Shown: positions 1 to 54,632 of the stretch, piece after piece | How the letters are laid out: each line of letters starts with the position of its first letter | Numbering within the stretch: position 1 is the first letter of the stretch | NCBI GenBank assembly: GCA_029940535.1 | Contig: JAPYUM010000010.1 | Location: 1-54,632 of the forward strand | Length of the DNA: 54,632 nucleotides | From: Vicinamibacterales bacterium | GTDB lineage: Bacteria; Acidobacteriota; Vicinamibacteria; Vicinamibacterales; UBA8438 | Direction: 5' to 3' | Notes under the pieces: model-generated | The model's database searches: none | Seen by the model: only the letters and a program-made list of their open reading frames with translations | What the model was told of the DNA's origin: nothing | Position numbers and translations under genes: made by a program

Positions 1-456
1 AACGCGGAGCAGCAGCAAGCCAGCCGGTTTCAGCGCAACATGCAGGAGAACCCGGAGGCCGGCACACAGTTCGGCGAACGGATGCGCAGCGCGCCCCCGC
101 GGGCGGACGACTCGCCGGAGCTCGGCCGGCTCCGCACCGCGGCGTACGCTCGGCTCGACCCGCAGTCGATCGTCAACTTCTACCTGGCGAATTGGCCCCG
201 TTCACCGGTGACACTCGACAGCGAGGGCTTCGGGTTCACCATCGACACGTTCCCGCCGGTGAAGGCGCCGACGCTGCTCATCTACGGCAAGGACAGCGGG
301 CCGTTCCTCAATGCCACGCTCGACGGCATGTGGCAATGGGTCGAGGGGGACCTGACCGTTCGGGTGCTCCCGGGGGTGGGACACGGTCCGCATACGGAAG
401 CCCCGGCCGTTGTGACACCGTTGATGCTCAAGTGGCTCAAGGCGCGTGATCGGTAA
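1..456 (+). CDS. alpha/beta hydrolase, C-terminal part
   Basis: The reading frame is open from the first base of the window, so the gene starts upstream and only about 151 C-terminal residues are present. The visible end has the usual tail of an alpha/beta-hydrolase fold enzyme: a beta-strand followed by an acidic residue (LLIYGKDSGPF), then the histidine loop (GVGHGPHTEAP) and a last helix. The GxSxG nucleophile elbow lies outside the window. The substrate cannot be told from this part. The lipoprotein gene that follows is on the same strand and begins about 25 bases later, so the two may be co-transcribed. Confidence 0.75.
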   Translation, partial: NAEQQQASRFQRNMQENPEAGTQFGERMRSAPPRADDSPELGRLRTAAYARLDPQSIVNFYLANWPRSPVTLDSEGFGFTIDTFPPVKAPTLLIYGKDSGPFLNATLDGMWQWVEGDLTVRVLPGVGHGPHTEAPAVVTPLMLKWLKARDR

Positions 457-481
457 CGCGCCGTCTCAGGCAGGCGGGCTG

Positions 482-1975
482 GTGCGACTGACCACGTTCG
501 CGGTCCTTGTCACGGCCATCGCGGGGTGCGGGGGGCCGACCGCCGCACCTCCCGAGACCCGGTCGCCGGGCCAGCGGTCACAGGAGGCGTCGGCCGTGTC
601 GTGGGGCCGCTTCCGAGGCCCGAACGGGTCTGGGGTGGCCGACGACGCTGGGCCGCTGCCAACCCGTTTTGATCCTGACACCAACGTCGTCTGGACCACG
701 CCGCTGCCTCCCGGCCATTCCTCACCCGTCATCAGCGGTTCAGACCTGGTCCTGACCGCTGTCGAGGCGGAGCGCTTGCTGACCATCGGGTTGGACCGTG
801 CGACCGGTCGCGAACGCTGGCGCTCGGCGGTGAGCGCGCCGCGCCGCGAGGCACTCGACACGCGCAACCACGCCGCGGCGGCGACCCCGGCGGTCGATCC
901 CGACGGTCATGTCTACGTGTTCTTCGGCGACTTCGGCCTGGTGTCGTACGACGCCGACGGCCACGAACGCTGGCGAGTCCCGCTGGGGCCGTTCACCAAC
1001 GTGTATGGCATGGGTGCGTCACCCATCGTCGAAGACGGGCTGGTCATCCTGGCCTGCGATCAGCAGCAAGGGTCGTTCCTACTGGCGCTCGATGCCACGA
1101 CCGGAGCCGAGCGCTGGCGTACCCAGCGGCCCGAGGCCAAGAGCGGGCATTCCTCTCCGGTGCTCTGGACGGCAGCGGACGGTACCCGACAGGTGCTCAT
1201 GGCCGGGTCCTTCATGCTCTCCGCCTACGATCTCGCCACTGGTGACCGGCAGTGGTGGGTTGGCGGGCTCCCGTTCGAAATGAAGGCGACCCCGGTGCTG
1301 GATGGCGACACGCTCTTTGTCCAGGGGTACGCCAGCCCCTTCAACCAGGTGGGCGAACAGTTCGAGATCGACGGCTGGGACGAGACAGTGGCGGAGCACG
1401 ACCGTGATGGCGATGGCCTGATCTCCCGAGACGAATTCCCGCAGGCGCAGGCTCGCGGCTACATCCTCTACCTGGATCTCGATGGCGACGGGGCGATGAA
1501 CGAGGAGGACTGGCGCTATTACCGGGCCGCCATGGCGAGCGTCAACGGCATGGTCGCGATGCGTCTCGGTGGCTCGGGCGAGATGACCGCCGAGAGTCTC
1601 GTATGGCGGTATGACCGGGCGGTGCCGCAGTTGCCGTCTCCGCTGCTGTATCAAGGCCTGCTCTACATGATCAACGACGGCGGCATCCTCACCGTGTTTC
1701 GGCCCGCCACCGGGGAGATCGTCGACCGCCGACGCCTGCGTGGCGGAGTGGACGACTACTACGCATCGCCGGTGGCGGCCGACGGGAAGCTCTTCTTCGT
1801 GGGCACGTCGGGGAAGGTGGTGGTTGTCGACGCGGAGACCGACGGCACACCCGGCGGGTCGCTCGACCGGGTGACCGTCAATGATCTCCGGTCACTCGCG
1901 TACGCGACACCGGCAATCGCCGAAAGCCGCATCTACATCCGCACCGTCGATGCGCTCTGGGCGTTCGGCGAGTAG
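482..1975 (+). CDS. PQQ-like beta-propeller lipoprotein with inserted EF-hand pair
   Basis: Secreted lipoprotein of the BamB/PQQ-binding-like propeller type. The GTG at 482 is preferred over the GTG at 446: it starts directly with a short hydrophobic signal ending in a lipobox (AIAGC), and it avoids overlap with the hydrolase gene. The mature part opens with WGRFRGPNGSGV, a signature shared with the propeller at 28.7 kb, and has repeated blade motifs such as LDATTGAERWR. Two EF-hand calcium loops (DRDGDGLISRDEF near residue 307 and DLDGDGAMNEEDW near residue 332) are inserted between blades. No catalytic residues are recognised. A scaffold, binding or dehydrogenase-like role is possible. The broken peptidase gene is convergent downstream. 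Confidence 0.8.
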   Translation: MRLTTFAVLVTAIAGCGGPTAAPPETRSPGQRSQEASAVSWGRFRGPNGSGVADDAGPLPTRFDPDTNVVWTTPLPPGHSSPVISGSDLVLTAVEAERLLTIGLDRATGRERWRSAVSAPRREALDTRNHAAAATPAVDPDGHVYVFFGDFGLVSYDADGHERWRVPLGPFTNVYGMGASPIVEDGLVILACDQQQGSFLLALDATTGAERWRTQRPEAKSGHSSPVLWTAADGTRQVLMAGSFMLSAYDLATGDRQWWVGGLPFEMKATPVLDGDTLFVQGYASPFNQVGEQFEIDGWDETVAEHDRDGDGLISRDEFPQAQARGYILYLDLDGDGAMNEEDWRYYRAAMASVNGMVAMRLGGSGEMTAESLVWRYDRAVPQLPSPLLYQGLLYMINDGGILTVFRPATGEIVDRRRLRGGVDDYYASPVAADGKLFFVGTSGKVVVVDAETDGTPGGSLDRVTVNDLRSLAYATPAIAESRIYIRTVDALWAFGE

Positions 1976-1995
1976 ACGGTCCACGTTGCGTCCGA

Positions 1996-2828
1996 TCAAA
2001 AATTATTGCAGCGTTCCGGGTCGCCGCTCTCGAGGCCGCGTCGCAGCCATTCGACCCGTTGCTCCGACGACCCGTGCGTGAACGACTCCGGGTGGACGCC
2101 CTGTCCCCCCATCCGCTGGATCCGGTCGTCACCGATGGCGGCCGCGGCTCGCAGTCCCTCTTCGACGTCTTCCCGATCGGGGTTGCCGCGTTGGGCGGTG
2201 GCGTAGCCCCAGACACCGGCAAAACAGTTAGCCTGCAGTTCCTGTCGGACCGAGAGCTGGTTGCGCGATGCGGGGTCCGCTTGCTGCCGTTGGCGCACGT
2301 CGTCGGAGATGCCGGTCACGGTCTGGAGGTGGTGCCAATCTCGTGGGCCAGGACGTAGGCTTGCGCGAAGTCTCCCGGGGCGCCGAACCGGGACCGCAGC
2401 TCGTCGTAGAACGACAGGCCGATGTAGACCTGCTCATCCGCCGGGCAATAGAACGGTCCCATCTCGCGTTGGCCGACACCGCATCCCGAGCGCGTCGCCT
2501 CGCGGAACAGCACGAGGGTGGCGTCGCGATACGTTGGCAGCAAACCGCGCCACGTGTCCTGCAGATCATCGAGCACGAACGAGATGAAGTCGACCAGCTC
2601 TTCCTCTTCAGGCGTCGTGCGAAACTCGTCCGTGGCGAAGTTGCCTCCGCCGACGCCGACCCCGCCGCCCAGAAACGTCATCGGGTTGATCCCCAGCAAC
2701 CAGCTGATTGCAAGAATCGCCAGCGTCCCCCCGAGTCCGAGCCCCCCGCCGACGGCGCGACGCCGGGGTGAGCGCTGGGTTCGCCGATCATCGAGGTTGC
2801 GACTTCGTGCGCCCCGTTACCATCGCAT
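1996..2828 (-). pseudogene. neutral zinc metallopeptidase (YpfJ-like), broken
   Basis: On the minus strand the ATG at 2828 has a strong Shine-Dalgarno (AGAGGAGG, about 9 bases upstream) and begins MRW, as YpfJ-family proteins do. The fourth codon is TAA (2819-2817). After it the frame goes on with the family's basic, glycine-rich and membrane-spanning N-terminus and then the zinc-peptidase domain to AYVLAHEIG. There one C is missing near 2330: the expected HEIGHHLQT is read as HEIGTTSRP and stops. The next frame resumes with HLQTVTGI and carries the rest (ELQANCFAGVWG, HGSSEQRVEWLRRGL) to 1996. Two separate lesions, one inside the HExxH zinc site, indicate a dead gene unless the assembly is wrong at both points. 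Confidence 0.8.
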
Positions 2829-2898
2829 GAACGTGTGCCTCCTCTTATTCGGAAGGTGACGCGGAGGGGCCTACTCCGGTGGGGCGGGAGCGACCCTG

Positions 2899-3537
2899 CT
2901 ACTCGGCGATCGTGAATGGCACCGAGGCGAGCGTGGCGTCCCAGAACAAGCCCAGCGAGCCCCCGGTTTCGGTGATATCCAGAAACTGCCACGAGAGCTG
3001 GTCGAACGACCACGGCAGTGTCTCGACCGTCATCGGCATTCGCAGCACGTCTCGGTCTGAGGTGTATTCGAAGGCGCCAAAGAGCGCCTCGCGGTTGCCT
3101 TCGTCGTAGCCGACCTGCGCTGGCCAGTTCGACAACACGAACGACCACGGGTCGGCGGCCAGATCGATGAACACGGTGTACTCACCCGCGGCGATCGTCG
3201 TGCCGCCAAAGACCAGTGGCACCTCGCTGATCAACCGAGTCGTCTGATTGGCCCCGGCCCGCCAGACCGGGGCGCCATCGTTGAGGAACTCGCGATAGTC
3301 GTCCAGGCCAAAGATGTCTCGACCACGTCGAATGGGGCGGCCATGGCGAATCTCGACCCAGGCGCCGCCCACGAACCCCCGCACCGGGTCGTAGACGTCG
3401 CCCCCGATCTGGGTTGCCGCGCGTCCAGCCGGACTCGGGATGGGACGCTCCTGCGCGCGTCCACCCGAACCGGTCAGGGTGCCGAGTGCGGCGAGTCCGA
3501 CGACGAGTCGAGCCATCTGCGTGCGAGTGGTTCTCAT
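2899..3537 (-). CDS. DUF2911 family secreted protein
   Basis: 212-residue protein with an N-terminal export signal (MRTTRTQMARLVVGLAALGT) followed by a DUF2911 domain. The domain is recognised by its pattern of GGAWVEIRHGRP, then PVWRAGANQTT, then GEYTVFIDL and DPWSFVLSNWP. DUF2911 proteins are small beta-rich secreted proteins common in Bacteroidetes and Acidobacteria, and their function is unknown. The ATG at 3537 was chosen over more upstream codons because it begins a proper signal peptide. The gene is divergent from the PQQ dehydrogenase, with about 235 bases between the two starts. Confidence 0.8.
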   Translation of the reverse strand: MRTTRTQMARLVVGLAALGTLTGSGGRAQERPIPSPAGRAATQIGGDVYDPVRGFVGGAWVEIRHGRPIRRGRDIFGLDDYREFLNDGAPVWRAGANQTTRLISEVPLVFGGTTIAAGEYTVFIDLAADPWSFVLSNWPAQVGYDEGNREALFGAFEYTSDRDVLRMPMTVETLPWSFDQLSWQFLDITETGGSLGLFWDATLASVPFTIAE

Positions 3538-3546
3538 ACCGAAGCC

Positions 3547-3552
3547 AGTGTA
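3547..3552 (-). promoter_or_regulatory. possible -10 box of the DUF2911 gene
   Basis: TACACT on the minus strand lies 9 bases before the ATG of the DUF2911 gene. No convincing -35 is seen. If used, the mRNA would have almost no leader. The rest of the 3538-3772 divergent intergenic region shows no clear promoter for the PQQ gene; the AT-richer stretch at 3661-3690 is the most likely place. Confidence 0.25.
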
Positions 3553-3772
3553 GCCTGACTTCGTGGAGTTTTCACGGCCCTGGACCGGTCCTGGAATGGT
3601 CTGGATTCGGGTCGCCCCGGAGGCGGTGCGGTCGACAGACGTTGCTTGACGTCCTCCACCCTGCAATAATCCCGCGACGCATATTACGCAAGGGGTCGGC
3701 AGTCGCCGGCCCAACAATCGAAGTGTTGGCTGGTGCGGCGTGGTCTATCCGTCGTGCCGTGCGGAGGAAGAG

Positions 3773-5839
3773 ATGACAGCAGACGCGCAACGTCGTCGGC
3801 ATCGTGGACGCCGGGTGTGGACGTCCTTGGCCCTGGCCCTCGTGCTGGCCGCCACCGGGGCGGCCGCGCAGGAACCGGGCACAGAGGACGGAGAATGGCG
3901 CTACCAGAGTGGCGACGCGGGGGGCACCCGTTTCTCGCCGCTCACTCAGGTCGACGCCAGCAACTTCGACGACCTCGAAACGGCCTGGGTCTTCCGCGGA
4001 GACAATTTCAGTCCCCACGAAAACTACACGTTCAAGTCGACACCCAGCTACATCGACGGCATCCTCTATACCGTCGCCGGGTATCGGCGGACCATCGTGG
4101 CCATGGACGCGGGGACGGGTGAGCAACTCTGGACCTACCGCGAACCGAACACTGTGCGGTGGGAGCAGTCGATGCGGGCCTCCTACGGCAAGGGCGTCGG
4201 ACATGGGTATATCGATGACCGCCTGGTGATCTACGTCATCACCCCCGCCTTCTTCCTGCATGCGCTGGATGGGAAGACGGGTGAGCACCTCGAGGGTTTC
4301 GGCACGCGAGTGCCACTCGAGGGTTTCCCGGACACCGGCGTCATCGACCTGTTGGCCGATCTGGGACACGAGTACGACCCGGACATGGGGCTCGACCCCA
4401 AGACGGGCTACATCACCAGTTCGTCGCCTCCGATCATCGTCAAGGACACGATCGTCGTGGGCAATTCGCACGAGCAGGGCTACAGTCAATCGCGACTGGA
4501 AAACGTCCCCGGCGACATGCTCGGGTATGACATGCGCACGGGCCAGCACAAGTGGAAGTTCAACGTCATTCCGCAGTCAGAGAGCGAATTCGGGTTTGAC
4601 ACGTGGGAGAACGACGCGTGGCAGTGGACGGGCGATGTGTCGTCCTGGGCGCCGCTGGCGGCCGACATGGAACGCGGCATCGTCTACATTCCGACCAATG
4701 CCCCGACCATCGACTACTACGGCGGATTCCGCCCCGGGAACAACCTGTTCGGCACGAGTCTCATCGCGCTCGATGTCGAGACGGGGAACCGGCTGTGGCA
4801 TTTCCAGACGGTCCATCATCCGATCTGGAACTATGACCTTCCCAACGTGCCGATTCTGTACGATGGAACGGTCGATGGGGTGGCAGTGCCGATGGTCATC
4901 CAGACGACCAAGCAGGGCATGACGTTCGCGTTTAATCGCGTGACCGGCGAGCCGGTGTGGCCGATTGAGGAGCGGGCGGTCCCCGCGTCGGTGGTACCGG
5001 GCGAGCACCTCGCGACAACGCAGCCGTTCCCGACCAAACCGGCTCCGCTCGAAGAGCTCGGGTTGTCGGAAGAGAACGTGATCGACTTCACCCCGGAACT
5101 CAGAGCCGAGGCGCTCGAGATCATGAGCAACTTCCGCATCGGCGGACCCTACATGCCGCCTCTGCCGGAGGGTCATTCGGAAAGCGTCCAGGGGTGGATC
5201 GCCTGCTCCGGCGGCTTGAATATCACCAATCCGGCGTCGTTCGATCCGACCACCGGCATCCTGTACCAGCCGTCGGCCCCCGGATGCTCGGGTCGCATGG
5301 TGCAGCCGGGTATCAACACCGACGGTGAGACGCACGGCTGCACGTCGTCGGAAGGCGACTGCTGGACCACCGGAACGACGGTCTCCGATTGGGTGCAGGG
5401 CGGTGGCGTCGGGTGGGCGGGCCCGCAAGGGTTGCCGATGAACAAGCCTCCGTACAACCGCGTGACCGCGATCGACATGGACACGGGTGAGCACCTCTGG
5501 TGGGTGCCGATTGGGGAGGCGTCCGACCGTATGAAGCGTCACCCCGCCCTACAGGGCGTGGATCTGTCCAACGTGGGCGGAGGGGCCCGCGCCATCTCGA
5601 TGGTGACCGGCAGCCTGCTGCTGACGACGCAGGGCTCGAATGGCCCCGCGGTACTGGATGCGCGCAACAAACTGACCGGAGAACTGGTCGGCAGTGTTGA
5701 GCTCCCCGCGCCTGGGCAGTACGGGATGATGACCTACATGCACGAGGGTCACCAGTACATCGTGGTCCAGGTGGCGCGGGGCGGTTCGGTCCAGGGCGCG
5801 CTGGCCGCGCTTCGCCTGCCGGGTGACGAGGGGCACTAG
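3773..5839 (+). CDS. exported PQQ-dependent quinoprotein dehydrogenase
   Basis: 688-residue periplasmic quinoprotein. The ATG at 3773 follows a GGAGGAAG ribosome site and starts a signal peptide ending in ATGAAAQEPG. The mature protein begins with the family hallmark WRYQSGDAGGTRFSPL and continues as an eight-bladed propeller with repeated tryptophan-docking motifs (DAGTGEQLW, DVETGNRLW, DMDTGEHLW). No CxxCH is present, so it is a type without a fused cytochrome and must pass electrons to a separate carrier. PQQ-dependent enzymes of this group oxidise alcohols or sugars; the substrate here is not evident. It stands alone, with a strong terminator right after it, so it is probably monocistronic. 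Confidence 0.88.
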   Translation: MTADAQRRRHRGRRVWTSLALALVLAATGAAAQEPGTEDGEWRYQSGDAGGTRFSPLTQVDASNFDDLETAWVFRGDNFSPHENYTFKSTPSYIDGILYTVAGYRRTIVAMDAGTGEQLWTYREPNTVRWEQSMRASYGKGVGHGYIDDRLVIYVITPAFFLHALDGKTGEHLEGFGTRVPLEGFPDTGVIDLLADLGHEYDPDMGLDPKTGYITSSSPPIIVKDTIVVGNSHEQGYSQSRLENVPGDMLGYDMRTGQHKWKFNVIPQSESEFGFDTWENDAWQWTGDVSSWAPLAADMERGIVYIPTNAPTIDYYGGFRPGNNLFGTSLIALDVETGNRLWHFQTVHHPIWNYDLPNVPILYDGTVDGVAVPMVIQTTKQGMTFAFNRVTGEPVWPIEERAVPASVVPGEHLATTQPFPTKPAPLEELGLSEENVIDFTPELRAEALEIMSNFRIGGPYMPPLPEGHSESVQGWIACSGGLNITNPASFDPTTGILYQPSAPGCSGRMVQPGINTDGETHGCTSSEGDCWTTGTTVSDWVQGGGVGWAGPQGLPMNKPPYNRVTAIDMDTGEHLWWVPIGEASDRMKRHPALQGVDLSNVGGGARAISMVTGSLLLTTQGSNGPAVLDARNKLTGELVGSVELPAPGQYGMMTYMHEGHQYIVVQVARGGSVQGALAALRLPGDEGH

Positions 5840-5876
5840 AGCTCCCCAGCACCATACGGAGGCCAATCGAACGACC

Positions 5877-5912
5877 GGGTCCGGGCGCGCAACGCGCTCG
5901 GGCCCTTTTTTT
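5877..5912 (+). terminator. rho-independent terminator after the PQQ dehydrogenase
   Basis: A 13-bp GC-rich stem (5877-5889 with 5893-5905, two G-U wobbles) closes a CAA loop and is followed by seven T (5906-5912). It is oriented to end the plus-strand transcript 38 bases after the stop codon. Confidence 0.9.
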
Positions 5913-6007
5913 GTCCAGTCACCATTTGGTGGTTGATGGGACAGAAACGTCAAGGCCGAGAGAGCATCTCGCTACTGGTGTGCGGCCGGGGCCCGGCGGC
6001 TTCCGCG

Positions 6008-6023
6008 TGGCATAGATTTTGCT
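6008..6023 (+). promoter_or_regulatory. sigma-54 type -24/-12 promoter
   Basis: TGGCATAGATTTTGCT matches the sigma-54 consensus: the GG and GC dinucleotides are exactly 10 bases apart, in the context TGGCAT and TTGCT. It lies 46 bases before the start of a type IV pilin-like gene, a class often driven by sigma-54 with PilR-type activators. No activator site was identified. Confidence 0.7.
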
Positions 6024-6069
6024 GTTCTCACTCCTGGGCGTCGCTCCGCCCACGGGAGGCACTACAGTC

Positions 6070-6600
6070 ATGATTACGCACCGGAGGCCCCAGGAGTTCG
6101 GTTTTACGCTCATCGAGCTCATGGTGGTCGTGGGGCTCATCGGGATCATCTCGGCGATCGCGTTGCCGGGGCTGCTGCGGGCGCGGATGTCGGGGAACGA
6201 GGCCTCCGCCATCGCTTCGCTCCGGGCTATCAGCAGCGGGCAGTCGGCCTTTGCGGCCAGCTGCGGCAGCGGCTTCTACGCTCCCACCCTCGAGCTGTTG
6301 GGCACCCCGCCAACCGTCGGCGAGGCCGCATATATCGGAACGGACCTCAATACTGACCCGTCGTTCAAGAGCACTTACCAGATGACCGTCGTGGCCGGAC
6401 CACCCGCGACCGGCGCTCCGGCCTCCTGCAACGGCGCCGCCGCCGGCACCGTCGCCTCGACCTATTTCGCCGGCGCGGCGCCATCCAATACCGGTTTTCG
6501 TTTTTTTGGTACGAATCAGGCCGGCGTGATCTATCAGGCCCGCGTTGCTGTCCCTGTCACCCAGTCCGGGGCGCCGGCCGGGGCCTTGCCGATTCAGTAG
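6070..6600 (+). CDS. type IV pilin-like protein
   Basis: 176-residue prepilin. The short basic leader is cut before the phenylalanine of GFTLIELMVVVGLIGIISA, the class III signal recognised by prepilin peptidase, with the conserved glutamate at mature position 5. It is followed by the hydrophobic N-terminal helix (IALPGLLRARMSGNEASAI). The C-terminal domain is small, alanine- and glycine-rich, with two cysteines. The ATG at 6070 has a GGGAGG site about 9 bases upstream; an upstream in-frame start would spoil the leader. No pilus assembly genes are nearby, so it could be an orphan major pilin or a pseudopilin. Confidence 0.85.
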   Translation: MITHRRPQEFGFTLIELMVVVGLIGIISAIALPGLLRARMSGNEASAIASLRAISSGQSAFAASCGSGFYAPTLELLGTPPTVGEAAYIGTDLNTDPSFKSTYQMTVVAGPPATGAPASCNGAAAGTVASTYFAGAAPSNTGFRFFGTNQAGVIYQARVAVPVTQSGAPAGALPIQ

Positions 6601-6659
6601 CCCGGCGACACTCCTGGTATCCTTCAGCTGACGTCGCGCTCGCGACGGCTCCGCACTCT

Positions 6660-7703
6660 ATGACGACATCGCTGACCATTACAGAATTGCTGGGAGACGG
6701 GATCGGACCGGAGCTGCGCGCCTGCGTGCACGCGGTCGCCGACCGGCTCCCGATCGACGTCCATTTCGACTCCATCGACCTCTCGCTCGACAACCGCCGA
6801 CGTAGCGGTCCTGAGCTCTACGAGACCGCGGAGTCTGCGTTGCGGGTGACCCGATTGGGGCTGAAGTACCCGACCGTGACGGAGACGGAGTCGCCGAACG
6901 CCGTGTTGCGCCGGGCACTGGACTTCGCGGTCATCCACCGGCCCGTCATTTCTATCGACGGCATCCGGTCGAATTTCAGCGAAGACGTGTTCCTGCACGT
7001 GGTGCGTGTGGCGACCGGTGGGACCTACGAGGACCCGGGACGCCGGGTCGGGCGCGATGCTGCGGTGTCGCTCCGCATCGTGGAGCGCGGACCCTGCCGG
7101 GAGGCGGCGCGATTCGCCTTTGAGCTGGCCCGCAGCAAACAGTTGACCGTCACCTCGTCCTCGAAGCACACCATCCAGCGCGTCACCGACGGGTTCTTCG
7201 AGGAGGTCGTGCGCGGCGTAGCGGCCGGGTACGCAGATGTGGACCATCGCGTAGTGCTCTTCGATGCGCTCCTGGCCAAGATCATTCTCAAGCCCAGTGA
7301 TTTCGGCATCGTTGTGTGTCTCAACGAGTATGGCGACTTCCTGTCCGACATGGCGTGCGGGCTGGTCGGGAGCCTGGGCATCGGGGCCAGCGGGTCATAC
7401 AGCTTTCTCGAGTCTGGCGCGCCCAACGTGGCGATGTTCGACCCGGCCGGCGGCACCGCGCCCGACATTGCCGGTCAGGACAAATGCAACCCGTCAGCGG
7501 CGCTGTTGGCCTTCGGGATGTTGCTCGATCACGTGGACCGTTATGACCTGGGCCACGCCCTGCGGATGTCGCTTCTCGCCTGCATCGCCGCCCGCGTCAG
7601 CACCGCCGACATCGGCGGCACGCTGGGCACCACTGCCTTCACCGAGGCGGTGTTGGCCCAGTTGGACGAACGGCTGCCCAAGCGCGCGTCCACCGAGGCC
7701 TGA
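6660..7703 (+). CDS. divergent isocitrate/isopropylmalate dehydrogenase family protein
   Basis: 347 residues with the overall plan of the decarboxylating beta-hydroxyacid dehydrogenases. It begins ITELLGDGIGPEL, has SPNAVLRRALDF and the RP loop for substrate binding, VTSSSKHTIQRVTDGFF with the catalytic lysine, and NEYGDFLSDMACGLVG with the metal-binding aspartates. Two cofactor elements are altered. The usual NTEG after VRE is replaced by VRVATGG. The usual HGSAPDIAG, whose histidine contacts the adenine, reads GGTAPDIAG. The enzyme may use another substrate or cofactor, or have weak activity. No leucine or TCA-cycle genes are adjacent. Confidence 0.75.
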   Translation: MTTSLTITELLGDGIGPELRACVHAVADRLPIDVHFDSIDLSLDNRRRSGPELYETAESALRVTRLGLKYPTVTETESPNAVLRRALDFAVIHRPVISIDGIRSNFSEDVFLHVVRVATGGTYEDPGRRVGRDAAVSLRIVERGPCREAARFAFELARSKQLTVTSSSKHTIQRVTDGFFEEVVRGVAAGYADVDHRVVLFDALLAKIILKPSDFGIVVCLNEYGDFLSDMACGLVGSLGIGASGSYSFLESGAPNVAMFDPAGGTAPDIAGQDKCNPSAALLAFGMLLDHVDRYDLGHALRMSLLACIAARVSTADIGGTLGTTAFTEAVLAQLDERLPKRASTEA

Positions 7704-7775
7704 CCTGTGCACGCTGGACACACCGCCCCAAGCCGGTGCCGTCCTGCGAACGGCCGCCTGAACGTACCCGGTGCG

Positions 7776-7781
7776 TATAAT
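7776..7781 (+). promoter_or_regulatory. TATAAT -10 box before the metallo-hydrolase gene
   Basis: A perfect TATAAT ends 6 bases before the ATG at 7788. No -35 consensus is seen at the usual distance. If it is the promoter, the transcript would begin at or near the start codon, that is, be leaderless. Confidence 0.4.
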
Positions 7782-7787
7782 CTGACC

Positions 7788-8690
7788 ATGCGCAACAAAC
7801 CCTGGAGCTTCGCCGGAATCGGCATGCTGACCCTCCTGGCGACCTCGGCCATGGCCCAGCCGCCCGCCACCCCCCTGACCCAAGAGGAGATGTTTCGGCG
7901 GAACGTCGGTACGCGAGAAGAGCAGGTCACCCCTTTTTCGCCGCATCCGATCGTCGGCAATTTGTACTACGTCGGGTCCTACAGCCTGTCCGCGTTTCTC
8001 GTGGCGACCCCCGAAGGCCATATCCTGATCAACACCAATTGGGAGCGCGCGGTTGATGGGCTGAAGACGTCGGTCGAAGCGCTCGGCTTCGAGTTCGATG
8101 ACATCGAGGTCATCCTCGGCAGCCACGCGCACGGCGACCATATGCAGGGCGACGCGTTGGTGGCGCAGATGACGGGCGCGCGGGTGATGGCGATGGCCGC
8201 CGACGTGCCGGCGCTCGAGCGGATGCGTCCGGGTGACAAGCAGCACCCGATCGACCGGGTGCTGCAGGACGGTGCGACGGTGACGCTGGGCGGAACCACG
8301 TTGACGGCCCGCTTGACGCCAGGCCACACGAAGGGGTGCACGACGTGGACGATGACGATCGACGAGAATGGGGAGTCCTACGATGTCGTCATCGTCGGCA
8401 GCATGGGGAGCAACCCGAACTTCCAGTTCGTGAACAACCCGGACAACCCCACGATTGCTGACGAGTTCAAGCAGGGTTTCCGGGTGCTTCGAACCCTGTC
8501 GCCGGACGTGCCGCTGGGGTCGCATCCGGCGATGTACGGCATGGCGGGCAAGTACGAGCGTATCGGCGACGGCCCGAACCCGTTCATCGACCCGGACGGG
8601 TACCGGGAGGAGCTCGACGCGGTCGAGGCGCTGTTTCGCGAGGTGCTTGACCGGCAGGAAGCGGAGGCGGCCGCCGCCGAGCCTCGATGA
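7788..8690 (+). CDS. exported MBL-fold metallo-hydrolase, subclass B3-like
   Basis: 300-residue secreted protein with a signal peptide (LLATSAMAQ). The zinc ligands of the metallo-beta-lactamase fold are complete: H113, H115, D117 and H118 in SHAHGDH, H180 in PGHTKGCTTW, and H246 in GSHPAMYG. The set HxHxDH, GHTxGCT and a late SHP histidine is typical of subclass B3 enzymes and their relatives. It may hydrolyse beta-lactams or other esters or amides in the periplasm; activity cannot be inferred from motifs alone. The ATG at 7788 was chosen because the signal peptide starts there; longer starts give an unlikely N-terminus. Confidence 0.83.
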   Translation: MRNKPWSFAGIGMLTLLATSAMAQPPATPLTQEEMFRRNVGTREEQVTPFSPHPIVGNLYYVGSYSLSAFLVATPEGHILINTNWERAVDGLKTSVEALGFEFDDIEVILGSHAHGDHMQGDALVAQMTGARVMAMAADVPALERMRPGDKQHPIDRVLQDGATVTLGGTTLTARLTPGHTKGCTTWTMTIDENGESYDVVIVGSMGSNPNFQFVNNPDNPTIADEFKQGFRVLRTLSPDVPLGSHPAMYGMAGKYERIGDGPNPFIDPDGYREELDAVEALFREVLDRQEAEAAAAEPR

Positions 8691-8730
8691 GTGAGCGACG
8701 AGCGCACAAAGATGAGAGAGGGCATATCTA

Positions 8731-9573
8731 GTGACTGGTGACGGCAACCTCGCGGTGTTCTGTGACTTCGAGAATATCGCGCTTGGTGTTCGCGACGCGA
8801 AACTGACGAAATTCGACATCCGTCTGGTGCTCGAGCGTCTGCTGCTCAAAGGCAGCATCGTGGCCAAGAAGGCCTACTGCGACTGGGCGCGATACAAAGA
8901 GTTCAAACCGACGATGCACGAGGCAGCGTTCGAGCTGATCGAGATTCCGCACACGCGTCAGTCGGGGAAGAACTCGGCTGACATTCGGATGGTGGTTGAT
9001 GCGCTCGACCTCTGCTACACGAAGGAGCACATCGACACGTTCGTCATCGTGTCCGGCGATTCCGACTTCTCGCCGCTCGTCAGCAAGTTGCGCGAGAACG
9101 CCAAGTCGGTGATCGGGGTCGGTGTGAAGAACTCCACCTCGGACCTGCTGATGAACAACTGTGACGAGTTCATTTTCTACGACGATCTCGTGCCGGAACG
9201 ACAGCCGGCTCGGCGCCGGCCCCGCCGTAGCCGGGCCAAGGCCACCGTTTCGCGAACGGAACAGTCGGCCGCGATGCCCGTGCCTGACGCCGAGCCGGAG
9301 CCCGAGCTGGCGCCGGACGACCCGGCCCAGGAGGCGATCGATTTGGTGGTCAAGACCGCCGAGGCGATCTATGCGGAGCGGGGCGACCGGGCCAAGTTGT
9401 GGGGGTCGATGATCAAGCAGACGCTCAAGCGGCGTCGGCCTGGCTTCAACGAATCGGCCTACGGATTCGGCTCGTTCAACGACCTGTTGGAAGAGGCGCA
9501 GTCCCGGGGCGTGCTCGAACTGGCCCTTGACGAACGCTCGGGCGGCTACATCATCGTCCAACTTGGTGCGTAG
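8731..9573 (+). CDS. NYN-domain nuclease-like protein with C-terminal OST-HTH domain
   Basis: 280-residue cytoplasmic protein. Residues 5-155 form a NYN (PIN-like, LabA/DUF88) domain with the acidic metal site D12 (FCDFENI), D84 (NSADIRM), D110 and D112 (VSGDSDFS). A charged proline-rich linker (about 158-200) leads to an OST-HTH/LOTUS domain (about 205-280, ending GGYIIVQL), a proposed RNA-binding module. The architecture suggests an RNA-directed nuclease or RNA-binding regulator; targets are unknown. The start is GTG at 8731, with GAGAGAGGG about 9 bases upstream. Confidence 0.85.
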   Translation: MTGDGNLAVFCDFENIALGVRDAKLTKFDIRLVLERLLLKGSIVAKKAYCDWARYKEFKPTMHEAAFELIEIPHTRQSGKNSADIRMVVDALDLCYTKEHIDTFVIVSGDSDFSPLVSKLRENAKSVIGVGVKNSTSDLLMNNCDEFIFYDDLVPERQPARRRPRRSRAKATVSRTEQSAAMPVPDAEPEPELAPDDPAQEAIDLVVKTAEAIYAERGDRAKLWGSMIKQTLKRRRPGFNESAYGFGSFNDLLEEAQSRGVLELALDERSGGYIIVQLGA

Positions 9574-9591
9574 ACCGGGCTGCGCCCGGTC
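9573..9591. repeat. perfect hairpin after the NYN gene
   Basis: GACCGGGC and GCCCGGTC form an 8-bp perfect stem with a TGC loop, overlapping the last base of the NYN stop codon. There is no T-run, so it is a weak terminator at best or an mRNA 3'-end stabiliser. Confidence 0.5.
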
Positions 9592-9677
9592 GCAGTATCC
9601 ACTACGGACTGGCTCGGCTCCCGGCTCGCTCGCGGGGGCGGCGACGCGTCACACGCGGTTCTTGATGGGGGTCTGGC

Positions 9678-10817
9678 GTGATTCGGAAAGCCCTGAAGAT
9701 TGCGGCTGGACTGCTGGTCTCGCTGGTGGTGCTCTTCGTCGCCGGCTACATTGCGACCAATCCGGAACAACCGAGTGCGGATTCAGGCAGCGCTCGCTGG
9801 CTGGAACCTGGACCCTTCGACGTCGGACAGAAAGACTTTGTCTTCGTCGACGGCACCAGGCCCACCGATGAGAACAGGGGCTTTCCGGGCAAACCTGACA
9901 GGACTTTTCCCACCACCATCTGGTATCCGGAGAATAGTGACGCTGCACATCCGTTAATCATTCACAGCCACGGGATTGTCTCTTCCCGCAGCGAGGTGCC
10001 GTACCTCGCCGAGCAACTTGCCAGCTACGGTTATGTGGTAGCGGCGGCTGACTATCCCCTGACCTCTGGCTCGACCCCCGGCGGTGCCAATGCACGCGAT
10101 GTGGTCAATCAAGCGGCCGACGTCTCGTTCTTGATCGACTCGGTGCTCGGTCTTGGCCACGATGCGCGCCCCTTTGGCGGGGCGATCGACACCAGTCGCA
10201 TCGGGCTTACCGGTTATTCGCTGGGTGGACTCACCACCAGCGTGACCACCTATCATCCACGCTGGCGCGAGCCGAGAATACAGGCGGCGGTGTCGATAGC
10301 GGGTCTCGATAGTGCGTTCACCGCCAGGTTTTACGAAACCAGCGACGTTCCGTTTCTGATGATCGCCGGCACCGCTGATGCCCTGGTGGACTATCAATCC
10401 AACGCGGTGATCATCCCCGGTCGCATAGCGAACGGCTCGCTGCTGACTATTGCCGGTGGCGCGCATCTCGGTTTCGCGGGATTGGCCGAACCCGCGCTTC
10501 GCCTGATGAACAACCCAGACACTCTGGGATGCAGCGCGGTACTGGCGGTACTCGATGAAGGCCTAGACGCTGTATTCAACCGCATAGGTAGCGCTGAGGA
10601 AGGCATAGTTGCAGATCCCGACGCCGCGGGAGTCTGCGAAGACCTGCCGCCGCCGGAGGCAGCCCATCCGGGCCGCCAGCAGATGATTACGCAGATTGGT
10701 GTGCTGAGCTTCTTCGAGTCGGTTTTTGCTGAAGCGGCGAGTGCCCGAGAGGCGGCGCACCAACAACTTACCGTTGCTATCGCGGCCGACTTCGCGGAGG
10801 CTAGCTTCACGAATTGA
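9678..10817 (+). CDS. membrane-anchored alpha/beta hydrolase
   Basis: 379 residues. An N-terminal membrane helix (residues 8-26) anchors an alpha/beta-hydrolase domain resembling PAF-acetylhydrolase and dienelactone-hydrolase relatives. The catalytic triad is visible: S181 in GYSLGG, D234 in GTADAL and H263 in GGAHLGF. The oxyanion region is IIHSHGI. The C-terminal 100 residues form an extension with three cysteines. Base composition looks lower in GC than that of its neighbours and codon use is less biased, which may mean recent transfer. The start is GTG at 9678, with GGGGG about 8 bases upstream. Substrate unknown. Confidence 0.78.
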   Translation: MIRKALKIAAGLLVSLVVLFVAGYIATNPEQPSADSGSARWLEPGPFDVGQKDFVFVDGTRPTDENRGFPGKPDRTFPTTIWYPENSDAAHPLIIHSHGIVSSRSEVPYLAEQLASYGYVVAAADYPLTSGSTPGGANARDVVNQAADVSFLIDSVLGLGHDARPFGGAIDTSRIGLTGYSLGGLTTSVTTYHPRWREPRIQAAVSIAGLDSAFTARFYETSDVPFLMIAGTADALVDYQSNAVIIPGRIANGSLLTIAGGAHLGFAGLAEPALRLMNNPDTLGCSAVLAVLDEGLDAVFNRIGSAEEGIVADPDAAGVCEDLPPPEAAHPGRQQMITQIGVLSFFESVFAEAASAREAAHQQLTVAIAADFAEASFTN

Positions 10818-10868
10818 AGCATGCTGCGCTGACAGTCGAACTGCAGGAGGCGCACTGCGCCGCCCCGT

Positions 10869-12362
10869 CTAAATTAGCGCCCCAGCCACGAGGTAGAGCA
10901 CGACCGACGCGGCCCCGGCCACCAGGGCGTAGGGGAGTTGCGTGCGCACGTGGTCGATGTGATCGCTCCAGGCGGCCATGGAGGAGATGAGGCTCGTGTC
11001 GCTAATGGGCGAACAGTGGTCGCCGAAGACACCGCCGCCGAGAACGGCGCTGACGACGAGTGGCACGGACACTGTAGCGCCGTCGAGCGTCATCGCCGCC
11101 GCAACGGGGAGCGCCAGGGGAATCATGATGGCGAACGTGCCCCAACTGGTGCCGGTGGCGAACGCGATGGCGCCGGAGGTGAGAAACACCAGTGGCGCGA
11201 GGAGTAATGGAGTCAAGTAAGGCGTCACCAGGTCGGCGATGAATGGACCGGTGCCCAGCGTGTCGCAGATGGCGCCAATCCCGAACGCCAGGACCAAGAG
11301 CGTCGCGACCGGTAGCATGGCCCCGGCGCCGCGAAACAGCAGGTCGGTCAGCGTGCCGAGTCCCACCACTCGACTCCCGGCCACTAGCCCGGCGGCCACC
11401 GCCAGGGCCGCCAGCACGCCCCACAGAACGGCGGTGGAACCGGATGCGGCATCCAGCGCGTCCAGCAGCGTCGGGGTCGCGATGCCGGCCGCGCGCGCGC
11501 CATTCACCCCGGTCACCGCGATGCCGGCCAACACGGTGGCGACCAGGGTGGCGAGCGGGAGCACGAGATTCCGCGCGCGTGGCGGGGTCTGGTCGTCCCC
11601 GGCATCCACCAGCAGCGTGTCCGCCACGACTGGTCGCGCCCCGCTCGCGACGAGGGCGCCCTCCTCCGATGCGCGTCGTTCAGCCTCGCGCATCGGGCCA
11701 ATGTCCCACCCGGTCCAGGCGACAACGAACACCAGGATCACCGATAGCACGGCATAGAAGTTCAGCGGCACCGCCGCGAGGAACACCGGGAGGGGACGCT
11801 GGTCGCCGAGGGTGCCAAGCGCGGCCTGTGTAGTCAGCAGACTGAGCACCACCGCACCCCAGCTGTTGATCGGGATCAGCATGCAGACCGGCGCCGAGGT
11901 GGCGTCACAGATATAGGCCAGCTTCTCCCTGGCGATGCGCAGCCGGTCAAAGACCGGCCTGGCCACGGCGCCAACCACCAGGCAGGTGATCGTCGACTCG
12001 ACAAACACCCCGAGCCCGAGCGTAGCGGCCAGGAGTTGGACGCCGCGACGCGTGTGGAGCCGGCGATACCGACCGAGCCACTCCAGCAATCCGGCGACAC
12101 CGCCGCCCCGCTGGAGCAGCAGGAGCAGTGGGCCCATCAGCAGGGTGAAGATCACCACGCGCGTCTGCCCGGGGTCGGCGAACATCGCGACGAGGCTGTC
12201 GAGGGTCGCCGCCGTGCCGCGAAACGGGTCACCGGTGGCAATGACCCACCCCACCCAGGTGCCCGCCAACAACGACGGGACCGCCTGGCGGCTGGCCATG
12301 GCCAGCCCGATGGCCAGGAGGGGCGGCGCGAGCGAAAGCCAGCCGAACGTCTGAGGTGCCAT
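10869..12362 (-). CDS. NhaC-family Na+/H+ antiporter
   Basis: 497-residue integral membrane protein with about 11-12 hydrophobic helices, of the NhaC/Na_H_antiporter family. Family-type features include the N-terminal MASRQAVPSLLAGTWVG, the discontinuous-helix region VESTITCLVVGAVARP, INSWGAVVLSLL, and near the C-terminus FATGTSWGTFAIMIPLALP with GGGVFGDHCSPISDTS, the best conserved stretch of the family. It exchanges sodium, or an organic substrate in some members, for protons. The ATG at 12362 is preferred; the longer frame up to 12524 would run into the divergent dioxygenase gene and has no signal-like N-terminus. Confidence 0.88.
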   Translation of the reverse strand: MAPQTFGWLSLAPPLLAIGLAMASRQAVPSLLAGTWVGWVIATGDPFRGTAATLDSLVAMFADPGQTRVVIFTLLMGPLLLLLQRGGGVAGLLEWLGRYRRLHTRRGVQLLAATLGLGVFVESTITCLVVGAVARPVFDRLRIAREKLAYICDATSAPVCMLIPINSWGAVVLSLLTTQAALGTLGDQRPLPVFLAAVPLNFYAVLSVILVFVVAWTGWDIGPMREAERRASEEGALVASGARPVVADTLLVDAGDDQTPPRARNLVLPLATLVATVLAGIAVTGVNGARAAGIATPTLLDALDAASGSTAVLWGVLAALAVAAGLVAGSRVVGLGTLTDLLFRGAGAMLPVATLLVLAFGIGAICDTLGTGPFIADLVTPYLTPLLLAPLVFLTSGAIAFATGTSWGTFAIMIPLALPVAAAMTLDGATVSVPLVVSAVLGGGVFGDHCSPISDTSLISSMAAWSDHIDHVRTQLPYALVAGAASVVLYLVAGALI

Positions 12363-12493
12363 GCGTGCGCTGATGGTAACGGCCTTTGCGACAAACCCGC
12401 GTCGGTAATGGCAGAACGGGTGTCTGGCGAGTCGGACGTGGCGCGTGCCGGGCCCGTTCATCGCGGGTCCGTGGTGGTCCGGCGTAGAATCGC

Positions 12494-13525
12494 ATGATGG
12501 ACGTTCGGTCATATGCCGCATCACGGGCGGTCTGGCGCGGGACGGAGCTCTTCGAGCGACCGGAGTGGTCCATCACCCTGACCGACAGCGAACTTCACGC
12601 CCTCGAGGGGTTCGCTCGCGACAGTGGTGACCCCGACGCGACCGAACCGTCAGCCCCAGACGGGGAACCATTGCCCTCGAACCTCATGGCCCGGGTGGTT
12701 GCGGCGCGCGCCGCCCTCGAAACCGGGTCCGGCGCAGTCCTGCTGCGTGGCCTGCCGTTTGCCCGCTGGGGTGAGTCTCTCAGCACGCGCGTGTTCTGGG
12801 CGCTGGCCGGACACCTTGGGACCCCTGTCTCGCAGAGCCCCCAGGGAGAACGGGTGTTCCATGTGCGAGACCACGGCTACGCGGCGGACGACCCGCGTTT
12901 CAGAGGGCCGGCGTCCCGAAAGCGCCTCAGTTTCCACACGGATCGATGCGACGTCATCGCGTTCGCCTGCCTCCATCAGGCGCAAGACGGCGGCGACAAT
13001 TTCATCGTCAGCTCTGTAGCGCTCTACGAGGAACTGCGCACCCGTCAGCCGGACGTGCTGAAGCGGCTCTGTCAACCGCTTCCGTATCTTCGTCATACCG
13101 TGGACACGGGCAACGCCTTGCCGTACTGCCTGCTGCCGGTGTTCTCCGAGCGGGACGGCCACTTTGCCGCCCACTTCTTGCGGGTGTTGATCGACCGCGC
13201 CGACCGGTCACCCGACGCCCCCACCCTGACCCCGCTGCAGCGGGACGCGCTCGACGCGCTCGAAACCCTGGCGGAGGACCCGGCGCTGCACGTCCGTCTG
13301 CGGTTGGCGCCGGGCGACGTGCTGCTGCTCAACAACTGGACCACCTTGCACCGTCGCAGCGCGTTCACGGACGCGCCCGTCCCGCGCGAGCGTCGACATC
13401 TGCTGCGCATCTGGCTCTCCATGCCCGACAGCCGGCCGATTGCGGCCTGTTTTGAGGACCACTTCGGGGCCACCGCGGCCGGCGCGCTTCGCGGGGGGAT
13501 GCGGCCAGCCGGACAGCCGGCCTGA
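12494..13525 (+). CDS. TauD/TfdA-like Fe(II)/2-oxoglutarate dioxygenase
   Basis: 343-residue enzyme of the TauD/clavaminate-synthase-like group. The facial triad is visible as H148 and D150 in FHTDRCD and H286 in TTLHRRSAF. The 2-oxoglutarate-binding arginine lies in RRHLLRIWLS shortly after. It probably hydroxylates a small molecule in the cytoplasm; the substrate is unknown. It is divergent from the NhaC gene (131 bases between starts), and the CDF exporter follows 10 bases after its stop, so those two are probably co-transcribed. A TAGAAT box ends 4 bases before the start codon. Confidence 0.82.
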   Translation: MMDVRSYAASRAVWRGTELFERPEWSITLTDSELHALEGFARDSGDPDATEPSAPDGEPLPSNLMARVVAARAALETGSGAVLLRGLPFARWGESLSTRVFWALAGHLGTPVSQSPQGERVFHVRDHGYAADDPRFRGPASRKRLSFHTDRCDVIAFACLHQAQDGGDNFIVSSVALYEELRTRQPDVLKRLCQPLPYLRHTVDTGNALPYCLLPVFSERDGHFAAHFLRVLIDRADRSPDAPTLTPLQRDALDALETLAEDPALHVRLRLAPGDVLLLNNWTTLHRRSAFTDAPVPRERRHLLRIWLSMPDSRPIAACFEDHFGATAAGALRGGMRPAGQPA

Positions 13526-13535
13526 CACGGCGACT

Positions 13536-14465
13536 ATGGGACACGGTCATCAGCACGCCCACAGCCACGCGGCTGACCACCACGGTCGGAGCGACACCCG
13601 CCTGGTGGCGGCGGTCTGTGTCAACGGGGCCCTAACCGTGGTGCAGGTGATTGGCGGGCTGCTTTCCGGGAGTCTCTCCCTGCTGGCGGACGCCCTGCAC
13701 AATCTGAGCGATGCCGCGGCGCTGCTGATCGCGCTGGTCGCTCGACGTATCGGGCGCCGGCCGGCGGACCATTCGCAAACATTCGGGTATCGTCGGGCGG
13801 AGCTGGTCGGGGCCGTCATCAACGCCACGACCTTGAACGTGGTCGGTCTGTATCTCCTCTACGAGGCGGCGCTGCGGTTGGTCGACCCGACGCCCGTCGT
13901 TGGCTGGACCGTGATCGTTGTCGCCGGGGTCGCGCTCGCGGTGGATGTGGCGACCGCGGCTCTCACCTACCGGATGTCGAAGGGCAGTCTGAACGTGAAG
14001 GCGGCGTTCGTGCACAACGTCACCGACGCGCTCGGCTCGGTGGCGGTCATGGTGGCCGGCGTGCTCGTCGTGCGCTATCAGCTGTATGTCGCGGACGCCG
14101 TGGCCACGATGTTGATCGCAGTCTATGCCCTGTATCACGGTGTCGTCATCACCCGCGAGGCAAGCCGTATTCTCACGCTCGGCGCGCCGCTCGACATCCA
14201 CGTGCCGGCGCTGGCGGAGGAATTGCGGAGCGTCGAGGGGGTCACCGACGTGCACCATGTGCATGTCTGGGAACTGGACGAGTCGCAGCGATCGTTCGAG
14301 GGGCACATCGTGGTCGCACGCCAGGACGTCCAACTGGCCGAGCGGGTCAAAGGGCGCGTGCGAGACGTGCTGACCCGCCACGGCATTTCGCATGCGACGC
14401 TGGAGTGTGAATACGGCACGGTTACAGACGGCTGCTGCGAAGGAGAAGTCGTCGCGCCGCATTAA
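13536..14465 (+). CDS. cation diffusion facilitator (zinc/cobalt/cadmium exporter)
   Basis: 309-residue CDF protein of the CzcD/ZitB type with six membrane helices. The N-terminus is histidine-rich (GHGHQHAHSHAADHHG), a typical metal-binding tail. The transport site is visible as HNLSD in helix 2 and HNVTD in helix 5. The cytoplasmic C-terminal domain holds DVHHVHVWELD, and the protein ends with a CCEGE metal-binding-like tail. It exports divalent metal in exchange for protons. The ATG at 13536 starts directly with the His-rich tail and lies 10 bases after the dioxygenase stop. Confidence 0.9.
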   Translation: MGHGHQHAHSHAADHHGRSDTRLVAAVCVNGALTVVQVIGGLLSGSLSLLADALHNLSDAAALLIALVARRIGRRPADHSQTFGYRRAELVGAVINATTLNVVGLYLLYEAALRLVDPTPVVGWTVIVVAGVALAVDVATAALTYRMSKGSLNVKAAFVHNVTDALGSVAVMVAGVLVVRYQLYVADAVATMLIAVYALYHGVVITREASRILTLGAPLDIHVPALAEELRSVEGVTDVHHVHVWELDESQRSFEGHIVVARQDVQLAERVKGRVRDVLTRHGISHATLECEYGTVTDGCCEGEVVAPH

Positions 14466-14474
14466 ATACTAAGA

Positions 14475-14491
14475 CGGGGGCTACGCCCCCG
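14475..14491. terminator. hairpin between convergent CDF and SCO genes
   Basis: CGGGGGC and GCCCCCG pair around TAC, giving a 7-bp GC stem. On the minus strand it is followed by a T-rich stretch, so it may end the SCO transcript. It overlaps the SCO stop codon. Similar GC hairpins are often dispersed intergenic repeats. Confidence 0.4.
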
Positions 14492-15146
14492 AACTCCCCG
14501 CGGTCGTCAGGGTGTCGATGTCTTCGATGAGCTTGGCGATCTCGAACGGCATCGAGCCGTTGTAGACCCCGCGCAGGCGCCCGGTGGCGTCGACCAGCAG
14601 CACTTTCTCGGTGTGGAGGAACAGCTCGGTGGCGGGTCCCTCGGCGTCGAGTCGACCGTCGTCGGCGAAGTAGGAGTTGCGGGCCAGGCGGTAGATGGTC
14701 TCGGCGTCGCCGGTCAGGAGCTTCCAGCGGGTGTGGTCGATTCCGCGTTCCACCCCGAACTGGGCCAGGACGGCAGCGGTGTCGTGGGCCGGGGCGACGC
14801 TGTAGGAGACAAGCAGCACGTCGTCGCGGTCGCGGATGGCGGCCTGTACCGCCATGAGCTCAGTGACGAGCGTCGGACAGATCTCGCCACAGCTTGTGAA
14901 GATGAACGAGGCCACGTGGGTTCGCCCCGTCAGGTCATCGCGGGTCATCGATTCGCCCGTTTGCGACACGAGGGCAAATTCGCCGATGGTGTGGGCGACG
15001 TCCTCAGCCCACCGTGGGGTCAGGTCCGGGCTGTCATAGAACGGCAGCCCGTCGCCTGGTCGCCGTGAGACCGGACCCGAGCAGGCGATCGCCGTCGACA
15101 GGACACTCACGGCGGTCGCGACCAGGAGCGGGAGCCGTCGTCTCAT
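14481..15146 (-). CDS. SCO1/SenC family copper-binding lipoprotein
   Basis: 221-residue lipoprotein (lipobox cysteine C22 in STAIAC) with a thioredoxin-like SCO domain. The copper ligands are C86 and C90 (TSCGEICP) and H178 (LFLHTEK). SCO proteins deliver copper to the CuA site of cytochrome c oxidase or act as thiol reductases in the periplasm. The ATG at 15146 overlaps the stop of the upstream MORN gene (ATGA), so the two are translationally coupled. No oxidase genes are in the window. Confidence 0.88.
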   Translation of the reverse strand: MRRRLPLLVATAVSVLSTAIACSGPVSRRPGDGLPFYDSPDLTPRWAEDVAHTIGEFALVSQTGESMTRDDLTGRTHVASFIFTSCGEICPTLVTELMAVQAAIRDRDDVLLVSYSVAPAHDTAAVLAQFGVERGIDHTRWKLLTGDAETIYRLARNSYFADDGRLDAEGPATELFLHTEKVLLVDATGRLRGVYNGSMPFEIAKLIEDIDTLTTAGSSGA

Positions 15147-15442
15147 GTCGTTGTCCGTTCCTCGATGACCGGTACACACGGCTGGGCGTTGACAAAGCCA
15201 TAGCGCCGGCCGCCCCACACCTCGTAGTTGAGATAGAGCTCGCCTGACGGGGTCCAGGCCTGCTGCGACCCGTGTTCGTGGCCGTGCGCGTAGTGTCGAC
15301 GTTCGTACGGCCGTCCGTCTCGATACCAGGTCCGGTACGGGCCGTGGAAGACCTCGCCATCATGTCCAGCCTCGAGCCGAAGCGTGCCATCGGGCCACCA
15401 CACACGCTTCAGTCCGCGGTCGCCGTCGTCGCCCCACGACAC
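15143..15442 (-). CDS. MORN-repeat protein, probably 5'-truncated
   Basis: About 99 residues from a possible GTG at 15442. Tandem MORN-type repeats are visible (LKRVWWPDGTLRLEAGHDG, HGPYRTWYRDGRPYERRHY, QQAWTPSGELYLNYEV), ending with NAQPCVPVIEE. Its stop overlaps the SCO start (ATGA), so it is a real co-translated gene. No signal peptide or convincing start is seen: the frame stays open upstream, but there it only mirrors the kinase gene on the other strand. The true 5' end is probably lost at the junction near 15440. Function unknown; MORN proteins of this kind are called YwqK-like. Confidence 0.6.
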   Translation of the reverse strand: MSWGDDGDRGLKRVWWPDGTLRLEAGHDGEVFHGPYRTWYRDGRPYERRHYAHGHEHGSQQAWTPSGELYLNYEVWGGRRYGFVNAQPCVPVIEERTTT

Positions 15443-15451
15443 ACCGGCCCG

Positions 15452-16390
15452 GTGCCCGGCACATTGCTCGTCGCACTCGACAGTCTCAGCAGCCCGCTGC
15501 TGGTCCCCACACGTCTCCTCACGTGGGGACTCGTCGCCCTGGGCGTGACCGCGCTCTGCTGGTGGCCGTTCTTGCACGGGGTGGCGACCAGTGTTGGACG
15601 TCTCGAGCAGGCGACGGCGCGCATCGCCGAGGGGCAGTTCGCGACCACGGTTGGCATAACCCGTGATGACGAGCTGGGACGGCTGGCGGAGTCGGTCGAG
15701 CAAATGGCCGGGCGTCTCGACCAGCTCGTCGTCGGGCAAAAGCGTTTCCTGAGTGACACGGCCCACGAGTTGCGGTCGCCGCTGGGGCATATGCGCGTGG
15801 CCCTCGAGTTGCTGAAGCGGCAGTTCGACGGTGCGGAGCAGCGCCACCTGGCCGACCTGGAAGAGGACGTCGCGGCGATGAGCCAGCTGACCGACGACCT
15901 CCTCACTCTCGCCAAGGCGGACCTTGGCACGCGGGCGCTGGACCTAGCGCCGGTCAGTGTCGCCGACGGCGTGGCGCGCGCGGTCGAGCGCGAGAATCGG
16001 CCGGATGTCACGATCAACGTCGATGTGCCGCCAGACGCGAGGGTGCGCGCGGACCGCGACCTCTTCATCCGCGCCATCGCCAATCTGCTCCGCAACGCGG
16101 TGCGATATGCGGGCGAGTTCGGGCCGGTCAGCGTCGGTGCCGAGGTGACCGCCGACACCGTGGATGTGGTCGTGTCCGACCAGGGTCCGGGGGTGCCGGC
16201 GGACGCGCTGGAGCGTCTGCTGACCCCGTTCTATCGCCACGACCAGTCACGCGATCGCCGCAGTGGCGGCGTCGGGCTCGGTCTGTCGATTGTGCAGAAG
16301 GCCGTGGAGCGGTGCGGTGGCACGGTGCAGTGCAAGAACCTCGTGCCGAACGGACTCGAAGTACGACTCACCTGGCAACGCGCCGTCTGA
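15452..16390 (+). CDS. sensor histidine kinase, 5'-truncated
   Basis: About 312 residues from a possible GTG at 15452. The order is a stub that looks like the end of a periplasmic sensor (PGTLLVALDS), a membrane helix (LLTWGLVALGVTALCWWPF), a HAMP linker (RLEQATARIAEGQF), HisKA with phospho-accepting H105 (TAHELRSPLG) and HATPase_c with N-, G- and GLGLS boxes. CpxA-like kinases also have a first membrane helix and a sensor domain of roughly 130-150 residues, missing here. No response regulator is adjacent. Upstream of about 15440 the DNA belongs to the MORN gene on the opposite strand. The remaining catalytic core could be made but would lack its input domain. Confidence 0.65.
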   Translation: MPGTLLVALDSLSSPLLVPTRLLTWGLVALGVTALCWWPFLHGVATSVGRLEQATARIAEGQFATTVGITRDDELGRLAESVEQMAGRLDQLVVGQKRFLSDTAHELRSPLGHMRVALELLKRQFDGAEQRHLADLEEDVAAMSQLTDDLLTLAKADLGTRALDLAPVSVADGVARAVERENRPDVTINVDVPPDARVRADRDLFIRAIANLLRNAVRYAGEFGPVSVGAEVTADTVDVVVSDQGPGVPADALERLLTPFYRHDQSRDRRSGGVGLGLSIVQKAVERCGGTVQCKNLVPNGLEVRLTWQRAV

Positions 16391-16396
16391 GTGTGG

Positions 16397-16459
16397 GGTC
16401 GGTCCCTCGATGAGTTCCAGGACCAGCGCCTTGACGCCGCCTGACTCCTCCAGGCCGTG
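16397..16459 (-). pseudogene. Ser/Thr protein kinase relic (short)
   Basis: The minus-strand frame reads HGLEESGGVKALVLELIEG and then PT. This is the hinge region of bacterial Pkn2-type Ser/Thr kinases as found in large numbers in Acidobacteria (usually YGLEES..., VLELVEGPTL). Kinase-like sequence stops on both sides, so only about 21 codons survive. Confidence 0.6.
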
Positions 16460-16668
16460 CCTGGGTGTCACACCTCAGATGTCAGTGAATTTGCGTTGCA
16501 AAGTATAGGATCGGGAAGGCAAACACAAGGCCGATCACCGGCGCCGTTGTGTCACGGCGACCCTACCAACTCGGGGAGCTGGTTGGACCAATGGTCGACG
16601 ACCTCGAGGCTTTCGTCTTCAGCGCCCGGTGCCGCTTTGGCCATCAGCGATCCAGGCCATGGAACCGT

Positions 16669-16863
16669 TCAGCGATTCGGGAGCGCGTCAGCAAGACGTA
16701 GCTTGATTAACGCTTGTCGGGTCACGCCCAATCTCCTGGCCTCTCTATCAATTTCACTCAAGAGGCCGACTGGAAAGTCGACGTTGACGCGCTGGGTCTC
16801 GCGACCCGGTCGACCGGCTTTGCCGAGTTCGAGGTGCGCTGATCGCCTTGGGGCGGTCACCAA
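16669..16863 (-). CDS. RHH (CopG/BrnA-like) antitoxin, orphan
   Basis: 64-residue protein with a ribbon-helix-helix fold: RVNVDFPVGLLSEIDREA, then RRLGVTRQALIKLRLADAL. The sequence is close to BrnA-type antitoxins, but no BrnT toxin frame is adjacent. The start is TTG at 16863, 6 bases after the VapC stop, so it is the third gene of the toxin-antitoxin operon. An ATG at 16873 lies in another frame. It may be a relic of a second module or an extra repressor of the operon. Confidence 0.6.
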   Translation of the reverse strand: MVTAPRRSAHLELGKAGRPGRETQRVNVDFPVGLLSEIDREARRLGVTRQALIKLRLADALPNR

Positions 16864-16869
16864 CCTTCA

Positions 16870-17292
16870 TTACTGTGTCCCGGGCATCGGGACGGCCACG
16901 ACCTCAAGACCGTCGATGCCCGCGAAGTCGTCCGGATTGCAGGTGAAGACGGGAAGGCCGTTCGCCATCGCCGTCGCGGCGATCATCGCGTCGTAGGCTC
17001 GTGCGGCGGTCTTCCGCCCGGCCCTCCGGAGCGACGCGGCCACCGAACCAAACGCGCGCGCGGCCGGGGCGTCAAACGGCAACGGCTGGAAATCGGCCTC
17101 CGCCTGTTGCAAGTGGGCCTGGCGAGCCACCCGCTCCTCATCGCTCGCGGCGACCAGGGGCCCGACCGACAGCTCCGCGAGTGTCACGGCGGTGATGAGC
17201 GGTTCGGCGGGCAGCACGGCCTCGTCGTCGAGCCGCGGCAGCAAGATGAGCGTGCTCGTATCGAGGACCCCGCGGGGGTGCTGGGCCGTCAC
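16870..17292 (-). CDS. vapC: VapC-type PIN-domain toxin
   Basis: 140-residue PIN-domain ribonuclease. The acidic active-site residues are in place: D11 (GVLDTS), E40 (VTLAELSVG), D101 (AYDAMIAA) and D121/D122 (CNPDDF). VapC toxins cleave tRNA or rRNA when not bound by their antitoxin. The GTG start overlaps the stop of the Phd-type antitoxin by 4 bases (GTGA), a usual arrangement for co-translation. Confidence 0.87.
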   Translation of the reverse strand: MTAQHPRGVLDTSTLILLPRLDDEAVLPAEPLITAVTLAELSVGPLVAASDEERVARQAHLQQAEADFQPLPFDAPAARAFGSVAASLRRAGRKTAARAYDAMIAATAMANGLPVFTCNPDDFAGIDGLEVVAVPMPGTQ

Positions 17293-17525
17293 AGGGCTGC
17301 ATCCGTCACGTCGTCGATGTCGTCGCGGAGCGCCGCGGCATCCACGGTGGGCAATCGGCGCCAGCGTGCGAGGAGGATGGGTGCCGGCAACGGCAGACGG
17401 GGCAGCGGGCGAAGCTCGGCCACGGGGCGTCCGTCGCGTGTCACGGTCAGCGCCTCGCCGTTTGTCACGCGGTCGAGCACCTCGCCCCCGTGATTACGCA
17501 ACTCTCGAACGGTTACTTCGGGCAT
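17289..17525 (-). CDS. Phd/YefM-type antitoxin
   Basis: 78-residue antitoxin. The N-terminal Phd/YefM DNA-binding and dimerisation fold is visible (MPEVTVRELRNHGGEVLDRV, TRDGRPVAELRPL). It is followed by a toxin-wrapping tail (RWRRLPTVDAAALRDDIDDV), the pattern usually found with VapC partners. It is first in the operon; the ATG at 17525 is preceded by a probable operator and promoter. Confidence 0.85.
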   Translation of the reverse strand: MPEVTVRELRNHGGEVLDRVTNGEALTVTRDGRPVAELRPLPRLPLPAPILLARWRRLPTVDAAALRDDIDDVTDAAL

Positions 17526-17544
17526 GTCGTTAATGTATCACCGG

Positions 17545-17579
17545 TGAGACAGTTAATCCAAGGACCAGGATGTGTCTCA
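17545..17579. promoter_or_regulatory. inverted repeat and promoter of the toxin-antitoxin operon
   Basis: TGAGACA (17545-17551) and TGTCTCA (17573-17579) are perfect inverted arms 21 bases apart. On the minus strand, TTGGAT with a 17-base spacer to ATACAT gives a plausible promoter, with one arm between the two boxes. This fits autoregulation by the Phd/VapC complex. Confidence 0.5.
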
Positions 17580-17640
17580 TCGGACGGCATAAGGTGATTC
17601 GTCGGAGCCCGGTGCGCCGCGGGCCTTGAGGCCTGCGGAT

Positions 17641-17660
17641 CGCATGGCTAGAGCCATGCG
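17641..17660. repeat. perfect short inverted repeat in non-coding DNA
   Basis: CGCATGGC and GCCATGCG form an 8-bp stem with a TAGA loop. It lies in the 17.53-17.77 kb stretch, where no gene was found. It may be the remnant of a dispersed repeat. Confidence 0.4.
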
Positions 17661-17743
17661 CCACAGAGGCAGAGCGGGAGCATGGCCGTCGTCAACGGGC
17701 TTCCTCCAGCAGGGCCTCGATCAGCAAATGCACGTGGACCCGA

Positions 17744-17749
17744 TATAAT
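17744..17749 (+). promoter_or_regulatory. TATAAT -10 box before the kinase relic
   Basis: A perfect TATAAT ends 20 bases before the ATG of the broken kinase gene. No -35 consensus is seen. It is probably the old promoter of that gene. Confidence 0.4.
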
Positions 17750-17769
17750 CCGACGACTTTCTAGCACCC

Positions 17770-18048
17770 ATGCCCCTCACATCGCGCGCGCGACACGAAG
17801 CTCGACCGCGACGTGGCACTGAAGGTGCTGCCCGACGCGTTCAGCCCAGACCCCGACCGCCTGTCGCGCTTCGAGCGCGAAGCGAAGGTGCTCGCCTCGC
17901 TGAACCATCCGAACATCGGCAGCATCTATGGGCTGGGCTCGAAGAAGCAGAGGGGGGCACGTTCAACGCGCGCGTCCTCGAATTGATCGCGGGCCCGACC
18001 CTGCGGACCGCATCGCGCAGGGACCGATCTCGCTCGATGAGCAGCTAG
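17770..18048 (+). pseudogene. Ser/Thr protein kinase relic
   Basis: It starts like acidobacterial Pkn2-type kinases (ATG, MPLTS), then jumps directly to ARDTKLDRDVALKVLPDAF. About 25-30 codons holding the glycine-rich ATP loop are missing and the frame changes. The next part is good kinase sequence with the VALK lysine and RFEREAKVLASLNHPNI to IYGL. Then come two further frame changes (GTFNARVLELIAGPTL in one frame, DRIAQGPISLDEQ in another) and an end before the catalytic loop. With an internal deletion, frameshifts and loss of the C-terminal half, it is dead. The rest of 17526-18075 holds the operator, the hairpin and the TATAAT box described separately, and nothing else recognisable. Confidence 0.8.
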
Positions 18049-18075
18049 GCGGCAGTAGGAATTGGGGTCATAGGT

Positions 18076-19797
18076 ATGGATGAGCGGAAGCTGGCGATGA
18101 ATCGGCGACGGTTCCTCGCCGGTTTGTCGGCCGCCGGGGTCGGGTCGACGCTGTTGCCCGGGGCGCTCGTGGCGGTGGCCCAGGACGCCGACGAGATCAC
18201 GGTCGAGATGCTCGATGCGGCGCAGCGGGTGGCGGGGCTCCACTTCGGTCCCGATGAGCTGCAGCGGATTGTGGGTCGACTGAACCGCCCCGGTGGAAGC
18301 GGCCCCGACGTGGAGACGTTGCGCGCGGCGGATCTCGGCAACGGCGCCCCGTCGGCGCTGGTGTTCAACCCGGTTCCGCCCGGGATGACACTGCCCACCG
18401 AACGGCACCCGATGCGGCGTGAGAGGGTGGCGGTCTCGCGCCCGGCCAGCGACGAGACGTTGGCGTTTCTGCCGGTCACCCATCTCGCGACGTTGGTCGA
18501 GACCGGTCAGGTCACCTCGTCGGAACTGACCGAGCTCTATCTGGGTCGGTTGAAACGCTACGACCCCACCCTGCATTGTGTCGTGAGCTATACCGAGGGA
18601 CTGGCTCGCGCGCAGGCGACGCAAGCGGACGAGGAGATCGCGGCCGGACGGTATCGGGGACCGCTGCACGGGATTCCGTGGGGGGCCAAGGATCTGTTGT
18701 CTGTGCGTGGGACCCAGACGACGTGGGGGGCCTCGCCGTATCGTGACCAGGCGCTCGACACCGACGCCACGGTGTATAGCCGGCTGACCGCCGCTGGCGC
18801 GGTGCTGGTAGCCAAGCTGTCGATGGGGGCCCTGGCATCCGGTGATCGATGGTTTGGCGGACGCACGCGGAATCCGTGGAACCCGACCCAGGGGTCGAGC
18901 GGGTCGTCGGCGGGCCCCGGGGCGGCGACGGCGGCCGGATTGGTCGGGTTCGCCATCGGGACGGAGACCCGCGGGTCTATCGTGTCGCCCTCGTCCCGGA
19001 CCGGCGTCACGGGGCTCCGTCCCACGTTCGGTCGCGTGAGCCGATACGGCGCCATGACCTTATCGTGGAGCATGGACAAGATCGGGCCGATGTGCCGCGC
19101 CGCCGAGGATTGCGCGCTTGTGCTCGATGCCATTCAGGGCCCGGATGGCCAGGACAACACCGTGCTCGACGTCCCGTTCAATTGGGACGCCAGCTCCGAC
19201 TTGACACAGTTGAAAGTCGGGTACCCCCGGTCCGCCTTCGAGGAGGCGATCGAGGACAACGAGCGGACTCCGGACCGGGTGGCCGGGCTGCGGCGGATTC
19301 AGTCGAACAATCGGGACGCGCTCGACGTCGTCCGTGGGCTCGGCGTGCAGGTCGTACCGTTCGACCTGCCGGATCTCCCCGCGTCCGCCATCGGGTTCAT
19401 CCTGAGCACAGAGGCGGCCGCGGCCTTCGACGCGCCCACCCTGAATGCGATGCTCGACGGCATGCGCGAGCTGCCTGAGCAAAGCCGGTGGCCGGATAGC
19501 TTCCGGGCTTCCCGGTTTGTGCCGGCGGTCGAATATCTACAGGCCAACCGCCTGCGCATGCAGTTCATCGAGGCGGTGCACGAGGCACTGGGCGATCTGG
19601 ACCTGTTCATCGGCAGCCATGTGTCCCTGACCAATCTCACCGGACATCCGGAGGTGAGTCTGCCCAATGGGTTTCATCGAGGGTCACCCACCAGTCTGCG
19701 GCTCACCGGCAAACTGTTTGGCGAGGCGGGGTTGCTCCGACTCGCTCACGCCTATCAGGCTGCTACCGCCCACCACCTGCAGCATCCGATCCTGTGA
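18076..19797 (+). CDS. Tat-exported amidase (amidase signature family)
   Basis: 573-residue member of the amidase signature family (GatA-like fold). A twin-arginine signal (MNRRRFLAGLSAAGVGS) sends it to the periplasm. After about 130 residues of N-terminal extension comes the amidase core with the catalytic lysine near K205 (IPWGAKDLL), the cis-serine region (QGSSGSSAGPGAATAAG) and the nucleophile near S301 in TETRGSIVSP. The last is a variant of the usual TGGSIR, with arginine in place of glycine. It hydrolyses an amide of unknown identity; with no GatB/GatC it is not the tRNA amidotransferase. The ATG at 18076 is used; the ATG at 18097, starting right at the RR motif, is an alternative. 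Confidence 0.85.
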   Translation: MDERKLAMNRRRFLAGLSAAGVGSTLLPGALVAVAQDADEITVEMLDAAQRVAGLHFGPDELQRIVGRLNRPGGSGPDVETLRAADLGNGAPSALVFNPVPPGMTLPTERHPMRRERVAVSRPASDETLAFLPVTHLATLVETGQVTSSELTELYLGRLKRYDPTLHCVVSYTEGLARAQATQADEEIAAGRYRGPLHGIPWGAKDLLSVRGTQTTWGASPYRDQALDTDATVYSRLTAAGAVLVAKLSMGALASGDRWFGGRTRNPWNPTQGSSGSSAGPGAATAAGLVGFAIGTETRGSIVSPSSRTGVTGLRPTFGRVSRYGAMTLSWSMDKIGPMCRAAEDCALVLDAIQGPDGQDNTVLDVPFNWDASSDLTQLKVGYPRSAFEEAIEDNERTPDRVAGLRRIQSNNRDALDVVRGLGVQVVPFDLPDLPASAIGFILSTEAAAAFDAPTLNAMLDGMRELPEQSRWPDSFRASRFVPAVEYLQANRLRMQFIEAVHEALGDLDLFIGSHVSLTNLTGHPEVSLPNGFHRGSPTSLRLTGKLFGEAGLLRLAHAYQAATAHHLQHPIL

Positions 19798-19840
19798 TCT
19801 GGCTGGGCACGAGAACATTAACAGGCTTGTTTTCAATGAC

Positions 19841-19876
19841 TTACATGTCCTGTCGGCGGTTACATAACTATTACAT
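19841..19876. promoter_or_regulatory. three TTACAT repeats in an AT-rich island
   Basis: TTACAT occurs at 19841, 19860 and 19871, in an AT-rich patch between the amidase and desaturase genes and 90-125 bases before the desaturase start. It may be a regulator's operator and/or the desaturase promoter. No regulator family is identified. Confidence 0.4.
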
Positions 19877-19964
19877 CTGAAAGCGTGCGGACCACGACCC
19901 GGCCTGGTAGGCTTGGGGCACGTTGCGTCCCCGTCGGGTGGGCGTGCCTGCAGAAGGAGAGAGC

Positions 19965-20831
19965 GTGACCACGACGGAACTCAACTTCAACGATCGCAGC
20001 AAGGTGAGCTGGGTCACCACGATCGCGTTCGCCATCTTCCACGTCCTCGCGGTGGTCGCCTTGTTCTACACGACCTGGCAAGCGGTCGTGGTGGCCCTGG
20101 TGCTGCACTGGATCTGTATCAGTTGGGGCATCGGGATGGGGTATCACCGACTCCACACCCACCGGTCCTATACGGTGCCGAAGGCGATCGAGTATCTCTT
20201 TGCGGTTTGCGGGACGATGACGCTGCAGGGTGGCCCGATCTTCTGGACCGCCGTGCACCGGATTCACCACCAGCGTTCCGACAAACCGGGTGATCCCCAC
20301 ACGCCCCACGACGGCAGATGGTGGGCGCACATTCTCTGGACCATCTTCGGCGAGGAGATGCACTCGAACACCGAAGTCACGGGCAAGTATGCGCCCGACC
20401 TGATGAAGGACCCCTTCTACCGGGCGTTGAACAGCTGGCACTGGGTGCCGCTGGTGGTGCTTGGTCTGGTATTGCTCGCCATCGGCGGGTTGCCGTGGGT
20501 GCTCTGGGGCATCTTCCTCCGGGTGACCGTCGGACTGCACTGCACCTGGCTGGTGAACTCGGCGACCCATCTCTGGGGGAAGCGTCGGTTCCAGACCAGT
20601 GACGATTCGAAGAACAACTGGTGGGTCGCGGCGCTGACGTTCGGCGAGGGGTGGCACAACAACCACCACGCCTATCCGAGATCGGCCAAGCATGGCTTCG
20701 TGTGGCGGGAATTGGATATCAGCTGGCTTCAGATCCGGTTCCTTGCGTGGCTCGGCCTGGCCCGGGATCTCCAGGTGCCTACCGCCAGCCAGATCGCCAA
20801 CAAGACACTGCCGCTCGAAGAGGCCGCCTAA
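19965..20831 (+). CDS. acyl-CoA/fatty-acid delta-9 type desaturase
   Basis: 288-residue membrane desaturase of the di-iron histidine-box type. The three boxes are H61-R-L-H64-T-H66, HRIHH (98-102) and HNNHH (231-235), with two pairs of hydrophobic segments around them. The order and spacing match the delta-9 acyl-CoA/acyl-lipid desaturases that introduce a double bond into saturated fatty acids for membrane fluidity. The GTG at 19965 is chosen because it follows GAAGGAG by 6 bases; the longer frame lacks a ribosome site. Confidence 0.9.
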   Translation: MTTTELNFNDRSKVSWVTTIAFAIFHVLAVVALFYTTWQAVVVALVLHWICISWGIGMGYHRLHTHRSYTVPKAIEYLFAVCGTMTLQGGPIFWTAVHRIHHQRSDKPGDPHTPHDGRWWAHILWTIFGEEMHSNTEVTGKYAPDLMKDPFYRALNSWHWVPLVVLGLVLLAIGGLPWVLWGIFLRVTVGLHCTWLVNSATHLWGKRRFQTSDDSKNNWWVAALTFGEGWHNNHHAYPRSAKHGFVWRELDISWLQIRFLAWLGLARDLQVPTASQIANKTLPLEEAA

Positions 20832-20899
20832 CCGCCACGGGGCTATCCTCCCTTTCGTCGCTCCGCCCTCGCCGCCCGCGGACAGGCTATCCTTATCCC

Positions 20900-21811
20900 A
20901 TGGATCGCTCTGGCGGCACGCGCAAGCGCGCTGTGCTTCTCGTCTGGCTGCTCGGGGCCGGGCTGATCGCGGTCGCGGTCGGGCTCAACATCAGTTTCAT
21001 CGTGGTCAACTTTCGCCGGGGCCTGCTGCTGCTGGCCGGGGTGGTCGGCTTCGCGGTGCTGATTGGCGGGCTGGTGCTCACCACCGTGTTTCTCATTCGT
21101 GAGATCCGTAAGAGTGAGCAACACGATGCCTTTATTCATGCCGTCACGCATGAACTCAAGACCCCTCTCGCGTCTATCAAGCTCTATCTCCAAACGATGC
21201 GTCAGCGGGAGTTTCCGCCCGAGAAGCGGCACGAGCTGATTGACACGATGCTCGAGGACTCAGACCGATTGCAGCAGACCATCGACCAGATTCTGCTGGT
21301 GGGGAAGACCGGCGCGGCCCGGCGTGTCGACAACCCGACGGATGTGGACGTGTCCGACATCGTCCGCGAGTGCGTCGCATTGGCGGGACGGCGGCACCAT
21401 CTGGTGGACGGCGAGGTGCGGCGCGTGGACGACGCGCCGCACGGAGCCTTCGTCGTCAAGGGCGACCGCGAGGAACTGGTGGCGGCGGTGACCAACCTCG
21501 TCGACAACGCCATCAAGTATTCCGGCGAAGGGGTGCGGGTCGGGGTGGAGGTGGCGCGCATGGGGGCCAAGCGGGTCGCCATCAGCGTGCGCGATCAGGG
21601 CATCGGCATCACCCGCCAAGAACTGAAGCGCGTGTTTCGTCGGTTCTACCGTCTACCGGCGGCGCTGCAGTCACGGGTGCGGGGGACCGGCTTGGGGTTG
21701 TCCATCGTGCGGGCGGTGGCGCGGCGCCACGGTGGGCGCGCGTATGCGGAGAGTAGCGGGGCCGGGAAGGGCAGCACCTTCACGATCGAGCTTCCGTTGA
21801 AGTCATCATGA
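20900..21811 (+). CDS. two-component sensor histidine kinase
   Basis: 303 residues. Two membrane helices (about 11-34 and 41-64) enclose almost no periplasmic loop, so it probably senses the membrane itself or a partner protein. HisKA follows with H84 in VTHELKTPLASIK, then HATPase_c with NLVDNAIKYS, RDQGIGIT and GTGLGLSIVRAVARRHGG. It is first in an operon with a response regulator whose ATG overlaps its stop. The ATG at 20900 is chosen because the basic N-terminus and first helix start there. Confidence 0.9.
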   Translation: MDRSGGTRKRAVLLVWLLGAGLIAVAVGLNISFIVVNFRRGLLLLAGVVGFAVLIGGLVLTTVFLIREIRKSEQHDAFIHAVTHELKTPLASIKLYLQTMRQREFPPEKRHELIDTMLEDSDRLQQTIDQILLVGKTGAARRVDNPTDVDVSDIVRECVALAGRRHHLVDGEVRRVDDAPHGAFVVKGDREELVAAVTNLVDNAIKYSGEGVRVGVEVARMGAKRVAISVRDQGIGITRQELKRVFRRFYRLPAALQSRVRGTGLGLSIVRAVARRHGGRAYAESSGAGKGSTFTIELPLKSS

Positions 21812-22560
21812 ATCGGGTGCTGATCGTCGAGGACGAGGAACACCTCGCCGCGGGATTGCGGCTGAACCTGGAAGCGGAGGGGTTTGTCGTCGAGGTCGAG
21901 GAAAACGGCCAGGTCGCGCTGGACCGGTTGACCTCTGATGCGGACCGGTTCGACGTGGTCCTGCTGGACGTGATGCTCCCGGGGCTGGACGGGTTCGCGG
22001 TGGTCCGTCGGCTCCGTGAGGCCGGGCGGTTCGTGCCCGTGATGTTGTTGACCGCCCGTTCCCATGCCGACGACGTGCTGGCCGGGTTCGAGGCAGGCGC
22101 GGACGACTACCTGCCCAAACCGTTCGACCTTCCGATTCTGTTGGCACGCGTGCAGGGACTGCTGCGGCGCAAGACCTGGCTCCTCAGTCACGCCGCGAGC
22201 GGACCCGAGGAGTTGGAGGAGTTCGCGTTCGCCGGGAAGCGGATCGATTTTCGCGAACAGATGCTGTATTGGGACGGCACGACGCAACCGCTGACGTTGA
22301 TGGAGGCGACCCTGATGCGCTACTTCGTGCGCCGGGCCGGACACACCGTCTCCCGGAAGGCACTGCTCGAAGAGGTCTGGGGTGTTCGTGAAGACACCGA
22401 CACCCGCACCATCGACAATTTCATCGCTCGCCTGCGCCGGTATCTCGAAGCGGAGCCGTCGCATCCGAAGCATCTGCAGACGATCCGGGGCGTGGGCTAC
22501 CGTTTCGTGGCCGAGCCGGACCAGGTGGAGACACGCGGAAGCGCGGGTCCAGGGTCCTGA
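21808..22560 (+). CDS. OmpR/PhoB-family response regulator
   Basis: 250 residues. The receiver domain (1-120) has the acidic pocket ED at 8-9, phospho-acceptor D54 (VLLDVMLPG), T82 and K104 (DDYLPKPFD). A winged-helix Trans_reg_C domain follows (about 150-240, with SRKALLEEVWG and RTIDNFIARLRRYLE, ending IRGVGYRF). It is the DNA-binding output of the kinase upstream (4-base ATGA overlap). The targets may include the two genes behind it, a membrane protein and the selenoprotein, but no binding site was identified. Confidence 0.92.
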   Translation: MNRVLIVEDEEHLAAGLRLNLEAEGFVVEVEENGQVALDRLTSDADRFDVVLLDVMLPGLDGFAVVRRLREAGRFVPVMLLTARSHADDVLAGFEAGADDYLPKPFDLPILLARVQGLLRRKTWLLSHAASGPEELEEFAFAGKRIDFREQMLYWDGTTQPLTLMEATLMRYFVRRAGHTVSRKALLEEVWGVREDTDTRTIDNFIARLRRYLEAEPSHPKHLQTIRGVGYRFVAEPDQVETRGSAGPGS

Positions 22561-22562
22561 GG

Positions 22563-23198
22563 ATGCGCGCGCTGGCGAAGGTCGGGATCGGGGCGGCGGC
22601 GCTGCTGGTCGTGGCGTGGCTGTTCGTGTCGACGCTGCAGGACACGATTGCCGAACCATACGATGTCGACGACAGCGTGTTCTCGGGCTGGGCGCTGGTG
22701 TCACGCCCGCCGGCGCCCCGGGCTCTGGTCGGGCTAGGTCTCCGTCCCCCCCAGCGACTGTCTCCGGGGCTCTTCGACGAGCTGTTTGCCCGGACGATGG
22801 CCTCGTTGACGACGCCGGGCGATGCCGTCCTGCCAATCGTGCTCTCCGGCGAGCTGCAGGGCGAGCTCGGTATCGTGCTGCCGCCGGACGAGATGTTGGC
22901 GGCCGCGCGGGACGCTGGGCTCGACCGCGTCTCGTTGCGGCCCGTCTGTATGGCGGTGAAGCGAGAGCCGTTCATGGGCCGCACGCGCGAGTTCTTCTTC
23001 GTCGTGGTTGACGCCCCGGAGCTCGTAGCGTTCCGGGCCCGGCTCAGCGCCATGGCGGCCGAGCGTGGCGTCGCCGATGCGCTGAACGATCCGACGTTCG
23101 AGTTCGTCCTTCCCGTGGCCGCATCAGACGCCGAGTTCGACACCTGGTGGCCGCTGGTCGTGGACCGCGAGACCGACTGCCAGGCGCCCGTGGAATAG
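22563..23198 (+). CDS. membrane-anchored protein of unknown function
   Basis: 211 residues with one N-terminal hydrophobic helix (residues 9-24), so it is anchored or secreted. The rest shows no motif I recognise. It has two cysteines (one in RPVCMAVKREPF, one in the C-terminal TDCQAP) and a region ELQGELGIVLPPDEMLAAARDAGL. It begins 2 bases after the response regulator stop, and the ribosome site of the selenoprotein gene overlaps its stop codon, so it belongs to the same operon. It may be a partner of the redox protein that follows; this is inferred from position only. Confidence 0.7.
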   Translation: MRALAKVGIGAAALLVVAWLFVSTLQDTIAEPYDVDDSVFSGWALVSRPPAPRALVGLGLRPPQRLSPGLFDELFARTMASLTTPGDAVLPIVLSGELQGELGIVLPPDEMLAAARDAGLDRVSLRPVCMAVKREPFMGRTREFFFVVVDAPELVAFRARLSAMAAERGVADALNDPTFEFVLPVAASDAEFDTWWPLVVDRETDCQAPVE

Positions 23199-23208
23199 GA
23201 GGACAAGC

Positions 23209-23844
23209 ATGCCCGAGACCACCGTGCTTCAGGTGTTTACCGACTTCGTGTGACCGTGGTGCTATCTCAGTACCGGGCGTATTGAGCGACTACAGCAGGC
23301 CTACCATCTCGATCTGCGATGGGTCTTTTTCCCGTTGCATCCGGAGACCCCCGAGGACGGACGTCCGCTCGATGAGTTGTTTGCCGGACGTGGCTATGAC
23401 CTGGAGGCGATGCACGCGCGGATGCAAGGGTTGATGGATGCCGAGGCGCTGCCCTATGGTCGCCGCACGCATACCTACAACAGCCGTCTCGCGCAGGAAC
23501 TGGCCAAGTGGGCCGATTCCCGGTGCGAGGGGGGTCGGTTGCACCACCTGACCTATCACGCGTATTTTGCCGAGGGACGCAACATCGGCGATCCGGGCGT
23601 GCTCGCCGACCTGGCGGACGCGGCCGGGCTCCCGGTCGACGAGGCCCTGGTGGTGCTCGACCAGCGAACATGGCGAGACGCCGTGGATGCCGATTGGGCG
23701 ATGTCATCGCGCTCCGGTATCACTGGCGTCCCGACGTTCGTAGCCGGTGGCCGGCAGGCCGTCGGTGCCCAGCCCGAATCGGTCCTGCGTGGACTGCTGG
23801 ACGCCGCGGACGCCCAGCCGCGTCTCGAGGACACGAGCCCCTAG
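23209..23844 (+). CDS. DsbA/FrnE-like oxidoreductase, selenoprotein (UPWC)
   Basis: The ATG at 23209 lies 6 bases after a perfect AGGAGG. The frame reads MPETTVLQVFTDFV, then TGA (23251-23253), then PWCYLSTGRIERLQ, and stays open to TAG at 23844, giving 211 residues with the TGA as an amino acid. In DsbA/FrnE proteins the active site is FVCPWCYL, so the TGA stands exactly for the first, nucleophilic cysteine (residue 15; C18 is the resolving one). The rest of the thioredoxin/DsbA fold is complete, including the helical insert and the cis-proline loop (GITGVPTFVAGG). A hairpin at SECIS distance follows the TGA. I read it as selenocysteine. No signal peptide is seen, as for cytosolic FrnE. Alternatives are a sequencing error or a point-mutated pseudogene. 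Confidence 0.87.
23266..23286 (+). promoter_or_regulatory. candidate bacterial SECIS hairpin (DsbA-like gene)
   Basis: CTCAGTAC (23266-23273) pairs with GTATTGAG (23279-23286) over 8 bp, with one G-U pair. The loop is CGGGC and starts 21 bases after the TGA. A small hairpin with a guanine among the first two loop bases, 16-37 bases behind the UGA, is the known general pattern of bacterial SECIS elements read by SelB. Confidence 0.65.
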
Positions 23845-24941
23845 TGTCGTGTGGGGGCAGACGGACGGGTTAGCCCGAGCTCAGCGCGGGCGTCGGCCGA
23901 TCCGCGCTCGAGGCGGTCGCCGAGTTCGATGCCGGTCGAACCGGCGATACGGACCATCCGTTCGAAGTTCGACGCGACGCCGGCCGCGTCCACCGTGGCG
24001 GCCGGGCCGATCGCTTCGACGACGGCGGTCCGCGCGGCCTCCAATGCCTGCGACCCTGTGACGATCGCCTCCGCGAACGCGATGAGCGTCGGGCCATGGG
24101 GCACACGACTGTCGTGGCCGGGGTTGGCGATCGCGGTGATGTCTGCGGGTTCGCCTTCGAGCGCACTGCTCTCACGGAGCATCCAGGCATGAGCGCTGGT
24201 TCAATAGAAACAGTCGTGGAGCACTGACACGCGACCGGCGATTAGCTCCATCTGCGGGCGGCTGAGGCTTCCCTGACAGGCGCTCGCGTCGCGGACCCGC
24301 TCGTTCGGCAGATAGTGGACCGCGCTGAGGTCGGCCAAGGTTCTCACCTCGTCGGGCACGAGACTCATCGCGCGAATCACGTTGCCGGTCTTCCCCGCGG
24401 GCCAGAGGTCCGCCTCCGGGGTGTCGGCGTTGTCCATCGGCACCATCGGCACCCAGGCTTCGTCGAGATGGAGGACGGCACGCGCCGGTCGGTAGGCGGT
24501 GGGCGCACCCGGGAGCGGTGCGGGTAACGCATGCTCCGGCACCGCCACCGCGCGGCAGAACCGGTCGATACTGACCAACGCGACGACAGTGCCGACAATC
24601 TCGACGTACTGCCCGTCGCTCAGCCCCTCGGCAAGCCGAGCCTCGTACCAGCGCCGGGTGAGCCGGCCGGCATCCTGCATGACGGCGTGAGCGACCTCGA
24701 CCGCGGCGTCGGGGAGGTCGGTGACGGCGGTGTGGCGTCCGGCTACGATGTGCGGTGACAGGGCCGACCGGCGCTGGCGGCAGTGATCACACCTGGCCGC
24801 CGCGCGTGCCTCGTGCGCGATGGCGACGCGCTCGGCCCCCGTCCAGCCGGCGCCGGGTCGGGCCAGCCGGTCCCAGAAGCGTTGATGACTCTCGGCGAAC
24901 CCCGACCGGACGGGCACTGGAGCACTGGCATACGAGAGCAT
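23841..24941 (-). CDS. AhpD-like/CMD-domain protein, selenoprotein (CFYU)
   Basis: 366 residues with one in-frame TGA read as an amino acid. Residues 1-246 run from MLSYASAPVPV to VSVLHDCFY; then TGA (24203-24201); then TSAHAWMLRESSALEGE to the end in the same frame. In the carboxymuconolactone-decarboxylase/AhpD fold the redox motif is CxxC followed by a histidine (ECFYCxxSHAxML). Here it is C244-F-Y-U247-T-S-A-H. The region before (SRPQMELIAGRVS) and after matches the family without gaps. A first, degenerate half carries another CxxC (C51, C54). Probable role: thiol/selenol peroxidase or related reductase. It starts 12 bases behind the serine hydrolase stop and converges on the DsbA-like selenoprotein, sharing CTAG. 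Confidence 0.86.
24167..24181 (-). promoter_or_regulatory. candidate bacterial SECIS hairpin (AhpD-like gene)
   Basis: On the minus strand TGCTC and GAGCA form a 5-bp stem with the loop CGTGA, which begins 25 bases after the TGA and has G as its second base. A competing hairpin (CTCATG with CGTGAG, 11-base loop, starting 8 bases after the TGA) is also possible. The structure is weaker than that of the convergent gene. Confidence 0.5.
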
Positions 24942-24953
24942 CGCGCAAGGGCC

Positions 24954-26201
24954 TCAATCCACGATGGCGCCGTAGACCAGTTCTTTGAATTCCTCCCGGA
25001 ATCCGCCGCCCCGCGACGGCGAGACCGCGGCCATGATGACCGCGACAATGCCGTGTTCCGGGTCGATGGAGAACCGGGTGCCCGAGGACCCGTCCCACCA
25101 GTACTCGCCCTGTCCCACTGGAAACGAATAGGCGCTCGCATCCAGCACGACGTTGAAGCCAAGGCCCCAGCCGGAGCCGGCCATATATCCGCCACCGATC
25201 GGCAGCACCGTGTCCGGGAGATGATTGCGCGTCATCAGCGCCACCGTGTCGGCACGCAGAACACGCGTGCCGCCCAGTTCTCCCGCGTTCAGGAACATCT
25301 GCGAGAACCGGACGAAGTCCATCACCGAGGATAGCAACCCGACCCCGCCCTCGATCAGCGTGGGTCGTTGGGTGAACGGCACCTCCTCGATCGCGTGCGG
25401 ACGCAGCGCGCCGGTCTCGCGGTCCGGCCGGTACACGCTCGTGAGCCGGTCGGCGCGTTTGCCGTCGGCCCAGAAGACGGTGTCCGTCATGCCGAGCGGT
25501 GCCAGCACGCGCTCCTGCAGGAACTCCTCGAATGGCTGACCAGACCAGATTTCGACGAGCCGGCCGAGCATCGTCGTGGAGATGCCGTAGCGGAAACGTG
25601 TGCCCGGGTCTTCAAACAGCGGCACGCGGGCCGCATTCGCGACCATCTGGGTCAAGGGAATGGAACGCAGTCGAACCCCCTCGGCACGGTAGATCGTCGA
25701 GCTGCGGCTGCCGATGCCAGACGAGTGGGTGAGCAGGTGCCGCACGGTGATGTCGCCGTCGCGTGCGCGGGTCTGCGACAGGTCCGGGTCGCTGGCGTCG
25801 AGAAACACCCGTTGGTCTTCGAATTCGGGAATGTATCGCGAGACCGGATCATCGAGCTGAAACTTGCCTTCCTCCCACAGGATCATCACCGCGGTGCTGG
25901 TGATCGGTCGGGTCATCGAATACAGACGGAAGATGGCGTCCTCGGGCATGACGTCGCCCGCGGCGAGGTCCCGCTGACCGAGCGCCTCCAGATACACGAG
26001 CTTGCCGTGCCGGGCCACCGCGGCGACGACGCCCGCCACATCTCCGGCGTCGACGTGGTCCTGGAGCGCGGCCGTCGCCGCCGTCAGACCCGCCGAGGAC
26101 AGACCGACCGACTCTGGCGTGGCCCGGGCCAGATCCTGGGCTGCGGCCTGGGGGCCCGCCGCGAGGTACGCGAGTGCGAGCGTGAGAGCTACAAGCTTCA
26201 T
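24954..26201 (-). CDS. exported serine hydrolase (beta-lactamase class C/EstB-like)
   Basis: 415 residues with a signal peptide (MKLVALTLALAYLAAGPQAA). It has the penicillin-binding-protein/class C beta-lactamase fold. The nucleophile is S95 in RLYSMTRPITS, followed by FRYGIST (tyrosine motif) and WWDGSSGTRFSIDPE near the C-terminus. The usual SxxK lysine is arginine here (R98), a variant of unknown effect. Such proteins are mostly esterases or D-aminopeptidases rather than true beta-lactamases. The ATG at 26201 is chosen for the signal peptide. The AhpD-like selenoprotein gene follows 12 bases downstream. Confidence 0.85.
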   Translation of the reverse strand: MKLVALTLALAYLAAGPQAAAQDLARATPESVGLSSAGLTAATAALQDHVDAGDVAGVVAAVARHGKLVYLEALGQRDLAAGDVMPEDAIFRLYSMTRPITSTAVMILWEEGKFQLDDPVSRYIPEFEDQRVFLDASDPDLSQTRARDGDITVRHLLTHSSGIGSRSSTIYRAEGVRLRSIPLTQMVANAARVPLFEDPGTRFRYGISTTMLGRLVEIWSGQPFEEFLQERVLAPLGMTDTVFWADGKRADRLTSVYRPDRETGALRPHAIEEVPFTQRPTLIEGGVGLLSSVMDFVRFSQMFLNAGELGGTRVLRADTVALMTRNHLPDTVLPIGGGYMAGSGWGLGFNVVLDASAYSFPVGQGEYWWDGSSGTRFSIDPEHGIVAVIMAAVSPSRGGGFREEFKELVYGAIVD

Positions 26202-26251
26202 GGCTCGGATCTTAGCAGTTCGCGGTGGCGCAGGAGGGGTACGGCCGACGG

Positions 26252-26257
26252 TATAAT
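26252..26257 (+). promoter_or_regulatory. TATAAT -10 box of the DUF5916 gene
   Basis: A perfect TATAAT lies 62 bases before the ATG at 26320, in the divergent region between the serine hydrolase and DUF5916 genes. No -35 consensus is seen. Confidence 0.5.
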
Positions 26258-26319
26258 CGACCGTTTGTCGTCTGCTCGAGACGGTCACTAGACGGGCGAC
26301 GAGGTAGAGAGTACTGACT

Positions 26320-28608
26320 ATGCGTTTGGCGGCGGTGTGCGGCGTGGTGATGTGCGCCTGTCTGGGTGTCGGTGCTCGACCCGCGGAGGCGCAGTCGGCG
26401 ACGGAGGCGGCTGCTACCGACGTGTCGCTTGGACTGAGCCCCGGCCGACCCCGGGTGCGACCGGTGCGAGTCGACGCCCCTCCGGTGATCGACGGACGGC
26501 TCGACGACGAGGCCTGGCAGACGGCGACGGTCCTGACAGAATTCCTCCAGCAGTCGCCGCTCGACGGCGCGCCGGCCACCGAGCCTACCGAGGTCTACAT
26601 CGCGTACGACAGCGACCATCTCTACTTCGGGTTTGCCGTGCACTACTCGGACCCGTCCATCATGCGGGCCAATCGGGTCGACCGCGACCGTGCGCCCCAG
26701 GACGATCTGATGACCGTGTATCTCGATACATTTCTCGACCAACAGCGGTCGTACGACTTTGACGTCAATGGATACGGCGTGCAGGGCGACGGCATCATCG
26801 ATGCGGGCGGTGGCCGGTCGCAGGCGATTCCGTTCGCGGACCGGTCGTGGGACGCGTTGTTCGAGACCGCCGGTCAGATCGTCGAGGATGGCTATCGGGC
26901 CGAGATGGCGATTCCGTTCAAGAGCCTTCGATACCCCCGGCGCGATGCGGGCGAGCCGCACCAGTGGGGTTTCCAGATCGTGCGTGAGATCAAAGGGAAG
27001 GACCAGGAGAACGATGTCTGGGCGCCGATGTCTCGCGACGAACCCAGTTTTCTGGCCCAGATGGGCCTGATCGAGGGCATGACCGGGTTGTCGACCAGCC
27101 GCAATCTGGAATTCCTTCCAACCTTTACGGCGATCAAGTTCGGCGCGCTGGACGAAACGACCGGTACCTTCGAAACTGGTGACACCGACCCCGATGCCGG
27201 GCTGAATGTGAAATACGGGGTCACGTCGAACCTGATCGCCGACTTCACCGTTAATCCGGATTTCTCGCAAATCGAATCTGACCGTCCCCAGATCGAAGTC
27301 AACCGGCGGTTTCCGTTGTTTTTCTCTGAACTGCGGCCCTTCTTTCTTGAAGGCGCCGAAATTTTCAGCGTGCGGGGGCCGGTGACGTTCGTGCACACCA
27401 GAACCATCGTCGACCCGCGCGTGGGCGCCAAGCTGAGCGGCAAGGCGGGGAACACGGCGCTCGGCGTGCTCTTCGCCGATGACGAGGCGCCAGGCAACCT
27501 CGACGACGCGGGTGCTCTCGGATTCGGGAAGACGGCGAAGACCTTCATCGGTCGCGTCAAACACGATCTCTACACGGAGTCGCACATTGGCGGGATGTTC
27601 ACGAACCGGGAATTTGCCGGCGCCTACAGCCGTCTTGGGATGTTCGACGGCGATTTTCGCCTCGGCAGCACGCACACCCTGGGCTACCGCGTGGCCGGCA
27701 CCCAACGTCGCGACGCCGACGACGCGGAGGGCGGGGAGACGACCGGGTATTTGTGGGACGTCGACTTTCGGAAGCAGGGTCGCAACCTGAGCTATTTCGT
27801 GGCCAGTTTTGCGCTCTCGCCGGACTTCGAGACCGACTCGGGGTTCGTGCGACGCCAGGACCAGAAGCGGACATTCGGCAACATCGGGTATCGCTGGTGG
27901 CCGGAATCCTGGCTGATCAGCTGGGGGCCCGAGTTCGGGTATGGGCGACTGTTCGACTTTGACGGCGTGCTGCAGGACGAGAACACCTCTGGCGGCGTGG
28001 ACCTCGAGTTTGCCAAGAACATCAGTGTTGGCGCCAGCGCAAGCCGGGACCTCGAGCGGTTCGAAGGCATCGACTTCGTGCAGAACCGAATCAAGCTCAA
28101 CGGGCGCATCAATACGAACCGAGCCTTTCAACTGGGGGCCGGGTTCAACACCGGCGACCAGCTGTTCTTCGATGTCGACAACCCGTTTCTGGGGCGCGGG
28201 ATCGGCGGGAATATCAATGCGACGCTTCGGCCGGTGTCGAGATTTCAGTCACGCCTCAGCTTCGACGTGAGCCGCCTGACCGATCCCAGAAACGATGACG
28301 TCGAGGTGTTCAACGTCAAGATCGTCCGGGCGCAAAGCACCTATCAGTTCACCGACCGATTGCTGTTGCGCAACATCACCGAGTTCAATACATTCGATGA
28401 CACGATTGACCTCAACCTGCTCTTTACGTATCGCGTCAACGCCGGTACCGTGTTCTATGGCGGCTATGATGACCACTATCAGCAGGCCGATCGTGTGGGC
28501 AACGATCTCGACGCTGATGGAATAGACGACCCGTTTCTGCTGACACAGGACTATCGACGCACGAATCGGGCTGTGTTCATGAAGGTCCAATATTTGTTTC
28601 GATACTAG
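26320..28608 (+). CDS. DUF5916 outer-membrane protein with CBM9-like domain
   Basis: 762 residues. A signal peptide (ending ARPAEAQS) is followed by a CBM9-like beta-sandwich (about 45-230: APPVIDGRLDDEAWQTA, YIAYDSDHLYFGFAV, WGFQIVREIKGKD). Then comes the DUF5916 beta-barrel region to the C-terminus, which ends in aromatic VQYLFRY as outer-membrane barrels do. The stretch NPDFSQIESDRPQIEVNRRFP and FFSELRPFFLEGAEIF is the family signature. These proteins are common in Acidobacteria and Bacteroidetes and are thought to work in uptake or processing of large molecules. The propeller gene follows on the same strand. Confidence 0.88.
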   Translation: MRLAAVCGVVMCACLGVGARPAEAQSATEAAATDVSLGLSPGRPRVRPVRVDAPPVIDGRLDDEAWQTATVLTEFLQQSPLDGAPATEPTEVYIAYDSDHLYFGFAVHYSDPSIMRANRVDRDRAPQDDLMTVYLDTFLDQQRSYDFDVNGYGVQGDGIIDAGGGRSQAIPFADRSWDALFETAGQIVEDGYRAEMAIPFKSLRYPRRDAGEPHQWGFQIVREIKGKDQENDVWAPMSRDEPSFLAQMGLIEGMTGLSTSRNLEFLPTFTAIKFGALDETTGTFETGDTDPDAGLNVKYGVTSNLIADFTVNPDFSQIESDRPQIEVNRRFPLFFSELRPFFLEGAEIFSVRGPVTFVHTRTIVDPRVGAKLSGKAGNTALGVLFADDEAPGNLDDAGALGFGKTAKTFIGRVKHDLYTESHIGGMFTNREFAGAYSRLGMFDGDFRLGSTHTLGYRVAGTQRRDADDAEGGETTGYLWDVDFRKQGRNLSYFVASFALSPDFETDSGFVRRQDQKRTFGNIGYRWWPESWLISWGPEFGYGRLFDFDGVLQDENTSGGVDLEFAKNISVGASASRDLERFEGIDFVQNRIKLNGRINTNRAFQLGAGFNTGDQLFFDVDNPFLGRGIGGNINATLRPVSRFQSRLSFDVSRLTDPRNDDVEVFNVKIVRAQSTYQFTDRLLLRNITEFNTFDDTIDLNLLFTYRVNAGTVFYGGYDDHYQQADRVGNDLDADGIDDPFLLTQDYRRTNRAVFMKVQYLFRY

Positions 28609-28655
28609 GACGACTCGGGCCCGTGGGTCCGATTGCGACAGGCGGAGAACCCCAG

Positions 28656-29891
28656 ATGACCATGAAAATGCGCGTCGGCGTCGGTATGTCCATGGTGGCA
28701 GCGCTGGCCATGATCGCGTCCCAGGCTGCGGCCCAGGACTGGCCGCAGTGGCGGGGCCCGAATAGAGACGGGTCGGTCACCGGATTCAACGCCCCGGCCG
28801 CCTGGCCCACCAGCCTGAACGAGCAGTGGAAGGTCGAGGTCGGGTTCGGCTACGCCTCGCCCATCCTCATCGGCGACCTCGTCTACATGTTTACTCGCCA
28901 GGGTGACGACGAGGTGATGATGGCGCTCGACGCCGGGTCCGGGGAGACGAGGTGGCGCACCAGCTATCCGGCGCCGTTCAACATGGTGGCGGCAACCCGC
29001 AACCATGGTCCGGGGCCGAAGTCGACGCCCGCCTACGCCGACGGACGCCTGTTCACGCTTGGCATCAGCGGCATCGTGACCGCGTTCGACGCCGCCACCG
29101 GACGCCAACTGTGGCAGCGTCCCCACGACGCCATCGAACCGCTGTATCACACCGGCCAGTCGCCGTACGTCGATGGCGATCAGATGATTTTGCACGTGGG
29201 GGGGCAGGACGCGGGGGCCCTGACCGCGTTTGATGTCGCCACCGGCGAAGAGCGATGGCGCTGGGATGGTGACGGGCCGGCCTACGGGTCACCGATCGTG
29301 GTCGAGGTGGAGGGCGTGCGCCAGGTCATCACCTTCACCCAGGAACATTTTGTCGGCGTGGCGGCGGACGGCGGTGAGCTGCTCTGGAGTCGTCCCTACA
29401 CCACGGCGTCGACTACCACGTCGCAAACACCGCGTCTCTATGATGGGGACGTCATCGAGTCGGGGCGTGGCAACGGCATCACCCGGTTCCGGGTGGTGCG
29501 CGAGGGCGCCGCCTGGACGACCGAGGACGTGTGGCACGCCGACGAGGTGTCGCTGCACATGACCAACGGGGTCGTCGTGGACGATGTCCTCTTTGGGTTG
29601 TCGCATCTCAACCGCGGACAATACTTCGGGCTCGACCTCGACAACGGCGAAGTGTTGTGGACCAGCGAGCCCCGTCAAGCGGAGAACGCCGCGATCCTCA
29701 ATGTTGGGACCACGATCCTGTCTCTCGAGGAGGATGCCGAGTTGGTGATCGTGCCGCACAGTCGCACCGGTTTCGAGCCGGTCCGGCGGTACGAGGTGGC
29801 CGACAGTTCCACCTGGACGCTGCCCACGCTGTCGGGGAACCGGATGTTCGTCAAAGACGTGGAGTCGCTCACACTTTGGACAGTTAATTAG
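28656..29891 (+). CDS. secreted PQQ-like beta-propeller protein
   Basis: 411 residues with a signal peptide (VAALAMIASQAAAQ). The mature part starts DWPQWRGPNRDGSVTGF, the opening of acidobacterial BamB-like propellers and similar to the protein at 0.5 kb. Blade motifs include LDAGSGETRWRT, FDAATGRQLWQR and FDVATGEERWRW. No heme or EF-hand motif and no known active-site residues are seen. The ATG at 28656 follows GGCGGAG by about 9 bases. It comes 47 bases after the DUF5916 gene and may share its transcript. Confidence 0.82.
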   Translation: MTMKMRVGVGMSMVAALAMIASQAAAQDWPQWRGPNRDGSVTGFNAPAAWPTSLNEQWKVEVGFGYASPILIGDLVYMFTRQGDDEVMMALDAGSGETRWRTSYPAPFNMVAATRNHGPGPKSTPAYADGRLFTLGISGIVTAFDAATGRQLWQRPHDAIEPLYHTGQSPYVDGDQMILHVGGQDAGALTAFDVATGEERWRWDGDGPAYGSPIVVEVEGVRQVITFTQEHFVGVAADGGELLWSRPYTTASTTTSQTPRLYDGDVIESGRGNGITRFRVVREGAAWTTEDVWHADEVSLHMTNGVVVDDVLFGLSHLNRGQYFGLDLDNGEVLWTSEPRQAENAAILNVGTTILSLEEDAELVIVPHSRTGFEPVRRYEVADSSTWTLPTLSGNRMFVKDVESLTLWTVN

Positions 29892-29909
29892 ACGGTTGCG
29901 CAGATTCTG

Positions 29910-29963
29910 ACTAGACAGGACTGCGCCGCTGGGTGCGCACTGTGGTGCGCCCACCGGTCTAGT
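29910..29963. promoter_or_regulatory. inverted repeat upstream of the peroxiredoxin gene
   Basis: ACTAGACAGG (29910-29919) and CCGGTCTAGT (29954-29963) are inverted arms with one mismatch. A second hairpin (GGGTGCGC with GTGCGCCC) sits between them. It ends 43 bases before the peroxiredoxin start. It could be an operator or the terminator of the propeller gene; there is no T-run. Confidence 0.4.
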
Positions 29964-30006
29964 GGGTTCATGGGTGCAGCACGCCAACAACGCAGAGGAG
30001 AGCACG

Positions 30007-30666
30007 ATGTCACTGAGAATCAACAACACCGCGCCGGACTTTACGGCCCAGACGACGCAGGGCACCATCCACTTTCACGAGTGGATCGGGGATGGTTGGG
30101 CTGTCATGTGCTCGCATCCGAAGGACTTCACGCCCGTCTGCACGACCGAGCTGGGCACGCTGGCCGGCTTGCAGGGTGAGTTCGCGAAGCGGAATTGCAA
30201 GATTCTGGGGATCAGCGTCGACCCCGTGACGAATCACGAGAAGTGGTCCAAGGACATTGAGGCGTCGCAGGGGCACGCGGTCGGTTATCCGCTCATCGGG
30301 GACCCCACCCTCGAGGTCGTCAAGGCCTACGACATGCTCCCGGGTGATGCCGGCGACACCAGTGAAGGGCGCACTCCGGCCGACAACGCCACCGCGCGGT
30401 CGGTGTTCGTCATCGGGCCCGACAAGAAGATCAAGGCGACGATCACGTATCCGATGAGCACTGGGCGCAACTTCGACGAGATCCTGCGACTGGTCGACTC
30501 GTGCCAGCTCACCGCGCGGAAGAAGGTCGCCACACCCGCCAATTGGAATCAGGGCGACGACGTCATCATTCTGCCTTCGGTCTCGGATGAAGATGCCAGG
30601 GCGACGTATCCGGACGGCTGGCAGCAGCCGCTGCCCTACATCCGCGTCGTGCCGCAACCGAAGTAG
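30007..30666 (+). CDS. 1-Cys peroxiredoxin (Prx6 type)
   Basis: 219-residue cytoplasmic peroxidase. The peroxidatic cysteine is C45 in KDFTPVCTTELG, with the threonine of the active site in place. The longer C-terminal domain (NWNQGDDVIILPSVSDEDA, YPDGWQQPLPYIRVVPQ) marks the Prx6/1-Cys subgroup. It reduces hydrogen peroxide and organic hydroperoxides with an external thiol. The ATG at 30007 follows GAGGAG by about 6 bases. It stands alone, with an inverted repeat before it. Confidence 0.93.
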   Translation: MSLRINNTAPDFTAQTTQGTIHFHEWIGDGWAVMCSHPKDFTPVCTTELGTLAGLQGEFAKRNCKILGISVDPVTNHEKWSKDIEASQGHAVGYPLIGDPTLEVVKAYDMLPGDAGDTSEGRTPADNATARSVFVIGPDKKIKATITYPMSTGRNFDEILRLVDSCQLTARKKVATPANWNQGDDVIILPSVSDEDARATYPDGWQQPLPYIRVVPQPK

Positions 30667-30782
30667 TCCCGTTCCTCGCTCCGCCACGGCGAAGCGGCGT
30701 TGTCTCATCGCCCGGTCGGGTCCCACTGACCACGGCCCGTCCGGGCGTTTCTTCCGGTCGACAGACGTAGCCAAGGACATAG

Positions 30783-31265
30783 ATGCCATCTTTCGACGTC
30801 GTCTCTCAAGTCAACATGCAGGAAGTCATGAACGCCGTGAACCAGGCGACCCGCGAGGTCGACACTCGGTTCGACTTCAAGGGGAAGAATGTCAGGTTCG
30901 AGCTGGAGGGATCGGCCGTCACCATGAAGGCCCCCGACAAGTTCCAGCTCAGCCAGATGTACGACATCCTCACCGCGAAGCTGGCGGCCAGGAAGGTCAA
31001 CGTCAAGTGTCTCGAGCGGGAGGAGCCGCAAGAGAACGTCGCCGACGCCCATCAGGTGGTGAAGGTGCGTCAGGGTATCGAGAGCGATCTGGCCCGGCGC
31101 CTCGTCAAGACCGTCAAGGACGCCAAAGCGAAGGTCCAGGTCGCGATCCAGGGAGACCAGCTTCGAGTGACCGGCAAGAAGCGCGACATTCTGCAAGATG
31201 TCATCAGCCTTCTCAAGGAAGAGAAGGTCGACATGCCGCTCCAATTCATTAATTTTCGCGACTGA
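30783..31265 (+). CDS. yajQ: YajQ family nucleotide-binding protein
   Basis: 160 residues, the full length of YajQ. It starts MPSFDVVSQVNMQEVMNAVN and contains TRFDFKG, KCLEREEP, RQGIESDLARRLVK and ends MPLQFINFRD, all typical. YajQ proteins bind nucleotides or tRNA, and some act as cyclic di-GMP effectors working with a transcription factor. The stop overlaps the ATG of the M48 gene (TGATG), so the two were translationally coupled. Confidence 0.95.
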   Translation: MPSFDVVSQVNMQEVMNAVNQATREVDTRFDFKGKNVRFELEGSAVTMKAPDKFQLSQMYDILTAKLAARKVNVKCLEREEPQENVADAHQVVKVRQGIESDLARRLVKTVKDAKAKVQVAIQGDQLRVTGKKRDILQDVISLLKEEKVDMPLQFINFRD

Positions 31266-32368
31266 TGACACCACGCACCGATCTGCAGGCGGAGGGCGAC
31301 CGCCTCTCGGCTGACGGCCGACATGGCGCCGGGCGTCCACGCCATCATTGACGGCTGTCGGACCACACTGGGGGTGGATGGGCCACTCGAGCTCTTCGTC
31401 TACCCGGAGCCACGGTTCAACGCGGCCGCGGTCAAACCTGAGAGGGGACGCCTGTTGCTGATGGTGTCGTCCGCGTTGCTCGAGGGGTTTGAGCCGGACG
31501 AGCTGCGTTTCGTGGCTGGACACGAAGTGGGGCACTACCTGTTCGACCACCACGCCATCCCGACCGGGGCCTTGTTGAGCGGGCAGGTCAAGATGTCCCC
31601 GCAGCTCGCGCTCCAGCTGTTCGCCTGGCAGCGCTACGCGGAGATTTCCGCCGACCGGGCCGGCCTGATCTGCGCCGGTGCCTCGAGCCGGCCGCTCGTG
31701 GTCTCTTCAAGCTGGCGTCCGGGCTGAAGGGCGACCGGGTGCGCGTGAGCATCGCCGAGTTTCTGGCCCAGGTCGGCGACCTGCGTCTGGAGGCGGAGCA
31801 ACAAGACATCGAGGTGCAGGCGCGGCGCGGCGATTGGTTCGCCACGCACCCGTTCAGCCCCCTGCGTTTGAAGGCGGCCGAGCTGTGTGCCGCCTCGGAG
31901 GTCATGACTGACGGGGGGACGCCACGCGCGACGCTCGAGTCCGAGGTCCAGGAGCTGATGACCCTCATGGACCCGAGCTACTTGACGGCGAAGACGGATA
32001 CCGCCGAGACGATGCGTCGTTTGCTGTTTGCCGGCGGGGTCGCGGTGGCCAGCGCGGCCGACGGCACGGCCGCGCCCGAGGCGATGGCTGAACTGGAGCG
32101 GTTACTGGGACCGGGCGCGGTTCCGCCCGAGCTGAAGCCCGCGGTGATCGTGGCCGACCTGCCGGGTCGTATCGAGCGGGTGCGCGCCGGGGTGCCACCA
32201 CTGCGGCGCGCGCAGGTGCTGCGCGATTTGTGTGTGATCGCCCGGGCCGACGGACAGGTCTCGGAGGCGGAGATGGCCGTCATCAAGGACATTGCGGTGA
32301 GGGTCGAGGTCGACCTCGAACTGGTGAGCTGCGTGGTCGACGCGACTTCGAACGGATGCGGATCGTGA
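31265..32368 (+). pseudogene. M48-type metallopeptidase with TerB-like domain, two frameshifts
   Basis: Translation should start at the ATG 31265, which overlaps the YajQ stop: MTPRTDLQAEGDRLSADG. Near 31305 the homology moves to another frame (MAPGVHAIIDG, then FVAGHEVGHYLFDHH with the HExxH zinc site and YAEISADRAG with the third ligand). Near 31692 it moves back to the first frame (LFKLASGLKGDRVRVS), continuing to a TerB-like C-terminal domain (VLRDLCVIARADGQVSEAEM). The two shifts compensate, so the outer parts are in register, but the middle, with the active site, is out of frame. Either a pseudogene or two base errors in the assembly. Confidence 0.75.
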
Positions 32369-32482
32369 TCGCGTCCGTCGGTTGCGTGACGGCGGACTTG
32401 CATCCGCCACGTGTATAGCCGAGGATCAGGTTTTCGGCACGGCTGCTAGGGCACGTGCTCTGGTGGGGGAAGAAGGAGAAGG

Positions 32483-33721
32483 ATGCAGAAATTCAAAGGA
32501 CGTCGAGGGGTCGCGCTGGCGCTGGCCTGTCTGGCCGCGGTCGCGGCAATCGGGTTGGGGCAGGCGTTGCTCAACCGCACGGAAGCGGCGCAAGGCGCCA
32601 TGGTCTATGGCCCGATGTTCGAAGTGGATCCGCTGTGGCCGAAGCCGATGCCGAACCACTGGTTGCTTGGGACGACGATCGGCGTATCCGTCGACAACCG
32701 TGACCACATCTGGATCATCCATCGCGGCGACGCCTTGGCCGCCGGTGAAGTGCCGGCCGCGCAGGATCCGCCGGTCGCCGCCGAGTGTTGCTTCCCCGCA
32801 CCGCCGGTACTGGAGTTCGATCAGGGCGGGACACTGGTCGGGTCTTGGGGCGGACCAGGCGAGGGGTACGAATGGCCGTTGTCGAATCACGGGATCTTCG
32901 TCGACCACATGGACAATGTCTGGATCGGTGGGAACGGCGGTCCCGACTCGCATTTGCTCAAGTTCACCCGGCATGGCAAATTCCTGATGCAGGTTGGCGC
33001 GGCGGGCGCCCGGATGACGGGACCGGTCAGCGAGCGGACCGGGCAGCCGACCGCGGTGCCTGACAGCAACTCGACCGACAGCTTTGGCCGGGTGGCCAAG
33101 ATCTACGTCGACCCGAAGGACAACGAGGCGTATATCGCCGACGGCTACTTCAACAAGCGGGTTGTCGTGCTGGATGCCGACACGGGTGCGTTCAAGCGTT
33201 TTTGGGGCGCCTACGGCAACGTGCCGGACGACTCGGACCTCGGGCGCTATGACCCGAACGCCGAGCCGCCGCAGCAGTTCCGCACTCCGGTGCATTGCGC
33301 CGAGTTGTCGAACGACGGACTGGTCTATGTCTGCGACCGGGTTGGAGACCGCATCCAGGTGTTCCAGAAGGACGGCACCTACGTCGAGGAGCTGTTCGTC
33401 GCCAAGGACACGCTGGGCGCCGGTTCGGTCTGGGATATCGCGTTCTCACGCGATACGGACCAGAAATACATCTACCTGGCCGACGGCGTGAATGAAAAGG
33501 TCTACATCATCGATCGTCGCGAAATGGAGATCATCTCCAGCTTCGGCGATGGTGGACGTCAGCCGGGCCAGTTCTATGGTGCCCACAGCATCATGACCGA
33601 CTCGAGCGGCAACATCTACGTAACGGAGACGTTCGAGGGCAAGCGCCTGCAGAAGTTCGTGTACAAGGGCGAGGGCGCGATTCGCGCTCCGCACCAGGGC
33701 GTGGTCTGGCCGAGTAATTAG
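32483..33721 (+). CDS. secreted NHL-type six-bladed beta-propeller protein
   Basis: 412 residues with an N-terminal signal or anchor helix (VALALACLAAVAAIGLG). The remainder is a propeller of NHL-type repeats like those of peptidyl-alpha-hydroxyglycine lyase relatives: GVSVDNRDHIWIIHRG, GIFVDHMDNVWIGGNG, EAYIADGYFNKRVVVLD and GNIYVTETFEGKRLQKF. Two adjacent cysteines occur in AECCFPAPP. The true function of these acidobacterial proteins is unknown. The ATG at 32483 follows GAAGGAG. A terminator lies about 40 bases behind the stop. Confidence 0.82.
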   Translation: MQKFKGRRGVALALACLAAVAAIGLGQALLNRTEAAQGAMVYGPMFEVDPLWPKPMPNHWLLGTTIGVSVDNRDHIWIIHRGDALAAGEVPAAQDPPVAAECCFPAPPVLEFDQGGTLVGSWGGPGEGYEWPLSNHGIFVDHMDNVWIGGNGGPDSHLLKFTRHGKFLMQVGAAGARMTGPVSERTGQPTAVPDSNSTDSFGRVAKIYVDPKDNEAYIADGYFNKRVVVLDADTGAFKRFWGAYGNVPDDSDLGRYDPNAEPPQQFRTPVHCAELSNDGLVYVCDRVGDRIQVFQKDGTYVEELFVAKDTLGAGSVWDIAFSRDTDQKYIYLADGVNEKVYIIDRREMEIISSFGDGGRQPGQFYGAHSIMTDSSGNIYVTETFEGKRLQKFVYKGEGAIRAPHQGVVWPSN

Positions 33722-33763
33722 GCGAGGGCGCGCCCAGGGCATCGGGCGTCGTCAGGCTTCAGG

Positions 33764-33800
33764 GGCGGTGGATCGCGCGAGCGGTTCACCGCCTTTTTTT
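33764..33800 (+). terminator. rho-independent terminator after the NHL propeller gene
   Basis: A 13-bp stem (33764-33776 with 33781-33793, two G-U pairs) closes a GCGA loop and is followed by seven T. Confidence 0.9.
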
Positions 33801-33823
33801 GCGCCACGCGTCGCCAGGAAAAC

Positions 33824-34828
33824 CTAAAACATGGCGATGGGATTCACTGGCGATCCTGTGCCGTTCGGGATCGGGAGCGGTGCGATCGTCACCATGAACT
33901 CCCACCGCTCGCGTTCGGCCGCTGCGGTGGCCAGGGCCTGGAAATCGGCGCGGTCGAGAATCTGGATTCCCAGAATCGTCAAGGCGAAGTTGTGGAGCGC
34001 GGTGCGGGTCAGGTCGCCATCCGGTTGCGGCGCATACCCAGGCGTTTCCCACCCGGCGATGGCCACATCGCGTTCTCGCAGCCACGGAATTACGTTGTTG
34101 TCCAGTCCGGCCGCTTCCCGACCGGTATCGAACGGTCCGATGTCGTCCTGTCGCAGCCAACGTCCCCAGCGAACGAGGAAGGCATCTCCCGGGCCGACTC
34201 TCACGCCGGTCCGGGCTTCCCAGGCCTCCAGATCGGCGACGGTGATCCGGGTGCCAGGCTCGAGATACGGGACACCCTTCAGACGTGGGATGTCGTAAAG
34301 GACACCACGCGTTACCAGACCGTCCTTCACGGCCATGATGGAGTTTCTGGTCGCGCCGTCCTCCATCGTCACCAGGCCGTCGACGTCGTACCCGTTCCAC
34401 ATCTTGCCGCCGAAGAAGACATGCGCGAACGCATCGAGGTGGGTGGTGCCGGGACCATGGATACAGGGATACGCGACGGTGTCGCTGGCGCCGGTGCGCG
34501 TGGCGCGCACCATCGACCATTCGATCGGGCACGGATTATCGAGGCTTTCGTACTTCTGTGCGGTCGACGACAGCGAGACCGTGAAGCCCTCGTTGACGAG
34601 GCCCGCCGCCTCGGCGCGTTTGGCCGCCGTGATCAGGTTCGCGGCACCCAATTCGTCGTCTGGACCCCATCGTCCCCAGTTTGACAGCTCGGTCTGCCAC
34701 CGCTCGAATTGCTCCGCGCTGACCAGGGGGGCGGAAGTATCCGGTTGCTGGGCGCTGGACACCAGACCGGTCGCAACCGCCAGGGCGCCGCAGGCCATGC
34801 TCCACGCGATTCGTTTTGAATTAGACAT
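33824..34828 (-). CDS. exported cyclase-family (kynurenine formamidase-like) hydrolase
   Basis: 334 residues with a signal peptide (WSMACGALAVATGLVSSAQ). It belongs to the cyclase family: the metal-binding motif HGPGTTHLDAFAH matches HxGTHxDxxxH, with NWGRWGPDDELGAANLIT and a C-terminal ALHNFALTILGIQILD. Relatives hydrolyse N-formylkynurenine or other amides and lactones. The ATG at 34828 is chosen because the signal starts there, with AAGGA about 7 bases upstream. It is divergent from the cytochrome-led gene cluster, with 219 bases between. Confidence 0.85.
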   Translation of the reverse strand: MSNSKRIAWSMACGALAVATGLVSSAQQPDTSAPLVSAEQFERWQTELSNWGRWGPDDELGAANLITAAKRAEAAGLVNEGFTVSLSSTAQKYESLDNPCPIEWSMVRATRTGASDTVAYPCIHGPGTTHLDAFAHVFFGGKMWNGYDVDGLVTMEDGATRNSIMAVKDGLVTRGVLYDIPRLKGVPYLEPGTRITVADLEAWEARTGVRVGPGDAFLVRWGRWLRQDDIGPFDTGREAAGLDNNVIPWLRERDVAIAGWETPGYAPQPDGDLTRTALHNFALTILGIQILDRADFQALATAAAERERWEFMVTIAPLPIPNGTGSPVNPIAMF

Positions 34829-34936
34829 GCCGCATCCTTGCCAGTTTGCTGGCCAATTGACCGGATAGACCCGCATCTTATCCCGTAGAGGTGGTTCTCG
34901 CGTCCTGTCGCGAGCCGGGCGGACCGCGCGGAGCGT

Positions 34937-34942
34937 TATAAT
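34937..34942 (+). promoter_or_regulatory. TATAAT -10 box of the cytochrome/CobN-like cluster
   Basis: A perfect TATAAT lies 105 bases before the first gene of the cluster (ATG 35048). The leader of about 100 bases shows no riboswitch I recognise. No -35 consensus. Confidence 0.5.
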
Positions 34943-35047
34943 CAGCAGTTGCAAGAGACGCGGTGCCGAGTGGGACGCACGTCCGTGGCGGCTGCATCGG
35001 CTCACAGGACGCGACGCCGGCCGTGGACCATGCGCGGGAGAGACGAG

Positions 35048-35533
35048 ATGCGAACTAGGATGGGATTGGTTGTAGCGGCCGCGCTGGTCACGGCGTCGTG
35101 CGGCACGGAGGCGCCGGCGGGGCCACCGTTTCGCACGGACACCGGGGTTGGGATGCTGATGGCGAACATGGTGGATCCAGCCGCTGATCTGTTGTGGGAT
35201 GCGGTGGGTACGGTGATTGACGAAACGGGAGAAACCCACTGGGAGCCGGAGACTGAGGAAGAGTGGTTGCAGGTGCGTCTCGGGGCGATGACCATCGCCG
35301 AGACCGCGAACCTGTTGATGATGGACGGCCGCGCCCGAGACCAGGGGCAGTGGATTGAGATGTCTGAGGCGATGGCCGACGCGGCCATGGTGGCCTTCGC
35401 CGCGGCCGAGGCGGAAGACGCGGACCTGATCTTCGATCTGGGCGAGACCGTGTACAACACGTGCAACGCGTGCCACGGGTTGTATTGGGTTGACGATGCC
35501 GATCGGGGTCGCGCCGTCGCCCCAGGGGACTAG
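35048..35533 (+). CDS. cytochrome c-like heme lipoprotein
   Basis: 161 residues. A lipoprotein signal (ALVTASC) is followed by a helical region with AETANLLMMDGRARDQG and a C-terminal heme site C-N-A-C-H-G-L-Y. One CxxCH near the C-terminus of a helical protein is the layout of cytochrome c' relatives. A second protein of the same plan lies at 44.0 kb. It is first in a tight same-strand series with the channel, DUF2149 and CobN-like genes (14 bases to the next). It may supply electrons or carry heme for that system. The ATG at 35048 follows GGGAGAG. Confidence 0.78.
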   Translation: MRTRMGLVVAAALVTASCGTEAPAGPPFRTDTGVGMLMANMVDPAADLLWDAVGTVIDETGETHWEPETEEEWLQVRLGAMTIAETANLLMMDGRARDQGQWIEMSEAMADAAMVAFAAAEAEDADLIFDLGETVYNTCNACHGLYWVDDADRGRAVAPGD

Positions 35534-35547
35534 GTCCAGCGTAGATT

Positions 35548-36120
35548 TTGTCCGTGCTGACTCACGCGGTGGGCCTCTCGTGTGTGCTGGCGGCGGCGGT
35601 CTTCGCCACGGCGATGACACGCCGTTGGCAAGACATCGGGCTGCTGGCGATCACCTTCGTGCTTGCGGCTCTCTGGCTGCGACCGGCCCCAGGCCCGACC
35701 GGTTGCCTCATGGCGGCGGTCGCGGTGAGCCGCTTGGCCCGTCCGGCGTGGCGATCCGTTGGGGTGGCGGGCGCCGGCCTGCTCGCCGGGGTGTGGGCTG
35801 CCTGGCTCCATCGGGAGGGGTGGTCGCTCGCGCCTGCGCTCATGATGAGCGCCGTCATCCCCGGCCTGTCCGCCTGGTTGTCGGTGCGGCGAACGTCCTT
35901 TGCGCCGCTGCGGGTCACCGAAGAAGCGCTGTTCGCCGTGTGCGCGGTTGGGCTGCTGGTGGCCGCCGGTCCGGTCGTGACGACCGGGTGGGGGTCCGCG
36001 ACCGCCCTGACTGTGCCGACCGGCGTCCCCGCCTCCGGGCAGACGCCGACCTGGCTGTATGTGGTCGGCGTCGGGGCGATGACGCTGGGCGGTGCCCATT
36101 CACTCTGGCGGCGGCGGTAG
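35548..36120 (+). CDS. small polytopic membrane protein
   Basis: 190 residues, nearly all hydrophobic, with about five or six membrane helices and no recognised motif. The start is TTG at 35548, or GTG at 35554. It lies 14 bases behind the cytochrome and 12 before the ExbB-like gene. In Bacteroidetes hmu loci a multi-span membrane protein of unknown function (HmuT) holds this place before the MotA/TolQ/ExbB and DUF2149 genes. I infer the same role by position; sequence similarity could not be judged. Confidence 0.6.
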   Translation: MSVLTHAVGLSCVLAAAVFATAMTRRWQDIGLLAITFVLAALWLRPAPGPTGCLMAAVAVSRLARPAWRSVGVAGAGLLAGVWAAWLHREGWSLAPALMMSAVIPGLSAWLSVRRTSFAPLRVTEEALFAVCAVGLLVAAGPVVTTGWGSATALTVPTGVPASGQTPTWLYVVGVGAMTLGGAHSLWRRR

Positions 36121-36132
36121 GAAACGAACTGT

Positions 36133-36759
36133 ATGGTGTTGGGACTGCTTGAGAACGGGCTATTCGCGCTGAGTCAGGTCCTGCGGCTGCCGGTGATCGG
36201 ATTGCTGTGCGTCTGTGTGGCGGCGGCCGTGTTCATGGCGGGCGGGTGCGCATTCGAGTTTCTAGAGCGGCGCCGAGAGCGACGTGGTTTCAACCTGTCA
36301 CGATGGATAGATGCGGGCCTGGTCCTTGAGGCGGATCAGACACGGCTGAAGGAGTTGCCGGTTCCGCTACGCGCGCTGGTCCGCGACGTCACCGCCGAGC
36401 GGGTGAAACAGTCGTTCCAGTTCGGCGGTCTAGAACATGTAGTGCTCGAGCGCGAAGAACAGGTGCGCCGCACGCTCACCGGGTCGCGGCTGCTGGTGCG
36501 AGTAGGACCGAGTCTGGGACTGCTCGGCACGTTGATTCCGATGGGCACGGCCCTGGCGTCGCTGACCACCGGCAACCTCGATGCGATGGCGGCGCAGATG
36601 GTGGTGGCCTTCACCACGACGATCGTGGGGTTGGCCGCCGGGACGACCGCGTTTGTCGTGCAGATGGTGCGGCACGGCTGGGTCAACGAGACGGTGCGTG
36701 AGCAGCGGTTTCTGGCGGAGCGTATCGCGGGCGAACTCGACATTGCGGTCCAGGCGTAA
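36133..36759 (+). CDS. MotA/TolQ/ExbB proton channel family protein (HmuU-like)
   Basis: 208 residues with an N-terminal helix (about 19-37), a cytoplasmic part rich in charged residues, and the paired C-terminal helices of the family. RVGPSLGLLGTLIPMGTAL and AAQMVVAFTTTIVGLAAGT are the MotA/TolQ/ExbB signature. Such proteins form the stator that uses the proton gradient to move a partner. With DUF2149 directly behind it (4 bases) and a CobN-like protein next, it belongs to the hmu-type energised chelatase module rather than a TonB or Tol system. Confidence 0.83.
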   Translation: MVLGLLENGLFALSQVLRLPVIGLLCVCVAAAVFMAGGCAFEFLERRRERRGFNLSRWIDAGLVLEADQTRLKELPVPLRALVRDVTAERVKQSFQFGGLEHVVLEREEQVRRTLTGSRLLVRVGPSLGLLGTLIPMGTALASLTTGNLDAMAAQMVVAFTTTIVGLAAGTTAFVVQMVRHGWVNETVREQRFLAERIAGELDIAVQA

Positions 36760-36763
36760 CACC

Positions 36764-37096
36764 ATGGCCAGATTTCTGCATCTTCCGTTGCCCGACGAGG
36801 CGGTCGACGAAGACCCGCTCGCCGGCGTCGCGAATCTGTTTGACGTGGCGGTGGTGTTCATCGTCGGGTTGATGATCACGCTGTTTTCCGTCTACCGCAT
36901 CGGCGACCTCGTCGACCCCAATAGCGATGTCACGCTCGTCAAGACCAACGCCGACGGTATTCAGGAAATCATCGTCAAGGAGGGGACGGAAATCACCGCC
37001 TACGAGTTGACCGGCGAGACGACGGAAGGTGATGGCGAGCGTCTTGGCACCGCGTACCGCCTCGCCGACGGCCAGATAATCTACGTGCCCGACTAG
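36764..37096 (+). CDS. DUF2149 protein (HmuV-like, ExbD-type partner)
   Basis: 110 residues with one membrane helix (about 25-46: NLFDVAVVFIVGLMITLF) and a small soluble C-terminal domain (GTEITAYEL, GTAYRLADGQIIYVPD). The topology is that of ExbD/TolR: a cytoplasmic N-terminus with DEDPLAGVANLFD, one helix and a periplasmic end. DUF2149 proteins are found almost always with a MotA/TolQ/ExbB protein and a CobN-like protein. The ATG at 36764 is 4 bases behind the channel gene. Confidence 0.85.
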   Translation: MARFLHLPLPDEAVDEDPLAGVANLFDVAVVFIVGLMITLFSVYRIGDLVDPNSDVTLVKTNADGIQEIIVKEGTEITAYELTGETTEGDGERLGTAYRLADGQIIYVPD

Positions 37097-37122
37097 CCCC
37101 CCGTAGGGCCTGGGCGTTTTTC

Positions 37123-40100
37123 ATGCTTCGACTGAAGGCACTCTTCATCGCGCTGACCCTCTTGGTGGTGGCCATGCCGGCCGCGGCCCAGCCGGTGCGT
37201 CTCGCGTACCTGTTTTCAGATGGCAATCTCCCAGGCGTGCTGCAGGCGTTCAAAACGTTGCTCGAAGAACAGCCGGAGCTGCGCGGCCAGGTCACGCTCA
37301 GTTTTCTGACCGAGTCGATGTTCGACGAGGTCGGGGCCGAGGAGATGACGGCCGCCGACATCCTGGTGTTCGACATCATGAACGAGCAGATGCTCGAGCG
37401 GTTCAACGAGACCCACCAGGTGGACCTGATCGACGACGTGAGCCGGCGCGGGATGGTGCTGGCGGTCGGTGAAGGCCTGATGCCACGCGAGCACTACACC
37501 GATCAAGGTGCGGTGTGGGACACGCGGGCCCGCGCGTTCTGGGCCAATTGGGGACTCGGCAATCAACTCGGACTGCTGAGACAAAGCCTGAACTTCGCCG
37601 GCGTGCCGGACGTGACCGTGCCCGATCCACAGCCGAGCCTCGAGGCGGGGTACTACTATCCGGACGGCAGCGGCGGTCGGGTCTTCGCCACCTGGGATGA
37701 GTTCGACCGGTTCATGCAGACCACGGGGCGGCGCCGCCCCGGCGCGGTGCGTGTGGCGGTTGGGTTCTACAAGAGCAACTACTACGCGGGCGACACCGCG
37801 TTGCTGGACGCCGTCATCACCGAGGTCGAGCGTCAAGGTGCCGAGGTGGTGCCGGTCTTCGGCTATCCGGCCGGTCTCGCCTTCGAAAATCTGCTGACGG
37901 ATGCGCAGGGGCAGCCTCGAGTCGATGCCGCGCTCGCGTTCCTGTTCCGCTTCGCGGGGCTCGAGGCGTCGCCGTCGCTCGAGCGACTCAACATCCCGGT
38001 GGTGAGTCTGGTGAGTCTGTACGGGCGCAGCGAGGCAGATTGGCGTGAGTCGCCGCAGGGCCTATCGATGTTCGAGGGCACCTTTCAGGTGGCCGTGCCC
38101 GAGCTGTCCGGGCTGGTGGCGCCGACCGTGGTGGGCAGTCAAGAACGGGTGTTTGATGCCGACACGGGCCTGACCATCGTCGAGCGCCGGCCGATTGCCT
38201 CGCGGGTCACCATGGCCGTCAATCGCGCCATTCGGTATGGCCGGCTGAAGACCACGGCGAATCCAGACAAACGTGTCGCGCTGCTGTATTACAACTATCC
38301 GCCCGGCAAGGCCGGAATCGGCGCCAGCTATCTGAACGTCGCCGAATCGCTCGCGGCGGTGTTGCGTCGGTTGCACGGTGAAGGCTATGACCTCGGTGAC
38401 GTCGACCCCGCCGCTGATCTCACCGCCGACCGCGTGCTCGAGGTCATCACCACCGAGGCCCGCAACGTCGGTGGCTACGCACCCGGCGAACTGGAGGAGA
38501 TGCTGGAGACCGGCGACGCCGAGTTGGTGAGTCTGGCCGACTACCAGCAGTGGCTGGAGGCATACGCGCCGGCCCTGCGTGACAAGGTGCTCGCCGACTG
38601 GGGTGACCCGGCCGAGTCCACGCTGATGGCAACGGCCGAGCCGGATGGTCAGGCGTTCGTGATCCCCATCGTGCGGTTCGGACAGGTGGTGCTGTTACCG
38701 CAGCCGGCGCGTGGCTGGGGGGAGGACGCCGAGAAGCTGTATCACGCCAAGGACCTCGCCCCGCACCACCAGTATGTGGCGACCTATGCCTGGCTGAAGC
38801 ACCAGTTCCGCGCCGACGCGGTCGTGCATTTTGGCACCCACGGCACGCTCGAGTGGCTGGACGGCAAAGACATCGGCTTGTCTGAGGACGACGCCCCGGA
38901 CGCGTTGATGGCGGACCTGCCAGACATCTATATCTACAACGTGGATGTCGTGGGGGAGGGGCTCGTGGCCCGGCGTCGCGGCATGGCGACCCTGGTCGAC
39001 CACATGGTGCCACCATTCACCGAAGGTGGGTTGTTGCCGGAGCTGGCCGAGTTGAGCGAGAGCGTCAACGACTACCACAACAACCTGCACAAGAACGAGC
39101 AACTCGCTGCCGCCTATGCCACGCAGATTCGGGAGCAAGTCACCGCGCTTGGCATCGTCAAGGATCTGGGGATCGACGTCGGCACCGGGGGCGGCGAGAT
39201 CGATCACGACCTGATGCACGAGATCGAGGAGTATCTGGTCGAGCTTCGGGGCCAGTTCATCCCCTACGGGCTGCACGCGTTTGGCCGGACCCCGGAGCCC
39301 GAGATGCGGGCGAGCACGGTGGGGGCGATCGTCGGCGCCGATCGGGATCTGCTGCCGAACGACGCGGAGGTGCTGGCGGAAGACATGGAGCGTCGGATCG
39401 TCGAGTCGGCGCCGCGCGAGCTCGACTCGCTGGTGCGGGCGCTGGCGGGCGGGTATGTGCCGGTCGGCGGCGGCGGCGAGCCGATTCGGAACCCCGACGC
39501 GTACCCGACCGGCAAGAACTTCTACGGCATTGACCCGGACAAGGTGCCCAAGCCGGCCGCGTGGGAGCTCGGCGTCTACATGGCCGACCAGATGCTCAAG
39601 CAGCATCTGGAGGAGCATGGCCGCTATCCCGAGAAGGTCTCATTCGTCATCTGGGGCGACGAGACGATGCGTCACGAGGGCATTCTCGAGTCACAGATCT
39701 TTCACCTGCTGGGGACCCGACCGGTGTGGGATGCCCGCGGGAAGGTGGTCGACGTCGAAGTAGTGCCGCAGCGGTTGCTGGGCCGGCCCCGGGTCGACAT
39801 CGTCATCGCGTCAGCCGCGGAGGGCATGTTCAACAACGTCACCTTGTTGATGGATCGCGCGGTGCAGCTGGTGAAGATGCTGGAGGAGGCGGACAACTAC
39901 GTGCGCCGCCACTACCTCAGCACCAAGGCGACGTTGATCGAGAACGGCTACGACGAAGAGGAGGCGGATCGGCGGGCCGGGGTCAGGATCTTCGACGAGC
40001 CGCCCGGGTCGTTCAATCTGAATACCTCGGGCATTGCGGCCGCGAGCGGCACCTGGGACACCGATGCCGGGATGGCCAACGAGTATCTCTCCAAGATGGG

Positions 40101-41067
40101 GCACGGCTACGGCAACGGGTTCTGGGGCGAGCCGATGGAGGATGTGTTCCGGATGGCGCTCTCGGGCACCGAGAAGGTGGTGCATTCGAGTTCGACGATG
40201 CTCTACGGCGCCCTCGATAACGACGACTTCTTCATGTATGCCGGTGGACTGGCCGCCGCCGTGCGGAATCTCGATGGCGAGACGCCGGAGATCGTCGTGA
40301 CCAACACGCGAGACCCGGGTCAACCGGAGATGACCTCGATCGACAAATTCATCGGAACCGAGTTCCGGTCCCGCTACGTCAACCCGACCTGGGTCGAGGG
40401 GATGCAGAAAGAGGGCTACGCCGGGGCCGGCGAGATGAAGGCGTTCGTCGAGTATCTGTGGGGCTGGGACGCGACCGTGACCGAAGCGATCGACGACGCC
40501 ATGTGGCAGGAGACATTCGCGGTGTATGTCGAGGACAAACACGACCTCGGCATGGACGCGTTCTTCGACGACAACTCGCCCTTCGCGTTCCAGGACATGA
40601 CCGCCCGCATGATCGAGACGATCCGGAAGGAGTACTGGGACGCCGATGACGCGACTCGGGCCCGACTGCTGACGGAGTATGTCGACAGCGTCGTCACGCA
40701 TGGCGTCGGCTGCGCCGACCACACCTGTGGGAATGCGCGGCTGCTGGAGTACGTGCTGGAGGAGGGGGCGCGGAACGGGGTGCCCGTGCCGGCACTCGAA
40801 CAGTTCCAGGCGGCGATGGAAGACGTGATCGGCACGGACATCGAGAGCGCGGCGCGAGCCATGGAGGCGTTTGTCCGTCGGAACGAATCGGGGCCACGCT
40901 ACACCGAGAACATCGAAGGCCTGAGGATGGAAGAGCGTCGGGCCGAGACGCCGGTGGCCCAGACATCCGATGCCGTCCGGGAGGCCGGCGCCTGGGACGC
41001 CGTCTGGGTCGGCGCGCCGATACTTGGTCTGCTGGCGGTCTGGCGCCTCCGGCGACGCCGCGGATGA
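37123..41067 (+). CDS. exported CobN/BchH-like chelatase subunit (HmuS-like)
   Basis: 1314 residues of the CobN/magnesium-chelatase H family. Unlike cytosolic CobN or BchH, it starts with a signal peptide (ALFIALTLLVVAMPAAAQ) and ends with a membrane helix (APILGLLAVWRLRRRRG), so the large domain faces the periplasm. Family motifs are clear: LYYNYPPGKAGIGASYLN, VHFGTHGTLEWLDGKDIG (near residue 569), DIYIYNVDVVGEGL, and in the C-terminal half KVSFVIWGDETMRHEG and MGHGYGNGFWGEPM. It is tightly linked to the ExbB-like and DUF2149 genes; no CobS/CobT or ChlI/ChlD AAA+ partner is nearby. Best reading: energised removal of metal from heme, or chelation of a corrin or porphyrin, at the inner membrane. 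Confidence 0.88.
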   Translation: MLRLKALFIALTLLVVAMPAAAQPVRLAYLFSDGNLPGVLQAFKTLLEEQPELRGQVTLSFLTESMFDEVGAEEMTAADILVFDIMNEQMLERFNETHQVDLIDDVSRRGMVLAVGEGLMPREHYTDQGAVWDTRARAFWANWGLGNQLGLLRQSLNFAGVPDVTVPDPQPSLEAGYYYPDGSGGRVFATWDEFDRFMQTTGRRRPGAVRVAVGFYKSNYYAGDTALLDAVITEVERQGAEVVPVFGYPAGLAFENLLTDAQGQPRVDAALAFLFRFAGLEASPSLERLNIPVVSLVSLYGRSEADWRESPQGLSMFEGTFQVAVPELSGLVAPTVVGSQERVFDADTGLTIVERRPIASRVTMAVNRAIRYGRLKTTANPDKRVALLYYNYPPGKAGIGASYLNVAESLAAVLRRLHGEGYDLGDVDPAADLTADRVLEVITTEARNVGGYAPGELEEMLETGDAELVSLADYQQWLEAYAPALRDKVLADWGDPAESTLMATAEPDGQAFVIPIVRFGQVVLLPQPARGWGEDAEKLYHAKDLAPHHQYVATYAWLKHQFRADAVVHFGTHGTLEWLDGKDIGLSEDDAPDALMADLPDIYIYNVDVVGEGLVARRRGMATLVDHMVPPFTEGGLLPELAELSESVNDYHNNLHKNEQLAAAYATQIREQVTALGIVKDLGIDVGTGGGEIDHDLMHEIEEYLVELRGQFIPYGLHAFGRTPEPEMRASTVGAIVGADRDLLPNDAEVLAEDMERRIVESAPRELDSLVRALAGGYVPVGGGGEPIRNPDAYPTGKNFYGIDPDKVPKPAAWELGVYMADQMLKQHLEEHGRYPEKVSFVIWGDETMRHEGILESQIFHLLGTRPVWDARGKVVDVEVVPQRLLGRPRVDIVIASAAEGMFNNVTLLMDRAVQLVKMLEEADNYVRRHYLSTKATLIENGYDEEEADRRAGVRIFDEPPGSFNLNTSGIAAASGTWDTDAGMANEYLSKMGHGYGNGFWGEPMEDVFRMALSGTEKVVHSSSTMLYGALDNDDFFMYAGGLAAAVRNLDGETPEIVVTNTRDPGQPEMTSIDKFIGTEFRSRYVNPTWVEGMQKEGYAGAGEMKAFVEYLWGWDATVTEAIDDAMWQETFAVYVEDKHDLGMDAFFDDNSPFAFQDMTARMIETIRKEYWDADDATRARLLTEYVDSVVTHGVGCADHTCGNARLLEYVLEEGARNGVPVPALEQFQAAMEDVIGTDIESAARAMEAFVRRNESGPRYTENIEGLRMEERRAETPVAQTSDAVREAGAWDAVWVGAPILGLLAVWRLRRRRG

Positions 41068-42251
41068 TGGGGTCGGCCTGTCGCCTCGCCTGCTCGGTGG
41101 TGGTGCTGAGCGGGTGTTCGGCGCCCGCCCCGACGCCGGTGTCCATCCATCCCATCAGTCAAAGCGGCCAGGGCGCCTACGAGGTCAGTCTCGCCGTGTC
41201 GGAGTCAGGTCTGGCCGCGGCCTGGTATGACACGCGCACCGGGAACCCTGAGATCTATGCACGCCGACTCGACCCGGACGGGCGTCCGGCCGGGCCGGAG
41301 TGGCGACTGACTGACGATCTGGAGTTGTCGTATGAGGCCGACGTGGCGCTGCTCGACGACTCGCTCGTCGTGGCCTGGTACGACCGTTCGTCGGATGGAC
41401 GGCTGGAGTCACGGGTGGGGCGATGGGACCGCGACGGGACGCAGACCTGGGTGCGCTCGCTACCGGTTTCGAGCCCGGAACACGCCACCCGCGACACCCA
41501 GGCGCGGAACCCGCTGGTGCTCGTGCGTGGCACCACGATGTTCTGTGCGTGGATCGAGCGGGCGGCTGACGAATCCAGTGCCGTGTACGGGCAATGGCTT
41601 GACGAGGACGGCCAGGCGGTCACGGCACCGGAGCGGTTGGCTCCGGCGGGGGACACGACCTGGAACCTGAACGGCGTGCTCGACGACGCGGGCCTGCCGT
41701 GGGTGGTGTTCGATGCGGCGGTAGAGACCGAGAGTGACGAGCTGTTTCTGGTGCGGGTCCTGCCATCGGGACCCCTGGTGCACCAGGTGACGGACGACGA
41801 CGGGTTCCCCTCGAAGTATCCGGACCTGGCCCTGTCTAGGGGTCGCGTCGCTCTGACGTGGTTCGATGAGCGGGATGGCAATCGCGAGGTCTATCTTTTT
41901 GGCGGCTCGCTCGACGACCTTGCCGACCTGGGCGTCGGGGCGCGGCGGGTGACCCAGACCCCCGGCGAATCGATCGGGGCCTACGTCAACTGGAACGGGG
42001 AGCGGATCGGGCTTGCCTGGTCGGACGACCACGACGGGCAACACGAGGTGTACTTCCAGACGTTCGACCCGAGCGGAGCGCCCCTCGAGCCGGCCCGCCG
42101 GCTCACCGACAACGCCACGGCATCGCTGATTCCGGCGATCGTGCCCCTGGCGGACGGCTTCGGGCTGGCCTGGAACGAAGACCTCGTCGCCGAGCGGGGC
42201 GACCACGAGTCCGGTGGCCGGTCTGAGATCGTCTTTACCCGGGTGGAGTAG
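41064..42251 (+). CDS. beta-propeller lipoprotein
   Basis: 395 residues with a lipobox (VVLSGCSA) and repeated propeller motifs of sialidase-like type: LAAAWYDTRTGNPEIYARRL, LVVAWYDRSSDG, VALTWFDERDGNREVYLFG and IGLAWSDDHDGQHEVYFQTF. The repeats contain DxxDGxxE-like acidic turns that may bind calcium. The start overlaps the CobN-like stop by 4 bases (ATGA), so it belongs to the same operon. It may be a binding or scaffold partner of the periplasmic chelatase; this is inferred from position. Confidence 0.78.
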   Translation: MMGSACRLACSVVVLSGCSAPAPTPVSIHPISQSGQGAYEVSLAVSESGLAAAWYDTRTGNPEIYARRLDPDGRPAGPEWRLTDDLELSYEADVALLDDSLVVAWYDRSSDGRLESRVGRWDRDGTQTWVRSLPVSSPEHATRDTQARNPLVLVRGTTMFCAWIERAADESSAVYGQWLDEDGQAVTAPERLAPAGDTTWNLNGVLDDAGLPWVVFDAAVETESDELFLVRVLPSGPLVHQVTDDDGFPSKYPDLALSRGRVALTWFDERDGNREVYLFGGSLDDLADLGVGARRVTQTPGESIGAYVNWNGERIGLAWSDDHDGQHEVYFQTFDPSGAPLEPARRLTDNATASLIPAIVPLADGFGLAWNEDLVAERGDHESGGRSEIVFTRVE

Positions 42252-43814
42252 GTGCCCGGGCCTTCGACCTTCTGGCGTCGCCTCCTCATCTACCTCCATC
42301 GTTGGCTGGGCATCGCCGGCAGCCTGCTCTTCATCAGCTGGTTCGTGTCCGGCATCGTGTTGATGTACGCCGGGATGCCTGCGCTCACGGCCGACGAGCG
42401 TCTCGACGGCGCGCCTCGCCTGGACCTCGACCGAGCGACGGTGGGGGTGAGTGAGGCGGCGGTACAGGCCGGATTCACCCCATCGAGGATTCTGATCGGG
42501 ATGCACGGGGAGCGGCCGGTGTATCGGTTTGCCGGCCGCGGCGGGTGGGCGCTGGCCTATGCCGACACCGGAGAGCTCGCCGGCGGGCTGTCCGAGGAGT
42601 CGGCCCTGGAGCTCGTCCGGCGGTTCATGCCGGAGCAGGCCCAGACGGCGCGCTACGACATCCTTCTTCGGGCGCCCGACCAATGGACCTTGCAGAGCCG
42701 GGCGTTTTTTCCGCTCCACCGGGTGCGGTTGCACGACGACGCCGACACCGTGGTCTACGTGTCCGACCGCACCGCCGAACCGGTGATGCGCACGACGCGC
42801 GGGTCACGCCGCTGGGCCTACGCCGGCGCCGTGCTGCACTGGCTGTACTTCACGCCGCTTCGCGCGCAGGCGAGCCTCTGGTCCGACTTCGTCATCTGGC
42901 TCTCGGTGCTGGGCTGCGTGCTGTGCCTCTCCGGGGTCGTGTGGGGACTCTGGCGGCTGTCGGTGTCTGGGGTGTATCGATTGCGAGGCGGGGTCTCGCA
43001 TTCGCCCTATGCCGGCCTCATGCGGTGGCACCACTACGGGGGGCTGGCGTTCGGGCTGGTGACGTTCACGTGGGTCTTCAGCGGCGGCCTGTCGATGGAG
43101 CCGTGGAGCTGGCATCCTGGCACCGCCCCGACGCGTCTCCAGCGGCAGGCGGTGACCGGCGGAGCGCCGCGGCTCGGTCCCCTCACGGCGTCGCAGGTGC
43201 GGGCCGGCGCCGCGGCCATCGCCCCCGCGTTCGAGCCGAAAGAGCTCGAGGTCCTGCACTTTCTCGGGGAACCGTATCTACTGGCCAGGGACCCGAGGCC
43301 TCGACCCGATCCCGCAACGCTGCCAACCACCCTGGCCACGCTGGCGACACGGTCCGTCGACCAGCGGCTGGTGTCGGCCCTCCGTCCGGAGGAGGGTGCG
43401 TTCGAGCGGTTCGAGAACGGGGCGTTTGATGAGGTCGTCGTGACGGCCATGCCAGGAGCGTCGGTCGTCGAGGCGACTTGGCTGCGGAGCTACGATTCGT
43501 ACTACTACGACCGCCAGGACCGGCGCCGGTTGCCCGTGCTGCGCGTCCGCTATGACGACCCGGCGGCCACGTGGCTGTACTTCGATCCGTACCGGGGCTC
43601 GATTGCTCGAAAGGAAGAGCGTCTCACGCGGCTGAATCGCTGGCTGTACCATGGTTTCCACAGCCTCGATTTTCCGTTCTTGTATGCCAAACGCCCGCTC
43701 TGGGACCTGGTGGTGATCGCGCTCAGCCTCGGGGGCATCCTGGTGAGTGTGACCTCACTCGCCCAAGGATGGCGCCGATTGCGTCGGCACGCGGGGCGGG
43801 TCCTGTTTTCTTGA
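42252..43814 (+). CDS. PepSY-associated membrane protein (iron reductase-like)
   Basis: 520 residues with four or five membrane helices. It starts FWRRLLIYLHRWLGIAGSLL, with a histidine in the first helix, has LHWLYFTPLRAQASLWSDF, then MRWHHYGGLAFGLVTFTWVFSGG with further histidines, and ends with a helix (LWDLVVIALSLGGILVSVTS). This is the PepSY_TM layout, in which histidine pairs hold heme and move electrons across the membrane to ferric complexes. It begins at the base after the lipoprotein stop (GTG 42252), so it is last in the CobN-like operon. An electron supply for reductive metal removal is plausible. Confidence 0.85.
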   Translation: MPGPSTFWRRLLIYLHRWLGIAGSLLFISWFVSGIVLMYAGMPALTADERLDGAPRLDLDRATVGVSEAAVQAGFTPSRILIGMHGERPVYRFAGRGGWALAYADTGELAGGLSEESALELVRRFMPEQAQTARYDILLRAPDQWTLQSRAFFPLHRVRLHDDADTVVYVSDRTAEPVMRTTRGSRRWAYAGAVLHWLYFTPLRAQASLWSDFVIWLSVLGCVLCLSGVVWGLWRLSVSGVYRLRGGVSHSPYAGLMRWHHYGGLAFGLVTFTWVFSGGLSMEPWSWHPGTAPTRLQRQAVTGGAPRLGPLTASQVRAGAAAIAPAFEPKELEVLHFLGEPYLLARDPRPRPDPATLPTTLATLATRSVDQRLVSALRPEEGAFERFENGAFDEVVVTAMPGASVVEATWLRSYDSYYYDRQDRRRLPVLRVRYDDPAATWLYFDPYRGSIARKEERLTRLNRWLYHGFHSLDFPFLYAKRPLWDLVVIALSLGGILVSVTSLAQGWRRLRRHAGRVLFS

Positions 43815-43840
43815 CCTCCTAGCTGGCTGCGAGGTACACT
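43811..43840 (+). promoter_or_regulatory. sigma-70 type promoter before the second cytochrome gene
   Basis: TTGACC (43811-43816) and TACACT (43835-43840) are 18 bases apart. The -35 overlaps the stop codon of the PepSY gene. Transcription would start near 43847, leaving a GC-rich leader of about 160 bases before ATG 44008. No riboswitch was recognised in it. Confidence 0.55.
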
Positions 43841-44007
43841 CCGCGCCACCGCTCTGTGGTGCGCCGTGCGTGCGGCCGGCAGGGGGCCCTTGGCTCGCTA
43901 CCGGCCGGGCTCGGCTTGTTCGCCGGGCGACGCTTGCGAAGGCGGTCGCATCCGGACGGCAAGAGTGGCGTCCGGGCCACAGCGCGTACCCTCGGAGGTT
44001 TTTCGAT

Positions 44008-44532
44008 ATGCGATTTGTTGGTGTATTGCTGTTGGTGCTGGTGAGCGCGACCACGATTCAGGCCCAGGGTCCGTCGAGTGAGCCAGTCGGGACCCTTGCG
44101 GAGCTGATGCGCGGGATTGCCTTTCCCGCTTCCAACCGGATCTCCGATGTCCAGTCGGTGGACCCGGCTAGCCCGGAGTTTGACCCTGAGAATCCGAACG
44201 ACACTCGGCCACAATCCAGGTTTTCACAGATCTACACGGGGTGGCCGACCGTTGATAGCGCCGCCATCGCTCTGGCCGAAGTGGCAAAGCTCATGATGAT
44301 CCCGGGGCGCCTCTGCGAAAATGGCGAGCCAGTTCCGGTTGAGCAGGACAACTTCACGCAGTGGGCCCGCGAGCTCGAGGAGGTCGGCATCAAAGCCCTC
44401 GAGGCGTCGCGGTCCAGGAGTATCGAAGCTGTCATCGAGGTCAATAATGACATCTTCGGGGCGTGTTCGAACTGCCACGGCGTCTATCGCGACAGCTACA
44501 CAGATCCACCGAAGGACCGATGCGTTCCGTAG
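44008..44532 (+). CDS. cytochrome c-like heme protein, second copy
   Basis: 174 residues with a signal peptide (MRFVGVLLLVLVSATTIQAQ) and a C-terminal heme site C-S-N-C-H-G-V-Y. The helical part with AEVAKLMMIPGRL and the position of the CxxCH match the lipoprotein at 35.0 kb, so they are paralogues. This one has an extra acidic, asparagine-rich segment and two more cysteines. The ATG at 44008 follows GGAGG by 9 bases. It opens a new series with two DUF6644 membrane proteins. Confidence 0.8.
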   Translation: MRFVGVLLLVLVSATTIQAQGPSSEPVGTLAELMRGIAFPASNRISDVQSVDPASPEFDPENPNDTRPQSRFSQIYTGWPTVDSAAIALAEVAKLMMIPGRLCENGEPVPVEQDNFTQWARELEEVGIKALEASRSRSIEAVIEVNNDIFGACSNCHGVYRDSYTDPPKDRCVP

Positions 44533-44575
44533 CTCGGATGCCCGGATTGATGCGGTCTCGAAGGGGTAATCACGG

Positions 44576-45103
44576 ATGATACGGACCTTGTTCGAGTTCG
44601 TTGACGCGTTGCCGAGCAGCTTGGCGTGGCGGGAGTCGCTCAACGGCTACGTGTATCTGTTGACAGCCCACGTTGTGAGCATGGGTCTGGTGGCCGGCGT
44701 CATCAGCTACTGGGACATGCGCCTGGCCGGGATGGCGCTCAAGTGGATTCCCGTCTCCAAGGTGCAGTCGGGACTGTTTCCCTGGTTGTTTGCCGGCACG
44801 GCGGTGAACGCTGGCACCGGCATCATGATGGTGTACAGCCAGCCGATGCGCTACTATCCCAACTTCTGGTTCTGGCTGAAGATGGGGATGCTCGTGGTGG
44901 TTGCCGCCAATGCGGCGTACTTCCACTTGAGTATCGAGAAGACTGTAGAACAGTGGGAGAATGACCCGGTCGCGCCTCTCAAGGCGCGGCTCGCCGGGTA
45001 TGTGTCGTTGGCGTTCTGGGCCGGTGTGATCGTGACCGGGCGGATGACGGCCTACAGCGGATTGGTGCCCCAGTGGTGGATCGATCTGGGCCTGAGTAAT
45101 TAG
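44576..45103 (+). CDS. DUF6644-type membrane protein
   Basis: 175 residues with about four membrane helices. The opening pattern (LAWRESLNGYVYLLTAHVVSM, then SYWDMRLAG) is that of the DUF6644 family: an RES motif, a helix with histidine, and DxRL at its end. The histidines and the nearby cytochrome make a heme-linked membrane role possible, but none is shown. The next gene, 2 bases on, is a paralogue. Confidence 0.72.
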   Translation: MIRTLFEFVDALPSSLAWRESLNGYVYLLTAHVVSMGLVAGVISYWDMRLAGMALKWIPVSKVQSGLFPWLFAGTAVNAGTGIMMVYSQPMRYYPNFWFWLKMGMLVVVAANAAYFHLSIEKTVEQWENDPVAPLKARLAGYVSLAFWAGVIVTGRMTAYSGLVPQWWIDLGLSN

Positions 45104-45105
45104 TT

Positions 45106-45582
45106 ATGTTGCAACCGTTTTTTCAATGGATGGGCGGGCTGCCGTTCAGTCAGTTCTTTCTGGAATCGGTCTGGCCGACGCCCATCATCCAGTGCATACA
45201 TCTCATCGCCGTGTCGGTGTTCGCGGGAGCCCTCTTGATTGTGGACTTGCGCCTGCTCGGTCGCGGTCTGACCTCGTCGTCGATCCCGAAGCTGGCCGCC
45301 GCGGCCCAGCCGTGGCTCGTGTGGAGTTTCGTGGTCCTGTTCTTGAGCGGCATGCCACAGATGATGTCGACGGCGCTGAAGGAGTACTACAGCCCGTTCT
45401 TCTGGTGGAAGATGGAGATGGTGGCGTTGGGTCTCATCGTCACATTCGTCGTGCGTAAGGTGATCGCGTCCAAAGAAGAAGGGCACTTCGGGCCGGTCTG
45501 GCCCAAAGTGGTGGGGATTACCTCGATCTCGCTCTGGACGAGCGTGACGATTGGGGCTCGTTTGATCGGGTTGCTCTCGTAG
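45106..45582 (+). CDS. DUF6644-type membrane protein, second copy
   Basis: 158 residues with four membrane helices. It has the same plan as the preceding gene: FFLESVWPTPIIQCIHLIAV, then LLIVDLRLLGRG, a middle helix ending SGMPQMM, and PFFWWKMEM. It matches the DUF6644 pattern more clearly than its neighbour. It starts 2 bases after that gene, so the two are probably translated together and may form a heterodimer. Function unknown. Confidence 0.75.
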   Translation: MLQPFFQWMGGLPFSQFFLESVWPTPIIQCIHLIAVSVFAGALLIVDLRLLGRGLTSSSIPKLAAAAQPWLVWSFVVLFLSGMPQMMSTALKEYYSPFFWWKMEMVALGLIVTFVVRKVIASKEEGHFGPVWPKVVGITSISLWTSVTIGARLIGLLS

Positions 45583-45656
45583 GGACAGTGACGCTGTGGT
45601 GGCCCGAGGGGTCATGCCAGTCAGACACGCGTGGTGCGTGAAGGAGACATAGCAAG

Positions 45657-46547
45657 ATGCGAAATCGGCTTAGAACCACGATTATCGCCGGGGTGGCGGC
45701 CGCCGTCGTGGCGGTTGGCATGTCGTTCGCGGTGCAGCCCGTCGAGGGGCAACAGGGGTATCAGGCGCCACGAACCGCCGACGGGATGCCGGACCTGAAC
45801 GGCATCTGGCAGGCAGTGAGCAGCGCCCACTACGACATCGAGCCGCATGCCGCGCGGTTCGGTCCCGTGGTCGAGATGGCCGCCCATGGCGCGATTCCCG
45901 GTGGTCTGGGTATCGTCGAAGGCGGCGAGATTCCGTATCGACCCGAAGCCCGGGCGACCCAGCAGGAGAACCTCCAGTACTGGATGGAGCGTGACCCGGC
46001 CATCAAGTGCTACATGCCCGGTGTGCCGCGTGCCACCTACATGCCGTATCCGTTCCAGCTGGTACAGACGCCCGAGTATGTGCTGCTCGCGTACGAATTC
46101 GCGAGCGCCAGCCGCATCGTCTACATGGACCGTCCCGACTTCGAGGCGCCGGTCGACTCTTGGATGGGCCATAACATCGGCCGGTGGGAAGGCGAGACCC
46201 TGGTCATCGACGTGACGGCCCAGATGCCGGATACGTGGCTGGACCAGTCGGGCAACCACCACAGCAACTCGATCCATGTGGAGGAGCGCTACACGGCGCT
46301 CAGCGAAAACCACATCATGTATGAAGCGACCATCACCGACCCGGAGACCTACACGCGGCCGTGGACCGTCCGGTTGCCGCTGTATCGACGGATCGACGAG
46401 AACATGCAGTTGCTCGAGTTCAAGTGCGTGGAGTTCGCCGAGGAACTGATGTACGGCCACCTCCGCAAGGACCCCGAGCTGACCCCGTCGTTCCGGGCCA
46501 GCGGGTACGGCTCCGACCGTCAGATCGCGCTCGAGCCGCCGCAATAA
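45657..46547 (+). CDS. secreted protein of an acidobacterial family of unknown function
   Basis: 296 residues with a signal peptide (AGVAAAVVAVGMSFAVQPVEG). The mature part starts with APRTADGMPDLNGIWQAV, a hallmark of a large secreted family in Acidobacteria. It goes on with KCYMPGVPRATYMPYPFQLV, WMGHNIGRWEGETLVIDVT and a C-terminal LEFKCVEFAEELMYGHL. Beta-rich; no catalytic motif is known to me. It is followed 2 bases later by a tiny exported peptide gene and then DUF6152, an order I believe recurs in related genomes, though this could not be checked here. Confidence 0.75.
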   Translation: MRNRLRTTIIAGVAAAVVAVGMSFAVQPVEGQQGYQAPRTADGMPDLNGIWQAVSSAHYDIEPHAARFGPVVEMAAHGAIPGGLGIVEGGEIPYRPEARATQQENLQYWMERDPAIKCYMPGVPRATYMPYPFQLVQTPEYVLLAYEFASASRIVYMDRPDFEAPVDSWMGHNIGRWEGETLVIDVTAQMPDTWLDQSGNHHSNSIHVEERYTALSENHIMYEATITDPETYTRPWTVRLPLYRRIDENMQLLEFKCVEFAEELMYGHLRKDPELTPSFRASGYGSDRQIALEPPQ

Positions 46548-46549
46548 TC

Positions 46550-46684
46550 ATGAAGCGTGTCGCGTTTGTCGTCGCCGTGTTGTGCCTGCTGCCGGTCGTA
46601 CCGGCAGTGGCACAACCGGGCGACACGTCGGCGCCCCGCCCCCCGTCAATGGACATGCAGCAGGCGGCGGGCGAGACCAAGTAA
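46550..46684 (+). CDS. 44-residue exported peptide
   Basis: The ATG lies 2 bases behind the preceding stop. MKRVAFVVAVLCLLPVVPAV is a complete signal peptide followed by a short tail (QPGDTSAPRPPSMDMQQAA and a few more residues). After cleavage only about 22 residues would remain. No own ribosome site is seen, so translation would depend on the upstream gene. It may be a true small secreted peptide or an N-terminal remnant of a larger gene. Confidence 0.5.
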   Translation: MKRVAFVVAVLCLLPVVPAVAQPGDTSAPRPPSMDMQQAAGETK

Positions 46685-46691
46685 TCGGGTG

Positions 46692-46720
46692 TTGACGAAA
46701 ACGCGTGAAGCATTGATAAT
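46692..46720 (+). promoter_or_regulatory. sigma-70 promoter of the DUF6152 gene
   Basis: TTGACG (46692-46697) and GATAAT (46715-46720) with an exact 17-base spacer, in an AT-rich patch 41 bases before the DUF6152 start codon. The best sigma-70 match in the window. Confidence 0.7.
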
Positions 46721-46760
46721 CACAGTAGTTTTTAATCTCTACATCTTGGAGGCGAATTAG

Positions 46761-47177
46761 ATGCGAAGAAACATTGCCATCGTCCTGGCTGGGGTAGTCA
46801 TGGCGCTGGCCACCGTGCCGGTGGTCGCGCATCATGCGTTCTCGGCCGAATTTGACGCCAACCGTCCGATCCACCTTGAAGGCACGGTGGTGAAGATGGA
46901 ATGGATAAACCCACACGCGTGGGTCCATCTGGAAATCGAGGACGGGACCGTGTGGATGGTCGAGGGCGGGACGCCCAACACCCTGCTCCGTCGCGGTTTC
47001 ACGAAGAACTCGCTCCTGCCCGGCACTGAAATCATCGTTGATGGTTATCAGGCCAAGGACGGGTCGGACAAAGGTAACGGTCGCGACCTGACGTTCAAGG
47101 ACGGCCGGAAGCTGTTCATGGGTTCGTCCGGTACCGGTGCGCCGCAGGACGGCCGCGACGCCACGGAACCTGAATAG
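46761..47177 (+). CDS. DUF6152 family secreted protein
   Basis: 138 residues with a signal peptide (IVLAGVVMALATVPVVA) followed directly by HHAFSAEFDANRPIHLEGTV and MEWINPHAWVHLEI, the DUF6152 signature. The histidine pair at the mature N-terminus and the later NPHAW histidine could bind metal. Function unknown; common in Acidobacteria and some Proteobacteria. The ATG at 46761 follows GGAGG by 8 bases. It has its own promoter and terminator. Confidence 0.85.
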   Translation: MRRNIAIVLAGVVMALATVPVVAHHAFSAEFDANRPIHLEGTVVKMEWINPHAWVHLEIEDGTVWMVEGGTPNTLLRRGFTKNSLLPGTEIIVDGYQAKDGSDKGNGRDLTFKDGRKLFMGSSGTGAPQDGRDATEPE

Positions 47178-47218
47178 GTCGACCGCCGATTCGTCGGCGA
47201 CGAGACGTGTCATGACGA

Positions 47219-47253
47219 GGGCCTGGATGCGAAAGCGTCCAGGTCCTTTTTTT
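47219..47253 (+). terminator. rho-independent terminator after the DUF6152 gene
   Basis: A 12-bp stem (47219-47230 with 47235-47246, two G-U pairs) closes a GAAA tetraloop and is followed by seven T. Confidence 0.92.
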
Positions 47254-47368
47254 GTGCGCAGCTCAGCCGGCGTGTGGTTGCGGTGACTCCCCGCGACGTA
47301 CGGTCATCGCCGAATTGGTGTCCCGAGCGTAAGATAGGGACGTCGCGTCGCAGGGGCGTCGCGCCGCA

Positions 47369-48322
47369 ATGGTCATGATTGTCTTCCGGGCCCGCTCGTC
47401 GGTCACGCTCCTGTCGCTCGCACTGGGCGTCGCCGTGCTCACGGTTGCACCCGGTGCCCAGCGTCGAAACGACGGCGTCGAGATCTTTCGTTCCGGGGTG
47501 GAACTGGTCCAGGTCTCGGCGACGGTGGTCGACGCGGAAGGCCGGCTGGTCGGCGATCTGGACCGGGACGACTTCGAGATCTTCGAGGATGGCCAGCCGC
47601 AGACGCTGGTGCACTTCACGCGCGACCGTGTACCGCTCAGCCTCGGGGTGGTTCTCGATATCAGTCAGAGCATGTTTGGTCAGCGGATCGACGATTCGCG
47701 GCTCGCGCTCGACCAGTTTCTGGCCGACCGGCTCGACCCCGCCGACGAGGTGTTCGTCATCGTGTTCAACCACAGCCCGCTCGTGGAGGTGGACTGGACC
47801 CTCGGTCCCCGGCGGGTGCGCAATCGGCTGGACCATATTCGGCCGTGGGGCGGCACCAGCATCTACGATGCCATGATGAAGGCGTTGCCGATGTTCGAGG
47901 AACGCGCCAACCAGCGAGCCGCCGTGGTGCTGGTCTCAGACGGGTCGGACACCGGCAGCAAGGCCCACGTCCGCGATGTCCGGCGGCAACTGCGCCGGAG
48001 CGACGCCTTTGTCTACGCCATCGCCATCGATGCGCCCGAGACACGGGCCATCAACGACCGCGTGAACCCCCAGGCTCTCCGTGAGATCACGACCGAGAGC
48101 GGCGGCTATACCGAGGTCGTGCACGACAGTCCGGAACTCGCGCCGGCCACGGCTCGCATCGCCGACGAACTCAACCATCAGTACACCTTCAGCTACGCGC
48201 CGACGCGCCCGGCGGATGGCACCTATCGATCGATACGGGTTCGGGTCCCGGGCCGGGACTACCGTGTGCGCAGCCGGCGCGGATACGTCGCCGATCCACG
48301 TCAAGACGCTGGACCGGAGTAG
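47369..48322 (+). CDS. secreted VWA-domain protein
   Basis: 317 residues with an N-terminal signal (VTLLSLALGVAVLTVAPGA). A short beta domain (VELVQVSATVVDAEGRLVGD, DDFEIFEDGQPQTL) precedes a von Willebrand A domain with the MIDAS D97-I-S-Q-S and the later VSDGSDTG loop. The protein ends RRGYVADP. This is the common acidobacterial VWA protein of unknown role, thought to bind other proteins in a metal-dependent way. The ATG at 47369, or the ATG at 47375, begins the signal peptide. Confidence 0.85.
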   Translation: MVMIVFRARSSVTLLSLALGVAVLTVAPGAQRRNDGVEIFRSGVELVQVSATVVDAEGRLVGDLDRDDFEIFEDGQPQTLVHFTRDRVPLSLGVVLDISQSMFGQRIDDSRLALDQFLADRLDPADEVFVIVFNHSPLVEVDWTLGPRRVRNRLDHIRPWGGTSIYDAMMKALPMFEERANQRAAVVLVSDGSDTGSKAHVRDVRRQLRRSDAFVYAIAIDAPETRAINDRVNPQALREITTESGGYTEVVHDSPELAPATARIADELNHQYTFSYAPTRPADGTYRSIRVRVPGRDYRVRSRRGYVADPRQDAGPE

Positions 48323-48417
48323 GCCTCGGTCGTCGAGGTCAGGCGCCCGAAGTAGTCGACGCGAAAGCAGATTTTGATCGCGAGCTCGACAATTGGCTCG
48401 ACGATCTGGAGGGCCGG

Positions 48418-48756
48418 TTGGCGCCGGCCGGGCGCCAGACACCCCAGGTTGTGGAGGCGGTGTCGGCCACGCCCGTCGATTCACCGCTCGGCGACGCATC
48501 GACAGTGGCCTTGTCAGAGTCTGCTCCTGGCGAAGAGGTGGGCTTGGTGAGCCGTGAAGCCGAATTGGCGTCCCAGGGACGCGAGCTCGTGCGCACCGAG
48601 GCGTTGGTCACGATCATGAAGGAGCTGGCCTCTGAGATGCGCTCTGTGCGGAGCGAGGTCGACCATCTCAAGGCGGTGGTCGCCAAGATGCGTCTGCTGA
48701 CCGAGGCCCGCCGAGCGCACGGACTGGTTGTCGAGCACGTTCGTCCGCCGCAGTGA
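48418..48756 (+). CDS. coiled-coil protein, uncertain start
   Basis: At least 112 residues. The C-terminal half is a predicted coiled coil ([20 protein letters not shown], then [20 protein letters not shown]). The frame is open and protein-like further upstream (VDAKADFDRELDNWLDDLEG from about 48355). No ATG, GTG or TTG codon occurs before the TTG at 48418, so the true start is lost or a frameshift lies near 48340. No family recognised. Confidence 0.45.
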
Positions 48757-48850
48757 GTCCAGCCCTCCTCTCCCGCGTGGTGTCCGGATCCCGTCCCGTG
48801 CGGATCACCCATCGCGTCTGCCTCGACCGTGTCCGGTGTATCGTGGACTG

Positions 48851-49540
48851 ATGTCCGCGCTGCAGGCCCGTAATCTCCGGAAGGTGTATGGCGGCGGCGA
48901 GAACGGCGTGGATGCGGTCCGCGGCGTCAGTCTCGAGTTGACGGCGGGTGAGTGTGTGGCCGTGGTCGGGCCGTCCGGGTGCGGCAAGTCGACACTGTTG
49001 CATCTGTGCGGCGGCATGGACCGACCGACCGCTGGCACGGTGGTCGTCGACGGTGTCCCTTTGGCCGGCCTCGGCGACGACGGTCTCACGCAGCTCCGGC
49101 GCGAGCGCGTCGGCTTCGTGTTTCAGTTCTTCAACCTGCTGCCGACGCTGACGCTGGCCGAGAACATCGCTTTGCCCCTGTTGCTGGCCGGGGTGCCCGT
49201 GGGGGAGGGGGCCGCCCGGGCCCGCGTGTGCGCCGACCGCGTCGGACTGGGGCATCGCTTGCACCACTATCCGTCGCAGGTGTCGGGCGGCGAACTTCAG
49301 CGGTCGGCGGTGGCCCGCGCCGTGGTGCATCGGCCCGCATTGCTCATTGCCGACGAGCCGACGGGCAACCTCGATACGGACAACGGCCACCGCGTTCTCG
49401 CCACCCTCCGCACCCTGAACGACGAGATCGGGGTTGCGGTGTTGCTCGCCACGCACGACCAGACCATCGCCGCTGGCGCCGACCGGATCTTGCGTATGCG
49501 CGACGGTCTCGTCGTCGACCCCGCCGACAGCGCCGCCTGA
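48851..49540 (+). CDS. ABC transporter ATP-binding protein (LolD/MacB/AttE type)
   Basis: 229 residues with a full set of ABC motifs: Walker [11 protein letters not shown]-loop [13 protein letters not shown], signature VSGGELQRS, Walker [13 protein letters not shown] and the H-loop ATHD. The [18 protein letters not shown] region is that of the LolD/MacB group, which works with FtsX-like permeases. It is first in an operon with the FtsX-like permease (10 bases on) and an AttH-like lipocalin. The ATG at 48851 is chosen by alignment of [13 protein letters not shown] with the family start. Confidence 0.92.
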
Positions 49541-49550
49541 TGAGGAACCT

Positions 49551-52136
49551 GTGACGCTGTTTCGGCAGTTCATCGTCCGCGCGCTGGTCCGGGACTCCAG
49601 GCGCAGTCTGGCCACGGTGGCCGGGTTGACGCTCGGGGTGGCGGTGGTCATCGCCATCCGGTTGGCGAACGCCGGGTCGATTCGCGGATTCGAAACGGCG
49701 CTCGATGTCGTGGCGGGCCAGACCTCATTGGAGATCGTGGGGGCCGGGGTCGGGGTGCCGGACGCGCAGCTCGCAGGCCTCGGGTGGTTACGGGAGTACG
49801 GACTCGTCAGCCCGGTCATTGCCCGCACGGCGCGGCTGCGTGGGCCCGACGGCGTCGAGCATCCGTTGCAGGTGCTCGGGGTGGACGTACTCCGGGACCG
49901 GCCGTTTCGGGAATACCAGTTGCTGGAGTTCGCGCGCGGGGGGGGTGAACCCAGCGCTCAGGAGTTGCTGGCGTTGTTGCTCGATTCGAGTTCCGTGGTG
50001 CTCACCGAACGGTTCGCCAGGCGCCACGGGCTCGACCTCGAAAGCCCGGTGGAGCTCATCATCGGTGACCGGGTGCATGACAGCGTCGTGCGTGGCCTGT
50101 TGCTCGACGAAGGACCGGCGCGGGTCGTTGACGGACAGCTCGCGTTGCTGGACGTCGCGGTCGCGCAGCTGCTCTTCGACCGCATTGGCTGGTTGGATCG
50201 GGTGGAGATCCAGCTTTTCGATGCCGGCGCCATCGATGATGCGGAGGCGGCGATCGCGGCCAGACTGCCGGAGGGGCTGCGGGTTCAGCGACCGGCGCAA
50301 CGCGGTCGTCAGGTCGAGAAGATGCTCGCGGCGTTTCACTTCAACCTGACCGCGTTGTCCTACATTGCGCTGGTCGTCGGCCTGTTTCTTGTCTACAACA
50401 CCGTGGCCGTGTCGGTCATCGCCCGGCGTAGCGAGATTGGGATCCTGCGGGCGCTGGGGACCACACGCCGCACGCTGCTGGGCCTGTTTCTCGGCGAGGC
50501 GGCGCTGCTCGCCGGACTCGGCGTGGCGGTCGGGTTGCCCACGGGGTGGCTGCTGGCCAATGGGGCGGTCCGCCTGACCGCGACGACGGTCAACGTGCTG
50601 TACATCACCTCCGCCGCCACCGTGCCGCCACTCGGCCTGATCGATATGCTGCTGGCCTGCGGCGTCGCGATGCCGCTGGCGCTGGCGGCCGCGGCGATTC
50701 CGGCCATGGAGGGGGCCAGCGTGGCTCCGATCGCCGCGGTGCGCGGGACCGATCGCCTAGAGTCGCATGATGACGGCCGTCGGTCCAGACGAGCCGCCCT
50801 GGCGGCGGCCGCGTTCTTCGCCGTGGGGGGATGGCTCGCGACGTTGGGCCCGGTGGGCGGGTTGCCGTTCTACGGGTTGGGTGCCACCCTCGCCGTGATC
50901 GGTGGGGCGGCGGCGTTGGTGCCGGTCTTGCTCGAGGTCCTGCGACGCGTCGGGCGCCGGCTGTTGGTTCGCTGGTTCGGGGTCGAGGGGATGCTGGCGC
51001 ATGCGAATTTGTCGGCGGCCGTCCGGCGTCTGACGGTCTCGGTGGCCGCGCTGGTTGTCAGCCTGGCGATGCTCGCCGCTATCGCGATCATGATCGGCAG
51101 CTTTCGCGACACGGTCACCTATTGGGTGGGGCAGACCCTGCGCGCAGACCTCTTCGTCACCACCGCGGGCCGTGGACCCGCCGGGCCGTCGCCGTCCATC
51201 TCCACCGAGGCCGAGGCCCGGGTGGCGGCGCACTCGTCGGTGGCGGCCATCGACCAGTTTCGGACCGTTGATCTGACCTATGGCCCGGATGGCGATCTCA
51301 TTATCCTGGGGGCGGCTCGCTTCGAAGTGCTGCTGGAACACGGGGGGCTCTTGTTCAAGGAACCGGCCGACGGTCGCGCCGCCGTAGCGAGGGCGATCGG
51401 GGTCGACGCAGTGATCGTGTCCGAGGCCTTCGCCCTCAAGCAGGACGTCATGGTGGACGACACGATCGAGCTCGACACCCCCCAGGGCCAGCGGTCCTTC
51501 CAGGTGTCGGCGATCTACTACGACTATTCGAGTGATCGTGGTCTGGTCGTGATGGACCAACCGACGTTCGCCAGGCACTACGGAAACCAGCGCCCAGTCG
51601 GCTTGACCGTCTATCTCGAGCCCGCAGCGGACCCCGAGACGGTTCGTGAGGAACTGTTAGCCGCCCTGAGTCCGGAGTTCCGCCTGTTCATCAACACCAA
51701 CGCGACGCTGCGGGCCGAGGTGATCCGTATCTTCGACGCGACCTTCGCCATCACCTACGCCCTCGAGGCGATCGCCATCTTCGTGGCGATCATGGGGGTG
51801 GCGACCACCTTGCTCACGTTGGTGCTGGAGCGGCGTGACGAGCTGGTGATGCTGCGTCTGGTCGGGGCCGGACGGACGCAGATCAGGCGTATGGTGGTCA
51901 TCGAGGCGGCCCTGCTCGGCGTGCTGAGCCAGGGGTTAGGACTGGCCGTCGGCGTGGTCCTGTCGCTGATTCTGATCTATGTCATCAACGTCCAGAGCTT
52001 TGGCTGGACGATCCAGTTCAGCCTCCCGGTGTGGTTCCTCGTGCGGTCCACCCTATTGGTCGCCCTCGCTACCGCTGTCGCCGGCCTCTACCCCGCCCGG
52101 GTCGCCGCCGGCGTCGCCGGCCGGGAGGCACGGTGA
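49551..52136 (+). CDS. FtsX/MacB-like ABC permease, two-domain
   Basis: 861 residues. It starts with an N-terminal helix (SLATVAGLTLGVAVVIAIRL) and a MacB-type periplasmic domain, followed by a first FtsX domain (helices around 263-415: VGLFLVYNTVAVSVIARRSE, GILRALGTTR). A second copy of the same plan has FtsX helices at the end (IFVAIMGVATTLLTLVLERR, ELVMLRLVGAGRTQIRRMVV). Such double permeases pull substrates such as lipoproteins or lipids out of the inner membrane. The GTG at 51 of the line (49551) follows GAGGA; it overlaps the lipocalin start by 4 bases at its end. Confidence 0.9.
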   Translation: MTLFRQFIVRALVRDSRRSLATVAGLTLGVAVVIAIRLANAGSIRGFETALDVVAGQTSLEIVGAGVGVPDAQLAGLGWLREYGLVSPVIARTARLRGPDGVEHPLQVLGVDVLRDRPFREYQLLEFARGGGEPSAQELLALLLDSSSVVLTERFARRHGLDLESPVELIIGDRVHDSVVRGLLLDEGPARVVDGQLALLDVAVAQLLFDRIGWLDRVEIQLFDAGAIDDAEAAIAARLPEGLRVQRPAQRGRQVEKMLAAFHFNLTALSYIALVVGLFLVYNTVAVSVIARRSEIGILRALGTTRRTLLGLFLGEAALLAGLGVAVGLPTGWLLANGAVRLTATTVNVLYITSAATVPPLGLIDMLLACGVAMPLALAAAAIPAMEGASVAPIAAVRGTDRLESHDDGRRSRRAALAAAAFFAVGGWLATLGPVGGLPFYGLGATLAVIGGAAALVPVLLEVLRRVGRRLLVRWFGVEGMLAHANLSAAVRRLTVSVAALVVSLAMLAAIAIMIGSFRDTVTYWVGQTLRADLFVTTAGRGPAGPSPSISTEAEARVAAHSSVAAIDQFRTVDLTYGPDGDLIILGAARFEVLLEHGGLLFKEPADGRAAVARAIGVDAVIVSEAFALKQDVMVDDTIELDTPQGQRSFQVSAIYYDYSSDRGLVVMDQPTFARHYGNQRPVGLTVYLEPAADPETVREELLAALSPEFRLFINTNATLRAEVIRIFDATFAITYALEAIAIFVAIMGVATTLLTLVLERRDELVMLRLVGAGRTQIRRMVVIEAALLGVLSQGLGLAVGVVLSLILIYVINVQSFGWTIQFSLPVWFLVRSTLLVALATAVAGLYPARVAAGVAGREAR

Positions 52137-53257
52137 CTCGCCGCGTCTGGTGCATCGCGATCCTGCTCTACGGGGCCGGGGCGATGCTGGCGGCCCAGGA
52201 GCCCGGCCCGGTCACGACCTCTGACGGCTGGCGTCTGGCTGAGCCCGGCTACACCTTGCAGTTTCCCCGCGACCACGGAAGCCACCCCGCGTATCGCATC
52301 GAGTGGTGGTATTACACCGGTAACCTGGCCGCCGCCGACGGCCGCCGCTTTGGCTACCAGGTCACGTTCTTCCGGATCGGCGTCGACCCGGCCCCGACAA
52401 ACCCGTCCCGTTGGGCCGTGCGCGACCTGCACATGGCGCACCTCGCGGTGACCGACGTGTCGGCGGAACAGCACCTGACCGCCGAGCGGTTCGACCGCGG
52501 CGGCGTCGGCTGGGCCGGAGCCCGCGAGGGCACGCTCGATGTCTGGAACGGCGACTGGCGGGTCGCCCTCGACGACCAGACCCATCGGGTGCAGGCGTTT
52601 GACGATCGATTCGGCGTCGACTTGCGTCTCGAACCCGGGAAGCCTCCGACCGCCCATGGCGACGCCGGCCTCAGTCGAAAAGGGGCCGAATTCGGCAACG
52701 CCTCGCACTACTACTCGATGACCAGGATGCCGACCACGGGCCAACTTCGGCTAGATGGCGACCTGGTCGATGTCACCGGTACGAGCTGGATGGACCACGA
52801 GTTCGGGACCACCTTTCTCGAACCGGGGCAGGTGGGCTGGGATTGGTTCTCACTACAGCTCGACGACGGCACCGACCTCATGATCTACAAGTTGCGCCGA
52901 AGCACCGGTCAACCGGACCCCTTCTCGTCCGGGACGTGGGTCGCCGACGATGGCGCCGCCACTCCTCTTCCGGGCGACCAGGTCATGCTGGTCCCGGGTC
53001 GCGTCTGGACGTCGCCGTCGAGCGACGCCTCCTATCCGGTCGCATGGCAGCTCCGGGTGCCCTCGCGACAAGCGGACCTCAGGGTAGAGGCGCTGCTCGA
53101 CGCGCAGGAGCTCGACACCGCGAATTCGACCGGTGTGACCTACTGGGAGGGCGCGGTGACGGTGAGCGGGCGGATAGGCGAACGAGACGTCACCGGCCGC
53201 GGTTACCTGGAGATGACCGGCTATGCTGGCCGCCCAATGAGCGAAGTGTTCCGGTAG
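52133..53257 (+). CDS. AttH/CrtC-like lipocalin-type protein
   Basis: 374 residues with a short export signal (CIAILLYGAGAMLAAQ) and an AttH/carotenoid-hydratase-like double lipocalin fold: HPAYRIEWWYYTGNL, FGYQVTFFRIG, RDLHMAHLAVTDV, then GTSWMDHEFGTTFLEPGQVG in the second half. With the ABC and FtsX genes directly before (GTGA overlap) it forms the attEFGH-type set. Whether it binds a lipid for export or hydrates an isoprenoid is open; the export signal and operon favour lipid handling. Confidence 0.86.
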   Translation: MTRRVWCIAILLYGAGAMLAAQEPGPVTTSDGWRLAEPGYTLQFPRDHGSHPAYRIEWWYYTGNLAAADGRRFGYQVTFFRIGVDPAPTNPSRWAVRDLHMAHLAVTDVSAEQHLTAERFDRGGVGWAGAREGTLDVWNGDWRVALDDQTHRVQAFDDRFGVDLRLEPGKPPTAHGDAGLSRKGAEFGNASHYYSMTRMPTTGQLRLDGDLVDVTGTSWMDHEFGTTFLEPGQVGWDWFSLQLDDGTDLMIYKLRRSTGQPDPFSSGTWVADDGAATPLPGDQVMLVPGRVWTSPSSDASYPVAWQLRVPSRQADLRVEALLDAQELDTANSTGVTYWEGAVTVSGRIGERDVTGRGYLEMTGYAGRPMSEVFR

Positions 53258-53304
53258 GTACCGAAGACCTTGCGGTATGGCCGCCGGTGAGAGAGGATCA
53301 CGCC

Positions 53305-54549
53305 ATGACTGAATCCCTATCGCGTCGTCACTTCTTGCATGCTGCCGGCGCCGGAGCGGCGTCGGTGTGGATTCCGCGCACGGTGCACGGCTACACCGAG
53401 GCCGAGGTGCGCAAGATGGCGTTCAACGAGCGGGTGGAGGAAGGCATCTCCAAATGGGATCTCGACACGCCGTGTTTGGTCGTGGACCTGGACCGGTTGG
53501 AGGGCAACCTCGACCGGATGCAGAAGACGCTGGCCGCCAACGGGATTGCCAGTCGGCCGCACGCGAAGACACACAAGTGTCCCGCCATCGCTCGATTGCA
53601 GATCGCGACCGGGTCGGTCGGCATTTGCACCGCGAAGATCAGCGAAGCGGAGGTCATGTTCGAGCACGGGATCGAAGAGATCCTGATGACGACGGTCAAC
53701 GTGACCCCGCGCAAGATTCGGCGGGCGATGCATCTGAAGAAGTGGTGCGCCGGGTTCATCCAGGCGGTGGACACCCCCGCCAACGCACGGGACCTGTCGG
53801 CCGCGGCCGCAGAGGCCGGGGTGGTCGCCGACATCGTGGTCGACATCGACCCGGGCGGGCACCGCAGTGGCATCACGGCTGGTGCACCGGCGCTCGAACT
53901 GGCGCAACTCGTCGACACCCTGCCGGGGCTGCGACTACGCGGCATGCTGTGCTACGACGGTGGCGCCCAGCATGTGACCGGGTTCACCGAACGCCGGACG
54001 CGGGCGTTGTCGAGTCTGGAGGCGGCGGCCGAGACGTTCACACAGATGAACCGCTCCGGGCTGGATACCGGCATTTTCAGCGGCGGCGGCACCGGCACCT
54101 ACAACATCGACCATGAGACACCCGGGCTGACCGATGTTCAGGTGGGCAGCTATGTGTTCATGGACGCGCAATATCTGTCCATCGGGGGTGCCGAGAATGT
54201 GGAGGTCTACAACGACTTCGCCCCGGCGTTGACGGTGATGACGACGGTGCTCAACGCGCAGTACGAAGGGCGCGCGACCACCGACGCGGGTGCCAAAGCG
54301 AACACCATCAACCGGCCCTGGCCAATCGTGGCGGGGGAGACGGGCATGAGCTACACCTCCGGGTCGGACGAGTACGGGACGATCCGATACGAGGACAATG
54401 CCAGCCGCACCTACGCCGTGGGTGACAAGTTGGAGGTCATCGTGTCGCACTGCGACCCGGTCGTGAACCTCTACAACCAGCTCTACGGCGTCCGCGGCGA
54501 CATGGTCGAAGTAGTCTGGGACATCGCCGGCCGCGGAAAGTCCGTCTAG
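53305..54549 (+). CDS. Tat-exported D-threonine aldolase/D-serine dehydratase-like enzyme
   Basis: 414 residues of the DSD1 family (alanine racemase-like barrel plus a small beta domain). It has a twin-arginine signal (SRRHFLHAAGAGAASVW). PLP would sit on K88 in RPHAKTHKCP; further family marks are DIDPGGHRSG, GGGTGTYNI and the metal-binding VSHCDPVVN near the C-terminus. Members cleave D-threonine or dehydrate D-serine with PLP and a divalent metal. Export to the periplasm is seen in acidobacterial members and suggests work on cell-wall or environmental D-amino acids. The ATG at 53305 follows GAGAGG. Confidence 0.88.
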   Translation: MTESLSRRHFLHAAGAGAASVWIPRTVHGYTEAEVRKMAFNERVEEGISKWDLDTPCLVVDLDRLEGNLDRMQKTLAANGIASRPHAKTHKCPAIARLQIATGSVGICTAKISEAEVMFEHGIEEILMTTVNVTPRKIRRAMHLKKWCAGFIQAVDTPANARDLSAAAAEAGVVADIVVDIDPGGHRSGITAGAPALELAQLVDTLPGLRLRGMLCYDGGAQHVTGFTERRTRALSSLEAAAETFTQMNRSGLDTGIFSGGGTGTYNIDHETPGLTDVQVGSYVFMDAQYLSIGGAENVEVYNDFAPALTVMTTVLNAQYEGRATTDAGAKANTINRPWPIVAGETGMSYTSGSDEYGTIRYEDNASRTYAVGDKLEVIVSHCDPVVNLYNQLYGVRGDMVEVVWDIAGRGKSV

Positions 54550-54591
54550 ATTTTCTGCCGAGGCGCCCACGTCGAGGCGTCATTCGTAGCA

Positions 54592-54632
54592 GCGGGTCTT
54601 TAGAACCCGCCCTGGGCCGGTCTGAAGACCGG
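54592..54632. repeat. palindromic intergenic (REP-like) repeat, cut by window end
   Basis: Two neighbouring palindromes: GCGGGT-CTTTAGA-ACCCGC (54592-54610) and CCGGTCT-GA-AGACCGG (54617-54632). This double-hairpin structure resembles dispersed REP-like elements of high-GC genomes. The element runs to the last base of the window, so its full length is unknown. Confidence 0.6.

Follow-up and report, generated by a model that had tools for sequence, protein, structure and literature searches.

A gene at positions 23209..23844 on the forward strand of the window, the 54,632 nt stretch of a Vicinamibacterales genome analyzed here, very probably specifies a selenoprotein: a cytoplasmic thiol-disulfide oxidoreductase of the FrnE type (DsbA fold), made by reading an in-frame UGA as selenocysteine (Sec). 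The predicted protein, denoted FrnE(U), is 211 aa long and carries Sec at residue 15, the nucleophilic position of a U-P-W-C motif; the assignment draws on the translation with TGA read as U, the Pfam DSBA domain (PF01323), structures in the PDB, an AlphaFold2 model and the conservation of the TGA codon (23251..23253). It is firmly supported, through sequence comparison, that FrnE(U) joins a selenoprotein family known since 2005 and does not constitute a new kind.

The FrnE(U) reading frame contains one stop codon within 23209-23841, the TGA at 23251-23253, and ends at a TAG (23842-23844). The sequence-only reading had described a frame open on both sides of the TGA, an ATG with a perfect AGGAGG and an otherwise complete fold, and all three observations hold. 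In particular, no second internal stop is present; the AGGAGG ribosome-binding site (23197..23202, forward strand) precedes the ATG at 23209 with a 6 nt spacing; and PF01323 matches residues 7-196 at 104.8 bits (cut-off of 25.6 bits), covering both sides of the TGA, while the structural model matches FrnE of Deinococcus radiodurans. The TGA is followed by CCG TGG TGC TAT, giving U-P-W-C-Y, and the peptide translated with TGA as U is MPETTVLQVFTDFV-U-PWCYLSTGRIERL. Moreover, when the TGAs located in otherwise open stretches of the window were scanned for codon usage, TGA 23251-23253 yielded the top two-sided coding signal.

Read with translation table 11, the frame ends after 14 residues. The TGA could then be a true stop or a programmed switch, separating a 14-residue leader from a shorter downstream protein, for example one of 169 aa beginning at TTG 23335, and an ORF with a TTG start is indeed present there. 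However, such a protein would be deprived of strand 1, helix 1 and the entire family-invariant UPWC motif, and the Cys homologues have an uninterrupted frame at this site; a genuine stop or switch is accordingly given hardly any weight.

Comparisons across homologues show that the TGA is retained. Exactly one in-frame TGA is found in 12 of 12 orthologues (60 relatives searched, own gene included), with identities down to about 46% and without any other stop. Across 297 genomes of the phylum, the five proteins with at least 42% identity, including the window's, each have one TGA, and a sixth match at 31% identity has none. Further, among 80 loci of named genomes, TGA occurs in the two nearest, which are Acidobacteria MAGs (86% and 66% identity), and in one Geobacteraceae MAG, while the remainder have TGC or TGT. 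The earlier claim that the TGA occupies the position of the nucleophilic Cys is thereby confirmed, and the alignment proposed as a check does reveal a column of C or U: all 78 other homologues examined have TGC or TGT at this position. Counting U as C, 53 sequences share D12, C15, P16, W17, C18, Y19, L43 and P175 without exception. Downstream of the TGA, dN/dS values of 0.19-0.37 indicate that the encoded protein is under purifying selection.

These comparisons bear on two other explanations. A dying pseudogene, whose Cys codon (TGC or TGT) mutated to TGA, would require only a single TGC-to-TGA change and would be consistent with the early end of the table 11 frame, but the retention of a single TGA in every orthologue, the lack of other stops and the low dN/dS behind the TGA all argue against it. 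Likewise, an error of sequencing or assembly at 23251-23253 could be suspected in a draft of 228 contigs, but TGA appears at the same codon in independent assemblies of other species. With the TGA conserved and the protein under purifying selection, both a pseudogene and a sequencing error are therefore practically excluded. Phylogenetically, a supported group of 31 sequences unites the TGA forms with the Cys forms nearest to them and excludes the other FrnE proteins; the tree as drawn implies two or more switches between Sec and Cys, in either direction, and is also compatible with one origin.

The genome (4.83 Mb, 96.85% complete, 0.05% contamination) encodes the machinery needed to read UGA as Sec. 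The search for Sec genes suggested by the sequence-only reading found selA, selB, selD and tRNA-Sec(UCA), with scores of 531 bits for SelA, 344.5 bits for SelB and 292.2 bits for SelD, all above their curated cut-offs, and 66.8 bits for tRNA-Sec, also above its cut-off; ARAGORN reports a tRNA-SeC with the anticodon tca (UCA). These genes are located on other contigs than the window, the assembly being a draft of 228 contigs. The objection that the genome might have no Sec genes therefore falls away. Across relatives, selA is present in every TGA carrier tested, in one case as a fragment only, within a genome that is 74% complete. The genomes of two of the nearest Cys homologues (L018 and L024) do not have selA, and a planctomycete bearing the Cys form does. 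Separately, sister genome G299 has two full-length selA matches with similar scores on separate contigs (C22:4684-6024 and C18:19497-20855), resulting from either duplication or contamination (6%).

UGA codons that direct the insertion of Cys or Trp are known elsewhere, and the UGA here could similarly be read as Trp or Cys through suppression or a reassigned code. However, the genome has the full Sec system with tRNA(UCA), there are 0 occurrences of Trp at the residue-15 column among the aligned homologues, and the neighboring genes in the window follow the standard code, making a Trp or Cys reading barely credible. The proposed recoding to selenocysteine is supported by the C/U column, by the Sec machinery and by a constrained, SECIS-like hairpin.

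The predicted bacterial SECIS hairpin, CUCAGUAC-CGGGC-GUAUUGAG, is located at 23266..23286 on the forward strand, as suggested by codon identity, pair counts and model constraints. It has an 8-bp stem and a 5-nt apical loop with a G at loop position 2, and its folding free energy is -7.5 kcal/mol when folded alone; the stem starts 12 nt and the loop 20 nt behind the UGA. The bacterial SECIS model has an apical loop of 3-9 nt, a stem of 4-16 bp, a G in the first two loop positions, a distance of 16-37 nt from the UGA, and an energy of at most -7.5 kcal/mol (PMC13188914). The window's hairpin satisfies all of these constraints (loop, stem, G, distance and energy); some relatives satisfy all except the energy, or carry one mismatch.

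The case for a SECIS is made by the silencing of synonymous variation in the codons behind the TGA. There, TCAGTACCGNGCGTAYTGA is nearly unchanged even between proteins whose residue identity falls to about 41%. Where residues agree, codon identity is 0.965 at codons 20-26, compared to 0.454 at codons 27-211; at codons 20-25 it reaches 100%, compared to a mean of 44% in 76 other conserved columns. The consensus pairing behind the TGA is UCAGUAC-CGNGC-GUAYUGA, with seven pairs possible. Six or seven of these pairs form in 19 of 19 TGA sequences, compared to a mean of 3.9 in the 78 Cys homologues, and all seven appear in 0.08% of random synonymous codings of the same peptide. The hairpin's energy is not distinctive, as 14 of the 78 Cys homologues reach -7.5 kcal/mol or lower with a hairpin in that region, and shuffled versions of the window's stretch fold at least as well. 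RNAalifold calculations on the whole alignment favor a different, overlapping pairing. The SECIS stem scarcely varies among the sequences, and covariation analysis is therefore uninformative. A search of the genome with Rfam SECIS_1 found no match; the control genomes likewise had none, so that this search is uninformative.

The AlphaFold2 model, calculated with 53 homologues, has a pLDDT of 96.0 and a pTM of 0.92. Its best PDB match is FrnE (5co3) with a TM score of 0.88 and an rmsd of 1.7, and a PDB search by sequence also retrieves FrnE (5cp1/5cnw, E = 3.4e-20); by sequence, the nearest solved structures are D. radiodurans FrnE and Streptomyces coelicolor SCO1869. In the model, residue 15 directly precedes the first long helix (16-31), at its N-terminal end, and P175 of the TGVP loop, invariant in the 53 sequences, is expected to be the cis-Pro beside Sec15. 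No signal peptide is apparent by eye in FrnE(U), since its first strand begins at residue 5 of the model. Overall, the traits of the FrnE subfamily (cd03024) are present, namely the DsbA fold, a UXXC where helix 1 begins and the TGVP loop, and the placement in this subfamily rests on the model, its best PDB match and the inspection for a signal peptide by eye. Kappa-class GST and HCCA isomerase have the DSBA superfamily fold in common with FrnE(U), but their similarities are weaker (TM scores of 0.72-0.77, 14-17% identity).

FrnE of D. radiodurans (DR_0659; 5co3, 5cp1, 5cnw) shares with FrnE(U) its fold (TM score of 0.88), a CPWC-type active site, the TGVP loop and the lack of an apparent signal peptide. 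In contrast, FrnE(U) has Sec in place of the first Cys, is about 30% identical, and has no C-terminal CXXXXC pair; its sole further Cys, C106, is not conserved. D. radiodurans FrnE is a cytoplasmic disulfide reductase/isomerase whose C-terminal CXXXXC was proposed to serve its regeneration (PMC8945050). FrnE proteins without the pair exist; it is found in many members and is thus not strictly defining (PMC8945050).

By analogy, FrnE(U) would have disulfide reductase/isomerase activity, and we infer, as follows, that Sec is inserted in vivo, how the enzyme reacts, which way electrons flow, what reduces it and what role it plays. SelB, carrying Sec-tRNA(UCA), would bind the mRNA hairpin behind the UGA and deliver Sec at residue 15. 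The Sec15 selenolate should then attack the substrate's disulfide, and Cys18 should resolve the mixed selenenyl-sulfide to leave an internal Se-S bond. A thioredoxin- or glutathione-type system would reduce this internal bond; because the CXXXXC is absent, the reductant probably acts on it directly. The likely role is disulfide reduction or isomerization during oxidative or metal stress, perhaps controlled by the adjacent two-component system.

DsbA-like selenoproteins with a UxxC motif (COG2761) were reported in 2005 from 9 Sargasso Sea sequences (PMC1088965), were found again as 'DsbA 1' in GOS data (PMC2398784), and appear as 'DsbA-like protein form 1' (PF01323, UxxC) in a table of a 2026 review (PMC13188914). 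Like them, FrnE(U) has a PF01323 domain, Sec in the first position of UxxC and widespread Cys homologues; compared by description, the two do not differ in kind. What belongs to FrnE(U) itself is its UPWC motif, its position behind a two-component system and its Acidobacteriota host. Gene calling with table 11 would truncate it at residue 14 or start it past the active site, and the same mis-annotation is expected in relatives of this genome. Moreover, the comparisons delineate a clade of Acidobacteriota FrnE proteins in which Sec is the norm, the Cys versions occurring in Gammaproteobacteria and Planctomycetota. This creates a clean Sec/Cys pair for asking what the selenium contributes to an enzyme of the DsbA type, and FrnE(U) offers a candidate SECIS with nearly frozen codons.

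The gene belongs to a conserved cluster on the forward strand. The cluster begins with a sensor histidine kinase (20621..21811; HisKA and HATPase_c domains), for which the GTG start listed probably lies too far upstream, followed by an OmpR-type response regulator (21808..22560; Response_reg and Trans_reg_C domains), both conserved upstream in relatives. Next is a 211-aa protein with an N-terminal hydrophobic segment (22563..23198), which occupies the same place in most relatives and has no match in Pfam or NCBIfam; the stop of its gene overlaps the selenoprotein gene's ribosome-binding site. A serine hydrolase of the beta-lactamase fold family (24954-26579, reverse strand) converges on the cluster and keeps this neighboring position within the family; its listed GTG start, too, is probably set too early. 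This arrangement, from the kinase through the regulator, the 211-aa protein and FrnE(U) to the convergent serine hydrolase, is shared throughout the genus and, within reach of the stretches compared, in most of the family; the exceptions are L110, without a match to the 211-aa protein, and L117, the most distant family member, which matches no neighbor. Because the order from kinase to FrnE(U) is conserved, FrnE(U) might serve the adjacent two-component system as its redox output or as a sensor partner, though we regard such a partnership as unlikely. If true, it would be a selenium-dependent signaling operon, of which we know no earlier description.

In the window, a second predicted selenoprotein gene stands between the FrnE(U) and serine hydrolase genes; it and the FrnE(U) gene meet tail to tail, with CTAG common to both. 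Located at 23841..24941 on the reverse strand, it encodes an AhpD-related (seleno)protein of 366 aa with a CFYUT motif and a Sec codon at 24203-24201, according to its translation and its NF041238 match (434.2 bits, cut-off of 175). The family is the 'hypothetical protein 1' of the 2005 paper (PMC1088965), and the TGA is retained in relatives elsewhere. In the nearest sister genome (L016:3742-4354, L107:780-1392), the gene is missing about 95 internal codons immediately before the Sec codon and its two remaining parts no longer share a frame, which looks like a recent loss of the selenoprotein. The possibility that the two tail-to-tail genes form a functional pair was considered and rejected: the AhpD-related gene separates FrnE(U) from the serine hydrolase only in the window and one sister genome, the sister copy is broken, and other relatives are without the gene at this place. 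A hairpin, UGCUC-CGUGA-GAGCA, begins 19 nt behind the TGA of the AhpD-related gene, and relative L103 has a stronger hairpin in this gene, with the loop CGGGC as in FrnE(U).
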